A stretch of 64,000 nucleotides of DNA from Cytidiella melzeri (taxonomy: Eukaryota; Basidiomycota; Agaricomycetes; Polyporales; Irpicaceae), in NCBI GenBank assembly GCA_022592445.1, contig JABYQR010000025.1:62001-126000 (forward strand), read 5' to 3'. A model generated the notes under the pieces. That model saw nothing but the letters and a program-made list of their open reading frames with translations. It was not told the DNA's origin and ran no database searches. Of this stretch, positions 1 through 64,000 are shown in pieces; position 1 is the stretch's first letter; each line of letters starts with the position of its first letter. Made by a program: the position numbers and the translations under genes.

Positions 1-903
1 GACAATCTGGGTTTCTGCCTGACGACGTACTAGCTACTCTCGCATCTGAGGCTAAGATCAGGACTATGGACGATCTGAACCTAGCTCTGCCCGGCTGGAC
101 TTTTGCTTTCGGAGCTTGGCCCGGGTGCTCTCTCTCATATTGCAGAACTGGATGCTGATTGGCTCAAGAAAAACAAGTCAGGTATACAATCGCGCGCAGC
201 TGAACGCAAGGCTGAAACGATACGCATGAAGCCTATCACAGAAGAAAAAGAACGTGAGCGTCGCGCAGGAGAACGCGAGGTAAAGCGCTTTGCAAAAGGA
301 GGAAAGCCGCGCAAACAACCTGGAGAAGTACAGACTACAACGCTATCCCCAGCTTATTATGCCAATCCGATGGGAGCTTCGACACTTGTTCTTCAAAGCA
401 GCACTATTCATACCCCCGCAACTCCCGTCTATCTCCCTCCTGATGCCCCCGCAACTCCTGTCTATCTTCCTCCTGCAGCACAACCAGCCAGCCCCTTTCC
501 CTTTGTATCCACTTATTCAGGCCCGACATCATCAGTTCCGCATACACCCAATGCTACGTCTCAGCATGTCACACCCGGATACTTGCCCTTAACGCCTCAT
601 ACGCCTGTGTTGCAACCTTGGCCTCCCATGTACTATACTCAAATGCCCAGTCCTCCAGCATCCGTTACCTCATTGTCGCATATTTCCATGACCTCTCCCA
701 CAAGCCCAGCGCATGTATACCCGTTGCCTTCAGCTCATAGCACAATTGCTCCAGCGCCGCTTTGGCAGCCTTACTATACCCCCACCACCACTACATCGAC
801 ACCTGTCGCTTCGTCTTTGCAGACTCCCTTCCTGTATCCAACACCGCCTCAAAGCAGTTCAAAGTTTCGATGGAAAGCAGATCCGCGCTCGTCTACAAGC
901 TGA
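1..903 (+). pseudogene. RecQ-like helicase, C-terminal part (element A), 5' partial
   Basis: Only the 3' end of the gene lies in the window. From base 3 the reading frame gives a block with FLPDDVLATL, IRTMDDLNLALPGW and then SELGPGALSHIAELD. It aligns with the end of the RecQ-like gene at 38,882-41,127 (FLPRSLIARV, IKTKDDLRARLDGW, YGDYLWDEV), so the call rests on similarity inside the window. Near base 105-112 the frame changes by one base in a T-rich run, so this copy looks frameshifted. After a basic stretch (RERRAGEREVKRFAKGGK) comes a Pro/Thr/Ser-rich tail of about 190 residues with repeated TPVYLPP units, ending in TGA at 901-903. The helicase motifs would lie left of the window. It converges on the DUF6589 gene, with 34 bp between the stop codons. 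Confidence 0.5.
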
Positions 904-937
904 TTCTGCAAATAATGTTGTATGTACATGAATATTA

Positions 938-3819
938 TCAATTCTGTGCTACACTCGTGCTTGGCTCTGTGTGAGTCTTGTTTGCCCTCACCGACATCGA
1001 GTCCTTGTACCTCTGGACCAATGTATCTACATCGTCAAATATTTCCTTGTCCGACTTCTCTGTCAATCGTCTCTCTGTCCATCTGTCAATCATCGCCTGC
1101 AGGGTCTTTGGATTAGAGCCAAGGGCCATAACGTCCTTAACCTTGTTGTTCGATGTTAGATGGCGACCAGGCTTGAAGACATGCGCCTTCGCCTCGTGAT
1201 ACTTCCCCTGCAGCTTAACGACGTCCTCATGGTGGCTTGGCGATGTGTGAGACAGCCCGCGACAGAAATGATTGAATTCACGTTCGACGTGATGCTTGAT
1301 TTTACGTTGCGTAGGAATTGATGCCGACATCCTCTTGATGTAATCCCATGTTGCGTACGGTCCCAAAGTTGCAAATGTAACCTAAAAACTTGTAAGCTCG
1401 GTCGATGAGGACAAGGATGAGAAGTGTACCTTAATATCTCGGATATTGTGTTCCTGCACCATGTCAAAGGCGAGGAATGAGTTCTTTTTGCCTGTGGTGT
1501 TGGCAAGCCAACAGAAGCGCATCACGAACGACCTGTAATAATTGTTCAGCGGTGAGTACTCAAAGGAACAGGTACGTACTTAAGATCATCGGGCCACTCG
1601 CGCCACAAGCCTTGCATCAGCTCGAGTAATTCATGTGCTACTTGTGGTTTCCGCCACCATGGAAGCGGAACAGCAGCCGCGGAAGTAAATACTCCATGCG
1701 CCCTACATCACCCGTCGGATGCAGTCGTCCAAGTCGAGGAAGTCGAGTGTGTCACGATTGAATTGCACGCTGAGATCAAAAAGATCATCTTGGGCGGAAC
1801 GAGACTTGTCAGGTTGCCGAAGCTTGACGAGAGCCTCTGTAGAGGCGTATTCGTCAACCACCTTGCACGCGAGATCTCGAAGTTCTTGGGGTGTTTGTTG
1901 ACGAAGCTCCGCGAGCTCTTCAACACCTGCCGTGACCGTCCAAACGTCTCGGAATCGAGCTTCAGCGTGTGCCGTAACGCCTCGCGGAAGGTATAATGAA
2001 AGTTGCCTAGCATGAGAGCTTCATCAGTAAACAGTTCTCGGATATATCGCAGAACTCACCTTGCACTGACGTAGTATTGAGCCCTTTGCGGTTCAGATTT
2101 TTGAATGCTGCTTGAGACCGAGATTCTCGCTGCTGCCGAGATACTGCTTGTGCATCGAGAACTCTTGGGCAATTTGAGCGTGGAACCAGCCGAATATTTC
2201 CAGGAACTGCTCGAATCGCTGGATGAAGTTGAGATCGAACGCTCGATCTCTCTTGACAAACCGCAGCCGAATCATGGTGAGCTGATCGCCTACCCAAACG
2301 ATAAGCCTGTTTGCCATCGGCTCCTGTCTTGCCTTGACATCCGTGAGGCCAAGCTGCCGCTTCCACTCGTCGTTAACTTGGCGGTTACCCTCCTGAGTCC
2401 CCTCCTCCATATGCACAGTGTCAAGGACATGCTGGACGGTAGCATGCTCCAGACCAATAGGAAGCTGCTGAACCGGCGTGGGACAGGCTAACGCAGCATC
2501 GGCCTTGTGCTCCCAGTCTGTAAACTCGGGGGCTTCGAGGAGTATGCTGAGTACTATATGAATGCGTTGCTCATAGAGGCGAGGTCCAAAGTGTCGGGCC
2601 TTGAGAAAGATCTCGAGTGCGGTGATAGGATTTTTGCACTCACGTGCTCGCTGTTCCATGTACGCAATTCGATTGGAGGTGGTACGGAGGTGTCCTTCAC
2701 GATGTATATTGTCCCCGCAGTGCCGTTGTCAAGTGGGACTGCTTGTTGGCTCGCTGCTCGTAGATCTTGAACGCAAGGTTGAGATTGTCGTGGCCGCCGA
2801 ACCAGAGGTAACGGATGATGTCGTCCATCATGCGCTGGCGGTTGGAGTCGGACAGCTGCTCGATGCCTTTGTAAATCCACTTCTGACTCATCTGAGTCCG
2901 AAGAGGTGCGTGGTGTCGTTTGCCTTCGCAGCAAGTCTGGATGCCTTGAGATAGATGCTGAGAAATTTTTGATATCGGCAGCGGTGGTGGGAACTTCCAT
3001 AGTGTAGCATTGCACCGATAATGAAAATACGCTGCAAATTGATCAGTACAGCATTGGTGAGGTACGAGAGAAGCAATCTTACCGGCTCGTGGCTCTTGTA
3101 CTTGTTCCGCTTCGCCTGAAGCGGAGTGCACGAGAGCGAGTGCATCAGCTTCCAAAAGGTAGGCTGAGTGGCTTGCATAGCGGGAATGTCGTCCTTGAGT
3201 CTTGTGGCAAGGAGGGATTCTTCAGTGATGTCCTGCGGCGGCGACAAAAGCTGAGGCGCAAATAATCGCATCTCGCGATTGATGCGTGCCGTCACATTCT
3301 CCAACGCCCAATCGTCCATAGCGTTACGAGCAGCCGTAGTGCAAACACCCCAGCTGTGTGGTCGTGGCGGCTTGTGCCAGTTCTTGAGGATGCCGGGCAG
3401 CTGTTCGCTATGCATGAGCGCTGTTCGAGCGTATCTTGACGAGAGTTGAGGTCAAATGGATACAACTTATTGTATTTGAGTACATACCTGATAGTTCCCT
3501 CCTCATGCTTCATGTCAACGGGTACCTTCAAATTCCAACTCAAGAAATGTAGGAAGGTGGTGACGTCCATCTGCAGTGAGGCCATATGCTCGATGATGCT
3601 GGCCATCTTGAGGGCGATATCCGCATTGGTAAGGGTACTTAGGTGGCTCATGAATAAGGTCGTTCGAGCAAGCGGTCCTCCCGCGGTTTTGAAAGAGTTG
3701 TCGACATGCAGCTGGGCTTCCGGTGGCAATGGCTCGACTTCTCCATCGTGATATTCGTTGTCGTCGTCGTCGAGGTTGAAAAAAGGGTCACCGTTGTCAA
3801 GAAAATCAGAGGCTTGCAT
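938..3819 (-). pseudogene. DUF6589-domain protein (element A), two frameshifts
   Basis: Spliced minus-strand gene matching the DUF6589 family of Agaricomycetes, whose function is not established. Landmarks in order: an acidic start (FFNLDDDDNEYHDGE), GGPLARTTLFMSHLSTL, SEQLPGILKNWHKPPR, an intron then RIFIIGAMLHYG, AAKANDTTHLFG, GHDNLNLAFKIYEQRAN, VHMEEGTQEGNRQVND, VWVGDQLTMIRLR followed by WFHAQ, NRKGLNTTSVQG|NFHYTFREALRH, and a basic C-terminus ending at 938. Introns are about 50 bp; the first appears to end in AAG. One frameshift lies at a five-base A run (2098-2102 on the + strand), and a second lies just after the ETFGR motif near 1,935. The GDQxT...WFH block loosely recalls the second Asp and following W/C-H of RNase H-fold (MULE-type) transposases, which is inference only. 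Start chosen at the ATG at 3819, upstream of the first conserved block. Confidence 0.7.
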
Positions 3820-3952
3820 GTTGAGGATATTATCGCACGAGTATCAGGCAGAAGGGAGGAACAAAAATGGATTCGCGGTGGTACGGAAAAACAAAGTGCT
3901 CGTCGCGCGGACGTTGCAATTATCTAGGCGCTCGATGATGGGCTCTATCGAC

Positions 3953-3998
3953 GTCACGTGGGAGTGATCCCTACCCCTCTCCGCGAAGTACACCAGAC
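3953..3998. repeat. Terminal inverted repeat, right end of element A
   Basis: Read on the minus strand, this begins GTCTGGTG, has GAGAGGGGTA in the middle and ends near CACGTGAC. The same pattern is found at 34,631-34,680 (same sense as this minus-strand reading) and inverted at 38,411-38,459. It lies just upstream of the DUF6589 start, where an element end is expected. Confidence 0.65.
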
Positions 3999-4119
3999 CC
4001 TCAAGCAGACGTCGCCAGGGCTCCTTTCCTAATCTCAAGCCTGCGGAGTGTACTGTCTTTTTCGAACTCCGCAGCTTGATTAGGAAAGGAGCCCTGGCGA
4101 CGTCTGCTTGAGGGTCTGG
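3993..4119. repeat. Long hairpin at the outer end of element A
   Basis: Bases 3993-4034 and 4078-4119 are perfect 42-bp reverse complements. Pairing continues inward across TCAAGcCTGCGGAGT / AACTCCGCAGCTTGA with a single bulge, giving a stem of about 57 bp around a loop of roughly 12-16 bases. The first bases of the left arm overlap the terminal repeat. A weaker hairpin occupies the matching place next to the right repeat of element B (38,452-38,526). Confidence 0.85.
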
Positions 4120-4880
4120 GTACGAGACTAGATATTGTTCGTAAAAACTACTCTACACATGTACACAGAGCAATCGGGCTGCTGGAGCAGCTTTCAATGC
4201 AATATTAGTCACTTTGCTTCTGCAAGACGGTCATAAAATATGCAGTACATCAGTCAGAATCTCTATCCATCAATCTGAGTAAAGTACAGAAACTCACTGC
4301 TCAGTCTCTACCGACTTCATCCCTCGCATTTACAGTACTTTTCTTACACCAAAATAACGCTATAGTCGTCCTTCATTGTTCACAGTATACTTAGAATATT
4401 CGGACGTGCGCAAGTATCGAAAGTACTAGTGTTCGTAAAAACAGGCGTTTACGAACACTGCATCAACGATAGTAGTGGTCGCTCACGCAACTTCGGTGCG
4501 TGTCTTGAAGAATCACGTTGACATGAGGAGTAGGGAGGCGTGTTTTTGGGTCAAGTTGAAGAGCTTTAAGGGGAAGTGGAAGCCTTGCCAACCGTCCGCG
4601 GCGAGTCGCTGTGTCGCTCACTGAGTGTGCAACCCGATCGGTGCTCATCTTCCAGGCGACATCGGCAGTGTAGCATCAGAGGCATAGACGACAATACACA
4701 CCTTGTACTCTACGTACAACAGCTGTGGACCTCGACACGTCGTCGAAGTTGGGGTGGATGGCGAGTGGCGAAAGCAAAGTCCATGAAGAGCTTGAGCGCC
4801 CTAGCATCCCTTTCTGCTTTCCGACCAACAGCGACTGGGTAGCAGTCCGAGGTCACTTCATGATTCCTTGCAAAACTCCC
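4120..4880. other. Intergenic region upstream of RRP6
   Basis: No supported gene. It holds the RRP6 5' flank and a short palindrome (4428-4459). The upstream ATG at about 4761 is in frame with RRP6 but the peptide it would add has no family resemblance. Confidence 0.5.
4428..4459. repeat. Short inverted repeat, 12-bp arms
   Basis: AGTGTTCGTAAA, an 8-base spacer, then TTTACGAACACT: perfect 12-bp arms. A related half site (TTGTTCGTAAAAAC) occurs near 4,135. It may be the end of a degraded element or a binding site for a dimeric factor; nothing in the sequence decides between these. Confidence 0.6.
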
Positions 4881-7800
4881 ATGGCTGCACCTTCGACGAG
4901 TTTGCCTCCGTTAGCGAATTTTGACGACTACAACACACAACTACAAGGGGCAGCCTTGACGGCGACACGAAATGCAGTTTTCTTGCCAAGCGACCTGGGC
5001 TTTTACCGGTCCATGGACAGAGCTATTGCGAAAGAGGTTGACACCTGTTCTTCCAGAGTTTTATCTCTGACTAGTCGACTCCTAGACCTCGTCTCAACAG
5101 GGAATAGCAGCACCTCCAAGTCAAAGGGGAAGGTGGTGTTGGACCATGACGATGTTATAGATAACTTCCGCTACTCGGTCGTGGATCCCATGGACCGGTT
5201 ATTAGAGCGTGCAGTGAGTGTTTAATGCTGCTGTGATTAGTTTGCAAGGTGCTCATCGGGCTGTTGCAGGATATCTGCTTGGACAACGTCTTGGGTTTGA
5301 CGAAGCAGCCCCTGATAGCTGTCAATCCTCAAGCACCGAAGCAAAAGGTAGTTGAACACTCAAGTCTTCGAGACTTCTCTTACGGTACATATTTACAGGA
5401 TGTCAAGAAAACTGTCTCAGCTACAGGCCGCTTGGACCCGGCTCTTCTACACGCGTCGCATCTTCCCAAACCTCAGCTCAAATTCTCGCGAAAACTGAAC
5501 TACGACGCGTCCTGCCCATGGCATCCAAAACTCCGACACAAATACAACGCTAAAGTGCCTCTGGGATACGACCTCCGTGATGATGAAAATGTTCAAATGG
5601 ATACGGACAGCTTGTATGTGGATTGTGCGTCCGTTCATCCGGAATACCGGCGTAACTTGCATGTATATAGGCAACATCCTTACCACTACGAAATCAAGAA
5701 CATCACATACCCACCGCATATGTTTGTCTATGGGGAGCCGATCCCTCCCAAGTCCTTCGAGACTACTCCCTTCAAGTGGGTAGAGTCACCAGCAGAGCTG
5801 TCCGCTATGCTAGAACATTTGCGGAACGCGAAGGAGATTGCTGTCGACTTGGAATATCATAGCTATCGGTCTTTCGCTGGTTTCGTGTGTCTCATGCAGA
5901 TAAGCACTCGAGAGTCGGACTGGATTGTCGATACTTTGACGTTGAGGCAGGAGCTCGAGGACCTGAACGAAGTTTTTACCGACCCCAACATCGTAAAGGT
6001 ATGTCGTCTGACTCGATATACTGTAGTCTGTATTGCCGTTAAATATCTTTCGATCAGGTTTTACATGGTGCTGAGAGCGATGTCATTTGGCTGCAACAAG
6101 ACTTTAACTTGTATATCGTCAACTTGTTTGACACCTACCACGCCTCTAAAGTTCTAGGTCTGTTCGTCTGCATCTTCTCTGATTCAACTCGTCTGATCTT
6201 TGTACCACTAGAGTTTCCAAGGCATGCGCTTGCTACCTTGATGGAAATGTACTGTGATTTCATTCCAGACAAGCGATACCAACTCGCCGACTGGCGCATA
6301 AGGTACGCATCCTTATATCCCAGCTATGAACAAGCCTTAACTTTATATGTCTTGGGTAGACCCCTCCCGCAAGAGATGCTGAAGTACGCCCGCTCCGACA
6401 CTCACTTTCTCCTTTTCATCTACGACAACCTCCGAAACGCACTCATCGACCGTGCACAATCGCGCTCAGCGTCGCGTGCCCAAAGCCCCTCTAGCCCTTT
6501 GGCCAGTACGTCAATCAGCGGAGAAAACTCTCATACGTTGGTTCGCGACGTGTTATCTCGCTCGCAGGACACCACACTGAGAGTGTTCGAGCGCGAGATA
6601 TACGATGCCGAAAACGGGTCAGGCCCAGGGGGTTGGGACACCCTGGCTAGAAAATGGAACAAGGGGGCGTTGATGGCTGCGGAGCGTGATAGTTCACGGA
6701 GACGTGTATACCGCGCCATGCATGCGTGGAGAGACTACGTTGCGAGGGAAGAGGACGAGAGTACGAGGTGGGTGTGTTTCATGCTTACAGTCCGGCGCAG
6801 TGTGCGTACTGACACCTTGGGGGTTTCGCGTGTAGATACGTGCTCCCAAATCATCAGCTGTTTTCGTTGGTAGAGCAACCGCCCAGTGATATGGCGAGTT
6901 TGCTGAGCATGTTCCAACATGTCCCTGCCATCGTTCGCCGGCGCGCAAAAGAGCTGCTAGATACCATACGTGAGGCTTCGAAGGATACCGCGTCTGTAGA
7001 AGTGGTTGCGGTGCCTGAAGCGTCAGACGTGGTGATGGGCGCGATACAAGAATCGAAGGAGACTATGCACGAGGTTGTGTTATTGGCGAACGACAGCAGA
7101 CTGTGGCCCAGTGGTGAGCAGTGTCCGCGTCATGACGTGAGCGGGTGATTTACATCTCCCATCGCAGGCCGGAAAACTGCGAGGATCGTTTCATCGTTGT
7201 TTCCTGAATCCAGAGGCACGATGCTAGGTCCGGCCAGTCGGAACGGAAAGCTATTTATGACTTCACACAGCGCACTGTTCCCCGGGAAAATGCCATCGGA
7301 GACTGTGAGCTCTATTCACGATTTGTGATTTTTTGAGGGCCTAGCTGATCGTCATGTTGGCCGAACAGAGCGTTGACTTGCGGAAACAGCGAGTGCAGGA
7401 TGTCCACGGCCGACTTGTTACAGGACCTGCTGCGCCATCAATCACATTGCCACCGAAAGTCGCAGATTCTGCTTCGGCCGAAAGCGCAAGAGAAAACATA
7501 CCCGGTCAGGCGGAGATGCCGTTTGTACCGGCGAAGGAACGACAGGAGATAAACCCCGCAGCGGTAGTGACAACCGTAAAGGACGCCATTGTCGTGGTTG
7601 GACAGCCCCAGGGGAAGAAAAGGAAACGAGACAAGAAGGCTGCGGGCTCCTCTGTTGTGGCAATGCCCAGAGCTGAGTCCGAGATTGCGGCTGCTAGCAC
7701 GCCGTTTGACTACACTGCTGTATCTAACATCCTGGACGACGGTTCGGATCACGAACCAGAGACCACGCTGGGAGGTGGACGAAAACGCAAGCAGAAGCAC

Positions 7801-7953
7801 AAGGCGCAAGGTCAGCTGAAATGAATTGGTGCAGAGTCATATTTCTGAGCTGACAGCGCTTCCATAGGACAACCTGAACAGGGTGGATTCCGTGCTCCAC
7901 CTAAAGCACCCAGCGAAGTGAGGAGGGGCAACCAGTCGCGTACGTTCAAGTAA
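4881..7953 (+). CDS. RRP6: Exosome 3'-5' exoribonuclease Rrp6 (EXOSC10 family)
   Basis: Catalytic subunit of the nuclear exosome, a DEDD-y exonuclease that trims rRNA, snRNA and snoRNA precursors and degrades aberrant nuclear RNA. Nine exons give 875 codons in a continuous frame. Introns: 5214-5269, 5999-6057, 6158-6211, 6303-6359, 6768-6835, 7114-7167, 7305-7344 (or to 7368) and 7811-7867. Order: PMC2NT-type N-terminus (about residues 10-110); exonuclease motifs VDLEYH (about 302), GAESDVIWLQQDF (about 358) and YARSDTHFLL (about 426); an HRDC domain beginning YVLPNHQLF (about 554-605); a low-complexity C-terminus with basic KKRKRDKK (about 782), ending RTFK, as is common in fungal Rrp6. Start chosen at 4881 (MAAPSTSLPPL) because homologous starts lie just before the NFDDYN block. 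The length is normal for the family and all catalytic residues are present. Confidence 0.95.
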
Positions 7954-8606
7954 CGTCTCTCTCTCTCTCATGCTGTTGCCTTGGTCTTGGGTGCCCTGGT
8001 GTGTAGTGCTATGAAACCCCGTTGCTGTAGACTGGTCCAAGCTATGATCATTATCAACCATCTCCCTTACGACAAGTGGAAGAGTTAAGCGCCCTGGTTT
8101 ATTTTTACCCACGCAGCTAGTATGAGCGTTCAACAAGGCAGAACCATGGAGACGGATGGCAGTTTTTGTGTTCAATTTGAGATCACAAGTGTCCTGTTCT
8201 GCGATGGCTCGCTCTACGATTTTGTGGCGATATAATGGTGATACGGAGCTTGGTCGGGAAACTGTTCATCATTTCCAAATGCAAGTGTCTCCACTGACAG
8301 TCATTCGGGGAGAAAAAGAGCACATATACAGTGAAACATGGCACGTAAACGCGAGGGTGTCAGTGAATAGACAATGTACAGTCACATATAATTATTGCCC
8401 TGGCAATGTTGTGGGTCCCAGCGTTACAAGATCTAGATCATCATAGTTATAAATACTCCAGCGCTGCTGTGCCGGATCGGCATGAGCAATGCCAACTGCC
8501 AACTTGAGGCGAGCGTTCAACGTCTGCGCTGCTTATATTTGGCACACGAGCAGGTATTGTGCTGTACTTGCCTCTCTGTAAGCTCCCCCATGCATCTCCT
8601 CCGACC
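7954..8606. other. Intergenic region between RRP6 and the Stealth-type gene
   Basis: Holds the 3' flank of RRP6 (with a short CT run near 7,960) and the promoter side of the next gene. Short open frames here show no conserved features. Confidence 0.5.
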
Positions 8607-11197
8607 ATGATCAGAGCTCGCTATATACCGCTGCCTACCGCTGCCTGGTCTGCACAGCCACAGGGAGCTCAGTGGTGGCGCAGGAGAGCCATCCGAGCGA
8701 CTGGCTCGATCGTGTTCGCACTCTGCGTCTTTTCCCTACTAAGGAACACTTTCATTTTTTCAGGCATCTCGGATGACACAGATGCAGAGCATTTTGAGCC
8801 AACAATCGAAGTGGCCTATATCCCATTCAGACCTGCAGAACGACCGCCTCGGACGAAAGCACTCAAACCGTGCACCGAACTTCCCTCATCATGTCTAGAC
8901 GCCCACGTTGCCGAGGGTCAGCTATGTTTCAACGAGGCTGAGCCGCGTTTGGACTTGCTGTGGACATGGGTAAATGGCTCCGACATATTGCTGCAAGACG
9001 CGCTCACTCGTGTCGAGAATTCCCTGCCTGACGACTCCCCTTACCGACCAACTATATCGAATCACAAGGCTAGGCAATATCGGTTAGTATCACGACTTCT
9101 CTTCGAAATTATAAAAATAAATGACTGATATCATTCCGAGTATATAGAGACCACGACGAGCTACGGTACTCCTTTCGTTCCGTATTGAAGTCTTTCAGGC
9201 AGTCTGCGGGGACCTTTCATCTCTTGACTTCGGACTTTGCAATAGACCCAGAAGAAGAGTCAGACATAATAACATCCACCCCGGACTGGCGGCTGGGTCA
9301 AACACCACAGTGGCTTGATGGAGAACTTCAGGAATGGCGAGACGACAACGTCAAGCTCGTCACTATACACCATGCGGACATATTCGACCCTTACAATGAT
9401 ACCAATTTTAATAGGTATGTAGCAATATGATAGAGCTGTCGGAGCATTTGATGAATTACCAATGTAGCCTGGCCATAGAGTCACAGCTCGGACATCTAGA
9501 AAGTGTCTCAGAGAACTTGTGAGTTTCAAGCATACGGCCAGCTTACATATTGTATCCTGAACTTAACATCATAGCATTTACATGGTATGTCCGAACGGGT
9601 AAATTTCCTCGTGTCGGACATCGAGGGCTCAACTTTACACGCTAGAACGATGACCTCTTTTTCTTGCACGAACTAGCGCAGCAAAGCTTTTACACTTCGC
9701 GTAAGCCGTATATCATATTCGACATAAACGCGTCTAACAACATCACTCAGCGTACGGCATGGTGCTACGCGTACAAAGTGATCTCATGGTCTTACCGAAG
9801 CCGTACAAGCCAGGCTCGCTCAGCGGCGAATGGCGTGGTCTAGGCGTCAGCAACTTGCTCCTCAGTACGTCTTAAGCTTCATCCCTGGTCGCTTTTTCTC
9901 TACCATTTGGTGCTCAATTCTCTCCAAGGCAACAGGTTCGGTTCGCGCCCTCGACCATACGTGTCTCACGAGGCGAAGTCTTCTTCTATCTCTCTTTTGC
10001 ATGAGATCTCCCAGATATGGCCTGAGGAGCTCGCCACGGCTGCGACCCACCCATTCCGCGAAACCAAGTCCGGTGCAGCCGATCTCAATACCATGTTCCT
10101 GCAGGTCCACTTTGTGGTGGAGCGTTGGCGGGAAGCGTTACTCTGGACGTGGATCGTCGGCAAGCATGGCGGGTTAGACGATCAGTGGGGAGAGGAGGAA
10201 ACGGCGAATGCCTGGCGAGAGTTGGGCGGTGAAGCGGGTAGGAAGGAAATGCTAGCTGTTAGGGCGGACAGGCGGCGAACTTTGGAGGTTGAGAGGGTAA
10301 AGGAGAACTTGAAAAAGGCGGGGTTGGCAGGGAAGGATCTGACGACGTATGTCTTTTGTGAGTGCAGTCGGCTTGGCAGCGTAGTCATCCAGGCCTTTGA
10401 CATGCCTTTTCGTATTTGAAGCTTCGCAGGATGGGTTTCCATACACAGGATTCCAAGCGGGGAAGAACAAGTGGCCAAAGTTCGGCTCGGAAGTGCAGGA
10501 TCATCAACTCTTGCAGTGCTCCATTAATGCCACTGTGTGCTTCGCCGACCAGGATGGCGAACCATTCACTCGAGCTAGCGACGTCTTTGCCAACATCGCC
10601 TTTCGGAAATTCGAATGCGGCGACTGCAGTGCGTTTCGTTTTTTCGAATTGTCAATTCCTTGGGATATTATTCTGACTGTGATTAAACCCTTCGGGTTAG
10701 TGATCACCGCTTTGGTCAAAGCCAGTGGACAACTAGGATTATCGGCCTTCCTTCCACCTCCTACCCGTAGTTTGTCATCCCTTGCGGGCAAGGTCGTTCC
10801 CGTGGACACCATTCCTCACCTCCCGCTCGTCAACAAATGGGAAGATGGACAGTTCGCGTTACGAGACGTCGTGGGTTTCTCGCAAAACACGAACGTTCGA
10901 GATTGGACGCTACGGTTGTTGCAACGATACCGTTTTGTCATTGGTACGTCCTCTCAACGTCCTCTTCAGTCTGCAACCGAGTGCTGAAAGGACACAGGCG
11001 AAACTCCTTCGCAATTTACAATGCTTAAAAGCATTGGAGACCTCACGATCTTGAGGTCGAAGCTGAAGAAGCAGCCAGATATAACCCTGCTCTGTATTAA
11101 CGACGACATCACCCGGGACTACGCCAAGGTGGATAAACTCTTGCGGGATTGGTTCAAGGATATGTGGCCGACGCCCGCGGCATGGGAGAAGTACTAA
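8607..11197 (+). CDS. Stealth-family sugar-phosphate transferase (Xpt1-like)
   Basis: Likely a Golgi type II membrane enzyme that moves a sugar-phosphate onto glycans, as do Cryptococcus xylosylphosphotransferase Xpt1 and animal GlcNAc-1-phosphotransferase. Nine exons give 707 codons: 8607-9082, 9148-9414, 9468-9518, 9575-9584, 9646-9700, 9751-9864, 9929-10357, 10422-10943, 10998-11197. A single membrane anchor lies at about residues 28-50 after a basic stretch (WWRRRAIR). Stealth blocks: CR1 DLLWTWVNGSD (about 115), CR2 DHDELRYSFRSVLKS (about 160), CR3 IYMNDDLFF (about 265) with the acidic NDD pair, CR4 RPYVSHEAKSSS. The 10-nt exon at 9575-9584 encodes part of CR3. Two introns (ending 9928 and 10421) need an AAG acceptor to keep the frame. 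The actual sugar donor cannot be inferred. It converges on DUG2. Confidence 0.85.
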
Positions 11198-11495
11198 CCG
11201 AGTCTTGTAACCGAGAAGGTTTTTCGATGTTTGTTTGCTTTGTTTTTGGATGGTCGGATGGGTCGCTGTGACTTTTTTTTCTTGTACCTTGATTTGAATA
11301 CCCTCACCATGTTCGTTTTGCTCCATCTACATAGATTGTATTAGTTAGTATATACCTCACATTTTAGTCATGCAGTGTTCGGTAGCAACTTTGTCATGTT
11401 TGTTTGCATCTCATATATAGCTAGGCAGTACGTTGATACCGATAGATTACGGATTGTGAGTCACACAGTACGGTACAGATGGATCTGGAAAAGTT
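11198..11495. other. Convergent 3' intergenic region
   Basis: About 300 bp between the stop codons of the Stealth-type gene (+) and DUG2 (-). It must carry both 3' untranslated regions. No gene seen. Confidence 0.6.
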
Positions 11496-14400
11496 TCAGG
11501 GATTTTCGACGTTCCCTTTTGCTGATACCTTGACAAGGAAACGCTCGACAACCGACTTTCCACGGCGTAGATTCGAAAGGGATATACGCTCGTTCGGTAG
11601 ATGAGCTTGATCCTGCAAGGATTTAGTGTCCATATGTAGCCGACATGGTATGCTTAGACACTTACAGTACTTTGGCCGAGAGGCAGATGCAGCGCATGGC
11701 AGGAGAATTCTTTCTCGAGGTAGGGAATCGATGGGATAGACTGTGTTCAAAAGTGGGGTTTGAGCTTAAATCCATGCCGTGGAGACAAACATTTGAGTCA
11801 CTCACTCCTCCTTCTCTAATCCGGAGTGGCTCGATGCCCCATTCATCCCTTACAGCATCCTCCAACGCTTTGAACCAAAAGTCGTCTAGATTTCCCAGCC
11901 ACCAGTCCGCGTTGCGCGTGATGGTGACCTGCGCAATCACGGCAGCGACTAATAGCATTAGCAGGATCTCAAGTGCAAAGCTCGTTGATGGACAGACCTC
12001 AAGGGCATTCGGCGACTTCATCTTTTTGAATTCTTCCCTCAAGTAATCTTTGAGAGATCTGGCGATAGTTTCGAGGTCTTGGTCTGGAACGATTCGAATT
12101 GAGACTCTGGCAGTGACAGCGGAAGGTATGACCGTCGCATCTAATAGTCCATGAATCTACTGTGAGTTCCTTGGCCCGTTCTATCTATCTGCAGCTGAAA
12201 ACGCACCGGTTGCGTTGGATGCCTTGATATCGTGTATGGTAAGGGATGGTTCGCGCCACTTGGATGAAAGAGTGGAGGCTGGGGTTTGAATCACACCCGA
12301 GAGCACCTTGTACAATTGTCGTTCTTCTTCCGTCAGGGGACGGACGCTATCGTCTGTTGTTCGATCAGTGTACGCCGATGTGTTAGGCATGCGCAGAGAA
12401 CACTGACGGAACGAGGGTAGATTCACACGTCGGTCGTTGTCGACAAGAGTTCCGAGTAGCTTTACGCTTGATGTGATGATATGAGCAGCCACTTGAAGAG
12501 TTTGTAGAGTTGAACTCACATGTCGACCATAGGTTCTGCAGCTGCACCACCGTCCACACCAGAATGGAGGTCAGGACCTTGGCTTGATACCTAGCCAAGT
12601 CTGTATGACTACTTCGTCATTGCCTGTGCTTAAGCAGATGCGTACCTGAACTGTACAATGCACGACCCCGCGGAGACCATACGTAATGCAGGGCGTATCT
12701 TCTGCTATCCAAGTCGAGTTACTGCTCAGCAGCTGTCAGTTCTCATGTCAAGTCAGTCAGTCTCCTACCAAAGCTTACCTGACCAGAATGGCATCGATAG
12801 GACCAATCAATTCCTTATCATCCGCCGTACAGTATAGAGCTTAATCGTCAAAGCTTTGGTATGGCAAGACACGGCACGTACCTTATGTCGTCTCACGCTC
12901 TCTTCAAAACCCCCGCTTCCCGCCTCTTCCTCGCCTTCTATCAAGAAGACAAGATCCAAATCCAACGCACGTTTACCTAGTAACTCAGCTGCAGCACATG
13001 CGACGGCCATGACAGGCCCTTTGTTGTCGGTTACCCCACGTCCGTACAAGTAGCCGTTGCGTGCCGTGAGAGTGAATGGATCTGATGTCCAGTTGTGGGT
13101 GTGTGCGGAGACCACGTCATAATGTCTGTTACGGTTATACGTCAACTTGTGCGTTATGATCCGGAGATGAACGTGAGCTTCACCCGTAGAACAGGATCCG
13201 CTGTTTCTTGCGTTCTGTCTGTTTCCCCTCAAATGTCGCGAAAACTATAGGACTAGTGTTCTCATCCGTAGGTAGCTAATTGGTGGTCAGGTTCTATCAA
13301 TGTCCCGGAAAAATATGTGAGTGGGAACATACCAGTGAGGACTGTGCGCCGAGCTGAATGAGACACTTGCGCAACCACACCGCCGCTTGCCGACAATCCT
13401 CCTTATGGTTTGCAGAGCTGCTAACACTCGGGATGGAAACAAACTTAGAGAGAGCATACACCATTGTGTCTAAGTGAAACAAGGTCTCATGAGAGGAAGA
13501 TTCATCGAATATTGATGACGCCACATTACCTCTCGATAGGTTGATTTCGCCATCCAGCCCAAGTTTTTGCAAGTCGGGTTCCAAATGAGGAGCAAGCTTC
13601 GGTGGAGAGACTTCCCATATCTACAAGACATCTGATCAAAATGTACAGCGTTACAGTAGAGCTCGAAAACGTACGTTGATCTGATCGTCATTTGCGCCTG
13701 TCACCAGCACGAATCTATCACTTGAAGCAATGCTAGGGTCTTGGGTGTCGTCGTCCAAGCGAGTGATTATTGAAGACAAGATGATTCCGGGATGTGCTTG
13801 CCAGGAGGCCGTCATGTTGAACAACGCGGACCAGCACTGGCGCGGAAATGTTGAACTATGAGATTACTATGGGATACAAGCATCGAATGCTCACCTGAAC
13901 CTCCCCATTGGCAGAACAGGTGTACAGGTCTGTATGCAGTATAGAGAGCGACAATATATCGACATTCTTTGAAGCCAGTCATCAGATTTGGATGTTGAGG
14001 GTTCGTCGAGCGCATCGTACCTCAGACACTATGAGTCTCCGCACGAGGGTCTTGGTCTCGAGATCCCACACCTTCACGTACCCGTCTTGGCAGCCTGCGT
14101 ATATAGTGTCACCCCTGACTACAACCGACAAGACAGCGCCCTGCTCGCATTCGAAGGTATGCTGCAGCACGGGAGTACCCGAAGATAACGACCAAATCTG
14201 TATCCTACCCCAGTCAGCTACCTGAGAAAAATGTGATGGAGGGTTAAGCTGACCTTGACAGTGGCATCTCCGCTACCAGTGACTAATTTTGTATCTTGAA
14301 CTGTCCCAGGCGCAGGATCGTTGGAACCCTCGCGATTGGTGCTCGGAACAAGCGCCATGCAGTAGACATAACCGTAATGTGCCGACCATATCATGTTTTC

Positions 14401-15409
14401 AGGTGGCACGGACAGCGTTTGCGCCGTACGCTGAACCTGAAGTGGAGGTGGAATGACACAGTCATCGAGACGAGACGAAACGGAGTCTGGTGTCATGAAA
14501 CCTGGACTTGGGAAGGTGGGGTTACGAGCGTTAAGGTCCGCGGGTTTACGTTCATATTGTGGGTACGAGTCAAAGAATTTGTGTACTCGGCGAGGTGTGG
14601 CAGTACCACTGCGTGATCCTGTGTCCGAGAGTACACGCTCTAGTGACAATGCGCAAGCGTTCCGACTTTCTGCGCAACCACCATCAGAGGCGGGAGGGGA
14701 AGCTTCCGGTAAAGATTCAAAGGAGAACCACTGGATGGAGGTGTTTTGACATCCAAAATAAACTGTGCTTGTTGGGGAGTTCCAGTTCAGACAAAAGAGA
14801 TCTCCAGAGTCCGTTTCCATGTATGGGTTCAGCACGAACAGCGGTTCCAAGGTCTTTCCCGACCAGACCTGCATTCGCTGATGAGCTAGTTAATTAACGG
14901 TACAGCATGAGAAATCGTACGCGGATGGTGCTGTCGCCTGCGACAGCGGTTCAGTAAAGGGACATGAATAAGACATAACATTCGGCGATACCTGATGCAC
15001 TCAGCAGCCATTGCCTCTCTGGAGCGTATTCGAGTGCCAATACGCTGGCGGTATGACCCTGTAGTGTGGTCTTCAATGTGAAGGTACGCTTGTCCCAAAC
15101 CTTGATAGCAAAGAGTTAGATCCATCAACATACTGTTATGGGACAGCTGAGGCTCACCGAGATATCATCTCCTTGACTTCCACTATATATATAATTTGCA
15201 TCTGCTGAAAGGGCAAGAACCGAGCTCTTTTTCTGGTGCAGAGAGTGATATAGTATAGGTTGCTTCTCTGGGCACTTTGACACTCTGCCCAGCGCAGCTA
15301 AATCAGCAACAGCAGGGATGGTGGTCAGGGTGCGTCCGACATGCTCGTGGGGGATAGCAAACAGCTCACAGTTTGAGATAGCAGATGAGACATCGTCCGG
15401 CATGTTCAT
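11496..15409 (-). CDS. DUG2: Dug2-type glutathione-degradation peptidase (WD40 + M20)
   Basis: Dug2 pairs with Dug3 to form the cytosolic complex that cleaves glutathione independently of gamma-glutamyl transpeptidase. The minus-strand gene has many introns of about 50 bp. The N-terminal half is a WD40 propeller: HQKKSSVLALSADANYIYSG, HTASVLALEYAPERQWLLSASG, LVTGSGDATVKVWSL, YAGCQDGYVKVWDLETKTLV. The C-terminal half is an M20 metallopeptidase: metal-ligand HYDV, GRGVTDNKGP (bridging Asp) and IEGEEEAGSGG (catalytic and ligand Glu), later TITRNADWWLG and a closing HLPNERISLSNLRRGK block typical of Dug2. The fusion of these two domains is diagnostic. Start taken at 15409 (MNMPDDVSS), with no better ATG upstream in frame. 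No disabling change was seen, though every intron was not traced. Confidence 0.9.
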
Positions 15410-16147
15410 CTATAAGAGCAAACGTGTTGCAGTGTGTCACTGCACGACCTGAGATGGCAGTGTTGGAAGCCCACGTACGTTTGTGTTACCTCAAAGCCCA
15501 CTCTTCACCAAAGTGGTCAAGCCAATACCAGCGTCGTTGAGTCCTGGTAGCAACATGCCAGGTCTTTATAGCGGAAGTTGAAACGAGGCTGTACTGTACA
15601 AGTTGCGCGCACGACGACTTGTCGGACGCGATATTATGGCATTCGGAATCTTCCGCCACATGTACTAAGCAATCCCGGGTAAAACACGGCAGCTACTTTC
15701 CAATTGCACGACTTTCATGATTATTGCCGACTTGAAGTCGGAGCTGCTACCAGTGGACTGCAATTACATCAAATCCTTCGTGGTTATTAGACATCGATTG
15801 CATATCGAGGGAACAGTCAATCTGATGCTACTCGTCTTACAACCGTCAGTTTTGCTACAAGGCCGAGGGTGGAGTCGAGGTTGGGTTGAGGTAGGGTCTT
15901 GGAGGTGTCCTCAGAGGCACGCCGACCACCCTGCCTGATATACATGTTGAAGAGCGTGACTGCACAGAGGCTGTTCGGTGGATGCTGTGGGTAACAGGTC
16001 AGATGGATTGATACAATGAAGTGGAATGACGTACAGCTGCTCAGTATGATGTACGCCATACACGCTCTGACGCACTAATGAACCACTATCATATTGTAGG
16101 TAGGTAAGCAGTAGATTAAAGCAAGCTCGGGGTACGGTCCAGGGTAT
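15410..16147. other. Intergenic region, DUG2 promoter side
   Basis: About 740 bp between the DUG2 start and the stop of the DEAH helicase, both on the minus strand. Open frames here (for example 15,717-15,938 on +) show no recognisable domain. Confidence 0.5.
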
Positions 16148-18827
16148 CTACGCTTTTCTGTGGTTCAGCACCGGAACTTCGGCAATGAACGTACGAGGTA
16201 TAGTGGAGACTCCTCGAGCATATATATTAGTCGTATAAATCTGGAATAGTCAGTTGAGTGCGCGATCTTCCGAGGAAGCGCGAATTCACGACATACCAGT
16301 TCGTCATAAATAATAGCGGGTACCTTCTTGTCACATAGAACAGAACCAGGGTGGATTTTCACGACCTTGAAGCAGACTTTCAGTATTTACTGGACAGGCT
16401 TCTGCGAAAGTTCACTCACCGAGGGTCCCATCACCTGCTTGTACGATCCGTCTGGTTGCAAAAATGCAGCGTTCTGTACCAGGCCCCGCACCAAGCTCCT
16501 CAACACCGGCTGTTCATTGTCTCCACAACTCGCTGTCCAGTCAATCTTCATCCGTTCGCACACCTCTCGGAGCTGCGTTCGTATGGCCAGCGCCTCTGTC
16601 AGACAGCGAAAAGTCAAGAATGACTTTTGACACCAGTCTCTCTGGCCGGCCGCGGTCTCTGCCTTCGCAATCTCGTCAAAAGAGCGGACAACATTCAAAA
16701 TGGTAAGATGATCTCCGCTCGGATGACGAAACTTCCTTCGGGCTTCGAGTGCAATATCCCGTTGCTCGGAGGAGTCGTGAAAGAGTTTGGAATTTGATGA
16801 CAGGACCGAAACGATGTCAAGTACCTCGCGTACACAACCATACTCCCGAGCGGCCAGGACTACGCGCGCTAGAGAAGGCTCCAATGGGAGAGATGCCATG
16901 TCTCTGCCGTTCTTGGTGAGGGCTTTCTTGTCGTCAAGAGCTCCCAATATGTATAGCGTGGCCAATGCCGATAAAACTAAGTGAGATTATGTGTCACTTT
17001 GAGGTAGGTTTCCATGACAAGACACGCACTGCTTTCTTCATCAGGCTTGTCCATGACCTCGAGTTCTTCGAGGTCTTGCCCAAGGCATTTCAACTGGAGT
17101 AAGCTGGCAGTAAGCGTACACCGGCGTATTTCAGGTTCTGCTGACAATGGCATAGCCTTAAACGCATCTTCCGTGTATAGGCGGAAACAAAATCCAGGAC
17201 CCTGAGATTCGTAAGTGACAATGAAACAAATGTATGAGGTGAGAACACACTTCACGTCCTGCGCGACCGGCTCTCTGCATAGCGGACGACTTTGTGATAT
17301 CTCTTGTTAACAGCGTGTCAAATCCTGTTTTGAGGCTCGTGAGCGGTTGCGCGTCTAAATCGAACGTCTCAACATACCAGATCCCACCGAGCGAGCAACG
17401 TACCGCTTCTCTTTACATTTGCCAGTATCAATCACATATTTGACGCCGGGTATCGTGATAGACGTTTCTGCTATATTGGTGGCTAAGATACACTTGCGCA
17501 TTCCTTTAGGTGTCGGCGAGAATATTTTCAGTTGTTGCCCTGGTGGTAAGGCACCATACAGTGGGCATAGTAATACCTGCTGAGAATAAGTGTTCAAGCA
17601 ATCTTGACAGGAGCACTATGCTTACACCAAGGGTATCAAGGGGTAGTCTATTCTGGTATAGCTGTATTGACGAGTTCAGACTCTCAATATCCTCCTGACC
17701 TATTGCTCGTGAGAGCTATGCGTGAGCCAACAGAGTGGAACACGTACCTGGGAGGAATATTAGTACATCGCCTGGTGGCTGATCTGTGTGAATTTGGAAG
17801 AACGTGCGAAGAGCAGCGTCAATATAATCTGCCTGACTCGTTACCGCATGGTACGTGGTAACGCTATGTTGGCGACCCTTTACGTAGAGAATCTTTGCGC
17901 TGAGCAAGTCTAAGCATCCAGGCTACCTGCCGTATGCAATAGAAGTTCACTCACTTGTTATAGAACGCGCTGAACTTCTCAGCGTCGAGCGTCGCACTCA
18001 TGATCACAATCTTAAGAAGGTTCAGCGACGCCTCAGAACCTTTGCCTTTGCGATCGCCAGGTGTATTGCGCTTCCGCTGGATTGCCTTGAGGTTGGCCAT
18101 CAGAATATCCGTCCTTAGCGTACGCTCGTGGGCTTCATCAACAATGATGATACTGTAGCGAGAAAGCATGGGGTCTGAGAGCAACTCTCTGACCAGCATA
18201 CCGTCCGTGACGTATTTGATGCGAGTCGACCCTGATGAAGCCTCATCAAAACGAACAGAGTAGCCAACAAGTGTCCCGAGGTCCGTGCTCGTTTCCGCCG
18301 CCACACGGGAGGCCAAAGATGTCGCGGCAACTCGACGAGGCTGGGTGACAGCGATCATCCCCTTCCCAGCGAGTCCAGATTCCAGGAGATACTGAGGGAC
18401 CTCTACGCGACGTCAGTACCGACGAGCGGCTGTAGCGGGTTTTACACTCACGGGTAGTCTTTCCTGAGCCTGTCTCCCCAATCAGTACTGTCACGTCGTT
18501 ATTGCGTAGCTCTTGTACGAGCGCATCTTTGCCTGCAAGGGACTGAGATTAGAGTCACGCTTGAGAAGTGCTCTACAACGCACCTTGTGCAATGGGCAAG
18601 AGCCTGCGTTGCTCTTGAATAGATGCCTTGTTGCCACCTGCTGAATCATGTCTCTTCGATCGTTTCTTCGGGGATGACTCCTTGTCCTTGTTGTTGGCTT
18701 TGACTGGGCTGTTTTCCTCGTCCGAGTTCTCTAGCCATACGGTGCGCGCGCGTTTCGCAGGTTTGTGGGATACATTAGGGCTATTTCTGCCGTTGGGCGT
18801 TGAGGGCCTCAGCTTAAACTTGGCCAT
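16148..18827 (-). CDS. DEAH-box RNA helicase (DHX33/Dhr2-like)
   Basis: ATP-dependent RNA helicase of the DEAH/RHA group, probably nuclear or nucleolar and acting in ribosome biogenesis or RNA processing. The start at 18827 gives a basic, Ser-rich tail with nuclear-localisation-like KPAKRAR and SPKKRSKRH. Motifs in order: [10 protein letters not shown], Ia TQPRRVAA, Ib [60 protein letters not shown] winged-helix/ratchet (HA2) region follows ([20 protein letters not shown]), then an OB-fold end ([13 protein letters not shown]). The last intron joins YDEL to [12 protein letters not shown], and the stop is at 16148-16150. The coding length of roughly 740 residues fits Dhr2/DHX33 better than the larger splicing helicases, but the subfamily is not proven. 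Introns are about 50-60 bp. It is divergent from SCC2. Confidence 0.88.
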
Positions 18828-19087
18828 TGGCTGGGTCTAGCTGCGATAGCACTCGGAGGTCGAGCAGCGGAGGCGAAAAGTAACAAGCAGGAAAATCGCA
18901 TGAAAATCGAAGACAAGAGCGTCTCGAATCAGGTACGGTGTGACAGTCGTGTAGTTGTGTGACACTACTGTGACACAGCGCGGCGTGCGCGCGTCTGTCG
19001 GTATTTCCAAGTTGTGCCCGCCATCGACCACGGTGAACGACTCGATTGTCTCAACGAAGTCCCGCGTCTTGAATCATACCTCTAGGT
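18828..19087. promoter_or_regulatory. Shared divergent promoter, DEAH helicase / SCC2
   Basis: The start codons of the two divergent genes are only 260 bp apart, so this interval must contain both core promoters and both 5' untranslated regions. No specific factor site can be assigned with confidence. Confidence 0.6.
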
Positions 19088-22000
19088 ATGAGTGGGAACT
19101 GGTACTCACAGCAGCAGCAGAGCAGCCGACCACAGTATTCACCTCCTGCACCTACCGTCTCTGGCACAGTGGATGCAGTGAACGATGCACACAGATTGTT
19201 AGCAGTATACCCTTTTGCTTCTGCAACGCCTACGAACCATGGTATGCACTATCTTATGTTATACATTCCCGCATCTGCTGATTTGTTGCCAGTCGCGCGC
19301 CATTTGAGTGGTCTCTCATTGACTGCCACACCTCCTTCCTATTACGTCCAGCCGTCGGCCCAGAACGCGCATATAAGCACCCCCCTGCAATACCACTCAC
19401 AATACTCCGAGTATGCACGTGAAATATCTCATTTGGTGTCACCTTCTATACCTTACAATGACGGTGGGTATTGGGAAAGACACCGTAATGAAGCGGTGAA
19501 ATACTTAGGGCAGCAGGGCTCGTGAGTATTGCTGTACATCGGCCAGAATATTCTGCGCTGACATGGCTATAGCTACACATACCAAGACGGACCGGAATGG
19601 CACAACCAGCTCTCCACACCTTCTTCTCATCAGCCTACTCCCTTTGCACAATCTGTATTCCAGCGTACTGCGCCTTCTGCCGCATACCCGACGCCACCAC
19701 CTCCTGGCATCAGGTCCTCCTCTTCATCTCTAGCGATGGCTTTAGGAGAACCGGTTCGCAAGCCAGCCTCCAAAGTCTATTCGTCAGCAGAGTCGCCTGC
19801 GTTCTTTGACAACTTTATGGCGCAACAGACGGCAGAGCTGACAGCGACTCAGGTAAAGCCGGCCAAACCCGCCGGACCTGAGCTAACTCCGCGCAAGAGA
19901 ACACTCGACACGACCCAGGACTCGTCGAACGCAGGCCCTCAGACGCCTCAGGCTTCGTCGCGCAAACGGAAAGCAGGACAAGCTCTGGAGTCTCCATCTA
20001 CCAGGCGTGGTTTTACGACGCCAAAGGACCATTATGCTCAGCATGCAAACAGTGATAGATTACCTTCCACAAGTGGAGGGACTCCAACACCTCGGATGAG
20101 ACTCCAGGCATATGTTGAGGTGCCCCCTTTGCGCAAGGAGTTCTTCACGCCGTCGCAAAAGGGAAAGACGAAAGCCCACAACAACGATCTTGGTGGGTTC
20201 GGGTCTGCATCAGAAGACGATGGCTCTCCTCGAAAACGCATTGCCAGCAGTGTCGTGTCTTCAGGCAGGCGGGCAACAGGCGACAGGGATGATCGAGGTT
20301 AGCTTTCACAAAGGGAGATGTTATCTCCTGTTCGTTAACGCTTTTTCTAGCTCCTTTGGAGAAATTTGTTGGATTTGTGGAAGACGTATTCGAAGCGGAG
20401 GACGCGCTACCGCCAGATATTGCTTTAGCAGATCTTCCCTCCGACTTCTTCTCTCCTCTGACCTCTGATTCTTCCAACCCTTTGCTACATCGCTTGGTCG
20501 TCGACAAGCTCACGAAACTGATCCTCAAGGCTTCCGGTAGACACAGCAGACAGGCCACCAGAGATTCTAGCAATGGTAGCCCGAAGAAGATCAGGAGGAC
20601 CTTTGCTACAGTTGAAACGGCAGTACTGTCGCGACTTCTTCGAATACTCGAGCGCAGCGTCAAAGCTGGGGAGGATCTCGACCCGTTCAGAACTGTATCC
20701 GCAGAGCTGGCTCGGGTCCTTGCACGAGGCGAGTCTTCACCGAAGAAGACTCCGAAAAAGAAAGCTACTAAGCACGAGGACCGTGCTCGGTCAACATCGG
20801 TTGTACCTCATGTCTCCGCCAAGGATCAAGAAGACGAGAGTGTACAGGGCGTCTCAGAGGATGTCACCGACGCGGATCTTGAGATGCTTTCCCGGGTTTT
20901 GGAACTGGCTCGGGATAGCTTAAGTGCAGCGGACTGCTGTCTCACCTTACTTAGCAGTGACAGGCTGCAGAAACAGGTATGTAAGTATTGCTCACAACGG
21001 AGGATAATCTGACTAGGCTCGTAGCTATACTCTGAAGAACTGATCACAACGTGCCTGTCGACGGTGAAGAACCAGCTCACGAAGATAATTTATCCCTTTG
21101 TCGAGGCATTGTCAGACGGTGTCAACCAGCTGCCTCCATTGCTGTTTCACGTTGTTCACACTTCCTCCTCTGACTCCGACGAGCGTCGACTCATCTCCGA
21201 AATCTTTCATTCCGTTTCCTCCGTCATCCCTCGCATCAACGATCTTATTTCTGCGGGCAATATGAGTATGTCTGAGGCTATAGTCATACAGGCGGTTTAC
21301 GTTTCCATTGGTCCGTTCTTCGTGGTTGAAGGCGGCGTCGACAGCAAGGGTAAAGAAAAGAAAAGCAGTGTAGTTCTGAACACTCTTGGAACCAGTGCTA
21401 TGCGAGGCCTTCGACTTGATGCTTTGGCCTTGATACGCAGTGTAAGTGAATCCATCGGACTGCGTCTACACAGAATGATCTAAAGCACCCAAAGATATTC
21501 GCCAATTATGAGGATCAACGTGGCTGGATCATCGAGGAAATCCTGTCCTCACTTATCAAGCTCTCTGACACTAAGCAGAAGGCTGGACAGTTCCGGTATG
21601 GCGTCGTGCAATTATTCGAGAGCGTTGCATTATCTAAGTACTCCTACCTCTCAGGCTTCGAGATGGGCGTTCTATACGCACAGTATCTGCTTTGCTGATG
21701 CAGCTAGTGCAAACATCCGCACATGATGTGCGCATAGAGGTCGACACGCTTCGAAGAGCCCGACAGCAAGATCTTGTGATGGGCGGTCGCGGTCATGTCA
21801 AAGCTGGGGAGAAAGACACGTTCCTCGACGAGAAAGATATGGAGGTTTGAACTTCTATAGCTCAGCTGTCGGCTGACTGCTCATCCTACTCTGGCAGGAG
21901 TTGCGTCTCTACGCTTCGGGTCTGGACTCCGCATCAAAAGCTGCTAAGACCATCATTGCTTTTCTTACTCACCGGTGAGCTGTGTCTCGTACGTATGCAA

Positions 22001-25000
22001 CAAAAACGTTGCTGATGACTAGACAGTTCTGGAAAGACCAAGTCTACCAAGAACGCCAACGAAGCAGAATACCGCACAATATTCGACAATCTGATCGCCG
22101 ATCTCTTGACAGTATTGTTCTGGCCGGAGTGGCCAGCTGCTGCGGTTATCCTCGGTGTGGCTGTGAGATTCATGGTGAGAGCGCAGAAAACATGAGCGTT
22201 GCATCCGTACTCACCTACCATGCTGTAGGTGTCTTCTCTGGACGACATCAAGACTTCCGCTCAGAGCGAGAATAACGCTGCTAAGACTGTGGCTCTGGAC
22301 CACCTAGGCATCATCGCTGGACGGTTGCGACCTAGTCCGACGTCTGCATCACGTTCAACCCCCCTGAAATCCATAGACGAGGTAAGGATGTGCTCACGTC
22401 GAGGCGTCAACGGCACTAATCCCCTGCGACGGGCAGAACTTTGCGCAGCGGGATAGTAAAGGTCTGAAAGCGCTCATGGATGCCCATCGCGATATATCTC
22501 TGTACCTTTGCCGACGCTCTTCCGAAGACCAGGCTTACGAGGTAACATAACCTTGGTATTTTACTGCAACGATACTGACCATCTGTCAGAGCGCACGCGA
22601 GTTGACGGTGGTCATGCTCGGCCAGGAACTAGCCATGTCGTTGAAGCAGTGTGCACGTTTACTTGAGGATCTCACTGATGAAGACACCAATGCTATTACT
22701 CAAACCGATCTCGTACCTTATGGACAACGAATGAAAGACATGCTGTACTCTATCTGGGAAGATCAGAGTGTAGATGTCTTCGATTCCGGGTATGTCACGA
22801 TGGTTTGTCGTCGATTCTGAGTCGTATTTACCTGCTGCCGTTCGTAGAACCTCTCAGGAGGAGATACAACGCATCGATCACCTTGCAGAAGAGCTAGGAA
22901 TGACTCAGGGCCTCAGGACGTACTTCAATCCTATCTTGAACACGGTTATACAGAGTCTCGACGCTCAACCAGTATTCATGCGGACAAAAGCCCTCAAGGC
23001 TCTCGGCCAGATCATTACCTGCGATCCTGATATTCTGACTGCTGTACGTTTTTGTTCTTTTACCCGCGTTTATTCGTTCACTGGACTTGATGATTCCTTG
23101 TAGAAAAACGTTCGCCATTCTATTGATACCCACTTGCTAGACAGCTCTTCCGCCGTACGTGATGCTGCGGTTGAACTGATTGGAAAGTATATCATCGAAT
23201 CTCCTCAATTGGCCGACAAGTATTACAAACAAGTTGCGGATCGGATACAGGTTGGTCTAAACTCGGTGCTTAGTTCTAGACGACTGACGCTACTTGTAGG
23301 ATACTGGACTTGGAGTACGAAAGCGGGTTCTTAAACTTTTCAAGTCCTTGTACGGCGCCACAAACGATCGCATACGGCGAATAGATATTTGCAATCGTAT
23401 AGTTCAACGCATGGGCGACGAGGACGATACGGTCAAGGACTTAGCCCTCAAAACTTTAGAAGAACTGTGGTTCACCGATAGTCCAGGTTCCTCTTTTCCA
23501 ACAGCCAAAGGATCTACCCCTGTTGACGGCGATAAATCCCACTTGCTCTCGAAGGTGTCTATCATCATGGGTACATCTGCCTGCTTCAAAGATCGGAACT
23601 CGCCATTAGAGGACCTTCTACACAAGCTCATATCTCAAAAGGATGGGACGGGAGCTGCAAACCTCCATCGCCGATATACTGAGATATGTGAAGTGTTGAT
23701 TGACGGTCTAGTGGATGCATCGGATTTGCCGGGTTTTGTAAGCAAAGTCAAACCTGCTTCCGACGGTAACTTATCCTATCCTGTAGACTGTCGTCAGCTG
23801 TGTTCGGACGATATGTCTATTCGCAGCTGCTTACCCAGCAGTATTGACAGCAAGTCACGCGTCTACTCTTCTGCCATATTTGAAGAATTCTTCTACAGTG
23901 CGTGTGATGCATAGTCCTATGGATGCCACTGACACTGCCCTCAGCCCGAGGATCAAGCAACGTCTGACTACCTGCTTCGCATATATCGAGCTGCGATCCC
24001 ACATCTACCGAAGACAGCATCAAAGTTTGGTCAAGATCTGCAGTTTGCCCTACAACCGATGATCATCAAACCGTCGTCTACGGCTGGTATAGCTGTGCGT
24101 GTGGACTTCAGATGCAAGGCTATATCTTACCGTTCCCACAGGGCTTGCAAGAGACTGTCGCCTGTTTGTGCTCTGTGGTTCAGCATGTAACTCACGAATA
24201 CAGGCGGCTGGTGGCCTTGCTCAAGTCCTGCAGTGGTAAGTGGTACGAAGCACATCAGCGCAACATCTTTTGGCTGATATCGTCGTAGCTCGTTTACAAG
24301 TGACAGCTGCAAAATCTTCTGCCGCGCAGGTTTCACAGCAGGATATGCGCGCTTTGCCCATCCTGGTGCTGATAGTGGCATTGCTATGCGAATACTGTAA
24401 TTTCGACGACCTGAGATCCCACGCTGGTACGTAGCAATCTAGCTACCATGAGATAATCATTGACAGCCAAATACGGCACGCTCAGACTTGCGAAGCGATC
24501 TCGATGCTGTCTCTCAGGTGTGTACTTCCTAATGTATCTCAGATGTGTCCTTACATGCTGGTAGGGACCAATTACGGAGCACATGTACACCTTGTTCTTG
24601 AAGCTGTACAACAAATTCAGCGACGTATCAATAAGGAGTCGCTTATTGCAATGCTTAGGTGCGAATTCAGGAATACGCCTGCAATTGCGATCTCACACTT
24701 TGCCGCAGGGTTTCTGTTCCGTGCTCAGCCATCCCTACTGACTGCCGAGCCATCTTCACAAATAATGGACGCCATATTTACTTCGGATGATGAGGATGCC
24801 CGTGGTCGGTTGCTGAAGATTATGCAAGACTTCCTTCTCGCCGAAGCTGACAAACATGCTGCGAAAGAGAAGGATATTGGTAAGATATATTGCTGTTGAT
24901 TGGACTCGCATGACCCTAATACTACAACTTAGGCTCCAAGGGTAAGAAGAAACAAGATATCGTCAACATGGATGAGCTGGTCGGCAATACGGATGGGTTC

Positions 25001-26384
25001 GCTGAATCTGGGTTAGCGATTTTGCGTGTAATGCTCTTGTTAAAGGTGCTGATTTTCTGACTCTAGAGTGAGCTCAGCTATCGTGCAGCGATACCTACAG
25101 CCTATCTTGGCTGCTGCGCTGTCTCAAAACAGTCAAATGCAGGCACCTGCGGTCGATATCCTCGCTTTTACCATAAAGCAAGGTTTGGCTCACCCTTTAC
25201 AAGTGGGTGCTTACTATTCGAGTACCTCCCCGCATTGCTTATCACATACTAGTGCTTTCCCGTTATTGTGGCCCTTGAGACTAGCTCCAACCCAAGCCTC
25301 AGCGCACATGCCTGTCATCTGCATAGCATTCTTCACAGCAAGCATACGTCTTTGTTGAACACACGTTACGTTGCGAGCGCACGTTCGTCGTTCGATTATC
25401 AGAAAAAGTGTGCCGATAATGCTGTGCAAGGTTTGTGTCGTGTATGTAATCCACAACAGATGGCTTACCAATAATTATCTCAGGATATCGTATGACACCT
25501 GCTCCTACCGCCCTCTTACACCGCTGGTACACATTAGTACGAGAGAAGCGTCCGATGAGGCAGGATTTTCTCAAAGCTCTTGTCAAAGTGTTTGACGTAG
25601 AGACCCCGAAGACTACACAGGTAGTGTACATTGTTCTGTTTGTATCATCCACAGGCTCATTATCGTCCGCAGGATGATGTTGACTTTTCTCGTTACATGG
25701 CGGAAAATTTTGCCTCATTCGACTACCGAACGCAGGAAGAAGTTCTTACTGTGCTGAAGTACCTCACATCTGTGCTCTCTACGACTGGCATGCAGCTAGT
25801 CGAAGCTCTTTCCCCCCTCCACCTGCTGAAGCAGTTACACGATAGCGCCACTACCCAGGGACCAGATCCACTCCCTGAGGCCGGTCCTCAAGTTTTGTGT
25901 GAAGAAGGTATGAATCTGTCATTCAATATAGTACCTCAAACTCATACTATGGTGGACAGAGCTCCAACGTCAACTGCCAATGATGAGAAGCTCTGTCATT
26001 GTGTGCATCATCATGTTGCTCAAGACGTATCTGAAAGCGCTGTACGGAATTTCGGAAGAGTGAGTGGAGTCGTTTGTTTGCACACGTGGTTTAACCGAAG
26101 CTCTTTACATAGGAAATCCTCCAAATGGGTACTTGGTAAGAAGAGCGCGATTGGAGATCGTCCTGCAGCCAGACGACACGAACGACCTTTGACCTGGGAG
26201 TCCTTGCCTGCAGCATCGACGCCGATTATGACCACTGAGGACTTGATGTCTCAACGTCAAAAGGTTCGCTCATGCCTGCGTTCCGTGGTAGACTGTACAC
26301 GTATTGACCCCCGCATAGTTTCTAGATATTTGGAGCGAAGATGGTGTCAATGCCGAACCCGAAGACGACTTTGTAGACGCATGA
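19088..26384 (+). CDS. SCC2: Cohesin loader Scc2 (Mis4/NIPBL family)
   Basis: Large HEAT-repeat protein that, with Scc4, loads cohesin onto chromosomes. About 1,900 codons in many exons with introns of about 50-70 bp. The N-terminus (from [13 protein letters not shown]) is low-complexity and Ser/Thr/Pro-rich with basic patches (SSRKRKAGQ), matching the disordered Scc4-binding part. The body is helical repeats. Diagnostic blocks: [109 protein letters not shown]. The C-terminus has [18 protein letters not shown] and, after a last intron, [18 protein letters not shown], a conserved Scc2 ending. Stop at 26382-26384. Parts between about 20,940 and 22,300 were checked across five introns and stay in frame. 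Confidence 0.9.
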
Positions 26385-26589
26385 CTTTGCTCAATCATTT
26401 ATATCACTGCTCTCGGACTTTGCTGGTGCTTACACTTATCATTATCATCCCCTCCGCTGTCGTTCTCGCCCATTATCGTCGCTGTCAAAAAGACGCTGTT
26501 GCAATCATATACTCATACAATACACTGCACGATTGCTACTGTAACATATACTGTAATCACTGGGGTGTCCTCATGTAATGCAGAGTCAA
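26385..26589. other. Convergent 3' intergenic region, SCC2 / CRAL-TRIO gene
   Basis: 205 bp between two convergent stop codons. No gene. Confidence 0.6.
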
Positions 26590-27796
26590 TCACGACGATG
26601 TGCTGGTCTGGTTCTTGATTGGCACAAGTGGCTTCTGCGCCTGACCGTCGATGAACACAACAGGTCCCTTCGGCATCTCACCGACCACGGCCTTGGCTGC
26701 GTCGTCGAGTGAAGGCTCATCCTGAAACGTCCAGTCCAGCTCTCCACCGTAAGGCTTGGGGAGGTCCTGTGCATCTACAAGCGTGCGCAACACAGATCCT
26801 GGATCCTTCCCTAGCACGTGGACCTTGTTCCTTGTACCCTCGTCAAACCAGGGCTGTCGATATCCTGTCTGTCAGTCTCGGTGACAGCGTCATTACCACG
26901 ACACACGTACTTTGATCCATCCCCAGACCGTAGGGAAGAACGAAGGTGAGTTGACTACCGCGATTGTGCTGAGCGTTTCCGGATAGTTGGCTGTCGCCAA
27001 GGAAGAAGCCTCTTGCAAGTGTTTGCGCCAGTTCCATAGGGACCCGATGGAGACGTTTTCGAGATCTATGATGGTGGTGACAGAAGAGATTGGGGTGGGT
27101 GAGGTCGAGTGAGGGAGGTGGCTGCAGAAGGGAAGCACAAATCGAGACATGGCCTCGTAAAGGGCGACGCTGGTGTGAGAGAAGCGGTTAGTTTGTGCGT
27201 CTTGAGAGTGCGCTGAGGCGTAGAACTGACATTCGCTCGTAACGTCTTTCTGCAGGCACTTTGTTGAGCTCCTTTTGTAAAGTCGAATCAAGCGATGCCA
27301 GCCTGAAAACATACACAGGGAGCCCGTTCTGAAGAGGAATATAGTTTAGTGAATTTAGGAGTGGGACGGGGAGGACAGGAAGTTTGACCTTGTCTCTACG
27401 GCCGGTCCAGCGGGGGTAGAACCTCCTGGATGATTCAAGCTCGTCGGCAGGAAATGTAGCATAAAGTTCCTCTACGTTGTGCTTTGCGCGCCATGCCTCG
27501 GCATCTGCGAATTGTTTCTGTGCCTTGGCCGGATCAAACCGTCTTGCACGGAGGAAACGCCTACGGGTATTTAAATTGTCAAACTATCGTGAGGGATTTT
27601 CGACCGGGTTTAGAACGTACAATAACGTGGGTTCGTCATGCGAGGGCCTCGAACCTTCGCTTTCCGGAGTGTATAGCTTGGCCTTTGAGAGGTTCTCGTG
27701 GAAAATAGCGAATGCGTCTTGCTGAGCCTCTGTGAGATGTCCGAGATGTCCTGCAAGGACATCGACAGTGACAGTGGAGGTCGGCTCAATGGACAT
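26590..27796 (-). CDS. CRAL-TRIO (Sec14-like) lipid-transfer protein
   Basis: Probable phosphatidylinositol/phosphatidylcholine transfer protein of the Sec14 superfamily, cytosolic or peripheral to membranes. Start MSIEPTSTVTVDV at 27796. A CRAL-TRIO N-terminal helical block (LTEAQQDAFAIFHENL, then LRFLRARRFDPAKAQKQF and WRAKHN) precedes the lipid-binding domain: FYPRWTGRRDKNGLPVYVFR, TTIIDLENVSIGSLWNWRKH, ANYPETLSTIAVVNSPSFFP, WGWIKPWFDEGTRNKVHVLG and the closing LPKPYGGELDWTF. About 320-330 residues after removal of several short introns, the usual length. Which lipid it carries, and which Sec14 homologue it matches, cannot be settled here. The 3' end of a LINE lies about 290 bp upstream of its start codon. 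Confidence 0.85.
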
Positions 27797-28084
27797 GTTA
27801 GACGTGGAATTGAACGGTAGTTGCTCAGCAGGCTAGTCGATGCTTGACGTATCCCCGGCCCAGGACTTAAAGTGCCTCGAGCGAGCGTGCACAGTCGATC
27901 GATTGGCTCTACGCTATGAGTGAACAGCAGCTGAGCAACCCATGAGTCGGACAATGAGTGAGTTCAACAGTGCATGACTTGCCTCCTAGTACGGCGTATG
28001 AGTTGTGGTAAGGTGATTATTTCTGGCTGGTATGTAGCAGTACTAGCAGTGGTCGTGCGTCGGCCAACCGTGACGAAATTGAAC
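27797..28084. other. Promoter side of the CRAL-TRIO gene, bordered by a LINE
   Basis: 288 bp between the CRAL-TRIO start codon and the LINE poly(A) tail. No gene; this is the remaining native upstream sequence. Confidence 0.5.
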
Positions 28085-28107
28085 TTTTTTTTTTTTTTTT
28101 TTTTTTT
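28085..28107 (-). repeat. LINE poly(A) tail (T23 on + strand)
   Basis: Uninterrupted run of 23 T on the + strand directly at the 3' end of the LINE. It fits target-primed reverse transcription. Confidence 0.9.
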
Positions 28108-28268
28108 GGAAGAGTGTTGCGCCGGGGCGCTGGCGGCAGGCAATCAACAAAGTCGACTCCACATTCCGCCCACTATTGAGCAAGAGGATTTTCACCTCAT
28201 TCTTCCAAAGGGAGAAAATGCTTTTACGCACAGAGTGTGGGACTCGACACACCCCGCTTCACCTTATA

Positions 28269-31200
28269 TCAGGTGTGTTGTAACGGGGGGCCCATACCCA
28301 CTAAAAACCCAGTATTAATCCAGTCTGTTGGGAGGTTGTGCTCGTTTCGCAGTGTGCCACTCCAGGTGCGTAGGACTAGTGTTTTGTTTAAGGCTTTTTT
28401 ACCATATTTCTTACGTGTCATTTCTCGGTCAAGGAGGATGCGGGAATTCATCGCAGCGAGCCAGCGTCTATCAATTTCCGGTATAGAGTGCTCGGGGTGT
28501 TGTAAGTGTTGTCGGTCTATGCGTCGCTCGCATCTCATTCTCCAGATCAGGTGAGCCGACTCTGTTATCATAATGCGGTAAAGACGTGATGCGCCGTGTA
28601 GGCGTTTTTTGTCAGGTGTCCGAAGGTCTATGAGGGCAGCTCCTAATATGTTTCCGAGTCGGGTGCCAGGCCAAGGTAAATTTGGTACTTTCTTCAACCA
28701 TACCCGCTGACATAGCTGCCAAATTCGTTTGCATTCAGGGGCGTTGCATTCGGTCAGTATGTGTTCGATGGATTCCTCATCATGACAGATGGTGCATTTG
28801 GCTCGTTCCTCAAAGTGCGGTATGTGGTTCCAGTATTTCCCGACTTTCAGGGCGCCGTGCATAGACTTCCATAGGAAGTCTGAAATTTTCTTGGTGATGT
28901 CTCTATGTCTTAGTGCTTTCCATATAGCGGCGCGGGTGGGTTGGCGTCCACTGAGGTGGTCATGTACGCAGTGGAAGACATGGTCGAGGTTGACTTCTGT
29001 GGTCGGTCGGGTCTGGTGAGTTTTCCCTTGGCGGATTCCTGCATACGCTAACGCTTGCGACAGTACAGCAAGTTTGGTACCAGTGATGTTCCAGTTGGCC
29101 GGGATAGAGAGGTCTATGGGGTCCTCATCGGTTTTTTGTGCGCCATGCCCCGCAAGTGCGTCTGCCCCTTCGTTGCCTTCATTTTCTGAATGACCTTTGA
29201 CCCATTCGAAGGTGGTTACTGCTGACCGCTTTTGTAGGTGATACGCGGCACTACGGAAGAGGTCTGCGTTATCGACTGCAATCCAACCTTTGTCTCGCCA
29301 TTTTTGTAGGTGGATGGTGAGTCCCTCAATTACATATTTTGAGTCGCTGACGATGTGTAACGGTGCAAAGGGTGGTGTTCGTGCCGCGGCTTGTTGGACC
29401 GCGAGGATTTCTCCCGCTTGGTTGGTTTGTATTGGGCCGGGCACTCGAATGGAGAGGTTTCTTGCGTCGTTCAGTCCGTACCACACTCCAGCACCAGCTC
29501 GAGCATTAAAGTCACCATTATTGATGCATGAGCCATCGGTGTAGATGGTGACCGCTTCGCGCGCCACTGCGGTCCCAGGGGCTCGTCGATGCGCGGGTTC
29601 GCTTGATTGTATGGAAGGGTCCGTGAAGATTCGGAAACCATCTGTGACCTCTGGGCCCGTTGTGACGGTGGGGTTAAAGGTTAAGGTGAGGCCTTCTTGT
29701 TGGGCTCGTCTGTTTTTCTCCTTTCGATGGCGGGTGAGTGTTAGGTCGTCCGTTGCGGGTGTAGCTGTTGGGTGCCATTTAACGTTTAGGTTGTCTAGGA
29801 GCGCTTTCGCGGTGTCAAAGCATTTTGATGGGTTTTTGCATGGTGTGTGACGGCGGGCGTATTGGCATGCATTGCAGGTGCATGACGCTCTCGACAGGTG
29901 GTTCTGTCCTTCGTCGGTGAAACGCTGTGAGATAGACATTGCGTCTCCTACGGTGTTGATGTCGTGGTTTGTCAGGAGGCATTTGCCGGCGATGGAGCTC
30001 ATGAGACGTCTCAGCGGTAGTTTTGCTCCGATGTGGTACCATAGGGGTAAGGATTCCTTTAGTCTTTCGGGGAGTTTGATTGCGGAGAAGTTAGCGTTGT
30101 ATTTGGAGGCCACTTGTAGCATTCGCTTCAAGCATTCTGGTAGTTTCGATTTGTGGTGCGTACTGGCTTTCCATGTCTGTGTAAACATGTCTTTTCGAGC
30201 ACTCATTTGGATATTATGATCTGTTAGGACAACATTTCGTGCGATGAGCGCATCCGCAATGTATGTCCATGTGGGACGTGTGTTAGTTCGGTTGAGGTAT
30301 GTGGCTAGCCAGGTGAGTTCTATGGCTTCGTTTCGGGACGTCAGGTCCAGTAGTTTGATTCCGCCATTTCCAGGTTGTTGTTGGAGTGTTTCAGCATTTA
30401 CAGGTGCAGTTTTTGCGTTATCCCAGATGAAATTGTGGATTATCTTCTTCAGTTGCTGCTCAATAGGCTTTGGCATACCTTGGACTTTCGTCAGGTATTG
30501 TGTCATTCCGGCAACCAACATTTGGACTATAAGTCGTTTTCCTCGCAGTGACGGCTTGCAGGTGCCCCATCGTCGGAGGGCGGTATTTATTTTGGTTAGA
30601 ACTGGCAGCCAGGGTTCGGTTTCGTTGATCTTGTTACCTATCCAGGCTCCCAGCATTCGTACCGCCGTGCCGACTGGGGTGATTTTCAGGTCAGTTGGTA
30701 AAGCGGGTCCATGTTGGGATAGGGTGCGTGTGGTTATAACCTGCTGTCGGTATTCAGGTGAGCCAACCGGTATGACTGCAGTTTTGCCTTTGTTAAATTT
30801 GGCTCCTGATGCTAGGCACCATGTGTCCAGGATGTTTTCAAGGTCTTCAAAACGGTCGTGTTCGGATAGGAAAGCGGTGGTGTCGTCGGCGAAAAGTGAC
30901 GCTACTTTCTTGCTTGGGGCGCCCGGGATATTGAAACCCTCGATGTTTGAAGCTCGCATCATTCGTGCAAGCGGTTCGATGGCTATGTTGAAGAGTAGGC
31001 ATGACAGTGGGTCGCCTTGACGGACTCCTCGTATGACTTTGAAAGGTGAGCTAATTTCTCCATTTATGACTACGTATGTAAAAGCGGCGCTATACAGTGC
31101 CTTAACTGTGTTTATGAAGGCGGCAGGGGCTCCCGTCTCATATAGTGAGCGCCAGATGTAGTCGTGGGTAAGTTTGTCGTATGCTTTTTCCTGGTCGAGT

Positions 31201-33375
31201 CCTATAATCACACCATTTTGTGCCTCTGCTTCGGTGTAGTCAACCATTAGGGAGGTGAGTCTGATTTGGTCAGAGATACTGCGTCCTCGGATGAAACCTG
31301 CCTGATCAGGGTGGATGACTTCCTGCGCGTGCTTTGCCAGGATGGCCGCGGCGGCTTTGGTGAAGACTTTATAGTCGGTGTTCATGAGGGTGATAGGTCG
31401 GTAGTTCGCAATATCTTTTTTGTTTAATTTGTTTGGTTTTAGGATTGGGCACATCCACCCCGCCGCAAATTCGTATGATTTGTCCACTCCAAAGGTTTGT
31501 ATATCGTTGTATACTGCGGTAAGTGTGCTAACTATGTCAAAAGCGGGGTTATCTGATTGTGCTGTTCGTAGATGTCGTTGATCCATTGTTTTCCAGAGCT
31601 CATATGGGAGGCCATCGAGGCCAGTCGCTTTCCCGTTTTCCGACGTCCTTAGGGCTGTTCGAACTTCTGCGACAGTGATCAGTCGTGCAAGGTCTGCTTT
31701 TGCGTCGGATGAGAAGGTTGGTTGCGTTACGTTGAAGATGGTGTCAGTTGCTCTTTGTCTTACGTCCGCGGGTATTGACTTGAGGTCATCGTATTGTAGG
31801 TCGTTGTGATAATCTCTTGCAAGTTCGGCCATGCGGTCCGACCGCGTTTCGGTTTGGGTGGCCAGGGGCGGGTGGGATGGAGCTCGTTCGAGAGCGTAAA
31901 CAATGTCTCGCGGTTTGCATGCAGCGTTGACCTTGGACCAATATTTGCTTATTGTTTCGCCTTCTATTCGATATCGTGCCGTCGTTGCTATTTTATTTCG
32001 GTCTGCTCTCATCTTTGCCAAATCGTTGATTTTTTTTGTAGGAGAGCTACAGAGATGGCATGGTCGTCGACGGTGAGGTCATCATTGTTTTGGAGTAGTG
32101 TTTCTAACTGTGTCTGTAGTGCACAAATTTTCGCTTCGACTTTCGGTATGGCTACTCGGGCGCGCTGGCGCAGCATCGCCATGAGGTTGCGCTTAAAATC
32201 GGCAAACAGTCGTTGAGGGTTTTGTTCTTCGGTGCATATTATTTGGCATGCTTTGAGTGTATCCTCTAATTTCTTTCCATGTGTGTGTATGTACTCAAGG
32301 ATTTCTTTGTCTTGTAGTAATGTGAGCGGTGTCACCCATCTGCCGGTGCCAACGTAAGGCGCATCCGGGTTAGCGACACGTGCGGATACAAGTAAATGGT
32401 CTGTTTCGACCCCGCCAGTGTGGGTAATCTTCCATTCTGTGGAACTTTGGTTGAGGGGTTGGGTGAGGTAGATGCGGTCCAGTCGTGATTTACTCCCCGC
32501 ATGTGTCATGCCGTAGGTGAAAGCGCGTGTTGTGGGGTTGGCTAGTCGCCAGCCGTCGACCGTTTCGAAGGAGAACATCATGTCGCGTAGTGTTTCGACG
32601 GCTGGTAGGTGATCGTCATTTCCTGTGGAGCGGTCGAGAGGTTCTTCGACTACGTTGAAGTCGCCGAGGACAATGTCGGGTTTGGTGAGTCCTTGTTCTT
32701 CGATGTTAGTTTGGATGGTTGACCAGAAATTTGTGTTGTCTTGATGATTGTTAGGAGCGTATATTGCGAGTATGGTTAGTATCCCGGTCTTGTGCCACGG
32801 TATGGTTGCCATGATTGCGCGACCTGGTATGATTTCGCGGTGCGTAATATTCTCAGTTGCCATGATGGCTTTGTTGAAAACTAAAGTAACGCCATGTGCA
32901 TTTTGGCGTTGGGGGTTGGCAGAGTTGATAATTTTCAGCCGTTTATCGTATACTTGATGGAGGTTGTCAATGTATTGGTCTGAGAGGTGCGTCTCCTGTA
33001 GTGCCAATATTCCTATGCGTTGGTTTTCATTAGATTGATTACATGGGTCCACTTGTTTTTAGGGTCGCCCAGTGCGGTAGCCCCGTGCCCTCTCATGTTA
33101 AGCGATGCGATGTTAACGTTTGCGTACGTCTTTTTCCCTTTATATGTGCGGGTTTTCCGTTTACGTCCACGTCGGACAGGTCTATTTGCTATGGGTTGGG
33201 TGGTGCTGGTCTGGGACGTGAGTGTGATGTTGCGGGGGCCCGATATTGTCGGTGCATTCCTTGTTGCGTGAGGTTGATCTTGGTTGTTTGCCTCGCCTTG
33301 GGTAGGCTGGGGGGTGGGTCCACCTTCGGTTACTCCAACGCCATCATTGGTCGAGGGGGCGGTGGTGTGTCCCAC
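28269..33375 (-). pseudogene. LINE polyprotein: endonuclease - RT - RNase H, two frameshifts
   Basis: Opens at ATG 33375 with a basic stretch (RRGRKRKTRTYKGKK) before VNIASLNMRGHG. The endonuclease domain has ALQETHLSDQ, LGDFNVVEEPLDR and SRLDRIYL. The reverse transcriptase (from about 32,000 down) has GLDGLPYELWK, NYRPITLMNTDYKVFTK, IGLDQEKAYDK, GVRQGDPLSCLLFNIA and the catalytic FADDT. The RNase H domain has TIYTDGSC, SDSKYVIEGL and WVKGHSENEGNEGADALAG. Then comes a zinc finger of form CTICHDEESIEHILTEC. The frame is broken twice by one base, each time in an A run: 33024-33027 (before the endonuclease motif) and 32030-32037 (between endonuclease and RT). The rest, 1,250 codons from RT to the end, is open. 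RNase H plus FADD suggests a Tad/I-like clade, but the clade is not proven. Confidence 0.88.
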
Positions 33376-33540
33376 CCGAACTCCGGAGTTGGAGTAGCTC
33401 TCACCAATACCGTGTGTAGTTTCCGTGTAGGTAGGGTTATTTATATGTTCAGGCTCCGGTTGTACAGCGTCGCATACGGAGAATAGCGACGAGGTAGAGG
33501 AAGTTACCCATCCTCTTGAGGGGGGACAATGTCATGCACT

Positions 33541-34397
33541 TACGTAGCCTCGAGTCCGACTACCCGAGGTGTTGTGTGAGACTTTGGCTGGATTGCAGCC
33601 CGCGGCCAGTCCTAGACCTGAATAGGTCGCCGCTTTGACAGCATTAAGGTGTGTCCTTCCTAGCTTCTAAGCTTTCCTGTTCGAGCAGTAAATGTGGGCG
33701 AATAAGCTGTTGGTCGACTGCGTAGTTATCTCGAGGATATGAGCGGCCGCCGTTTCGTCAATACGAGGTACCTGTCCGTAAAGTGTCGTGCTTTGCGGAT
33801 GACTCAGGTCTCAGTTTAGTCGCGTATGGTGACGGTATTTAAACACGATATAAGTTCGGTATGTATTCGTTGTGATTTACTACAAAGTTGTGCAAGTGGT
33901 GCTAAAGGAGAGTGTGTGTAGCGATGACTGTAGTTGGAACGATGCAGGGCTTGTATGTTTATACTATGGGAGCCGGTCTGTCTTTACCGTGTGCAGTGGG
34001 TTTGTACTTGGATAGAGGCGTACTCCTGGGGTATGATGAGCGAGACTGGGAGATATCTGGCGGTGTGCGGTGAGAAGGATACGTAGTTCGATTCAGGTTT
34101 GGCGATGATGAGTGCAAGCGGTCGGGTGCGTGTCGAAATGGGACTTTGAGGGTGGGTACGCGAGGTGGTGTGCGAGTCGTTATTGGTATTCGTCGGTAGT
34201 GTCGTCTGCGGTATTTGGTGCGTCGATGTGGTAGTTTCAATCTTTGATAACGATCATGCGAGTACAGTCACTTCGTGGGGGTCTATATTGCCGGTGTGCT
34301 GGTTGAGGTGAATTTGCGAGGAGTGATTGGTGAAGTTGCAGTAAAGTAAATATGGGGTGATGCTGCGGACGGAATGTAGAGGCGAGGCGGGGATGCT
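33541..34397. other. Unassigned stretch between LINE and element B
   Basis: About 850 bp with no recognised gene. It may include LINE 5' sequence. Short frames (for example 33,959-34,240 on minus) are Arg/Pro/Ser-rich and unconvincing. Confidence 0.4.
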
Positions 34398-34643
34398 TTA
34401 GTCGTAGTATCCGCGGTATTCGTAGGGATCGTCTGAAGACGCGAAGGCTTCCATCCTACTGCGTCGATCGCCACGCGAGAGGGTTTCGTAACGGGTGTCC
34501 CTCCCTCGTCTTTGTGCTCGGTCGCGATATATGTCTCTGTCGCGGCGGTCATCACGACGGTCATCACGACGGTCATCGCGGTTTCGTCTCTCCGGTCGCT
34601 CTTGTTGGGGGAACCTCGATGAGGTGGTAAACGTCTGGTGCAT
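34398..34643 (-). pseudogene. C-terminal fragment of an Arg/Asp-rich protein
   Basis: Open minus-strand frame of about 80 codons: FTTSSRFPQQERPERRN, then tandem RRDD units (DRRDDRRDDRRDRD), RDRAQRRGRDTRYETLSRGD and an end SDDPYEYRGYYD before the stop at 34398. The ending looks like a true protein C-terminus. Its upstream codons run straight into the terminal repeat of element B, so the frame seems cut by that insertion. RD/RE-rich tails are common in RNA-binding proteins, but the product is not identified. No matching upstream exon was found on the far side of element B. Confidence 0.4.
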
Positions 34644-34680
34644 TTCATATGAGAGGGGTACCGCTCAATCGCACGTGACA
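34631..34680. repeat. Terminal inverted repeat, left end of element B
   Basis: Begins ACGTCTGGTGCATTTC and contains GAGAGGGGTACCGCTCAATC. It matches the reverse complement of 38,411-38,459 with a few mismatches and a one-base gap. Confidence 0.7.
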
Positions 34681-35027
34681 CTTTTCCACGCACTTGGAAG
34701 CCTGTTAGATCTAGGCGCCGTTTTATCAGCATGTAGATTAGATACTGTGATCACCATCAATCCATCAAGCGTTCGGTTCTAACTCACGACTTGTTTCCTC
34801 GTGCGACCTCCTCGCACAAGCTCTCAATGCCTCTGCCATCGCTTGACGTTCTCGACGACGATGACAATGAACGACACCCACAAGAGTTGGACCCCACTTC
34901 AGACAAAGAGGCAGCACGCATCGAAGCTTCTCTCAACAATCCTCGCGGCCCTCTTGCGCGTACAAGAGCATTCTCGAAGCATCTTAGTACCTTAGACAAC
35001 ACAACGATTGCGACAAAGATGGTAGAC

Positions 35028-35785
35028 TGTCATGGATGGCCTGACTAGCCCTTAATTTTCGCAATTTACCTCTTGTTTTTATCTGTAAAACTCCGGGCTA
35101 CAACCTAGTTTCAATTCTCTTTGCATAAACTCCTTTGCACGTCTATTAAGCGCCCGTATCACGTGGCTTAGACGCTCCACACGGTCACATTACTTGCTAC
35201 TACGTCACACTGGCATGTGACTTAGCTTAAGTAAGACCACATGGCTACAAGCACATGGCTCAGCCCTAGCTAGGGTTTGACGTCATAGATACTGTCCACA
35301 TGGGCTCCTTATTGTTCTTTCCTTATTGTTCTCTTTATGGAAGGATGTTCTCACAGGTGTGGGAATGGAATACAATAGTTGGTCTCCTTTTAGATAGATT
35401 CTCTCACGGGTAGAGTTCTTGGCAAGGTCTAGACAATAGCTATTGTTCTCCTTTAGGTAGTTCTTTTGTTCTTCGTTCACATGGCTTCTTGCAAAGCCTG
35501 CCCTCAACATGGTCTGTGCGCAGGTCCATGAAGTCTATATAAGATGCTGCATGTACGCTGCTAGCCCCCCATCTCGACCTCTTGGTCTTTACTGGGCTAG
35601 GTAAGCAACCCCCCTCTTGTACTACATAGCTGGTAGTAACAATACTAACTTGGTCTTTACTGGGCTAGATACTTGTATAAAGTCTGATAGCTGGTGAGAG
35701 CACTGTGCTACACGCCTGCCACCACCTCCTTGTCGATATCCACATCGTGTCCCTGTTTGTCACGTCGAGCCCTGTCTCTGTGTCA
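35028..35785. mobile_element. Solo LTR inserted in DUF6589 B
   Basis: 758 bp, beginning TGTCATGGATGG and ending CTCTGTGTCA (TG...CA). It is flanked by the 5-bp direct repeat TAGAC (35023-35027 and 35786-35790). It contains a promoter-like TATATAAG near 35,537 and two copies of TTGGTCTTTACTGGGCTAG (about 35,580 and 35,650). No internal retrotransposon genes, so this fits a solo LTR. Superfamily unknown. Confidence 0.85.
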
Positions 35786-36408
35786 TAGACATTATTGACT
35801 ACATAGCAAGTCTCCAGATGGACACTGCCACCTTTCTCCATTACCTCAGCTGGAATCTTGACATACCTGGGCATATGACACGCGAGCAGTCTGTCATTAG
35901 GTGAGTAGAATCCTTGAAAGATGTGTCGAGATGTGAGGTGTACTGATAATGATTTAGATGTGCTCGCACCACTCTGATGCACTGTGAGCAACTGCCAGGC
36001 ATCCTGAAGCACTGGCACAAACCGCCGCGCTTACACGAACAAGGTATCAGCACCCGCAGAGCTAGAGATACCATGGACAGGTGGTCCTTGGACAACGTTA
36101 CGGCTCGCCTCAATCGTGAGATGCAAATTTTCTCTCCCCATCTCGAGTCGCCGCCCGAGCACATTTCTGAGGAAAACCTCCTCGGGACTAGCCTCAAGGA
36201 TGACATTGTGAAGATGAAGGCCCTGATGCCAACCTATTGGGAGCTGATGCATGCGCTCACGTGTACGCCGATTCAGCTCAAACGGAACACGTACAAGGAC
36301 CATGAGCCGGTGCGTGTTTGTTCTTGGGATTGAGTCATTAAGCTAACATGTTTGTTAGCGCATCTTCATTATTAGAGCAATGTTGCAGTACAGCCGTTTG
36401 CAGAAGCG

Positions 36409-38090
36409 GTGATACGCCCGGAAATCGGCTAGGCGCAGAGACCCGGCAGCAGCCCGCCATTTGCACGGCCCGCGTCATCCTGAGCGGCAAGTCCCTCCAC
36501 TTTCCCAGCGTCACAGGCACGAGGAATTTGCCGAGGATCCAAGGACTTGACAAGGAGCAGCAACGCACCGGAAACATCCGAAGCCGAGGAATCACACCAA
36601 ACTCTGACTCACAGACACGTCCCTTGTGCATCGGAGCATGGGCCGGCCAGCCACCAAGTGTTTCGGACGCAGGTCGGACCAACGGTAGAAGAAACTTGAC
36701 GCGCAAACCCTGTTTCAGGAAGACTCCTATCACGCCATGCTGTGTAACTCCTGGACGGCGCCTCATCACCTGCTCGCGATGGTTGGTGCCTTTTCAGCGC
36801 AAGGGCGTGCGCCGCTACTTTGCGTCGACCAACGCTGTGTCCCGCCGGGTGTCGACTTGCTGGACATTTTGCCTCCGCAGACGGAAGTATTCTGCCACCC
36901 TGTTTCCTCGCTCTCGCGTTTGGGTTTAGGACATAGAAGGAAAGGTTTAGGAGAGGGTCTTTAGGGTATATAAAAAGCTGTTGCTTGTACTGCATAGAAA
37001 TCAATCCCCACCCCAGTTTCCAGAGTTCACTTTACGCTTTGCGCTCGCGTCGAGGGAGTCTCTTTGTGCCCATAGCTGTAGCTTCTTTTGCGTTGACTCA
37101 CTGCGACTTCTTTCACGTTTATGTCCGCTGCGTCTACCAACAACAACCCGCCTCGAGTCTGCCGTTACTGTCTCACTGTTCCCCACCTACCCGACGGTCG
37201 CTGCCCTTACCGCCCGCGCCCGCGCGAGGTTCTACGCCATTACCCCATCATCCCCGCGCCCACGCCGCCGCCAGAGCCCTCAGCAGCGCCTATGGTCTCC
37301 TCTGAGAGATCTACTCCTAAATCACCCTCGCCAGCGTTGTTTGCCGCCTCCGTCGCGGACTCGCTTGATAACTGCTCTTACTGCGACACTCAGAGCAATC
37401 ACCCAATTCCCCTACGTTCAGGACCTTTTGTCCCGCTTGACTGCGATCGCCTGCGCGCGCCGCACCCAGATTGTTGGCTGTCTCCAGACTTTGAAGGCGA
37501 GGATCACAAGTGCGAACTAGTGCAGTTCAATCTTACCAGCTCTACCAACGTTGTCGTTGGCCACGCATTCGCCTGCAATACGCATTGCCGCTCGGGGAGT
37601 GTTGTTCTACACTACCGCCCCCGCGTGCAGTCTGTCGAGTCAAATTGACTGCGATCTCACATAGCCTTACGCTGCGACTCGCGCTCCATAAGTTTATCTT
37701 TCTCTTCCGGTTCCTTTCGGTTTTGTTATACTGCGTTTGCTTTTCACTGCGTTATTTTACTGTGTTACTGCGTTGCGTTTCACCTTCACTGCATCGAGCT
37801 TACTGCGTTCACTTTCACTGCGCCCGCGTTTTACAGCAACTTTTTCATCTTCACCAGCGACCGCGTTTTGTGTTCGAGATTCATATTGTGCCTGCGTTTA
37901 CCATCTGTGTTTCTCCGCGCGCTGTCTTATCACAAGTCGCGACGTCTTCCGCGCGTTCTCTTTGAGCCGCACTATAACTCTTTCGCTTTCACCGTGCCGA
38001 CTCCCCCTTTTACCCGCGATACGCGTGGTAGTTACCCGCCTAGCTACCTGCGCATACACTTTATCATCAACCAAGGTTGTTCTTAGTTTG
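36409..38090. mobile_element. Second LTR-like insert in DUF6589 B
   Basis: About 1,682 bp flanked by the direct repeat AAGCG (36404-36408 and 38091-38095). It starts (G)TGATACGCCCGGAAATCGGC, the look of Ty3/gypsy LTRs in mushrooms, and has TATATAAAAAG near 36,966. The right end (TTCTTAGTTTG) does not give a clean CA, so the exact borders are uncertain. Its length is unusual for a solo LTR, and it includes an open frame (37,121-37,648). Confidence 0.6.
37121..37648 (+). CDS. Hypothetical 175-residue ORF inside the LTR-like insert
   Basis: Downstream of the TATA-like site near 36,966. It starts MSAASTNNNPPRVCRYCLTV and has Cys pairs (CRYC...GRC; NCSYC) that could bind zinc, a Pro-rich middle and no recognised domain. 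It may be a gag-like or LTR-encoded frame, or chance. Codon use was not tested. Confidence 0.3.
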   Translation: MSAASTNNNPPRVCRYCLTVPHLPDGRCPYRPRPREVLRHYPIIPAPTPPPEPSAAPMVSSERSTPKSPSPALFAASVADSLDNCSYCDTQSNHPIPLRSGPFVPLDCDRLRAPHPDCWLSPDFEGEDHKCELVQFNLTSSTNVVVGHAFACNTHCRSGSVVLHYRPRVQSVESN

Positions 38091-38410
38091 AAGCGTGACT
38101 CAGTGTCTCAGTGGTGTCTCTATCAGAAGGTTCTTAGCATCTACTTTAAAGCATGTGGCCTTGCGGCGAAGGCGAACGACACAACTCACCTCTTCGGCTT
38201 CACCATGAGCCAGAAGTGGGTCTACACTGGTATTGAGCAGCTCGCTGAGGACAACCGACGTCAGATGCTTGAAGACATTGTGCGTTACATCATTTTTAGC
38301 GGGCATGACAACCTCAACCTTGCTTTCAAGGTTTACGAGATGCGCGCGAACCACAAATCACATTTCAATAGCGAGACTGTGACATCGAGCTTCGACATGC
38401 GACGTGATTT

Positions 38411-38459
38411 TGTCATGTGCGATTGAGCAGTACCCCTCTCTGCGAAATTCACCAGACGT
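38411..38459. repeat. Terminal inverted repeat, right end of element B
   Basis: Contains GATTGAGCAGTACCCCTCTC and ends AATTCACCAGACGT. It is the inverted partner of 34,631-34,680 and is similar to 3,953-3,998 in the same orientation. Confidence 0.7.
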
Positions 38460-38526
38460 CTGCTTTCCTCGCCTCATTGTGTTTTTGGAACTCTGCGGTT
38501 CCAAAACAGGAAACGCAGACGGCTGG
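38452..38526. repeat. Imperfect hairpin next to element B right end
   Basis: The outer arms CCAGACGTCTGCTTTCC and GGAAACGCAGACGGCTGG pair with one mismatch and one gap. An inner 9-bp stem TTTTGGAAC / GTTCCAAAA closes a 6-base loop. It occupies the same place as the long hairpin at 3,993-4,119. Confidence 0.65.
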
Positions 38527-38881
38527 TTCCGAGACTACTCATCAGCTTGATAAACGGACATGTCCACTTAGTCTCCCCAAGGCAGAGTAGACGGGCGTTC
38601 AACCTTCGTGCCTCAGGATCTCTGTCTGACGTCTGCGTCTGTTTCACCCCCCTTTTGCAGTAGGTGTTTCAGCGGCTATTACGGTGTCTTGTGATCTTGT
38701 TTACCGCGTTGAGATCTGGATCTGCCACCCAGCACGACGTGTCGCTCTCGCTCTCCAGCACGACATGTTACTCTTGCTATCCTTCCTCAACTCACGTCCA
38801 CCAGCTACACATATCTGTATATGTTGGCAATTACCATACAGTCTCGAATACATTTTTTTTCCTCCGTCTATTCTTGTCCTG
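38527..38881. other. Upstream region of the RecQ-like gene (element C)
   Basis: About 350 bp without a gene. It probably contains the RecQ-like promoter and, if element C has its own terminal repeat, its left end. No inverted partner was recognised near 49,700-50,340. Confidence 0.4.
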
Positions 38882-41127
38882 ATGCCTGCACCACCAACAA
38901 TGTCCGACTGGTTGACGCGGGGACAGTATGACTGGCGTACACCTGAGGGGATTGCGCAGCTACAAGAGCAACTGCGTCCTAAGCTCCCATGGGAGCCAAA
39001 CATCAATCTCCAGCTCAAGCCATTGGCCGAGCTTTTGATGGGCAAGCATGGGCTGGTCATCTCTGCGACGGGTGATGGCAAGTTGGCCATTTTCTACACG
39101 TACTCGCTCATGAGACCAGACACCATGACAATTGTGGTTGCGCTGACCAATGCTCTCGAAGATGATATGGTGAGTTTCTCGACTGGCAGTCTGTTCCATT
39201 GCTGAAATGTGCGACTTCACAGGTCAGAAATCTTGCAAAGCTGAACATCTCAGCTATAGCACTCAACTCCGAGGCTCTTGAGTCCGCGACACTGGCGAAC
39301 ATACATTGACCCACAGCAGAGAGGCGCGACCTCTGGAAGGAAGCACGCGAAGGACAATACCGCATCCTCCTCATGTCCCCGGAGATGCTACAAACCAAGT
39401 CGTTCAGGATCTTTATTGAGAACGCAAATGTCTGCAAGTGTCTTTCCTTGTTTGTTGTTGACGAATGTCATCTGGTGGACGAATGGGGGGCCAACTTTCG
39501 AAAGGCATACGGGGAGATTCATCGGACAATACCCTGGCTTCCCCCTGGAACGGCGTGTCTTGGCTTGATGGCCACGCTTGAACCCCAACGACAGACAGAC
39601 GTCATCACAAAAGCGTTGGGCTTTCAATATGGCAACTTCTTCTTGGAACGACGGGACTGTGAACGCCAAAACGTCAACATCGTGATGCGTACTATCAAAT
39701 ACACCCATACGACCGAATATTTCCGCGACCTTGATTGGCTGGTCCCAGCCGACGCCGCGGTTGTTGCCGATATTGACAAGACTTTGCTCTACTGCGAGAC
39801 TATCTTCCAAGGCCACAAGATTGTCAAATACCTACGTTCGCTGCTTCCTCGGCGCTTGCAACCGCAGCAGACAATTGTGGTTTGGCACGTCCATTCCCTG
39901 AACTGTCCTCACTGCAAAATTCAGGTTTCCGAAGGTCTTTATGTACCTTCCAAGGACAGGCAAACGGCGATCTACGTTGCGACGGATGTCCTAGGTGTTG
40001 GGATGGATGTTCAGGATTTTGACCGAGTGATATGCTTTCCAACACTGTCAAGTGCAGCATCCATGATTCAGAAGGCTGGGTGCACATCACGTGGACGTGA
40101 TCATCATGGGACGGCCTACATCTACATTAAGAAGACTGATATCGAGGCTGTCAATGCATATCTGCAAAGACCAAATCTGGACAGCCGGCTATTAAGGGGC
40201 TCCATATGAGATGTAGAGGGCAAGAAAGTCTTGGGAAAAGTTGGTGCTACCATCAATTTGACCGCATGGCTCAACAACCTCTCTCTCTGGCTCATCATTG
40301 CTGCACATGTACAAGGTGTCTGCATTGTACGTCAAATCAACATGATCTACCAGAACCCTGCTGTCAACCAAGACTGTGGACATTGTAGTTCCTGTTTCTT
40401 GCATCCTATGCCTGCCCCTCGTCCTTTATCTATCACTGGTTGCTCTTCTACCACGCAGCCTACTACATCCATACCACCACTTGCATCATACATGAAGATG
40501 ACAACAAAAGATGTGGAGTACCTCACGAAAGAACTTCATACTGCCGCATGCAATGTCCGCTACTCCGAGATGCATTTTGGCCCTGATAGCCTCCTTGTTG
40601 GCTATTGAAGCTTCCTTCCACGTAGCCTCATTGCTCGTGTCACCAACCAATTCTTTCTCATAAAGACCAAGGATGATCTGCGGGCAAGGTTGGATGGTTG
40701 GAGGTATTGGGACAGGTATGGGGACTATCTGTGGGATGAGGTCACACGGCTTCAACACGAGATGACTGTCACTTTCACAACTCGTCACGAGGAGGTCTTA
40801 AAGCAGAGACGGGAGTCAACACGGCAGCAGCGAGAGAAGATACAGGAGGTTTGTGCCAACCTACGTGCTGTAGGTCTTGGCAATGTGAAGCAGGTAACCC
40901 TACGTCTTGCACCTCACTCATTGGATGGTTCTGGGCCTGAGGAGGCTAACAAATAAAACCAACCCAACCTCCTTCCTACAATCAGTGACAACAATTTAGG
41001 GGGAGCAGATGCTGGCTCTGTTAGTTCCTTAGCTCCTAGCTCACCACAAAATCCAAGTCGGAAACGCTCACAGAGTGATTTGGAGACAGAGCGTCCAACA
41101 AAGCAAGCCAATCATAACAATGATTGA
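38882..41127 (+). pseudogene. RecQ-like DNA helicase (element C), three in-frame TGA codons
   Basis: Superfamily 2 helicase of the RecQ type found in mushroom mobile elements. Start MPAPPTMSDWLTRG at 38882. Motif I is SATGDGKLA; an intron at about 39,169-39,222 follows EDDM. Then MSPEMLQ, motif II VVDECHLVDEWG, motif III-like LMATLEPQR, motif V ATDVLGVGMDV and motif VI with QKAGCTSRGRDHHG. A RecQ zinc-binding block has INMIYQNPA and DCGHCSSC. The C-terminal extension has FLPRSLIARV and DDLRARLDGW, shared with the gene at 1-903. From exon 2 to 40,956 it stays in one frame, broken only by TGA at 39307-39309, 40207-40209 and 40606-40608. A further one-base shift near 40,955 leads to a basic tail (PSRKRSQSDLETERPTKQ) ending at 41,127. 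It is a probable pseudogene. Confidence 0.8.
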
Positions 41128-41191
41128 CTTCTATCTACTTTGTTCCTTTTTTGGCTCTGTAGCACAACTTGCATTACCACTAAGCTTCTAT

Positions 41192-41417
41192 CTACTCTGT
41201 TGACTGCTCATCTAATACATTATCGTCTTCATCTTCTAAATCTGTACCCAATACCAGTTCACCGTCTTGCCGGATACTGGGTCCCGGAGCATCAAAGTCT
41301 GCTTCGAGAGCATCCTCATTGTTCACTTCTTCAACACCATGCAAATTACCCATGTCTGCAAGAGTCCGTTGTACAAAGTCCTCAATGCGAGAAGTGTAGT
41401 CAAAGCGATCATGTCCT
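41192..41417 (-). pseudogene. Probable C-terminal fragment of DUF6589 C, cut off by a DIRS element
   Basis: Minus-strand open frame: HDRFDYTSRIEDFVQRTLAD, then acidic VEEVNNEDALEADFDAP and GTDLEDEDDNVLDEQSTE, stop at 41192-41194. Its place and strand fit the missing end of the DUF6589 gene at 46,974-49,684, with DIRS copy 1 between. It then converges on the RecQ-like gene with about 65 bp between stop codons, the same layout as element A. The assignment rests on position and composition. Confidence 0.5.
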
Positions 41418-42056
41418 GCTTCCTAAGTGCTTAGCGGCTAAGCTTGAGGGTCACAAAGGAATTAAAGGAATTTTAAGGGACGTTGTGGGGGATACATCCC
41501 GTTTCCGCAGTACCTGACTAGTAGTCAGAAAATAAATTTAATCTGAATTGAATAAATATTAGCCTTAGTCGGGGGGGGGGCCTGGCCCCCCACTGGCACA
41601 CTTTCGAAAGCTTCCGGCAGCCTGTAGGTGTCTTTCCGGGCTTAGAAAACCACCGGATACCGGAAGATTCGTGCGCATTGTGGAGCGCTTGTTTTGAGCT
41701 TCGTGGCGCGGGAAATCTCCCAAAAAGGGAGTGATTGTCCAAACTCCTCCTCGATAACAATGCGGCGGGAAGCTGCAAGGAAGGGTCAATGCCCGAAGGA
41801 GGAGGACAAAACGCCAGCTCGTGTGTGCCCGAGTCCGACTGAGCGTGAGGTGGAAAACGAGATGTTGCGAACACGACTCACCACCAAAGGCGTGAGCCAC
41901 AACAGTCGTGCGCAACGCGAGGCGACTCACCCCCAAAGGCTTGTGCCAACTATGAATTCTTTGATACCCCCATCAGGGAAGGCGGTGTTTGTTTGAAAAG
42001 AGACTGCAAATACATATTATGAAATGCAAATTATGCAAATTATGCGGGGCGATTTG

Positions 42057-43483
42057 CTAAGTGGACAGTACAAAAGAGCGCGATTTGTGGAATTTGTCTA
42101 TTGAGTCCTGAGCCAACTGAACGCGAGACTTGTCAAAAGAATTTGAAATAAAAAGAGGAAGAATTGAATCTATTTTCCGCCAGTACTCGAGAAACGCGCG
42201 TGACCTCCAACCTCCTTGGACTGCGACGATATCCGGGGGAGTGCCTCGGAGAAGGAGTTCAGTGGCTCCTCCGATTCGGAAACAGTGACCCGTCAGCGCA
42301 CTTAAACCGGCCTTCGCCCACGCCTGGTTGCAACGCACCAGGAACCATTCGCGTGTCATTGGATCCCAGCCTCGTTCTGAATGGGAGACGAAAGAAAAGA
42401 AGGGAGCGTCAGGAGGAACTTGTCGTTGCATCTGAGATGATGTGCAAGGGCACGGATTGGGGAAGTAGGTTCGCCGTTCTCTGTGACTGTCAACACAAGG
42501 CCGGCGTATTTGGTAGTTTTTGACCACGGTATAGCGAGGGAGTAATACGATTTCCCATCCGGGAGGGAATTAAGCTTTAAGGGCGCGGAGCGAGCGACGT
42601 GTTTCGCCTTGACAAAACCGTGGGATGATGGGATCACGAGTTCTCCTAATCGCCTCGTGCCCCAAAAGGCAAAACATGCAACCGCGAAGACAGCGGCATT
42701 GAAAGAGTTTGAAAGGTCTAAGTAAGAAAACAGTGCGTTCATGTGTTCGAGCGTGACAGGAGGACGCTTCGGCTTGGCGGAAGGTTGTACCTTCAGCGCG
42801 CCCGCACATGTAATCTTCAACATTTTGGCACCAAGCCACAGTGCACCGTTAATGGAGTGCCAGAAAGACAGACCCGCGATCCAAGTATCGATGGTAGAGC
42901 GAGAGACAATGCCACCCCATTTAGCAACGAAGCACGAGAGAAGAACATCAGACGCTGGCATACGCCGCGACTCGGCAATCCCCAGACAGTCACAGTATTG
43001 ATTAAAACGTAGGAGGCCAGCACCGTAGTTCTTCCAAGTATTGGGTTCAATCGAAGCGAGCATAACCTTGAGCAAAGAGTCAGAAGCGTCAACTGAGATA
43101 TCAGCGACAAGAGATTGTCGGAAATTTAAAGCATGAGGGGTAGTCCAGAAAGTGAGACAATCTGCAGCAAGAACAGGAGGGCAAAGGGTAGATGGGTTAA
43201 GAGAGTTTGCCAACAATGGCTTCCTAGGTTTGCGACGGCTCAGAGTTCGCGGAGAAGGGGAGTCCTTCCTCTGAGAAGTCGACGTGTCCGCACCTGCGCA
43301 CGCAATACTTGGAGGCTTGCTAGACATGAGAAAGCAGGGGAATAAGCTCTTCCGGTAGAGCGAGAGACGGGAGACGAAGCGAGGCCGAGCCCAAGATACC
43401 GCGAGATACGGGGTCGGCCAAGTTTTCTTTGGTGTTGACGTAGCGAAGAACAAGATGCAAATTGAGGGCCGCCAGGATGACAA
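42057..43483 (-). pseudogene. DIRS copy 1 tyrosine recombinase, one frameshift
   Basis: Phage-integrase-type recombinase that would insert the DNA circle. The N-terminal region is Ser/Arg/Lys-rich (SPSPRTLSRRKPRKP). Then come LASIEPNTWKNYGAGLLRF, SDVLLSCFVAKWGG, FAFWGTRRLGELVIPSSH with the first catalytic Arg region, the box II sequence GHCFRIGGATELLLRG (His-x-x-Arg) and GGWRSRAFLEYWRKID with the likely Tyr. Compared with copy 2, one G is missing near 42,418 (CAAGTTCC against CAAGGTACC), splitting the frame between 43483-42356 and 42527-42057. It overlaps the end of the RT frame by about 160 bp, as usual in DIRS elements. Confidence 0.8.
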
Positions 43484-45562
43484 CCACTCGACGAATAGAG
43501 AGATTTACTTGGAAGTTTCGGCTGCGGCCTCTGTTGACCGCGCCCACCACACCGATGTTATCGCTGCGTACTAAAATGTCAGCGTTGGAATAACCTAAGC
43601 TCTCAAGGGAGAGCGTTGCAAGCTCGACCGCAATCATCTCTGCCCATCCAATGTCACGGCTGTTCGCCTTCCACCCTTTGGTCAACCTCCAAGCGGCCCA
43701 TCTTCCGTCGATAATAATTCCAACGCCCCAGCTCGAGGATGCGTCCACCCAAATGCCCACATCTCGCAGGTCGCCTCGCGGAATGAGGGAACGTGCGATA
43801 CCCGTCGAAGATAAAATGTTTCTCCACCAATCCATATCAGTCTTGACTGAGTGCGGGACGTACCGTAATTCGAAATCGTTGCGGAAAGATGCAACGAAAT
43901 TGCAGAGGTTAGAAAGGAAGGAGCGGCCTTGAGGGAAGACAAAACTGATGTGAGAGAGGGTGCCGTTGAGTGACAGAATGAGACTTAGAGGCACTCGACG
44001 CCGTTCCAACGCCAAACCGCAGAAATCCTCGACCTTCCACAAGTACTTGAGGCGTTTGACGTCTGGCAAAGCAACCGTGCGCTTCGAGAGGTCCCAAAGA
44101 AAACCTAGGTAGACCTGCAAAAACGCGAAACCCCAGCATTTTCCGAGTTTCCAAGGTACGCCTAACGGCCGGGTGACCCTAAAAATATCCTCCACGTCGA
44201 AAGCGTAAACCCAGTTGTCCACACTCGATCCGGAGATTGGGAAACGAAGTTGCGCCAGATCGTCAACCCACTTGGCGTTCGGGGCTTGAAAACGCGCACG
44301 CAAAATATCCACGACCGCGTCCATGACCTCGCCTTGTACCCCTGGGCCAGAGGAAATTCCGAAAGGACAAACATGGTCCATGTAAAATTTTCCTGGTTCG
44401 CATTGTATGACGATATAAGGCTTGTGACTCGGTAGAATGGGGATATTCCGGAATGCGGAATCAATGTCGAGGGAAGCCGCCTGGGAACCAGGCGGTGCTG
44501 TGGCAACCTGTGAACCAAAGGACAAGTGAATAAAGGGTTATGACTCGACTTGAGCCACCCAAAAGAAGGCAGGCGGAGAGCGCCTGATAACCGAAATAAG
44601 AAAGCACGCTCTCGAATTGAGGCGGCAACAATGATTCTTCCGCTGCGAGAACTCATATTCGAAATGAGGCAGCGAATAGAAGGAGCGTCGACACTCGAAA
44701 AGGAAAATATGGGCCCGTTCGCGAATTGCAATGTTTCCAAATGGCTCTAAATAAGAGTAAGACTTACCATCTGTGCGAAGATTGCTGCGGTCCCCCAGGT
44801 GGTCGTAAACTCATCTGAATCGATGTTGTCGTTAACCGACATGCCCTTGGAATCTTTGAATGAGCAATTTTGGATCAGTCTGAGCTTGTTCGAACCAGCT
44901 TTCTCGACTACTGAGAGCGGCGAAGAGACAAATGCGGAATTGAAGATATTTTCGAGTTGCGACTGCGAGAAAGGGCCGGACATGCGTCCGAGGGAAACCT
45001 GCTCATTGACATAGTCCTGAATGAAGTCCATATGAGCAATGCCCGTCTTAGAATTGGCGGGGGTGAAAGAGACAGAGCGAGGGCGAAAGTTTCCAATTGG
45101 GAAACCACAACGAAGTTTATTGGGGAGATTCTGGTATTTTCCCAAGAGACCGAACTTATCGAGTTCTGAGGTGAAGAAATCTGCACGATACGGTGTGATG
45201 ATGCGCTCCTGTTCAGAGGCACCGCTTACTACCGGCGTGATGACCGGTGGCACCACAGAGCGAGCAGACGTGAGAGGATCTACCGGGGCAGCGGAATCCT
45301 CTGCAGCCTGAAGGCTGCCCACCGGACTCGGAGAGATTCCAGAACAGGCAAACATCGGACCCGTCTTTGACACTAACGAGACGGCCTCGCTCGAACGCGC
45401 AGAAGATGGGTTTGCCGTTCCTGAGGGTCTTCTCGTTGCAGTCTTTTGCGTGGTGGCCGTTTGTTCCGCCGTGGCCGCATTGAAGGCAGAACAGCCTGGC
45501 GCCAGGCTGTCTGCCGCCCTGAAAGGGCTTGCTACCTTTGCTTGGGCCCTCGCCCCGGTCAT
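43320..45562 (-). CDS. DIRS copy 1 reverse transcriptase / RNase H, with intron
   Basis: Reverse transcriptase then RNase H. The upstream exon has FGLLGKYQNLPNKLRCGFPI, NKLRLIQNCSFKDSKG and WGTAAIFAQM. The downstream exon begins VATAPPGSQAASLDIDSAFR, with PFGISSGPGVQGEVMDAVVD, the catalytic WVDDLAQL, GFLWDLSKRTVALP, and RNase H parts (IWVDASSSWGVGIII, EMIAVELATLSL, VRSDNIGVVGAVNRGRS). An intron at 44,508-44,767 (260 bp; donor GTAAGT, acceptor CAG, phase 0) lies between ...FAQM and VATAPP and contains stops. The same intron is in copy 2. The RT frame overlaps gag by about 350 bp. No stop or shift was found in the exons, so this part may be intact. Confidence 0.8.
44508..44767 (-). other. Intron in DIRS copy 1 RT
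   Basis: Donor GTAAGTCTTAC, acceptor TTCACAG. Joining the flanks restores the RT block QM|VATAPPG. The corresponding intron in copy 2 is at 53,500-53,770. Confidence 0.8.
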
Positions 45563-46808
45563 ACGTTTCGCGACGATCTCCAGTAGGACCCCTATCGCGT
45601 CCCAAGTATTTGTCCTCGCGGGTGCTCAGCCGCCCCAAACGCTCCCCCTTGTTGTACGGATGGTAGGCTCGTCCTCTATCCTCGACTTCCACTTTCCTTC
45701 TGGTGATTGCTCTATCCACGTTATAGAAGCGTCGCTCATAACTCTGACTCCCCACTCCGAATGTCGACCAGGAGCCACCAAAGAAGGACTCTCTAACTTC
45801 TCGATCGAAAGCCAAGATGGTTTCGAAAGAAACTTCCATTTCCTCACGCTCGCCCAGAGAATCGAAGTGAGCCGTGAAGAGGTCCCGGACCTTGGTAGAA
45901 CACGCCTTATCGAGTACGTTTACGAAGTTCTTCCACGCCTGCCACCAATCGTCCTTGGACATATTGTCCTCGCTAGCGTATTTTGAGACGTCGATAATGT
46001 AGCTACTCACCCCTTCTGCGTTATGAACCTTCGTAAATTTTGGACCTTCGCTCCTTATTTGGCGCATAACCCTGTTCGTACACATGGACAGCGGCAGATT
46101 ATGCTTATGTCTGATCAGAGCAATAAACGATTCCGGAGGTTTCGCCACACTGCTAAAAAGATCCTCGTTGTTGGCGACGTCGCATACCGGTAACGGAGGT
46201 CGGGTAAGGGAGGTTAACGGAGTGGAGGGTGCAGCTGCCAAAGGGGGTCCATGCGATCGAGCTTCGACGGGAGCACCAACAGGGTTGGACTCGGAAGCGG
46301 AGGACCTGGCTATATGCGCCTGATCTGAGTCCAATTTCTTCTTCATCAAAACGACAGCCCTTTGTATCGATCCTGGACTCATTTCTCCCAGTAGTTCCAG
46401 GAACAGCCTCTCGGATGAGATCCAAGGAGGAGTTCCTAGAGTTCCTGCAGGCGTCAAACGCGGCAGAGCGCTTGCATCCCTCGAGGGAGGGTGAGGGGAT
46501 ACGTGGCCACCGAGGTCTTCATCTTCCGAAACATCTTCGTCTCCCCTCCCACGCCTCACTGCTCTATCCTCGTTACGCACCATCCTCATTTCTAGTTCCG
46601 CGGCCGAAATCCCATCTCCGAAGCCGTCCACATTATTTCCACCAATACCCACCGGCATGACTTCAACCATAAGAGGGAGAAAGGTACCTTGAAGTATAAG
46701 AGATTGCAAAATTTTTCCCGAGGAACGAGTAAGAGAGGGTGGATGCGTGATGGTGGCGAATGCGAACTCGAAAGAGATAATTCGAGGGCGTTTCGCCTCA
46801 TCACGCAT
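45213..46808 (-). CDS. DIRS copy 1 gag-like protein
   Basis: 531-codon open frame. A coiled/charged N-terminus is followed by LLGEMSPGSIQRAVVLMKKK, ALIRHKHNLPLSMCTNRVMR, VSSYIIDVSKYASEDNMSKD, WKNFVNVLDKACSTKVRDL and an Arg/Gly-rich stretch. Two zinc-knuckle-like motifs close it: CLQCGHGGTNGHHAKDC and CSLCGATGHHAGSKRC. It probably forms the particle that packages the RNA. Its end overlaps the RT frame by about 350 bp in another phase, and the overlap is kept in copy 2, which suggests linked expression by frameshifting or reinitiation. Confidence 0.75.
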   Translation of the reverse strand: MRDEAKRPRIISFEFAFATITHPPSLTRSSGKILQSLILQGTFLPLMVEVMPVGIGGNNVDGFGDGISAAELEMRMVRNEDRAVRRGRGDEDVSEDEDLGGHVSPHPPSRDASALPRLTPAGTLGTPPWISSERLFLELLGEMSPGSIQRAVVLMKKKLDSDQAHIARSSASESNPVGAPVEARSHGPPLAAAPSTPLTSLTRPPLPVCDVANNEDLFSSVAKPPESFIALIRHKHNLPLSMCTNRVMRQIRSEGPKFTKVHNAEGVSSYIIDVSKYASEDNMSKDDWWQAWKNFVNVLDKACSTKVRDLFTAHFDSLGEREEMEVSFETILAFDREVRESFFGGSWSTFGVGSQSYERRFYNVDRAITRRKVEVEDRGRAYHPYNKGERLGRLSTREDKYLGRDRGPTGDRRETYDRGEGPSKGSKPFQGGRQPGARLFCLQCGHGGTNGHHAKDCNEKTLRNGKPIFCAFERGRLVSVKDGSDVCLFWNLSESGGQPSGCRGFRCPGRSSHVCSLCGATGHHAGSKRCL

Positions 46809-46973
46809 CTAGCCGCTCGCTTAGTAAGCACTTGCTTACCTCATCCGCTCGTTCCTCGCTTTGAGCCAAGCAGCACGCTGCGAAGTCGTCTTGAGCCATG
46901 AATCCAAAGGTCCGGCTTGCTCAAAACTTGTGGAGCTTGTGTTCGTGCATGGTGTTTCGGAGATGCCTCAAAG

Positions 46974-49684
46974 CTACTGCTTTTTTCTTTTGCTTGTGGC
47001 TACCACTCTTTGCACCAATTCCAACAGCTGTTCATAGAGACTCTTTGATATCTAGGAAATTGCGAATGTTCAGGGAAATAACCTCTTTGAAGAATGGATC
47101 AGCAAATGGTGAACTGCGGCTGCCTGACATTGATTTTAGGAGATTGATGTTATGTTCTTGCATGAGATCCATTGGAAACCAGTGTCCTTCATCCCCAGTC
47201 AAGTTACACAACCAGTTATTCATGATGGCAGTCTTCAACTCATTGGAGTATTCATATTCTAAGTTGCAAGCCACCTCCAGAAGCTCATTTGTGTATTTGC
47301 TTCTGCCTGAACCGCAGAATGTAAATACCCACACCTGCAATAGAATTTCTGAGTACACACAATACATTGTTTGCATACGGTGAGAAAACACATACTGCCA
47401 TCACATTCATAGCACGTCCAATGTCCCCATCAGCAATGGCTGATTGGAACTCATAATGTAGCATGCTATCACACATACGCAGAATTGTGTTTGCCAGTAC
47501 TTGATCTCCCCTTGGTGCAGCAGGTGCTGAGCTTCCTTGGAACGGGCTGGTCCACTGAGAGCCTGCAGAAAACAGAGTCTCTGCAAGTCTTCCCTGTGAA
47601 GCACACTCAGCAGATGCTGTTGTGAGGTAGGTATTGACAAGACGCTGTGCATCCTGCAGAAGCTCATCAAGTTTTGGCTGTCTGGTGACCATATACACTC
47701 CGAGAACATCCGTCTGATAGTGTTCACTACAAAAGTGAGAAAATCTGTAAGCCTACTTGCCAGTAGTTAAGATCTGCTCCCATGGGCTTACTGCCAACAT
47801 TCAAGAACTTCTGCACGAAGTGTATCAAAGACAAGAGCCTGTGCTGGATAATAGTCGGGGTGTTTCATGTTCTTCACCTTTTGTCCAAGAAGCTCATTGA
47901 CAAAGCTGAATGTAGATACATCCTCGATGCAAACCTCACTCTCCTTTGAGCAAGATTTGGGACCCCAATGGGTGTCAAGAATCCACTCGAGGTCTGACCA
48001 ACCCATATGCCACAGCTGAATTAAAGGTAGAACCCAGCCATACTGGTTATAGCCGTGAGGACAGCTGTCAAGGAAACGCTTGAGGGTGCAAATTTTCTCT
48101 ATGGTGGATTGGTTGCCTGTCACAATAGTAAGCATGCGGTTGACTTCATCCTTCTTCAAGCCGAGCTGGTTGAGCAGCAGGTCATCAATAACCTTGCGGT
48201 TCCCCTCTGTGGACCCTTCATCGTGTTCTGAAGCAGCCATTGGGAATGCCTGGGTACGCCGACCTTTTCGCATACGATGTGTTGCTAGTTCGGTGCGGAG
48301 CTTGTTATTGAGCATTGGCTGAAAGTGTGATAGGTGCGGGAACTCCATCACAAGAAATGAGACAACGTGAACAGCAAGCACACGGTTAAGGTGGCCCTGG
48401 TTGATACGAGAAAGGAGTACTTCAACAGTGAGCTATTCTCGAAGTCTCTTTGCTCTTGCTTTCTAGGGCTGCAATATTGAATGCTTTCTCTGGTTCACAA
48501 TCTTCAAGTATGATCGCAGTTGCAACAGTTCCACTATCAATAACCGCCCGCTTGCCATATTCTGCATCCCACACCTCCCTCTTCCGATTGATGTTATTGT
48601 ACACAATGCTCAATACACTCCTGGTTGATTCTGTTCTCAGAGAGCTCTGTGCAGTCTGCGACAGACCTCTCAGTAGCTCAAGATTGGTTGAGTATGCCAC
48701 AGAGAGGCCTATTCTTCCGAGAACGTCGTATACACCACGAGCAGCTGAGTTTGCAAAAAGCCAAACACCCATCAACTTCTGAAGTACCGTAAAGCGCAGG
48801 TTTCGAGCATTCAGAAGCATCATGAATACAATGATAACAATCTGAGCATTGTGCAACCAGTCAGTGACTATGTGCTTGTGACTGAATTGATGACTTACAA
48901 CCCAGGGATCCCTCCTGTTTTTACCCTGACCAGACTGAGTAGCTCTGGTAGTAGTTGCACTAGGCAGCTGGGGAGCACCCTGCGCTTGAGCAAACCAGGA
49001 CGGAGGCTTCTTTCGGCCTTCCTTCAAGATAGCTGTGGCAGCCAGAACACAAATACATGTTGGAGACATTTTCCAAGCGGCTCTTGCAAGGGGGGCAAGC
49101 AAGAACTGCGCTGCAAACTCCCATGTCATTTCCCCAGCCAGCCGTAGTCCACCCTCTTTTGATGCAAGTTCCTCTGCCTCTCTGCTGACCATGTCCTCAA
49201 CCACTTCAACCGCCCACTGTTGCAGCTTATTGCGGGCCAAAAACTCCTCACTCTCATGGTTTCTTGTAGTCGAGTGCCTGCTGTTGTACAACTCCTTGAC
49301 AAGGCTGATAGCGTCATATTGTTTTGAGCAGCCATCAAGAAAGCTGGACACCATCTGTGTATGGTGCTGGGTCTTCTTCTTTGTCCTGTCGGATCCAGCC
49401 CGGAAGAGCTCAACAAGGAATCCTCCAAGCGTGAAGTTATGACTTTGCATACATTGCAGGACGGCATCAAGGTGGGAATTCAGAGAGTCAAGCAGCGGAG
49501 GAGCAGTCAACTCAGGTGCGAGTACATGGAAGGCAACATCTCCAGACTCGGATGAGTCCCAAGTATGCTGCATAGATTGCAGATGAGGGCGTAAGTAGTG
49601 TAGAAAGACGTAACGAAGGCAGGCAGGCAGTGCGCGTTCGGAGCAGGAGATGAAACGCTCAAGACATGTTTGATCCTTGCTCAA
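46974..49684 (-). pseudogene. DUF6589-domain protein (element C), split by DIRS copy 1
   Basis: A diverged DUF6589 gene. Blocks: DQTCLERFISCSERALPACL, DAVLQCMQSHNFTLGGFLVE, RRDPW, an intron (about 48,842-48,900), IVIIVFMMLLNARNLRF, GVYDVLGRIGLSVAYS, SIVYNNINRKREVWD, DSGTVATAIILEDCEPEKAF, HLNRVLAVHVVSFLVMEFPH, EHDEGSTEGNRKVIDDLL, TGNQSTIEKICTLKRFLDSC, GYGW-like QYGWVLPLIQLWHMGWSDLE, DYYPAQALVFDTLRAEVLEC and, after introns, WFPMDLMQEHNINLL. The frame breaks near 48,430 and near 47,035. The first ATG is unclear; 49,684 is a TTG at the edge of the open frame. The C-terminal tail appears to continue at 41,192-41,417 beyond the DIRS insertion. The partner RecQ-like gene is at 38,882-41,127. Confidence 0.7.
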
Positions 49685-50345
49685 AAAGGAAACAGAATTC
49701 CAAATTGGGAACCTACTGCAAAGGCCCCCACGTCAAAACTCAGACTAGTGTCTGCTAAGCTTTCTGGATTTCCTTCGCTAGCGTCGCCGTTGCCATTCGG
49801 TTATAACGCCACTCTACTCGTCTCAAAATGCCGACAACTTCCTCCCACCACTTTCGCTTGTTGTCCTCAAACCCTTGAGCAAAACGAGTCAACTCGCACA
49901 TAGTGGTGGCCACAATCCCCTCGAAAACCTCTATACCATCTCTTTGTTTCTCGTAGGCTTGTGCAACGGGTCCGTACCCGAATCTCCAGTCAGTCTAAAA
50001 GCCAACACATCACCCCACAAATTTTCCAGGAAAAAGGATGGTTGACTGGAACAGCCCCGAAACGTTTGAGTTGTGCGCAATTCTCTTTCGCCAAACTGCC
50101 GTATTTGTCTTAGGGAGTTACATGTGAGGCTCTCCCATCTCATAGTTGCGGGAGAAGGGAGCTGATGGCATAGCTAGATGGTACCTCCTTCTCACTTTCA
50201 AAGATGTCGAGGCTCGCCTGCTCTTGCGACATATGCGCTTTCGCGTTGCCCACATACGTAGCCAGGTATTCTTTGGCGTGCTTTTATACAGCTACTTACC
50301 TACTTCAGATTCCTTATTTACTAGCGCGATATGCCAACCTTTGTG
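49685..50345 (-). other. Region upstream of DUF6589 C with a coding-like minus-strand exon
   Basis: At about 49,757-49,994 (minus) there is an open stretch: TDWRFGYGPVAQAYEKQRDG, then VATTMCELTRFAQGFEDNKR and WWEEVVGILRRVEWRYNRMA, ending in a stop after EIQKA. It follows an acceptor-like CTTTTAG. It could be an upstream exon of DUF6589 C or the 3' end of another gene. No family is recognised. The remainder up to 50,345 shows nothing clear. Confidence 0.35.
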
Positions 50346-50979
50346 GCTTCCTACGTGCTTAGCGGCTAAGCTTGAGGGTAAACAGGATAACTGAGGGGGA
50401 TGAGAGAACGTCATGGTCCTATATATTAACTCTTTCAATTGGTAATTAAAGGTTATATAAATAAACCAAAAATTTTTAATATTAGCCTTAGCCGGGGGGG
50501 GCCTGGCCCTCCACCGGCACACTCTCCAAAAAACTTCCGGTGGCCAGAAGGCGTCTTTTCGGGCTTGAAAAACCCCAGGAAACCGGAAGATTTGTGCGCG
50601 TTGGGAGCGCTTATTTTGAGCTTTGTGGCACGGGAAAGCTCCCAAAAAAGGGAACATTTGTCCGAACTCCTCCTCTAGAACAATGTGGCGGGAAGCTGCA
50701 AGGAAGGGTCAATGCCCGAAGGAGGAGGACGAGACGCCAGCTCGTGTGTGCCCGAGTCCAACTGAGCGTGAGGTGGAAAGCGAGACGTTGCGAACACGAC
50801 TCACTACCAAAGGCGCGAGCCACAACAGTTGTGCGCAACGCGAGACGACTCACCCCCAAAGGCTCGCGCCGGCCCACAAATCCTCATGAAAAATAAACGC
50901 TACATTTTAAGAGGGTAAGAAAAGGGGGGGTGGGGGTTGGCAATATATTTCCTGGTCATGCGGATTTTACGGTGAATTA

Positions 50980-52355
50980 CTAAGCTGATAATACAAAGGA
51001 ACGAGACTTTCTGAATTTCTCTATAGAGTCCTGAGCTAATTGGAGAGGTGACTTGTCGAAGGAGTTAGAAATAAAAAGCGGGAGAATGGAATCTATCTTT
51101 CGCCAATACTCGAGGAATGCGTGTGACCTCCAGCCTCCTTGAACCGCGACAATGTCCGGGGGAGTTCCACAAAGAAGGAGCTTGGTAGCCCCTCCAATCT
51201 GGAAACAGTGGCCCGTTAACGCACCTAAGTCGGCTTTCGCCCACACCTGGTTGCAACACATCAGGAACCAATCGTATGTCATGGCTTCCCAACCACGTTC
51301 TGAGCAGGCGACAAAGGAGAAGAAAGGAGCGTTGGGGGGTACCTTGGCATTACATTTGAGATGATGGGTGAGAGCACGGATTGGGGAACTGGGTTTGCCA
51401 TTCTCTGTGACAGTCACCACCAGGCCGGCGTGTTTCGTAGTTTTTGACCATGGTAACTCGAGTGAGAATTATGACTTCCCGTCCGGTAAGGAATTGAGTT
51501 TCAAAGGCGCAGAGCGACCAACATGTTTAGCTATGTCAAAACCGTGCAGCGACGGGATCACGAGTTCACCTAGCCTTAAGCCAAGAATTAGTACGATAGA
51601 CAAGGTGAAAGAAGAAGCTGTGAAGGCCAAAAACAATCATACCGCCTCGTGCCCCAAAAAGCAAAACACGCAACCGCAAAGACAGCGGCGTAAAAAGAGT
51701 TTGAAAGATCTAATTGAGAAAATAGAGCGTTCATGTGTTTGAGCGTGACGGGAGGACGTTTTGGCTTAGCAAAAGGTTGAATTTTCAGAGCGCCCGCGCA
51801 TGTGATCTTCAGCATTTTTGCACCTAGCCACGGTGCGCCGTTAATGGAGTGCCAGAAAGACAATCCTGCAATCCAAGTGTCGATGGTAGAGCAAGAAACA
51901 ATGCCGCCCTATTTAGCAACAAAACACGAGAGTAGAACGTCCGATGCAGGCATACGCCGCAACTCGGCAATTCCCAGGCAATCACAGTATTGGTTGAAGT
52001 GAAGAAGGCCAGCGCCGTAGTTTTTCCGGGTGTTGGGTTCGATTGAAGCGAGCATGATATTGAGTAGAGACTTGGAAGTGTCGACTGAAACGTCAGAGAC
52101 AAGGGCTTGTTGAAAATTTATAGCATAAGGAGTAGTCCAGAAAGCAAGGCGATCTGCAGCGAGAACAGGAGGGCGAAGAACAGATGATTTGAGAGAGTTA
52201 GCCGCTGATGGCTTTCTTGGTTTGCAACGACTCAGAGTTCGCGGAGAAGGGGAGGCCTTCCTCTGAGAAGCCGACGTGTTCGCACTTGCGCATGCAGTGA
52301 ACGAAGGCGTGCTAGACATGAGAAAGGAAAGGGGTGAGCTCTTCAGGTAGAGCAA
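50980..52355 (-). pseudogene. DIRS copy 2 tyrosine recombinase, stop codon and Arg to Gln change
   Basis: Homologous to the copy 1 recombinase. TGG has become TAG at 51909-51911 (FVAK*GG against FVAKWGG). A 68-bp intron-like insertion lies at 51,575-51,642 within GTRR|LGELV. The catalytic box II reads GHCFQIGGATK instead of GHCFRIGGATE, so the Arg of the His-x-x-Arg motif is lost. The stretch that is frameshifted in copy 1 (HHLKCNAKVPPNAPFFSF) is in frame here. It ends at 50,980. Confidence 0.8.
51575..51642 (-). other. 68-bp intron in the recombinase of DIRS copy 2 only
   Basis: Minus-strand donor GTATGATTG, branch-site-like GTACTAATTC, acceptor GGCTTAAG. Removing exactly 68 bp joins ACGAGGCG to GCTAGGTGAACTC and restores TRRLGELV in frame, matching the uninterrupted copy 1. 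Confidence 0.75.
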
Positions 52356-54607
52356 GAGGCGGAAGACAAAGCGAAGCCAATCCCAAGATACCGCGAGATA
52401 CCAGGTCGGCCAAGTTTTCCTTGGTGTTGACGTAGCAAAGTACGAGATGCAGATTTCGAGCTGCTAAGATAACAACCACTCGACGAATCAAAAGATTGAC
52501 TTGGAAATTTCGACTGCGGCCTCTGTTTACCGCACCCACCACGCCAATGTTATCGCTGCATACTAAGATGTCAGCATTTGAAAAACCTGAAGCCTGGAGG
52601 GAAAGCGTCGCGAGCTCGACCGCGATCATTTCTGCCCATCCAATGTCGCGGCTATCCGCCTTCCGCCCTTTGGTCAACCTCTAAGCGGCCCATCTACCGT
52701 CGATAATTATCCCAACGCCCCAACTCGAGGAGGCGTCCACCCAGATGCCTACGTCCTGCAGGTTCCCTCGCGGAATGAGGGAACATGTGATACCCGTCGA
52801 AGACAGGATATTCTTCCACGATCCCATATCCGTCTTGACTGAGCGCGGGACGTACCGTAGTTCAAATTTGTTGTGAAAGGAAGCAATAAAATTGCAAAGG
52901 TTTGAAAGAAAGGAACGGCCTTGCGGGAAGACAAAACTGATGTGAGAGAGGGTACCATTGAGCGATAAAATGAGATTTAAGGCCACTCGCCGCCGCTCCA
53001 ACGCCAGACTGCAGAATTCTTCAACCTTATTCAGGTACTTGAGGCGTTTGGCTTCCGGCAACGCGACTGTACACTCTGAAAGATCCCAAAGGAAACCTAA
53101 GTAAACCTGTAGAAACGCGAATCCCCAGCACTTCCCAAGTTTCCACGGTACACCTAAAGCCTGAGTAACCCTGAAAATGTCTTCTACGTTGAAGGCGTAA
53201 ACCCAGCTGTCCACATCAGACCCGGAGATGGGGAAACAAAGTTGCGCAAGATCGTTGACCCACTCAGCGTTCGGGGCTTTGAACCGTGCATGCAAAATGT
53301 CCACGACGGCGTCCATGACCTCGCCTTGTACTCCTGGGCCAGAGGAAATGCCAAACGGGCAGACGTGATCCATGTAAAAACGTCCCAGTTCACATTGTAT
53401 GACGATATACGGCTTGTGGATTGGCAAGATGGGGATGTTCCGGAAAGCGGAATTGATATCGAGAGAAGCTGCCTGGGCACCAGGCGGTGCAGTGGCAACC
53501 TGTGATCCAGAAAAGGAGGTGAACAATGGGTTATGACTCGACTTGAGTCACCCAAAAAAACAAGCAGAGAGCGCCTGAAGATCGAAAGGTAGAAAGCACG
53601 CACTCGAATTGAGGCGGCGAAAGAAGGATTTCCACTCCTATGAGGGAAAGAAACTCCTCCTCGAAGAGGCGGCGAGTAACAGAGCTTTGACACTCCAAAA
53701 GGAAGAAAAAGGAAAGAGGCCGCTTCGCAAGCGCAGTGTTTCCCGGTGACTGTACAAGAGTGAGACTTACCATTTGCGCGAAGATCGCTGCAGTTCCCCA
53801 AGTAGTTGCAAACTCGTCTGAGTTGATGTCATTGTTAACCGACCTTCCCTTGGGGTCCTTGAACGAGCAATTTTGGATCAGTCTGAGTTTGTTCGAGCCA
53901 GACTTCTTGACTACTGAAAGCGGCGAAGAGACAAAGGCGGATTTGAAAAGCTTCTTGAGTTGCGGCTGCGAGAAAGGGCCGGACATGCGTCCGAGCAAAA
54001 CCTGTTCATTTACATAATCTTGTATGAAGTCCATATGAGCAATTCCCGTTTTAGAGTTGGCTGGAGCGAAGGTGACTGAGCAAGGGCAAAAGTTTCCGAT
54101 TGGGAAACCGAGACGAAGTTTGTTGGGAAGGCTATTATATTTCTGCAAAAGACCGAACTTAGCGAGCTCCGAAGCAAAGAAGTCTGCACAATACGGAGTG
54201 ATGATTTGGTCCCAATCAGAGGCACCGTTTACTACCGGCGTGATGACCGGTGGCACCACAGAGCGAGCAAACATGAGAGGGTCTACCAGGGCAACGGAAT
54301 CCTTTGCAGCCTGAAGCCTGCCTACCGGATTCGGAGAGATTCCAGAACAAGCAGATGTCAGATCCGTCTCTGATACTGACAAGTCGTCCTCGTTCGAACG
54401 CGCAAATGAAGGGTTTCCCGTTCTTGAGCATCTTCTCATTGCAATCTTTAGCGTGGTGGCCATTTGTCCCGCCGTGGCCGCATTGAAGGCAGAACAACCC
54501 GGCGCCAGGCTGTCTGCCGCCCTGAAAGGGCTTAACACCTTTGCTCTGACCCTCGCCGCAGTCATAAGCTTCCCGTCTGTCGCCAATTGGTCCCCTGTTG
54601 CGTCCAA
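52312..54607 (-). pseudogene. DIRS copy 2 reverse transcriptase / RNase H, nonsense codon
   Basis: Same domain order as copy 1: KLRLIQNCSFKDPKGRSVNN, intron 53,500-53,770 (271 bp), VATAPPGAQAASLDINSAFR, WVNDLAQL in place of WVDDLAQL, and RNase H IWVDASSSWGVGIII. In the RNase H part TGG has become TAG at 52681-52683 (GRWAA*RLTKG against GRWAAWRLTKG). The change of the first catalytic Asp of the VDD box to Asn would by itself inactivate the polymerase. Confidence 0.8.
53500..53770 (-). other. Intron in DIRS copy 2 RT
   Basis: Donor GTAAGTCTCAC, acceptor CACAG, phase 0, in the same place as the copy 1 intron (44,508-44,767). Confidence 0.75.
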
Positions 54608-55505
54608 GGTATTTGTCTTTGCGGGTGCTTGGCCGTCCGAAACGCTCCCCCTTGTTGTACGGATGGTATCCTTGTCCTCTATCCTCGGCTTCTACTTTCC
54701 TTCTAGTAATCGCCCTGTCAACGTTATAGAAACACCGCTCGTAACTTTGGCTCCCCACTCCAAATGTTGACCAGGAACCGCCAAAAAAGGACTCCCTCAC
54801 CTCGCGATCAAAAGCCAAGATGGTTTCAAAGGAGACCTCCATTTCCTCACGCTCGCCCAGGGAATCAAAGTGAGATGTGAAGAGGTCGCGGACCTTGGTG
54901 GAACACGCCTTATCGAGGACGTTTATGAAATTTCTCCATGCCTGCCACCAATCGTCCTTGGACATATTGTCCTCGCTAGCGTATTTCGAAATGTCGATTA
55001 TGTAGCTACTCACCCCTTCCGCGTTGTGAACCTTAGTGAATTTTGGACCTTCGCTCCTAATCTGGCACATAACCCTGTTTGTACACATTGACAGCGGGAG
55101 ATTGTGTTTATGTCTGATTAGGGCGATGAAGGATTCCGGAGGTTTTGCCACACTGCTGAAAAGGTCCTCGTTGTCGGCAACGTCACATACCGGTAACGGA
55201 GGGCGGGTAAGAGAGTTTAAAGGAGTAGAATGTGCAACAAGTAAAGGGGCCCCGTGCGATCGAGCGCCGATAGGAGCACCGATAGGGTTGGTCTCGGAGG
55301 TGGCGGGCCTGGCTATATGCGCCTGATCTGAGTCCAATTTTTTCTTCATCAAGGCAACAGCCCTTTGTATCGATCCTGGACTCATTTCTCCCAGTAGATT
55401 CAGGAACAACCTCTTGGATGAGTTTCAAGGAGGGGTCCCTAGATTTCCTGCAGGCGGCGAACGCAGCGGAGCACTTGAATCCCTCGAGGGAGGGTGAGGG
55501 GATTC
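54216..55505 (-). pseudogene. DIRS copy 2 gag-like protein, 5' end removed by copia insertion
   Basis: Aligns with copy 1 gag from about LNLLGEMSPGSIQRAVALMK to the two zinc knuckles (CLQCGHGGTNGHHAKDC; CSLCGATGHHAGSKRC), stop at 54216. The start and N-terminal part are missing because the copia LTR begins at 55,506. Confidence 0.75.
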
Positions 55506-56028
55506 TGTTTGAAAGTTACGAGTGTAGGGGATGACTAGGAGAGTCAACTAACTCTGGGAGTAAGTGTCTTGTTATTTCTCTGCTCTCTAGGAGCTGTATA
55601 TATACATGTCTGTAACTAGATTACTAATGCTACAGTAATGTCATATGAGTAAGGATTGGTAAGGATTGGTAATCCTATGAGTAATGATTGGTAATGCACA
55701 GTCCTGCTTGCTAATACTACTGAATAGAGAATGTAAGCGATGACTGAGCATCCTACATAACTGAATGGTGCTGACTGAGCCTTTAGTAAGCTCAATACAT
55801 TTGGTATATGAAATATGAGTCATGCAGAAGCCTCATGGTACTTCTGCTATTCAGTCATGAAAACTACTGGAACACGATGCCATATGGTACAAGTATCGCA
55901 TCGTGTGTGACCATAAGGATGGTGGAATCACATGCTATGTACTATCTGATCTTATCTATATACATATCTATCCTATATTGTCCATAGATCTGATGTCCGA
56001 TAATCAGCGATACAATCTCGCTTTGACA
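55506..56028 (-). repeat. Copia 3' LTR (left)
   Basis: 523 bp with TG...CA ends (TGTTTGAAAG...CTTTGACA). Contains TATATATACATG near 55,596. Confidence 0.92.
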
Positions 56029-56037
56029 CTCCCACTT
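56029..56037 (-). other. Copia polypurine tract
   Basis: Minus-strand AAGTGGGAG directly against the 3' LTR, the usual plus-strand primer site. Confidence 0.75.
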
Positions 56038-56085
56038 GATGCCAACATCATTTTGCTTTGAGCTACTTTGAATGACAGCATCTCG

Positions 56086-59000
56086 TTAGGGTGCAGTGAA
56101 GTTCACTAGTCCAAGACTCCCACTGAATTTAGACTGTTTCTGAAATGCCAATGACTTGGTCATAATATCAGCAACTTGGTCTTCAGTTGGGATGGCATAG
56201 AGTTCTGCCTTTTTGTCTTCATTTATGAACTCGCAAACATAGTGGTAACGAACATCAATGTGCTTTGAACGAGCTTCAATCTTTGGATTCTTTGTGAAGA
56301 AGATGGCACCGTGGTTGTCGCAATAGATCGTAGTGGGACCTCTTGGTGACATATCCAATTCTGTAAGCATAGTACGTATCCAAGCACACTGCCTCGCTGT
56401 GTCGCATAATGCCATGTACTCTGCTTCCATTGAAGAGAGTGCTATGGTCTTCTGTTTCCTCGAGACCCATGACACTGCGCCTTTGGCCAGAAGGAATGCA
56501 TAGCCAGTAGTGGAGTGTCTATCGTCTTTGTTCTCAGCCCAGTCTGCGTCTGAGTACCCAACTAGTCCAGATTGGCTGCGTCCATCATACTTGATAGCAT
56601 ATGACTGAGTACCAAGTAGATAACGGAGTATGTACTTTGCAGCATTCATATGGATCTGAGTGGGATTTGACATATACTGAGAAAGACGTATGACAGCTTA
56701 TGAAATGTCGGGACAAGTACCAATCATAACATATATGAGTGTACCAATCAAGGCTTGATACGAACTCCTAAGCTCATGTTCCGCTGTATAGTCGGAATCT
56801 GCTTTACGAAGTTCTAGTCTAGATGGTAAAGGTGTACGGGCAGGATTAGCATTGATCATTTAAAATGTTTAAGAGCATCTTCAATGTACAACCCTTGAGA
56901 AAGGTAGAGTGTACGCTCTTTATGATTTCTATGCACTTGCATGCCTAGGATTAGCTTTGCTTCTCCTAAGTCACGCATCTCATATTGATTCATGAGATTT
57001 GTCTTGAGTGCTTTGATCCCAGCTTTATCGTTGCCAATAGGAAATATATCATCAACATAGAGGATAAGCATCAAAGTCCCCCCTTGTTGGTGATATATGT
57101 ATACACCAGCATCGGACTCAATACGTTCAAAGCCTAAAGCTACAAGCGTATTGTGTATTTTGATATTCCAAGTTCGTGAAGCTTGTTTAAGTCCATAAAT
57201 GGCTTTCTTAAGCAAACAAACATGGTTCTCTTTTCCCTTCTCTACGAAACCTTCTGGTTGTTCCATATAGATTTCCTCATCCAGTTGCCGTACAGGAATG
57301 CTGTTTTTACGTCCAGTGCCTCGATTTCCCAATTCTCGAGTGCAGCTATAGCTAGTAGCGTGCGGATGGACTCAAAACGTGCGACTGGTGAGAAGGTTTC
57401 TTGATAATCGATTCCTTCAACTTGCGTGAAGCCTTTTGCTACAAGACGTGCTTTGTAACGACCGTCAGATTTGACTGCAAAGACCCATTTGCATTTGACT
57501 GTTTTTGTGAAGGGTCTGGTCGTTTAACAAGCTTCCAAGTGCCATTCTTCATTTGAGAGGCAATTTTGTCTTGTGCAGCAGCATACCATAAATCTCTATT
57601 GTCACTTTTCATCGCTTATTTCCAAGTCTGAGGAAATTCGTTCATTGCGAACACCGTGACATATGAAGACAATATATGTTCTAGAGATTCAGATTGACCC
57701 TCCGATTGACTCGGTAGATCAGATGGGAGATCAATGTTCAATTCCTCCGGTGTCGAAGGTAATCTAGAAGATCCAGGTACTGGATTAGACGCTGTACGTC
57801 TTACTGGTCCAGGTACTGCTGGCTTCGTTGATTCTCTCCATTTAGCCGTTTGCTCCTTTTGTCGCTTTTCAACACCCTTATCGCGAGCAACTGCCTGTTA
57901 TTACGCTTCACTTCTTCGACTGGGTTAAAGCCAAGCGACGGATTCTTTCCAGCAGTTGATCTCTTTGGTCGAGACAGTGGTTGCTGCTGTACTGGTTGAC
58001 GTGCGTTTGAACGTGAAGGCTGAGGCAGTGCTTGCTGCGGTCTACTGACTGGTGTGCCACGGGTATTACGACTGGGTGCTCTCGGCTGAGGTACAGGCTG
58101 CTGAGGAGGATTCTGCGGTTCTTGTTGTCTTGGATGATTATCATCTCTATCATCAAGCTCATTGTGACCAGCATCATCTTCCTCATCAACAAAAGGTAAA
58201 TCGATATCATGTAGAGGTTGTGGATTATCGTTGGATTGGGGTTGTTTGGAAAGAGAAGTATCAAGATCGGTACAATATGGGAAAGTATTCTCGTCAAACT
58301 TTACGTCGGTCGCTAAGACTATCCGTTGTTTATCCCAGAACCGGTAACCCTTAAGACCAGGTTCATATCCAACAAATATCATAGGAGCTGCCTTGGCAGA
58401 CAGCTTGTTCTGACGACGTTCCTTGTGTATAAAGACGTATGCGCGACATCCAAATACACGAAGGCGAGAAATATCAGGTTTTTCACCCAAAAATTTCTCA
58501 ATAGGTGTGTGCCAATTAAGACACTGACTTGGTAGGCGGTTATAAACGTATACGGCAGCCTCGCATGACAACTTCCAAAAGCCGTTAGAAAGACCAGCGT
58601 GGTGACGCATGGCTTCTGCTTTATAAACAATTGTTTGCTGCCATCGTTCCGCTCTACCATTCTGCTAATGTGAATAAGGCGTGGATGTCTGATGTTCTAT
58701 ACCATACTGATGTAGGTATTTAGTGAACTCATCATTCAAGAACTCTGTACCCCTATCACTGTGAAACTTCTTCATCTTTTGACCAGTCTGGTTTTCCGCC
58801 CATGTTTTCCATCTCTTAAACTCGGATAATGCTTGGTTTTTATGCTTGAGGTAACATTGTTCCCCCATACCAGTAGCATCGTCTAAGAGAGTCATGGCGT
58901 ACTTATAACCATCAATCGAAAGCGAAGGAAATTCAACTAAGTCCGAGTGAACCAGTTCTAGTGGCTCCTTGGCTCGTGATAAAGAGGGTGGTTTTGGAAG

Positions 59001-59635
59001 TTGCTTTCCTCGACCAAGTTCACATCCGTGGCATGGAGCAGTTGAGGACGGAACAGAGATACGCTCAGGTAATCCCTTAGTCCCTTTGTGAAGATTCTCA
59101 ACAATGCGCTTCCACGGATGTCCTAGCCTATTATGCCACAACAGATAATTATCAGAGGTCTTTATGGCTTCTACTGTCTCTTGTCGTTTTACTATGCGCG
59201 CATTTATGTGGTACATGCCTGCGTCGTCACAGTTTCCATACAGGAAATCTTTGCCCTTGTTTGTATAGTCCAGCCTTTCGCTGTGATTTGACTTGTATAG
59301 CCATTGGCCAAAGCCTTACAAGGTGCAAAGAATCGAGTAACTGCGTCTGGGATATAAAGAACGTTCTGAAGGGTGGCACGGCTTACTACACCATTTTTGA
59401 GCGTTGAGTCAATAATCACAGTCCCCCTTCCCAATATCTGAAGTGACATTTTCCTTCCTGCAACCGAACAGAATCCGGGTTTCACTGCAGCGGAATATTG
59501 TACAAAATCAGAATATTGGTTAGTGATATGGCTACTCGCGCCACTGTCAATAAGCCATTGGACAGTATCACGCTCGTGCGAGGAATAGAGTGAACCAGTG
59601 ATCATTTCGAAAGACTCAGTCTCGAATACAGGCAT
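56086..59635 (-). pseudogene. Copia pol: protease - integrase - RT - RNase H, several stops
   Basis: Protease: WLIDSGASSHIT. GAG-pre-integrase: LLWHNRLGHPWKRI with CHGCELGRGKQ. Integrase core: VHSDLVEFPS, FHSDRGTEFLND and NGRAERWQQ (D, D, E). An Arg/Pro/Gln-rich linker follows. Reverse transcriptase: [36 protein letters not shown] and the catalytic LYVDDI. RNase H: LVGYSDADWAENKDDRHSTT, KTIALSSMEAEYMAL and KHIDVRYHYV. Stops: TAG at 58665-58667 (SH*QNG, expected Gln), TAA at 57616-57618 (WK*AMKS, expected Gln), one near 56,700 (PDIS*AV), plus frame changes near 59,210, 57,800 and 57,500. It runs from its start just below gag to near the 3' LTR. Confidence 0.88.
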
Positions 59636-59640
59636 AGTTT

Positions 59641-60509
59641 CTACGTTAACACTTTGAACTCGTGCTTTTCCTTTTCCCTTCTGATCCTTTTTCCATTCTT
59701 GTTGTCCTGTTTCTTCTTGTTCTGCTGCTGGTTGTTCTGCGCTCCAGACAACTTGTTCTTCCGAGTATTATTATTGGACGGTTTAGTGTCCCAGTGCTCC
59801 TCGGTAGAGTGATTGGTCTTGCCACATCTGTCACATCTCTTTGAACCTTTATTGAATCGCTTGACTTGAGTTATCCTCGAAGCAGAGGTGCCTACTTCGT
59901 TAGAAAGACGCCTAGTTTCCTCGGCTTCAATCTTAGGAATGATGTTACTCAAGGTCAAGTTCTTCAGGTCATCGATAGTGCTGATGTATGCGGATAAAGC
60001 AAGATCATATGAAGGAGGAAGTTTTCCCAGCAACAGGAAAGCCTTCATTTTGTCGTCAAGAGTGAGACCAGCAGTAGCGACATCTTTGATCATGGTCTGG
60101 TACTTTTCGATCTGAGGACGTATTTCTTGATTTTCATCAAAGACCAGGTTGTTCAATTTCTTGAACGCAACCATGCTCTCGAGTACGTTGGACTTTTCGT
60201 ACTCTTTCTTCATGGTGTCCCAGATGTACTTTGCATCAGTGATCTGATTGTTGTCAAGTTTGGACTTGATAATATCAAAAGAAATCTTTGACAAGAGGTA
60301 TCCAGCCACTCGTATATTCAATGTCTTCCATTTAGCAATTACTGCTGCATCAGCAGGAGAGCGTGTTCCGTGCTAGCTCTGGTGACAATGTCCCAACCAT
60401 CAATGAACATCATAGTGGCCTGCATAGCCATCTTCTATTCTTGATAGTTATTGCCTTTAAGAACTGGTTTGTCATCCTTAGCTAGCTTCTGGATTTCGTC
60501 GGAACTCAT
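59641..60509 (-). pseudogene. Copia gag (UBN2 type), stop and frameshift near the N-terminus
   Basis: Starts MSSDEIQKLAKDDKPVLKGN at 60509. TGG has become TAG at 60435-60437 (NYQE*KMAMQATMMF), and a frame change follows at about 60,360. From NIRVAGYLLSKIS the frame is open: KYIWDTMKKEYEKSN, FLLLGKLPPSYDLALSAY, then the knuckle CDRCGKTNHSTEEHW, in which the fourth ligand is His rather than the usual Cys. It ends in a very basic tail at 59,641. Confidence 0.8.
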
Positions 60510-61017
60510 GGTAAGAAGAAGTATACAATATCAAACTCCTCTCCGTGAAATCTACTATAGTATTCGTTGATCAACAGGGGTATTTCTGGTAGAAGCGGTT
60601 CAAGAGTGTTGTCATCAACGTCACTAACTTCGTCTAGAAGATGTTCTACTTCAGAATCAGATTCTGATGCAGATTCAATTGTATCTGGTATGTCTACCTT
60701 TGATCACGTGGCGGAGATTCGATTAACGTAGATGCTGATGAAACTGCAACTGCTGTGATCGCGGATATAGATTCTTCTTCTCCGGTGTGAGGTTCCGGAG
60801 ATTGTGAGGATGGAGTTGAAGTGTTGTCAACAATAAGATCCCAATCAAGATGCGGTTCTTCTCCGATATTCTCTGGATTGATTTCACCGAGCTGTTCGTC
60901 GTTAGGAGCAATGTATCGTCCTTCAGAGCATACAGCAACTAGATCGGTGTCTTCAAAGTAATCAGCTCTGTCTTGTCCAAATAGACGATATGGACAAGGT
61001 TGAGTGACACAAGACAA
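60508..61017 (-). pseudogene. Acidic pre-gag frame of the copia element
   Basis: MSCVTQPCPYRLFGQDRADY, then Asp/Glu/Ser-rich sequence. A frame change near 60,700 leads to VDIPDTIESASESDSEVEHL and on to EEFDIVYFFLP, whose TGA overlaps the gag ATG (ATGA). The composition looks coding but no domain is recognised. The stop-start overlap suggests that gag might be translated by reinitiation after this frame. Confidence 0.4.
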
Positions 61018-61308
61018 GAGATATCTTTCAGAGAATACAAAGGATATATCGCACTTGTTTATGGTATCAAAGAAGTGATCTCGTTGTTTACAACGCGGTG
61101 CCAGATTTTTACAAGTTTATCTACAGGAAACATAAGACGCGTTACTAACGATTCGACAAGACTGCAGAGACGAAGGAAAGGTGGTACAAAAGTACTACAA
61201 GTACAACTACAGAAACTTGTTGAAAGTGACCGTGTACAAATGTACAAATACACATTGCGATATTATATATGTTACATGTGCGGTATTGCTCAAGTTTCAG
61301 TCGCCCGT

Positions 61309-62761
61309 TTACTTGCCATTTCTAGCTACCATCCTGTCCAACATCTGGAGAAGCTCATTCTCCTCAGTCGGCTGCTCGACGATCTGTCCTTCCTCAGCTG
61401 GCTGTGACCAGTCTCGAATTTGGTCCTTGACCTCTTCGGACATTGTGGTCCAGTCGTCGTTCTGCTTGAGGCGCCAGGCAATGATTTGAACGAGCTTTCG
61501 CTCGCTAAACTTGTCGTTGCCTTGGACGACCTGCATAGCAGTGTGGAAGTCATCATGTCGGAGCTGGAATGGCTCCCGTTCCCCATCCGTGCGATACCAG
61601 ACAAAACCGTGTCGCATCATAATCGCAACTTGAGCTGATGCTGCAATAAATTTGTACGACTCGATTTGGTCTTCTTCAAGCGCAAAGAACAGGCGACAGC
61701 CTCCTCCTTCGATGTTCGACTTGAGCACCACACCATTGTCCGTGATGAAAGACATTGCATCCATGATGTGTGGCTCGGCGTCGGTGAATTGCCATCCCAG
61801 ATCTTGTCGGCGATGTCCTGTGCGTTTTGCAACGCAGTCCCGGTCAATTCGTCCCACTCGAAGCAGTATGAGCTCGCATCATGAAGCTCAGTGGTTGGAG
61901 CAACAGGGCGCTCTTCCCCAAAGAACTCTCGATGGTTTCGACGGGCTCGTTGACGATGGTGGTGCTCGAGGTGACTGGTGACGGCGGAACCATAGGAACA
62001 TCTTGTTCGACGTTAACGGGTATAGCAGGAGTGCGTGGGCGAGGTGGTTGACGAGGAAGTGGAGACTGGCTCCGTTCGCTGCGACGTGCGGCACGGGCTT
62101 GCTCCAGTTCAAATTGAACTCGTCCACGATGGTTTGTGCGGAAACCTCGTCCACGAGGTGCAGTCGGCTGCCTTTGGGGCTGAGAGGTGGTCTGGCGGCG
62201 TTGCTGCTCGTCGTAGAGCTCGGCGAGACAAGGAGTATTGTCCCCCCTTCGACGCATGTCTGCGTGAACGGAGGTGCGGATATTGTCGATGATACGGTTT
62301 ACCGCTTCCTGTGGACGCGGACGTGGGCGAAGGGATTCGCGGTCGAAGGTGGCAGGAGGGGCGCGACGATTGTTAGACCGTGCGCTTTGCGAATTTCCCC
62401 CCTCTCGATCGGCGCGGCGAGCTGCTCTAGCCTCAGTATTCCATTGATGGTTCGGGATGGTACTGAGAAAGAATGTATGGTGGTAATGGTCCGTTGAAGA
62501 TTCTACACGATCGTAATCGAACCTTAGCTGGTTCGGTTCGATTTGTCGAATTTGCAGAGTGTTACCTCCGGCCAGGCGAACTCGCTCTGTACGTCTTTCC
62601 AAAAACTGTTCCCAGTTCCTGGAACGCTGTTCAGCCCTTTCGAAGATAGCATTGGTACGACGGGCAGGCATGTTTAAAATTCGTGGGTGAAACGGAATGC
62701 GGGTCGAAGTGCTCGTCGGTTGTCGGTGTCGATCCAGAAAATAATTCTCGGAAGTGTGCAA
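61309..62761 (-). pseudogene. Arg-rich pre-gag frame of the copia element, unknown function
   Basis: The frame opens with ATG at about 62,671 (MPARRTNAIFERAEQRSRNW) or slightly upstream. It is rich in Arg, Gln and Pro with RGRGFRTNHRGRVQFELEQA. It changes frame near 61,905 (YCFEWDELTGTALQNAQDIA in another frame) and again near 61,800, then continues FTDAEPHIMDAMSFITDNGV, GGGCRLFFALEEDQIESYKF and NDDWTTMSEEVKDQIRDWSQ to the stop at 61,309. About 480 residues in total. No known domain. It may be an accessory gene of this copia lineage or the remnant of another element lodged in its leader. Confidence 0.4.
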
Positions 62762-63460
62762 GGAATTTCTGTGAAAGGAATAAACTGTGAGAAAAACTCT
62801 TGCACAAGAGATTCTTCACGAAAATTATCCCCAAATTCGACTTCAACCGAACGATAAGCAATGGTGAAACAAATAGAGCGTGCATAACTAATATGCGAAT
62901 GTGCAGGAGACAAAATCTCCGTGAAACCAAAAGTAACAAAGTTCGACATAAGCCTCTACTAGATTCTACAAAAACCGACGAATTGGGAATGCCAAGGGTG
63001 TTAACTGTGCGTCGTACACAGCTCCCTTTTAGTCCCTTGAGTCACGAGCTCAAGGTGACGCCTACTTTCCCTCCTTTCACCGCTTTTCACAGCCTCCCAA
63101 TTGTCTAAGACAAAAGACCCTTTCGATCACCTCTGGACACCACCTTATTGGGCTTTGTCCGAGTAGGTGCGTGATTCTGATAGTGAATCACAAGCCAAGA
63201 ACACTTGTGAGGTGTAGGCTACCGATTGGATGTGACTGTGCGCGTGTTCCAGGGGTAAGAAAGCAGGGGCAATTCTGTAGAAAATAGTTATGGAATAATG
63301 GGCGAGGAGAGGCGAGGCTTAGTCTACTACAACTGGGTCTTCTACTACAAAGTGGCCTACAATGTGTAGAAAGAAATGTTACTCACGAAGTAACAGTTGT
63401 GTAGTGTCGAGCTTGAGGATGGTTTCAGAGTAGAGGAGTGGTAAGAAGAGTTAGAAGCCG
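62762..63460 (-). other. Copia 5' leader region
   Basis: Between the primer-binding site and the first long frame. It holds a donor-like GTGAGTAAC (minus, near 63,388), so the leader could be spliced. Short frames such as 62,674-62,949 are not supported. Confidence 0.4.
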
Positions 63461-63472
63461 GGGCTCATAACC
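63461..63472 (-). other. Copia primer-binding site, initiator tRNA-Met anticodon arm
   Basis: Minus-strand GGTTATGAGCCC starts at the first base after the 5' LTR. It is the reverse complement of GGGCTCATAACC, the anticodon-loop segment of fungal initiator tRNA-Met. This is the half-tRNA priming known for Drosophila copia and yeast Ty5. Confidence 0.8.
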
Positions 63473-63995
63473 TGTTTGAAAGTTACGAGTGTAGGGGATG
63501 ACTAGGAGAGTCAACTAACTCTGGGAGTAAGTGTCTTATTATTTCTCTGCTCTCTAGGAGCTGTATATATACATGTCTGTAACTAGATTACTAATGCTAC
63601 AGTAATGTCATATGAGTAAGGATTGGTAAGGATTGGTAATCCTATGAGTAATGATTGGTAATGCACAGTCCTGCTTGCTAATACTACTGAATAGAGAATG
63701 TAAGCGATGACTGAGCATCCTACATAACTGAATGGTGCTGACTGAGCCTTTAGTAAGCTCAATACATTTGGTATATGAAATATGAGTCATGCAGAAGCCT
63801 CATGGTACTTCTGCTATTCAGTCATGGAAACTACTGGAACACGATGCCATATGGTGTAAGTATCGCATCGTGTGTGACCATAAGGATGGTGGAATCACAT
63901 GCTATGTACTATCTGTGCTTATCTATCTACATATCTAATCTACATTGTCCATAGATCTGATGTCCGATAATCAGCGATACAATCTCGCTTTGACA
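63473..63995 (-). repeat. Copia 5' LTR (right)
   Basis: 523 bp, nearly identical to 55506-56028. Differences cluster near its inner third (for example ACAAG against GTAAG) and the CTATCTGATC / CTATCTGTGC stretch. Confidence 0.92.
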
Positions 63996-64000
63996 ATGGG

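Follow-up and report, generated by a model that had tools for sequence, protein, structure and literature searches.

Convergent helicase and DUF6589 genes at the locus

We analyzed a stretch of 64 000 nt (hereafter the window, C168:62001-126000) from the genome of the wood-decay fungus Cytidiella melzeri, which comprises 49.7 Mb in 731 contigs. The window holds part of one DNA transposon, element A, and a diverged relative, element C, each combining a RecQ-like helicase gene with a gene for DUF6589 (PF20231, a family of unknown function in Pfam). The following features were assigned (window positions unless a contig is given):

C168:59335-66130: element A, DNA transposon of 6796 bp; left terminus at C168:59335 by alignment of copies
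1-4130: right-hand 4.1 kb of element A; ends at 4130 with the terminus common to other copies
1-903, + strand: RecQ-like SF2 helicase gene, C-terminal proline-rich tail; frame ends at 903
904-937: spacer of 34 bp between the two stop codons, from the reading frames
938-3819, - strand: DUF6589 gene in several exons, encoding a predicted DDE transposase; from PF20231 matches and the P0005 alignment
3993-4119: subterminal inverted repeat within the right end of element A; its two arms of 42 nt are 100% complementary and enclose a 43-nt loop
38569-49747: element C, diverged DUF6589/RecQ transposon, TAGTCTCC...CAGACTA; from its termini and a 96-97% DNA alignment to the C229 copy (L029)
38882-41127, + strand: element C, RecQ-like helicase gene; start codon taken from the frame, stop approximate
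41192-49732, - strand: DUF6589 gene of element C, split by a retroelement; outer limits approximate

The preliminary description had placed element A at 1-4119; the element is indeed present, but its limits had to be revised, as it extends from C168:59335 to window position 4130, with its right terminus ...CGAGACTA at 4123-4130. The reading frames confirmed the two stop codons described for it, at 903 (RecQ-like, + strand) and 938 (DUF6589, - strand), 34 bp apart. The part of the helicase gene inside the window is the tail alone, while the helicase motifs lie upstream (approximately C168:59815-62098), where the best PDB matches of one frame are BLM and other RecQ chains; with the C173 copy as reference, the frame is broken near 100-125. 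For the DUF6589 gene we used an annotated relative of 878 aa (P0005) as alignment partner. A host-like multi-exon gene adjoins the element at 4674-6873, and presumably it resembles an Rrp6-type exonuclease.

For element C the convergent arrangement with stops at about 41127 and 41192 agrees with an uninterrupted relative (L029), in which the stops at 4517 and 4583 are 65 bp apart. The helicase core covers 38882-40209, and the retroelement insertion in the DUF6589 gene spans approximately 41421-46876; it carries a DIRS label from the preliminary description. Directly before element C, at 35953-38537, we observed a further DUF6589 fragment of the A type, rearranged and on the + strand, which ends in an A-type terminus, ...GGCTGGTTCCGAGACTA. 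The proteins of the two elements had been called well diverged, and their identities of 24% (DUF6589) and 26% (RecQ) bear this out. When 16 reading frames from the two elements were scanned with Pfam, DEAD, Helicase_C, Cas3-like_C_2 and DUF6589 alone were found at E < 0.01. PF00270 was present in both elements, PF00271 passed the cut-off in C but fell short of it in A, and both are listed for annotated copies in the genome. The helicases of A and C match RecQ chains in the PDB.

Termini, target-site duplications and short copies

The DUF6589/RecQ elements are bounded by terminal inverted repeats, TAGTCTC…GAGACTA, with CAGRCTCCTACCCAG in a distant lineage, and the alignment of copies gives the ends as TAGTCTCG...CGAGACTA. 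Both ends could be paired in 21 copies, of which 13 have a 9-bp target-site duplication, four an 8-bp duplication and four none:

Exact 9-bp duplications: C127, C132, C151, C22 (inner), C352, C667, C112, C115, C49, C141, C101, C179, C236
Exact 8-bp duplications: C22 (outer), C229, C111, C130
No exact duplication: window A, C173, window C (6 of 9 bases alike), C17/L023

The A-type and CAGRCTCC-type copies account for all 13 duplications of 9 bp, with none in A, C173 and L023 and 8 bp in the outer C22 element; for the C-type and C111/C130-type copies the duplications are 8 bp (C229, C111 and C130), with none exact in window C. The ends of the C179 and C236 copies were found by a scan blind to the end sequence; they are perfect inverted repeats of 73 and 34 bp, respectively, with different sequence. 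A stricter version of this blind scan gave seven matches, six of them at element ends, and none in a control with the right ends reversed but not complemented. A looser version, run on 15 loci without control, gave four matches, two at element ends and two apparently due to chance.

The family also includes short copies, the smallest of 136 bp, that share the ends of the longer ones and carry 9-bp duplications; these copies suggest that the element ends would suffice for movement in trans. Near-identical copies point to recent movement, with the reservation that some may be assembly duplicates. The family itself is an old one, with lineages about 20% identical. With terminal repeats and target-site duplications in hand, the earlier proposal of a mobile, convergent two-gene cassette is upheld. 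In one locus (L028 on C22, 1463-9054) one element has inserted into the terminal region of a second, and both have a duplication of their own. We further compared element A with the C173 copy, in which one arm of the 42-nt subterminal inverted repeat is mostly absent. The left flanks of these two are identical over at least 1447 bp (L009 on C168, at approximately 5718-7164, and C173), about 70 bp directly outside the element differ, the right flanks are unlike each other and neither copy has a target-site duplication; this pattern points to recombination between copies or to an assembly join.

Pairing across the genome and joint divergence

Searching the 731 contigs, we found 120 DUF6589 matches in at least 82 loci, a lower bound because 102 of 216 candidates were scored. 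The query for the RecQ-like subfamily gave 74 matches in 70 loci of the same genome. The regions within 8 kb of a DUF6589 locus make up about 2.9% of the genome, so that about two of the 70 helicase loci would be expected there, whereas we observed 49. Seen from the helicase side, and with no hand-picked rows, 48 of the 70 loci are convergent with a DUF6589 gene, one is divergent and 21 are unpaired. Seen from the DUF6589 side, 51 of 82 loci have a convergent partner within 8 kb (including C466 and C725, which rest on hand-added DEAD matches), one is divergent and 30 are unpaired. Within the C. melzeri genome the two genes are thus convergent neighbours well beyond chance (48 of 70 convergent, about two expected nearby).

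We also searched for proteins of both families. With a C-terminal RecQ query four proteins were found at E 1e-10 and with a better query 76 at 1e-20, in both cases among the 7993 candidates sharing most words. At least 11 species other than C. melzeri have both proteins, as judged from the DUF6589 matches listed (120 of 159) and the 76 RecQ matches. In three of these 11 the two proteins are on contigs of equal size (Irpex rosettiformis, 358818; Daedaleopsis nitida, 4884068; Lyophyllum atratum, 1602564), a weak indication, as a shared contig is not the same as adjacency and the comparison has no null.

The two proteins have also diverged together. Pairwise DUF6589 and RecQ distances among 19 loci are correlated with a Mantel r of 0.84, a value reached in 0 of 9999 permutations; examples of identity to element A (DUF6589/RecQ) are 0.64/0.66, 0.48/0.48 and 0.72/0.79, and 0.24/0.26 for element C. 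The mosaic locus L031 (0.64/0.20) breaks this pattern and was kept in the Mantel set. Pairwise comparison of seven loci gave, for both genes, a dN much smaller than dS in 20 of the 21 pairs, with dS often saturated; the 21st pair consists of nearly identical sequences. By these measures, the DUF6589 and RecQ proteins are under purifying selection and diverging in step.

The pairing might be explained by two independent repeat families, for instance a DUF6589 gene and a RecQ gene linked to telomeres, that became neighbours by chance or through insertion of one into the other. Nested insertion does exist, at C22, but the arrangement is convergent in 48 of the 49 close pairs, a single set of ends and duplications surrounds the two genes, and their proteins show parallel divergence (r = 0.84), so that we find this explanation scarcely credible; chance neighbourhood as such is ruled out by the counts and the orientation.

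The predicted transposase and its place among known elements

DUF6589 homologues occur in more than 20 named Agaricomycete species among the matches listed (120 of 159); scanned viral contigs contained no relative. The structural comparison of the DUF6589 model gave Hermes, P element, Tn5, ISCth4 and RAG1 in its best 24 rows, with Hermes (hAT) and P element as the closest solved folds; Foldseek taken alone gave no significant match to the model, and a search of the PDB sequences with DUF6589 as query yielded a single match at E 0.76. In the alignment a D-D-E triad is for the most part conserved between lineages, with exceptions; in element C the residues aligned with the two candidate catalytic aspartates are both N. 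The second aspartate of the candidate triad falls in the GDQxT motif that the preliminary description had named, and the RNase H-like DDE fold suspected there agrees with the predicted one. We thus predict that DUF6589 is a DDE transposase with an RNase H fold. The likeness to Hermes and P element lies in the predicted RNase H core, which has a large insertion of helices ahead of the last catalytic helix; to our knowledge neither hAT elements such as Hermes nor the P element carry a helicase.

AcademX elements carry an XPG nuclease, which AcademH is not known to have. AcademH DNA transposons were reportedly described by Kojima in 2020 (Mob DNA 11:15). Duplications of 9 or 10 bp are given for AcademH and of 3 or 4 bp for AcademX in the part of PMC10045372 consulted, which links these lengths to helicase and nuclease, respectively. 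For the domains of AcademH, KolobokH or Helitron, the consulted part of PMC10799480 lists DEAD and Helicase_C, and it calls AcademH low-copy in fungi, as against the at least 82 DUF6589 loci, fragments included, in C. melzeri. KolobokH is a Repbase group. In the consulted text of PMC9587614, KolobokH is a fungal DDE transposon with a RecQ helicase downstream of the transposase, reported from fungi only, Kolobok elements have TTAA duplications, and one rhodophyte Kolobok is said to carry its helicase on the other strand. Compared by the descriptions in these citing papers, the C. melzeri elements fit AcademH best: they share with it a DDE transposase (predicted here), a DEAD/Helicase_C helicase, the fungal host and 9-bp duplications, and differ in the 8-bp duplications of some lineages. 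The two-gene transposon family is real, but its general kind is already described; the expectation of a new transposon architecture was not borne out, as helicase-carrying DDE transposons of fungi (AcademH and KolobokH) appear in the consulted parts of PMC10045372, PMC9587614 and PMC10799480.

We consider it probable that these elements are autonomous cut-and-paste transposons of the AcademH kind, with DUF6589 as the DDE transposase and the convergent RecQ-like helicase as its partner. The convergent layout of the two genes, the defined termini and target-site duplications, the short derivatives with the same termini, the joint divergence of the proteins and the purifying selection are read from the sequences; the DDE fold and its triad are predictions, and the division of labour between the two proteins, like Academ membership, is inferred. 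The DUF6589 transposase would bind the terminal repeats, excise the element and insert it at a staggered cut in the target, giving the 8-9-bp duplications; the end cutting and the staggered cut are proposed because of the predicted fold and the duplications. The RecQ-like helicase would probably open or remodel the ends or the gap in excision, insertion or repair.

KolobokH shares with our elements the DDE transposase, the RecQ helicase and the fungal host, and is reported from fungi only in the consulted text of PMC9587614, yet we give little credence to this assignment. TTAA was found in none of the 17 duplications, which are varied and 8-9 bp long, and the four other paired copies have no TTAA at their flanks. 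The helicase is convergent here instead of downstream, although the rhodophyte case mentioned in PMC9587614 shows the other strand in one Kolobok, and the C/DxxH signature between the second D and the E reads GxxH or QxxH in those DUF6589 rows that have the column. We rejected KolobokH on the duplication length; none of the 21 paired copies has TTAA.

There is a small but real chance that the DUF6589 transposases are a superfamily of their own, with a fold nearer to hAT or P. Such a superfamily would predate the lineages of about 20% identity and would have been joined by RecQ independently of Academ and Kolobok, the convergence being kept while the duplications drifted between 8 and 9 bp. The closest solved folds, Hermes and P element, agree with this, as do the 8-bp duplications in some lineages, since hAT transposons make 8-bp duplications, and no Pfam link of DUF6589 to a named transposase was found in the frames scanned or the homologues listed (120 of 159). 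A hAT dimerisation domain, which is characteristic of hAT transposases, was absent from the Pfam results for the 16 frames of A and C and for these homologues. However, few transposases are in the PDB, so that similarity of fold says little about kinship and a family missing from the comparison is not thereby excluded, and the combination of a helicase, 9-bp duplications and a fungal host is that published for AcademH.

The name DUF6589 was not found in the literature searched, which is no proof that a transposase role is unpublished. The main gain of our analysis is a function for DUF6589 (PF20231), as the predicted transposase of a helicase-carrying DNA transposon, and with this role annotators could drop such genes from host gene counts. 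The C. melzeri family, with its many copies and short derivatives, offers material for asking what the helicase does.
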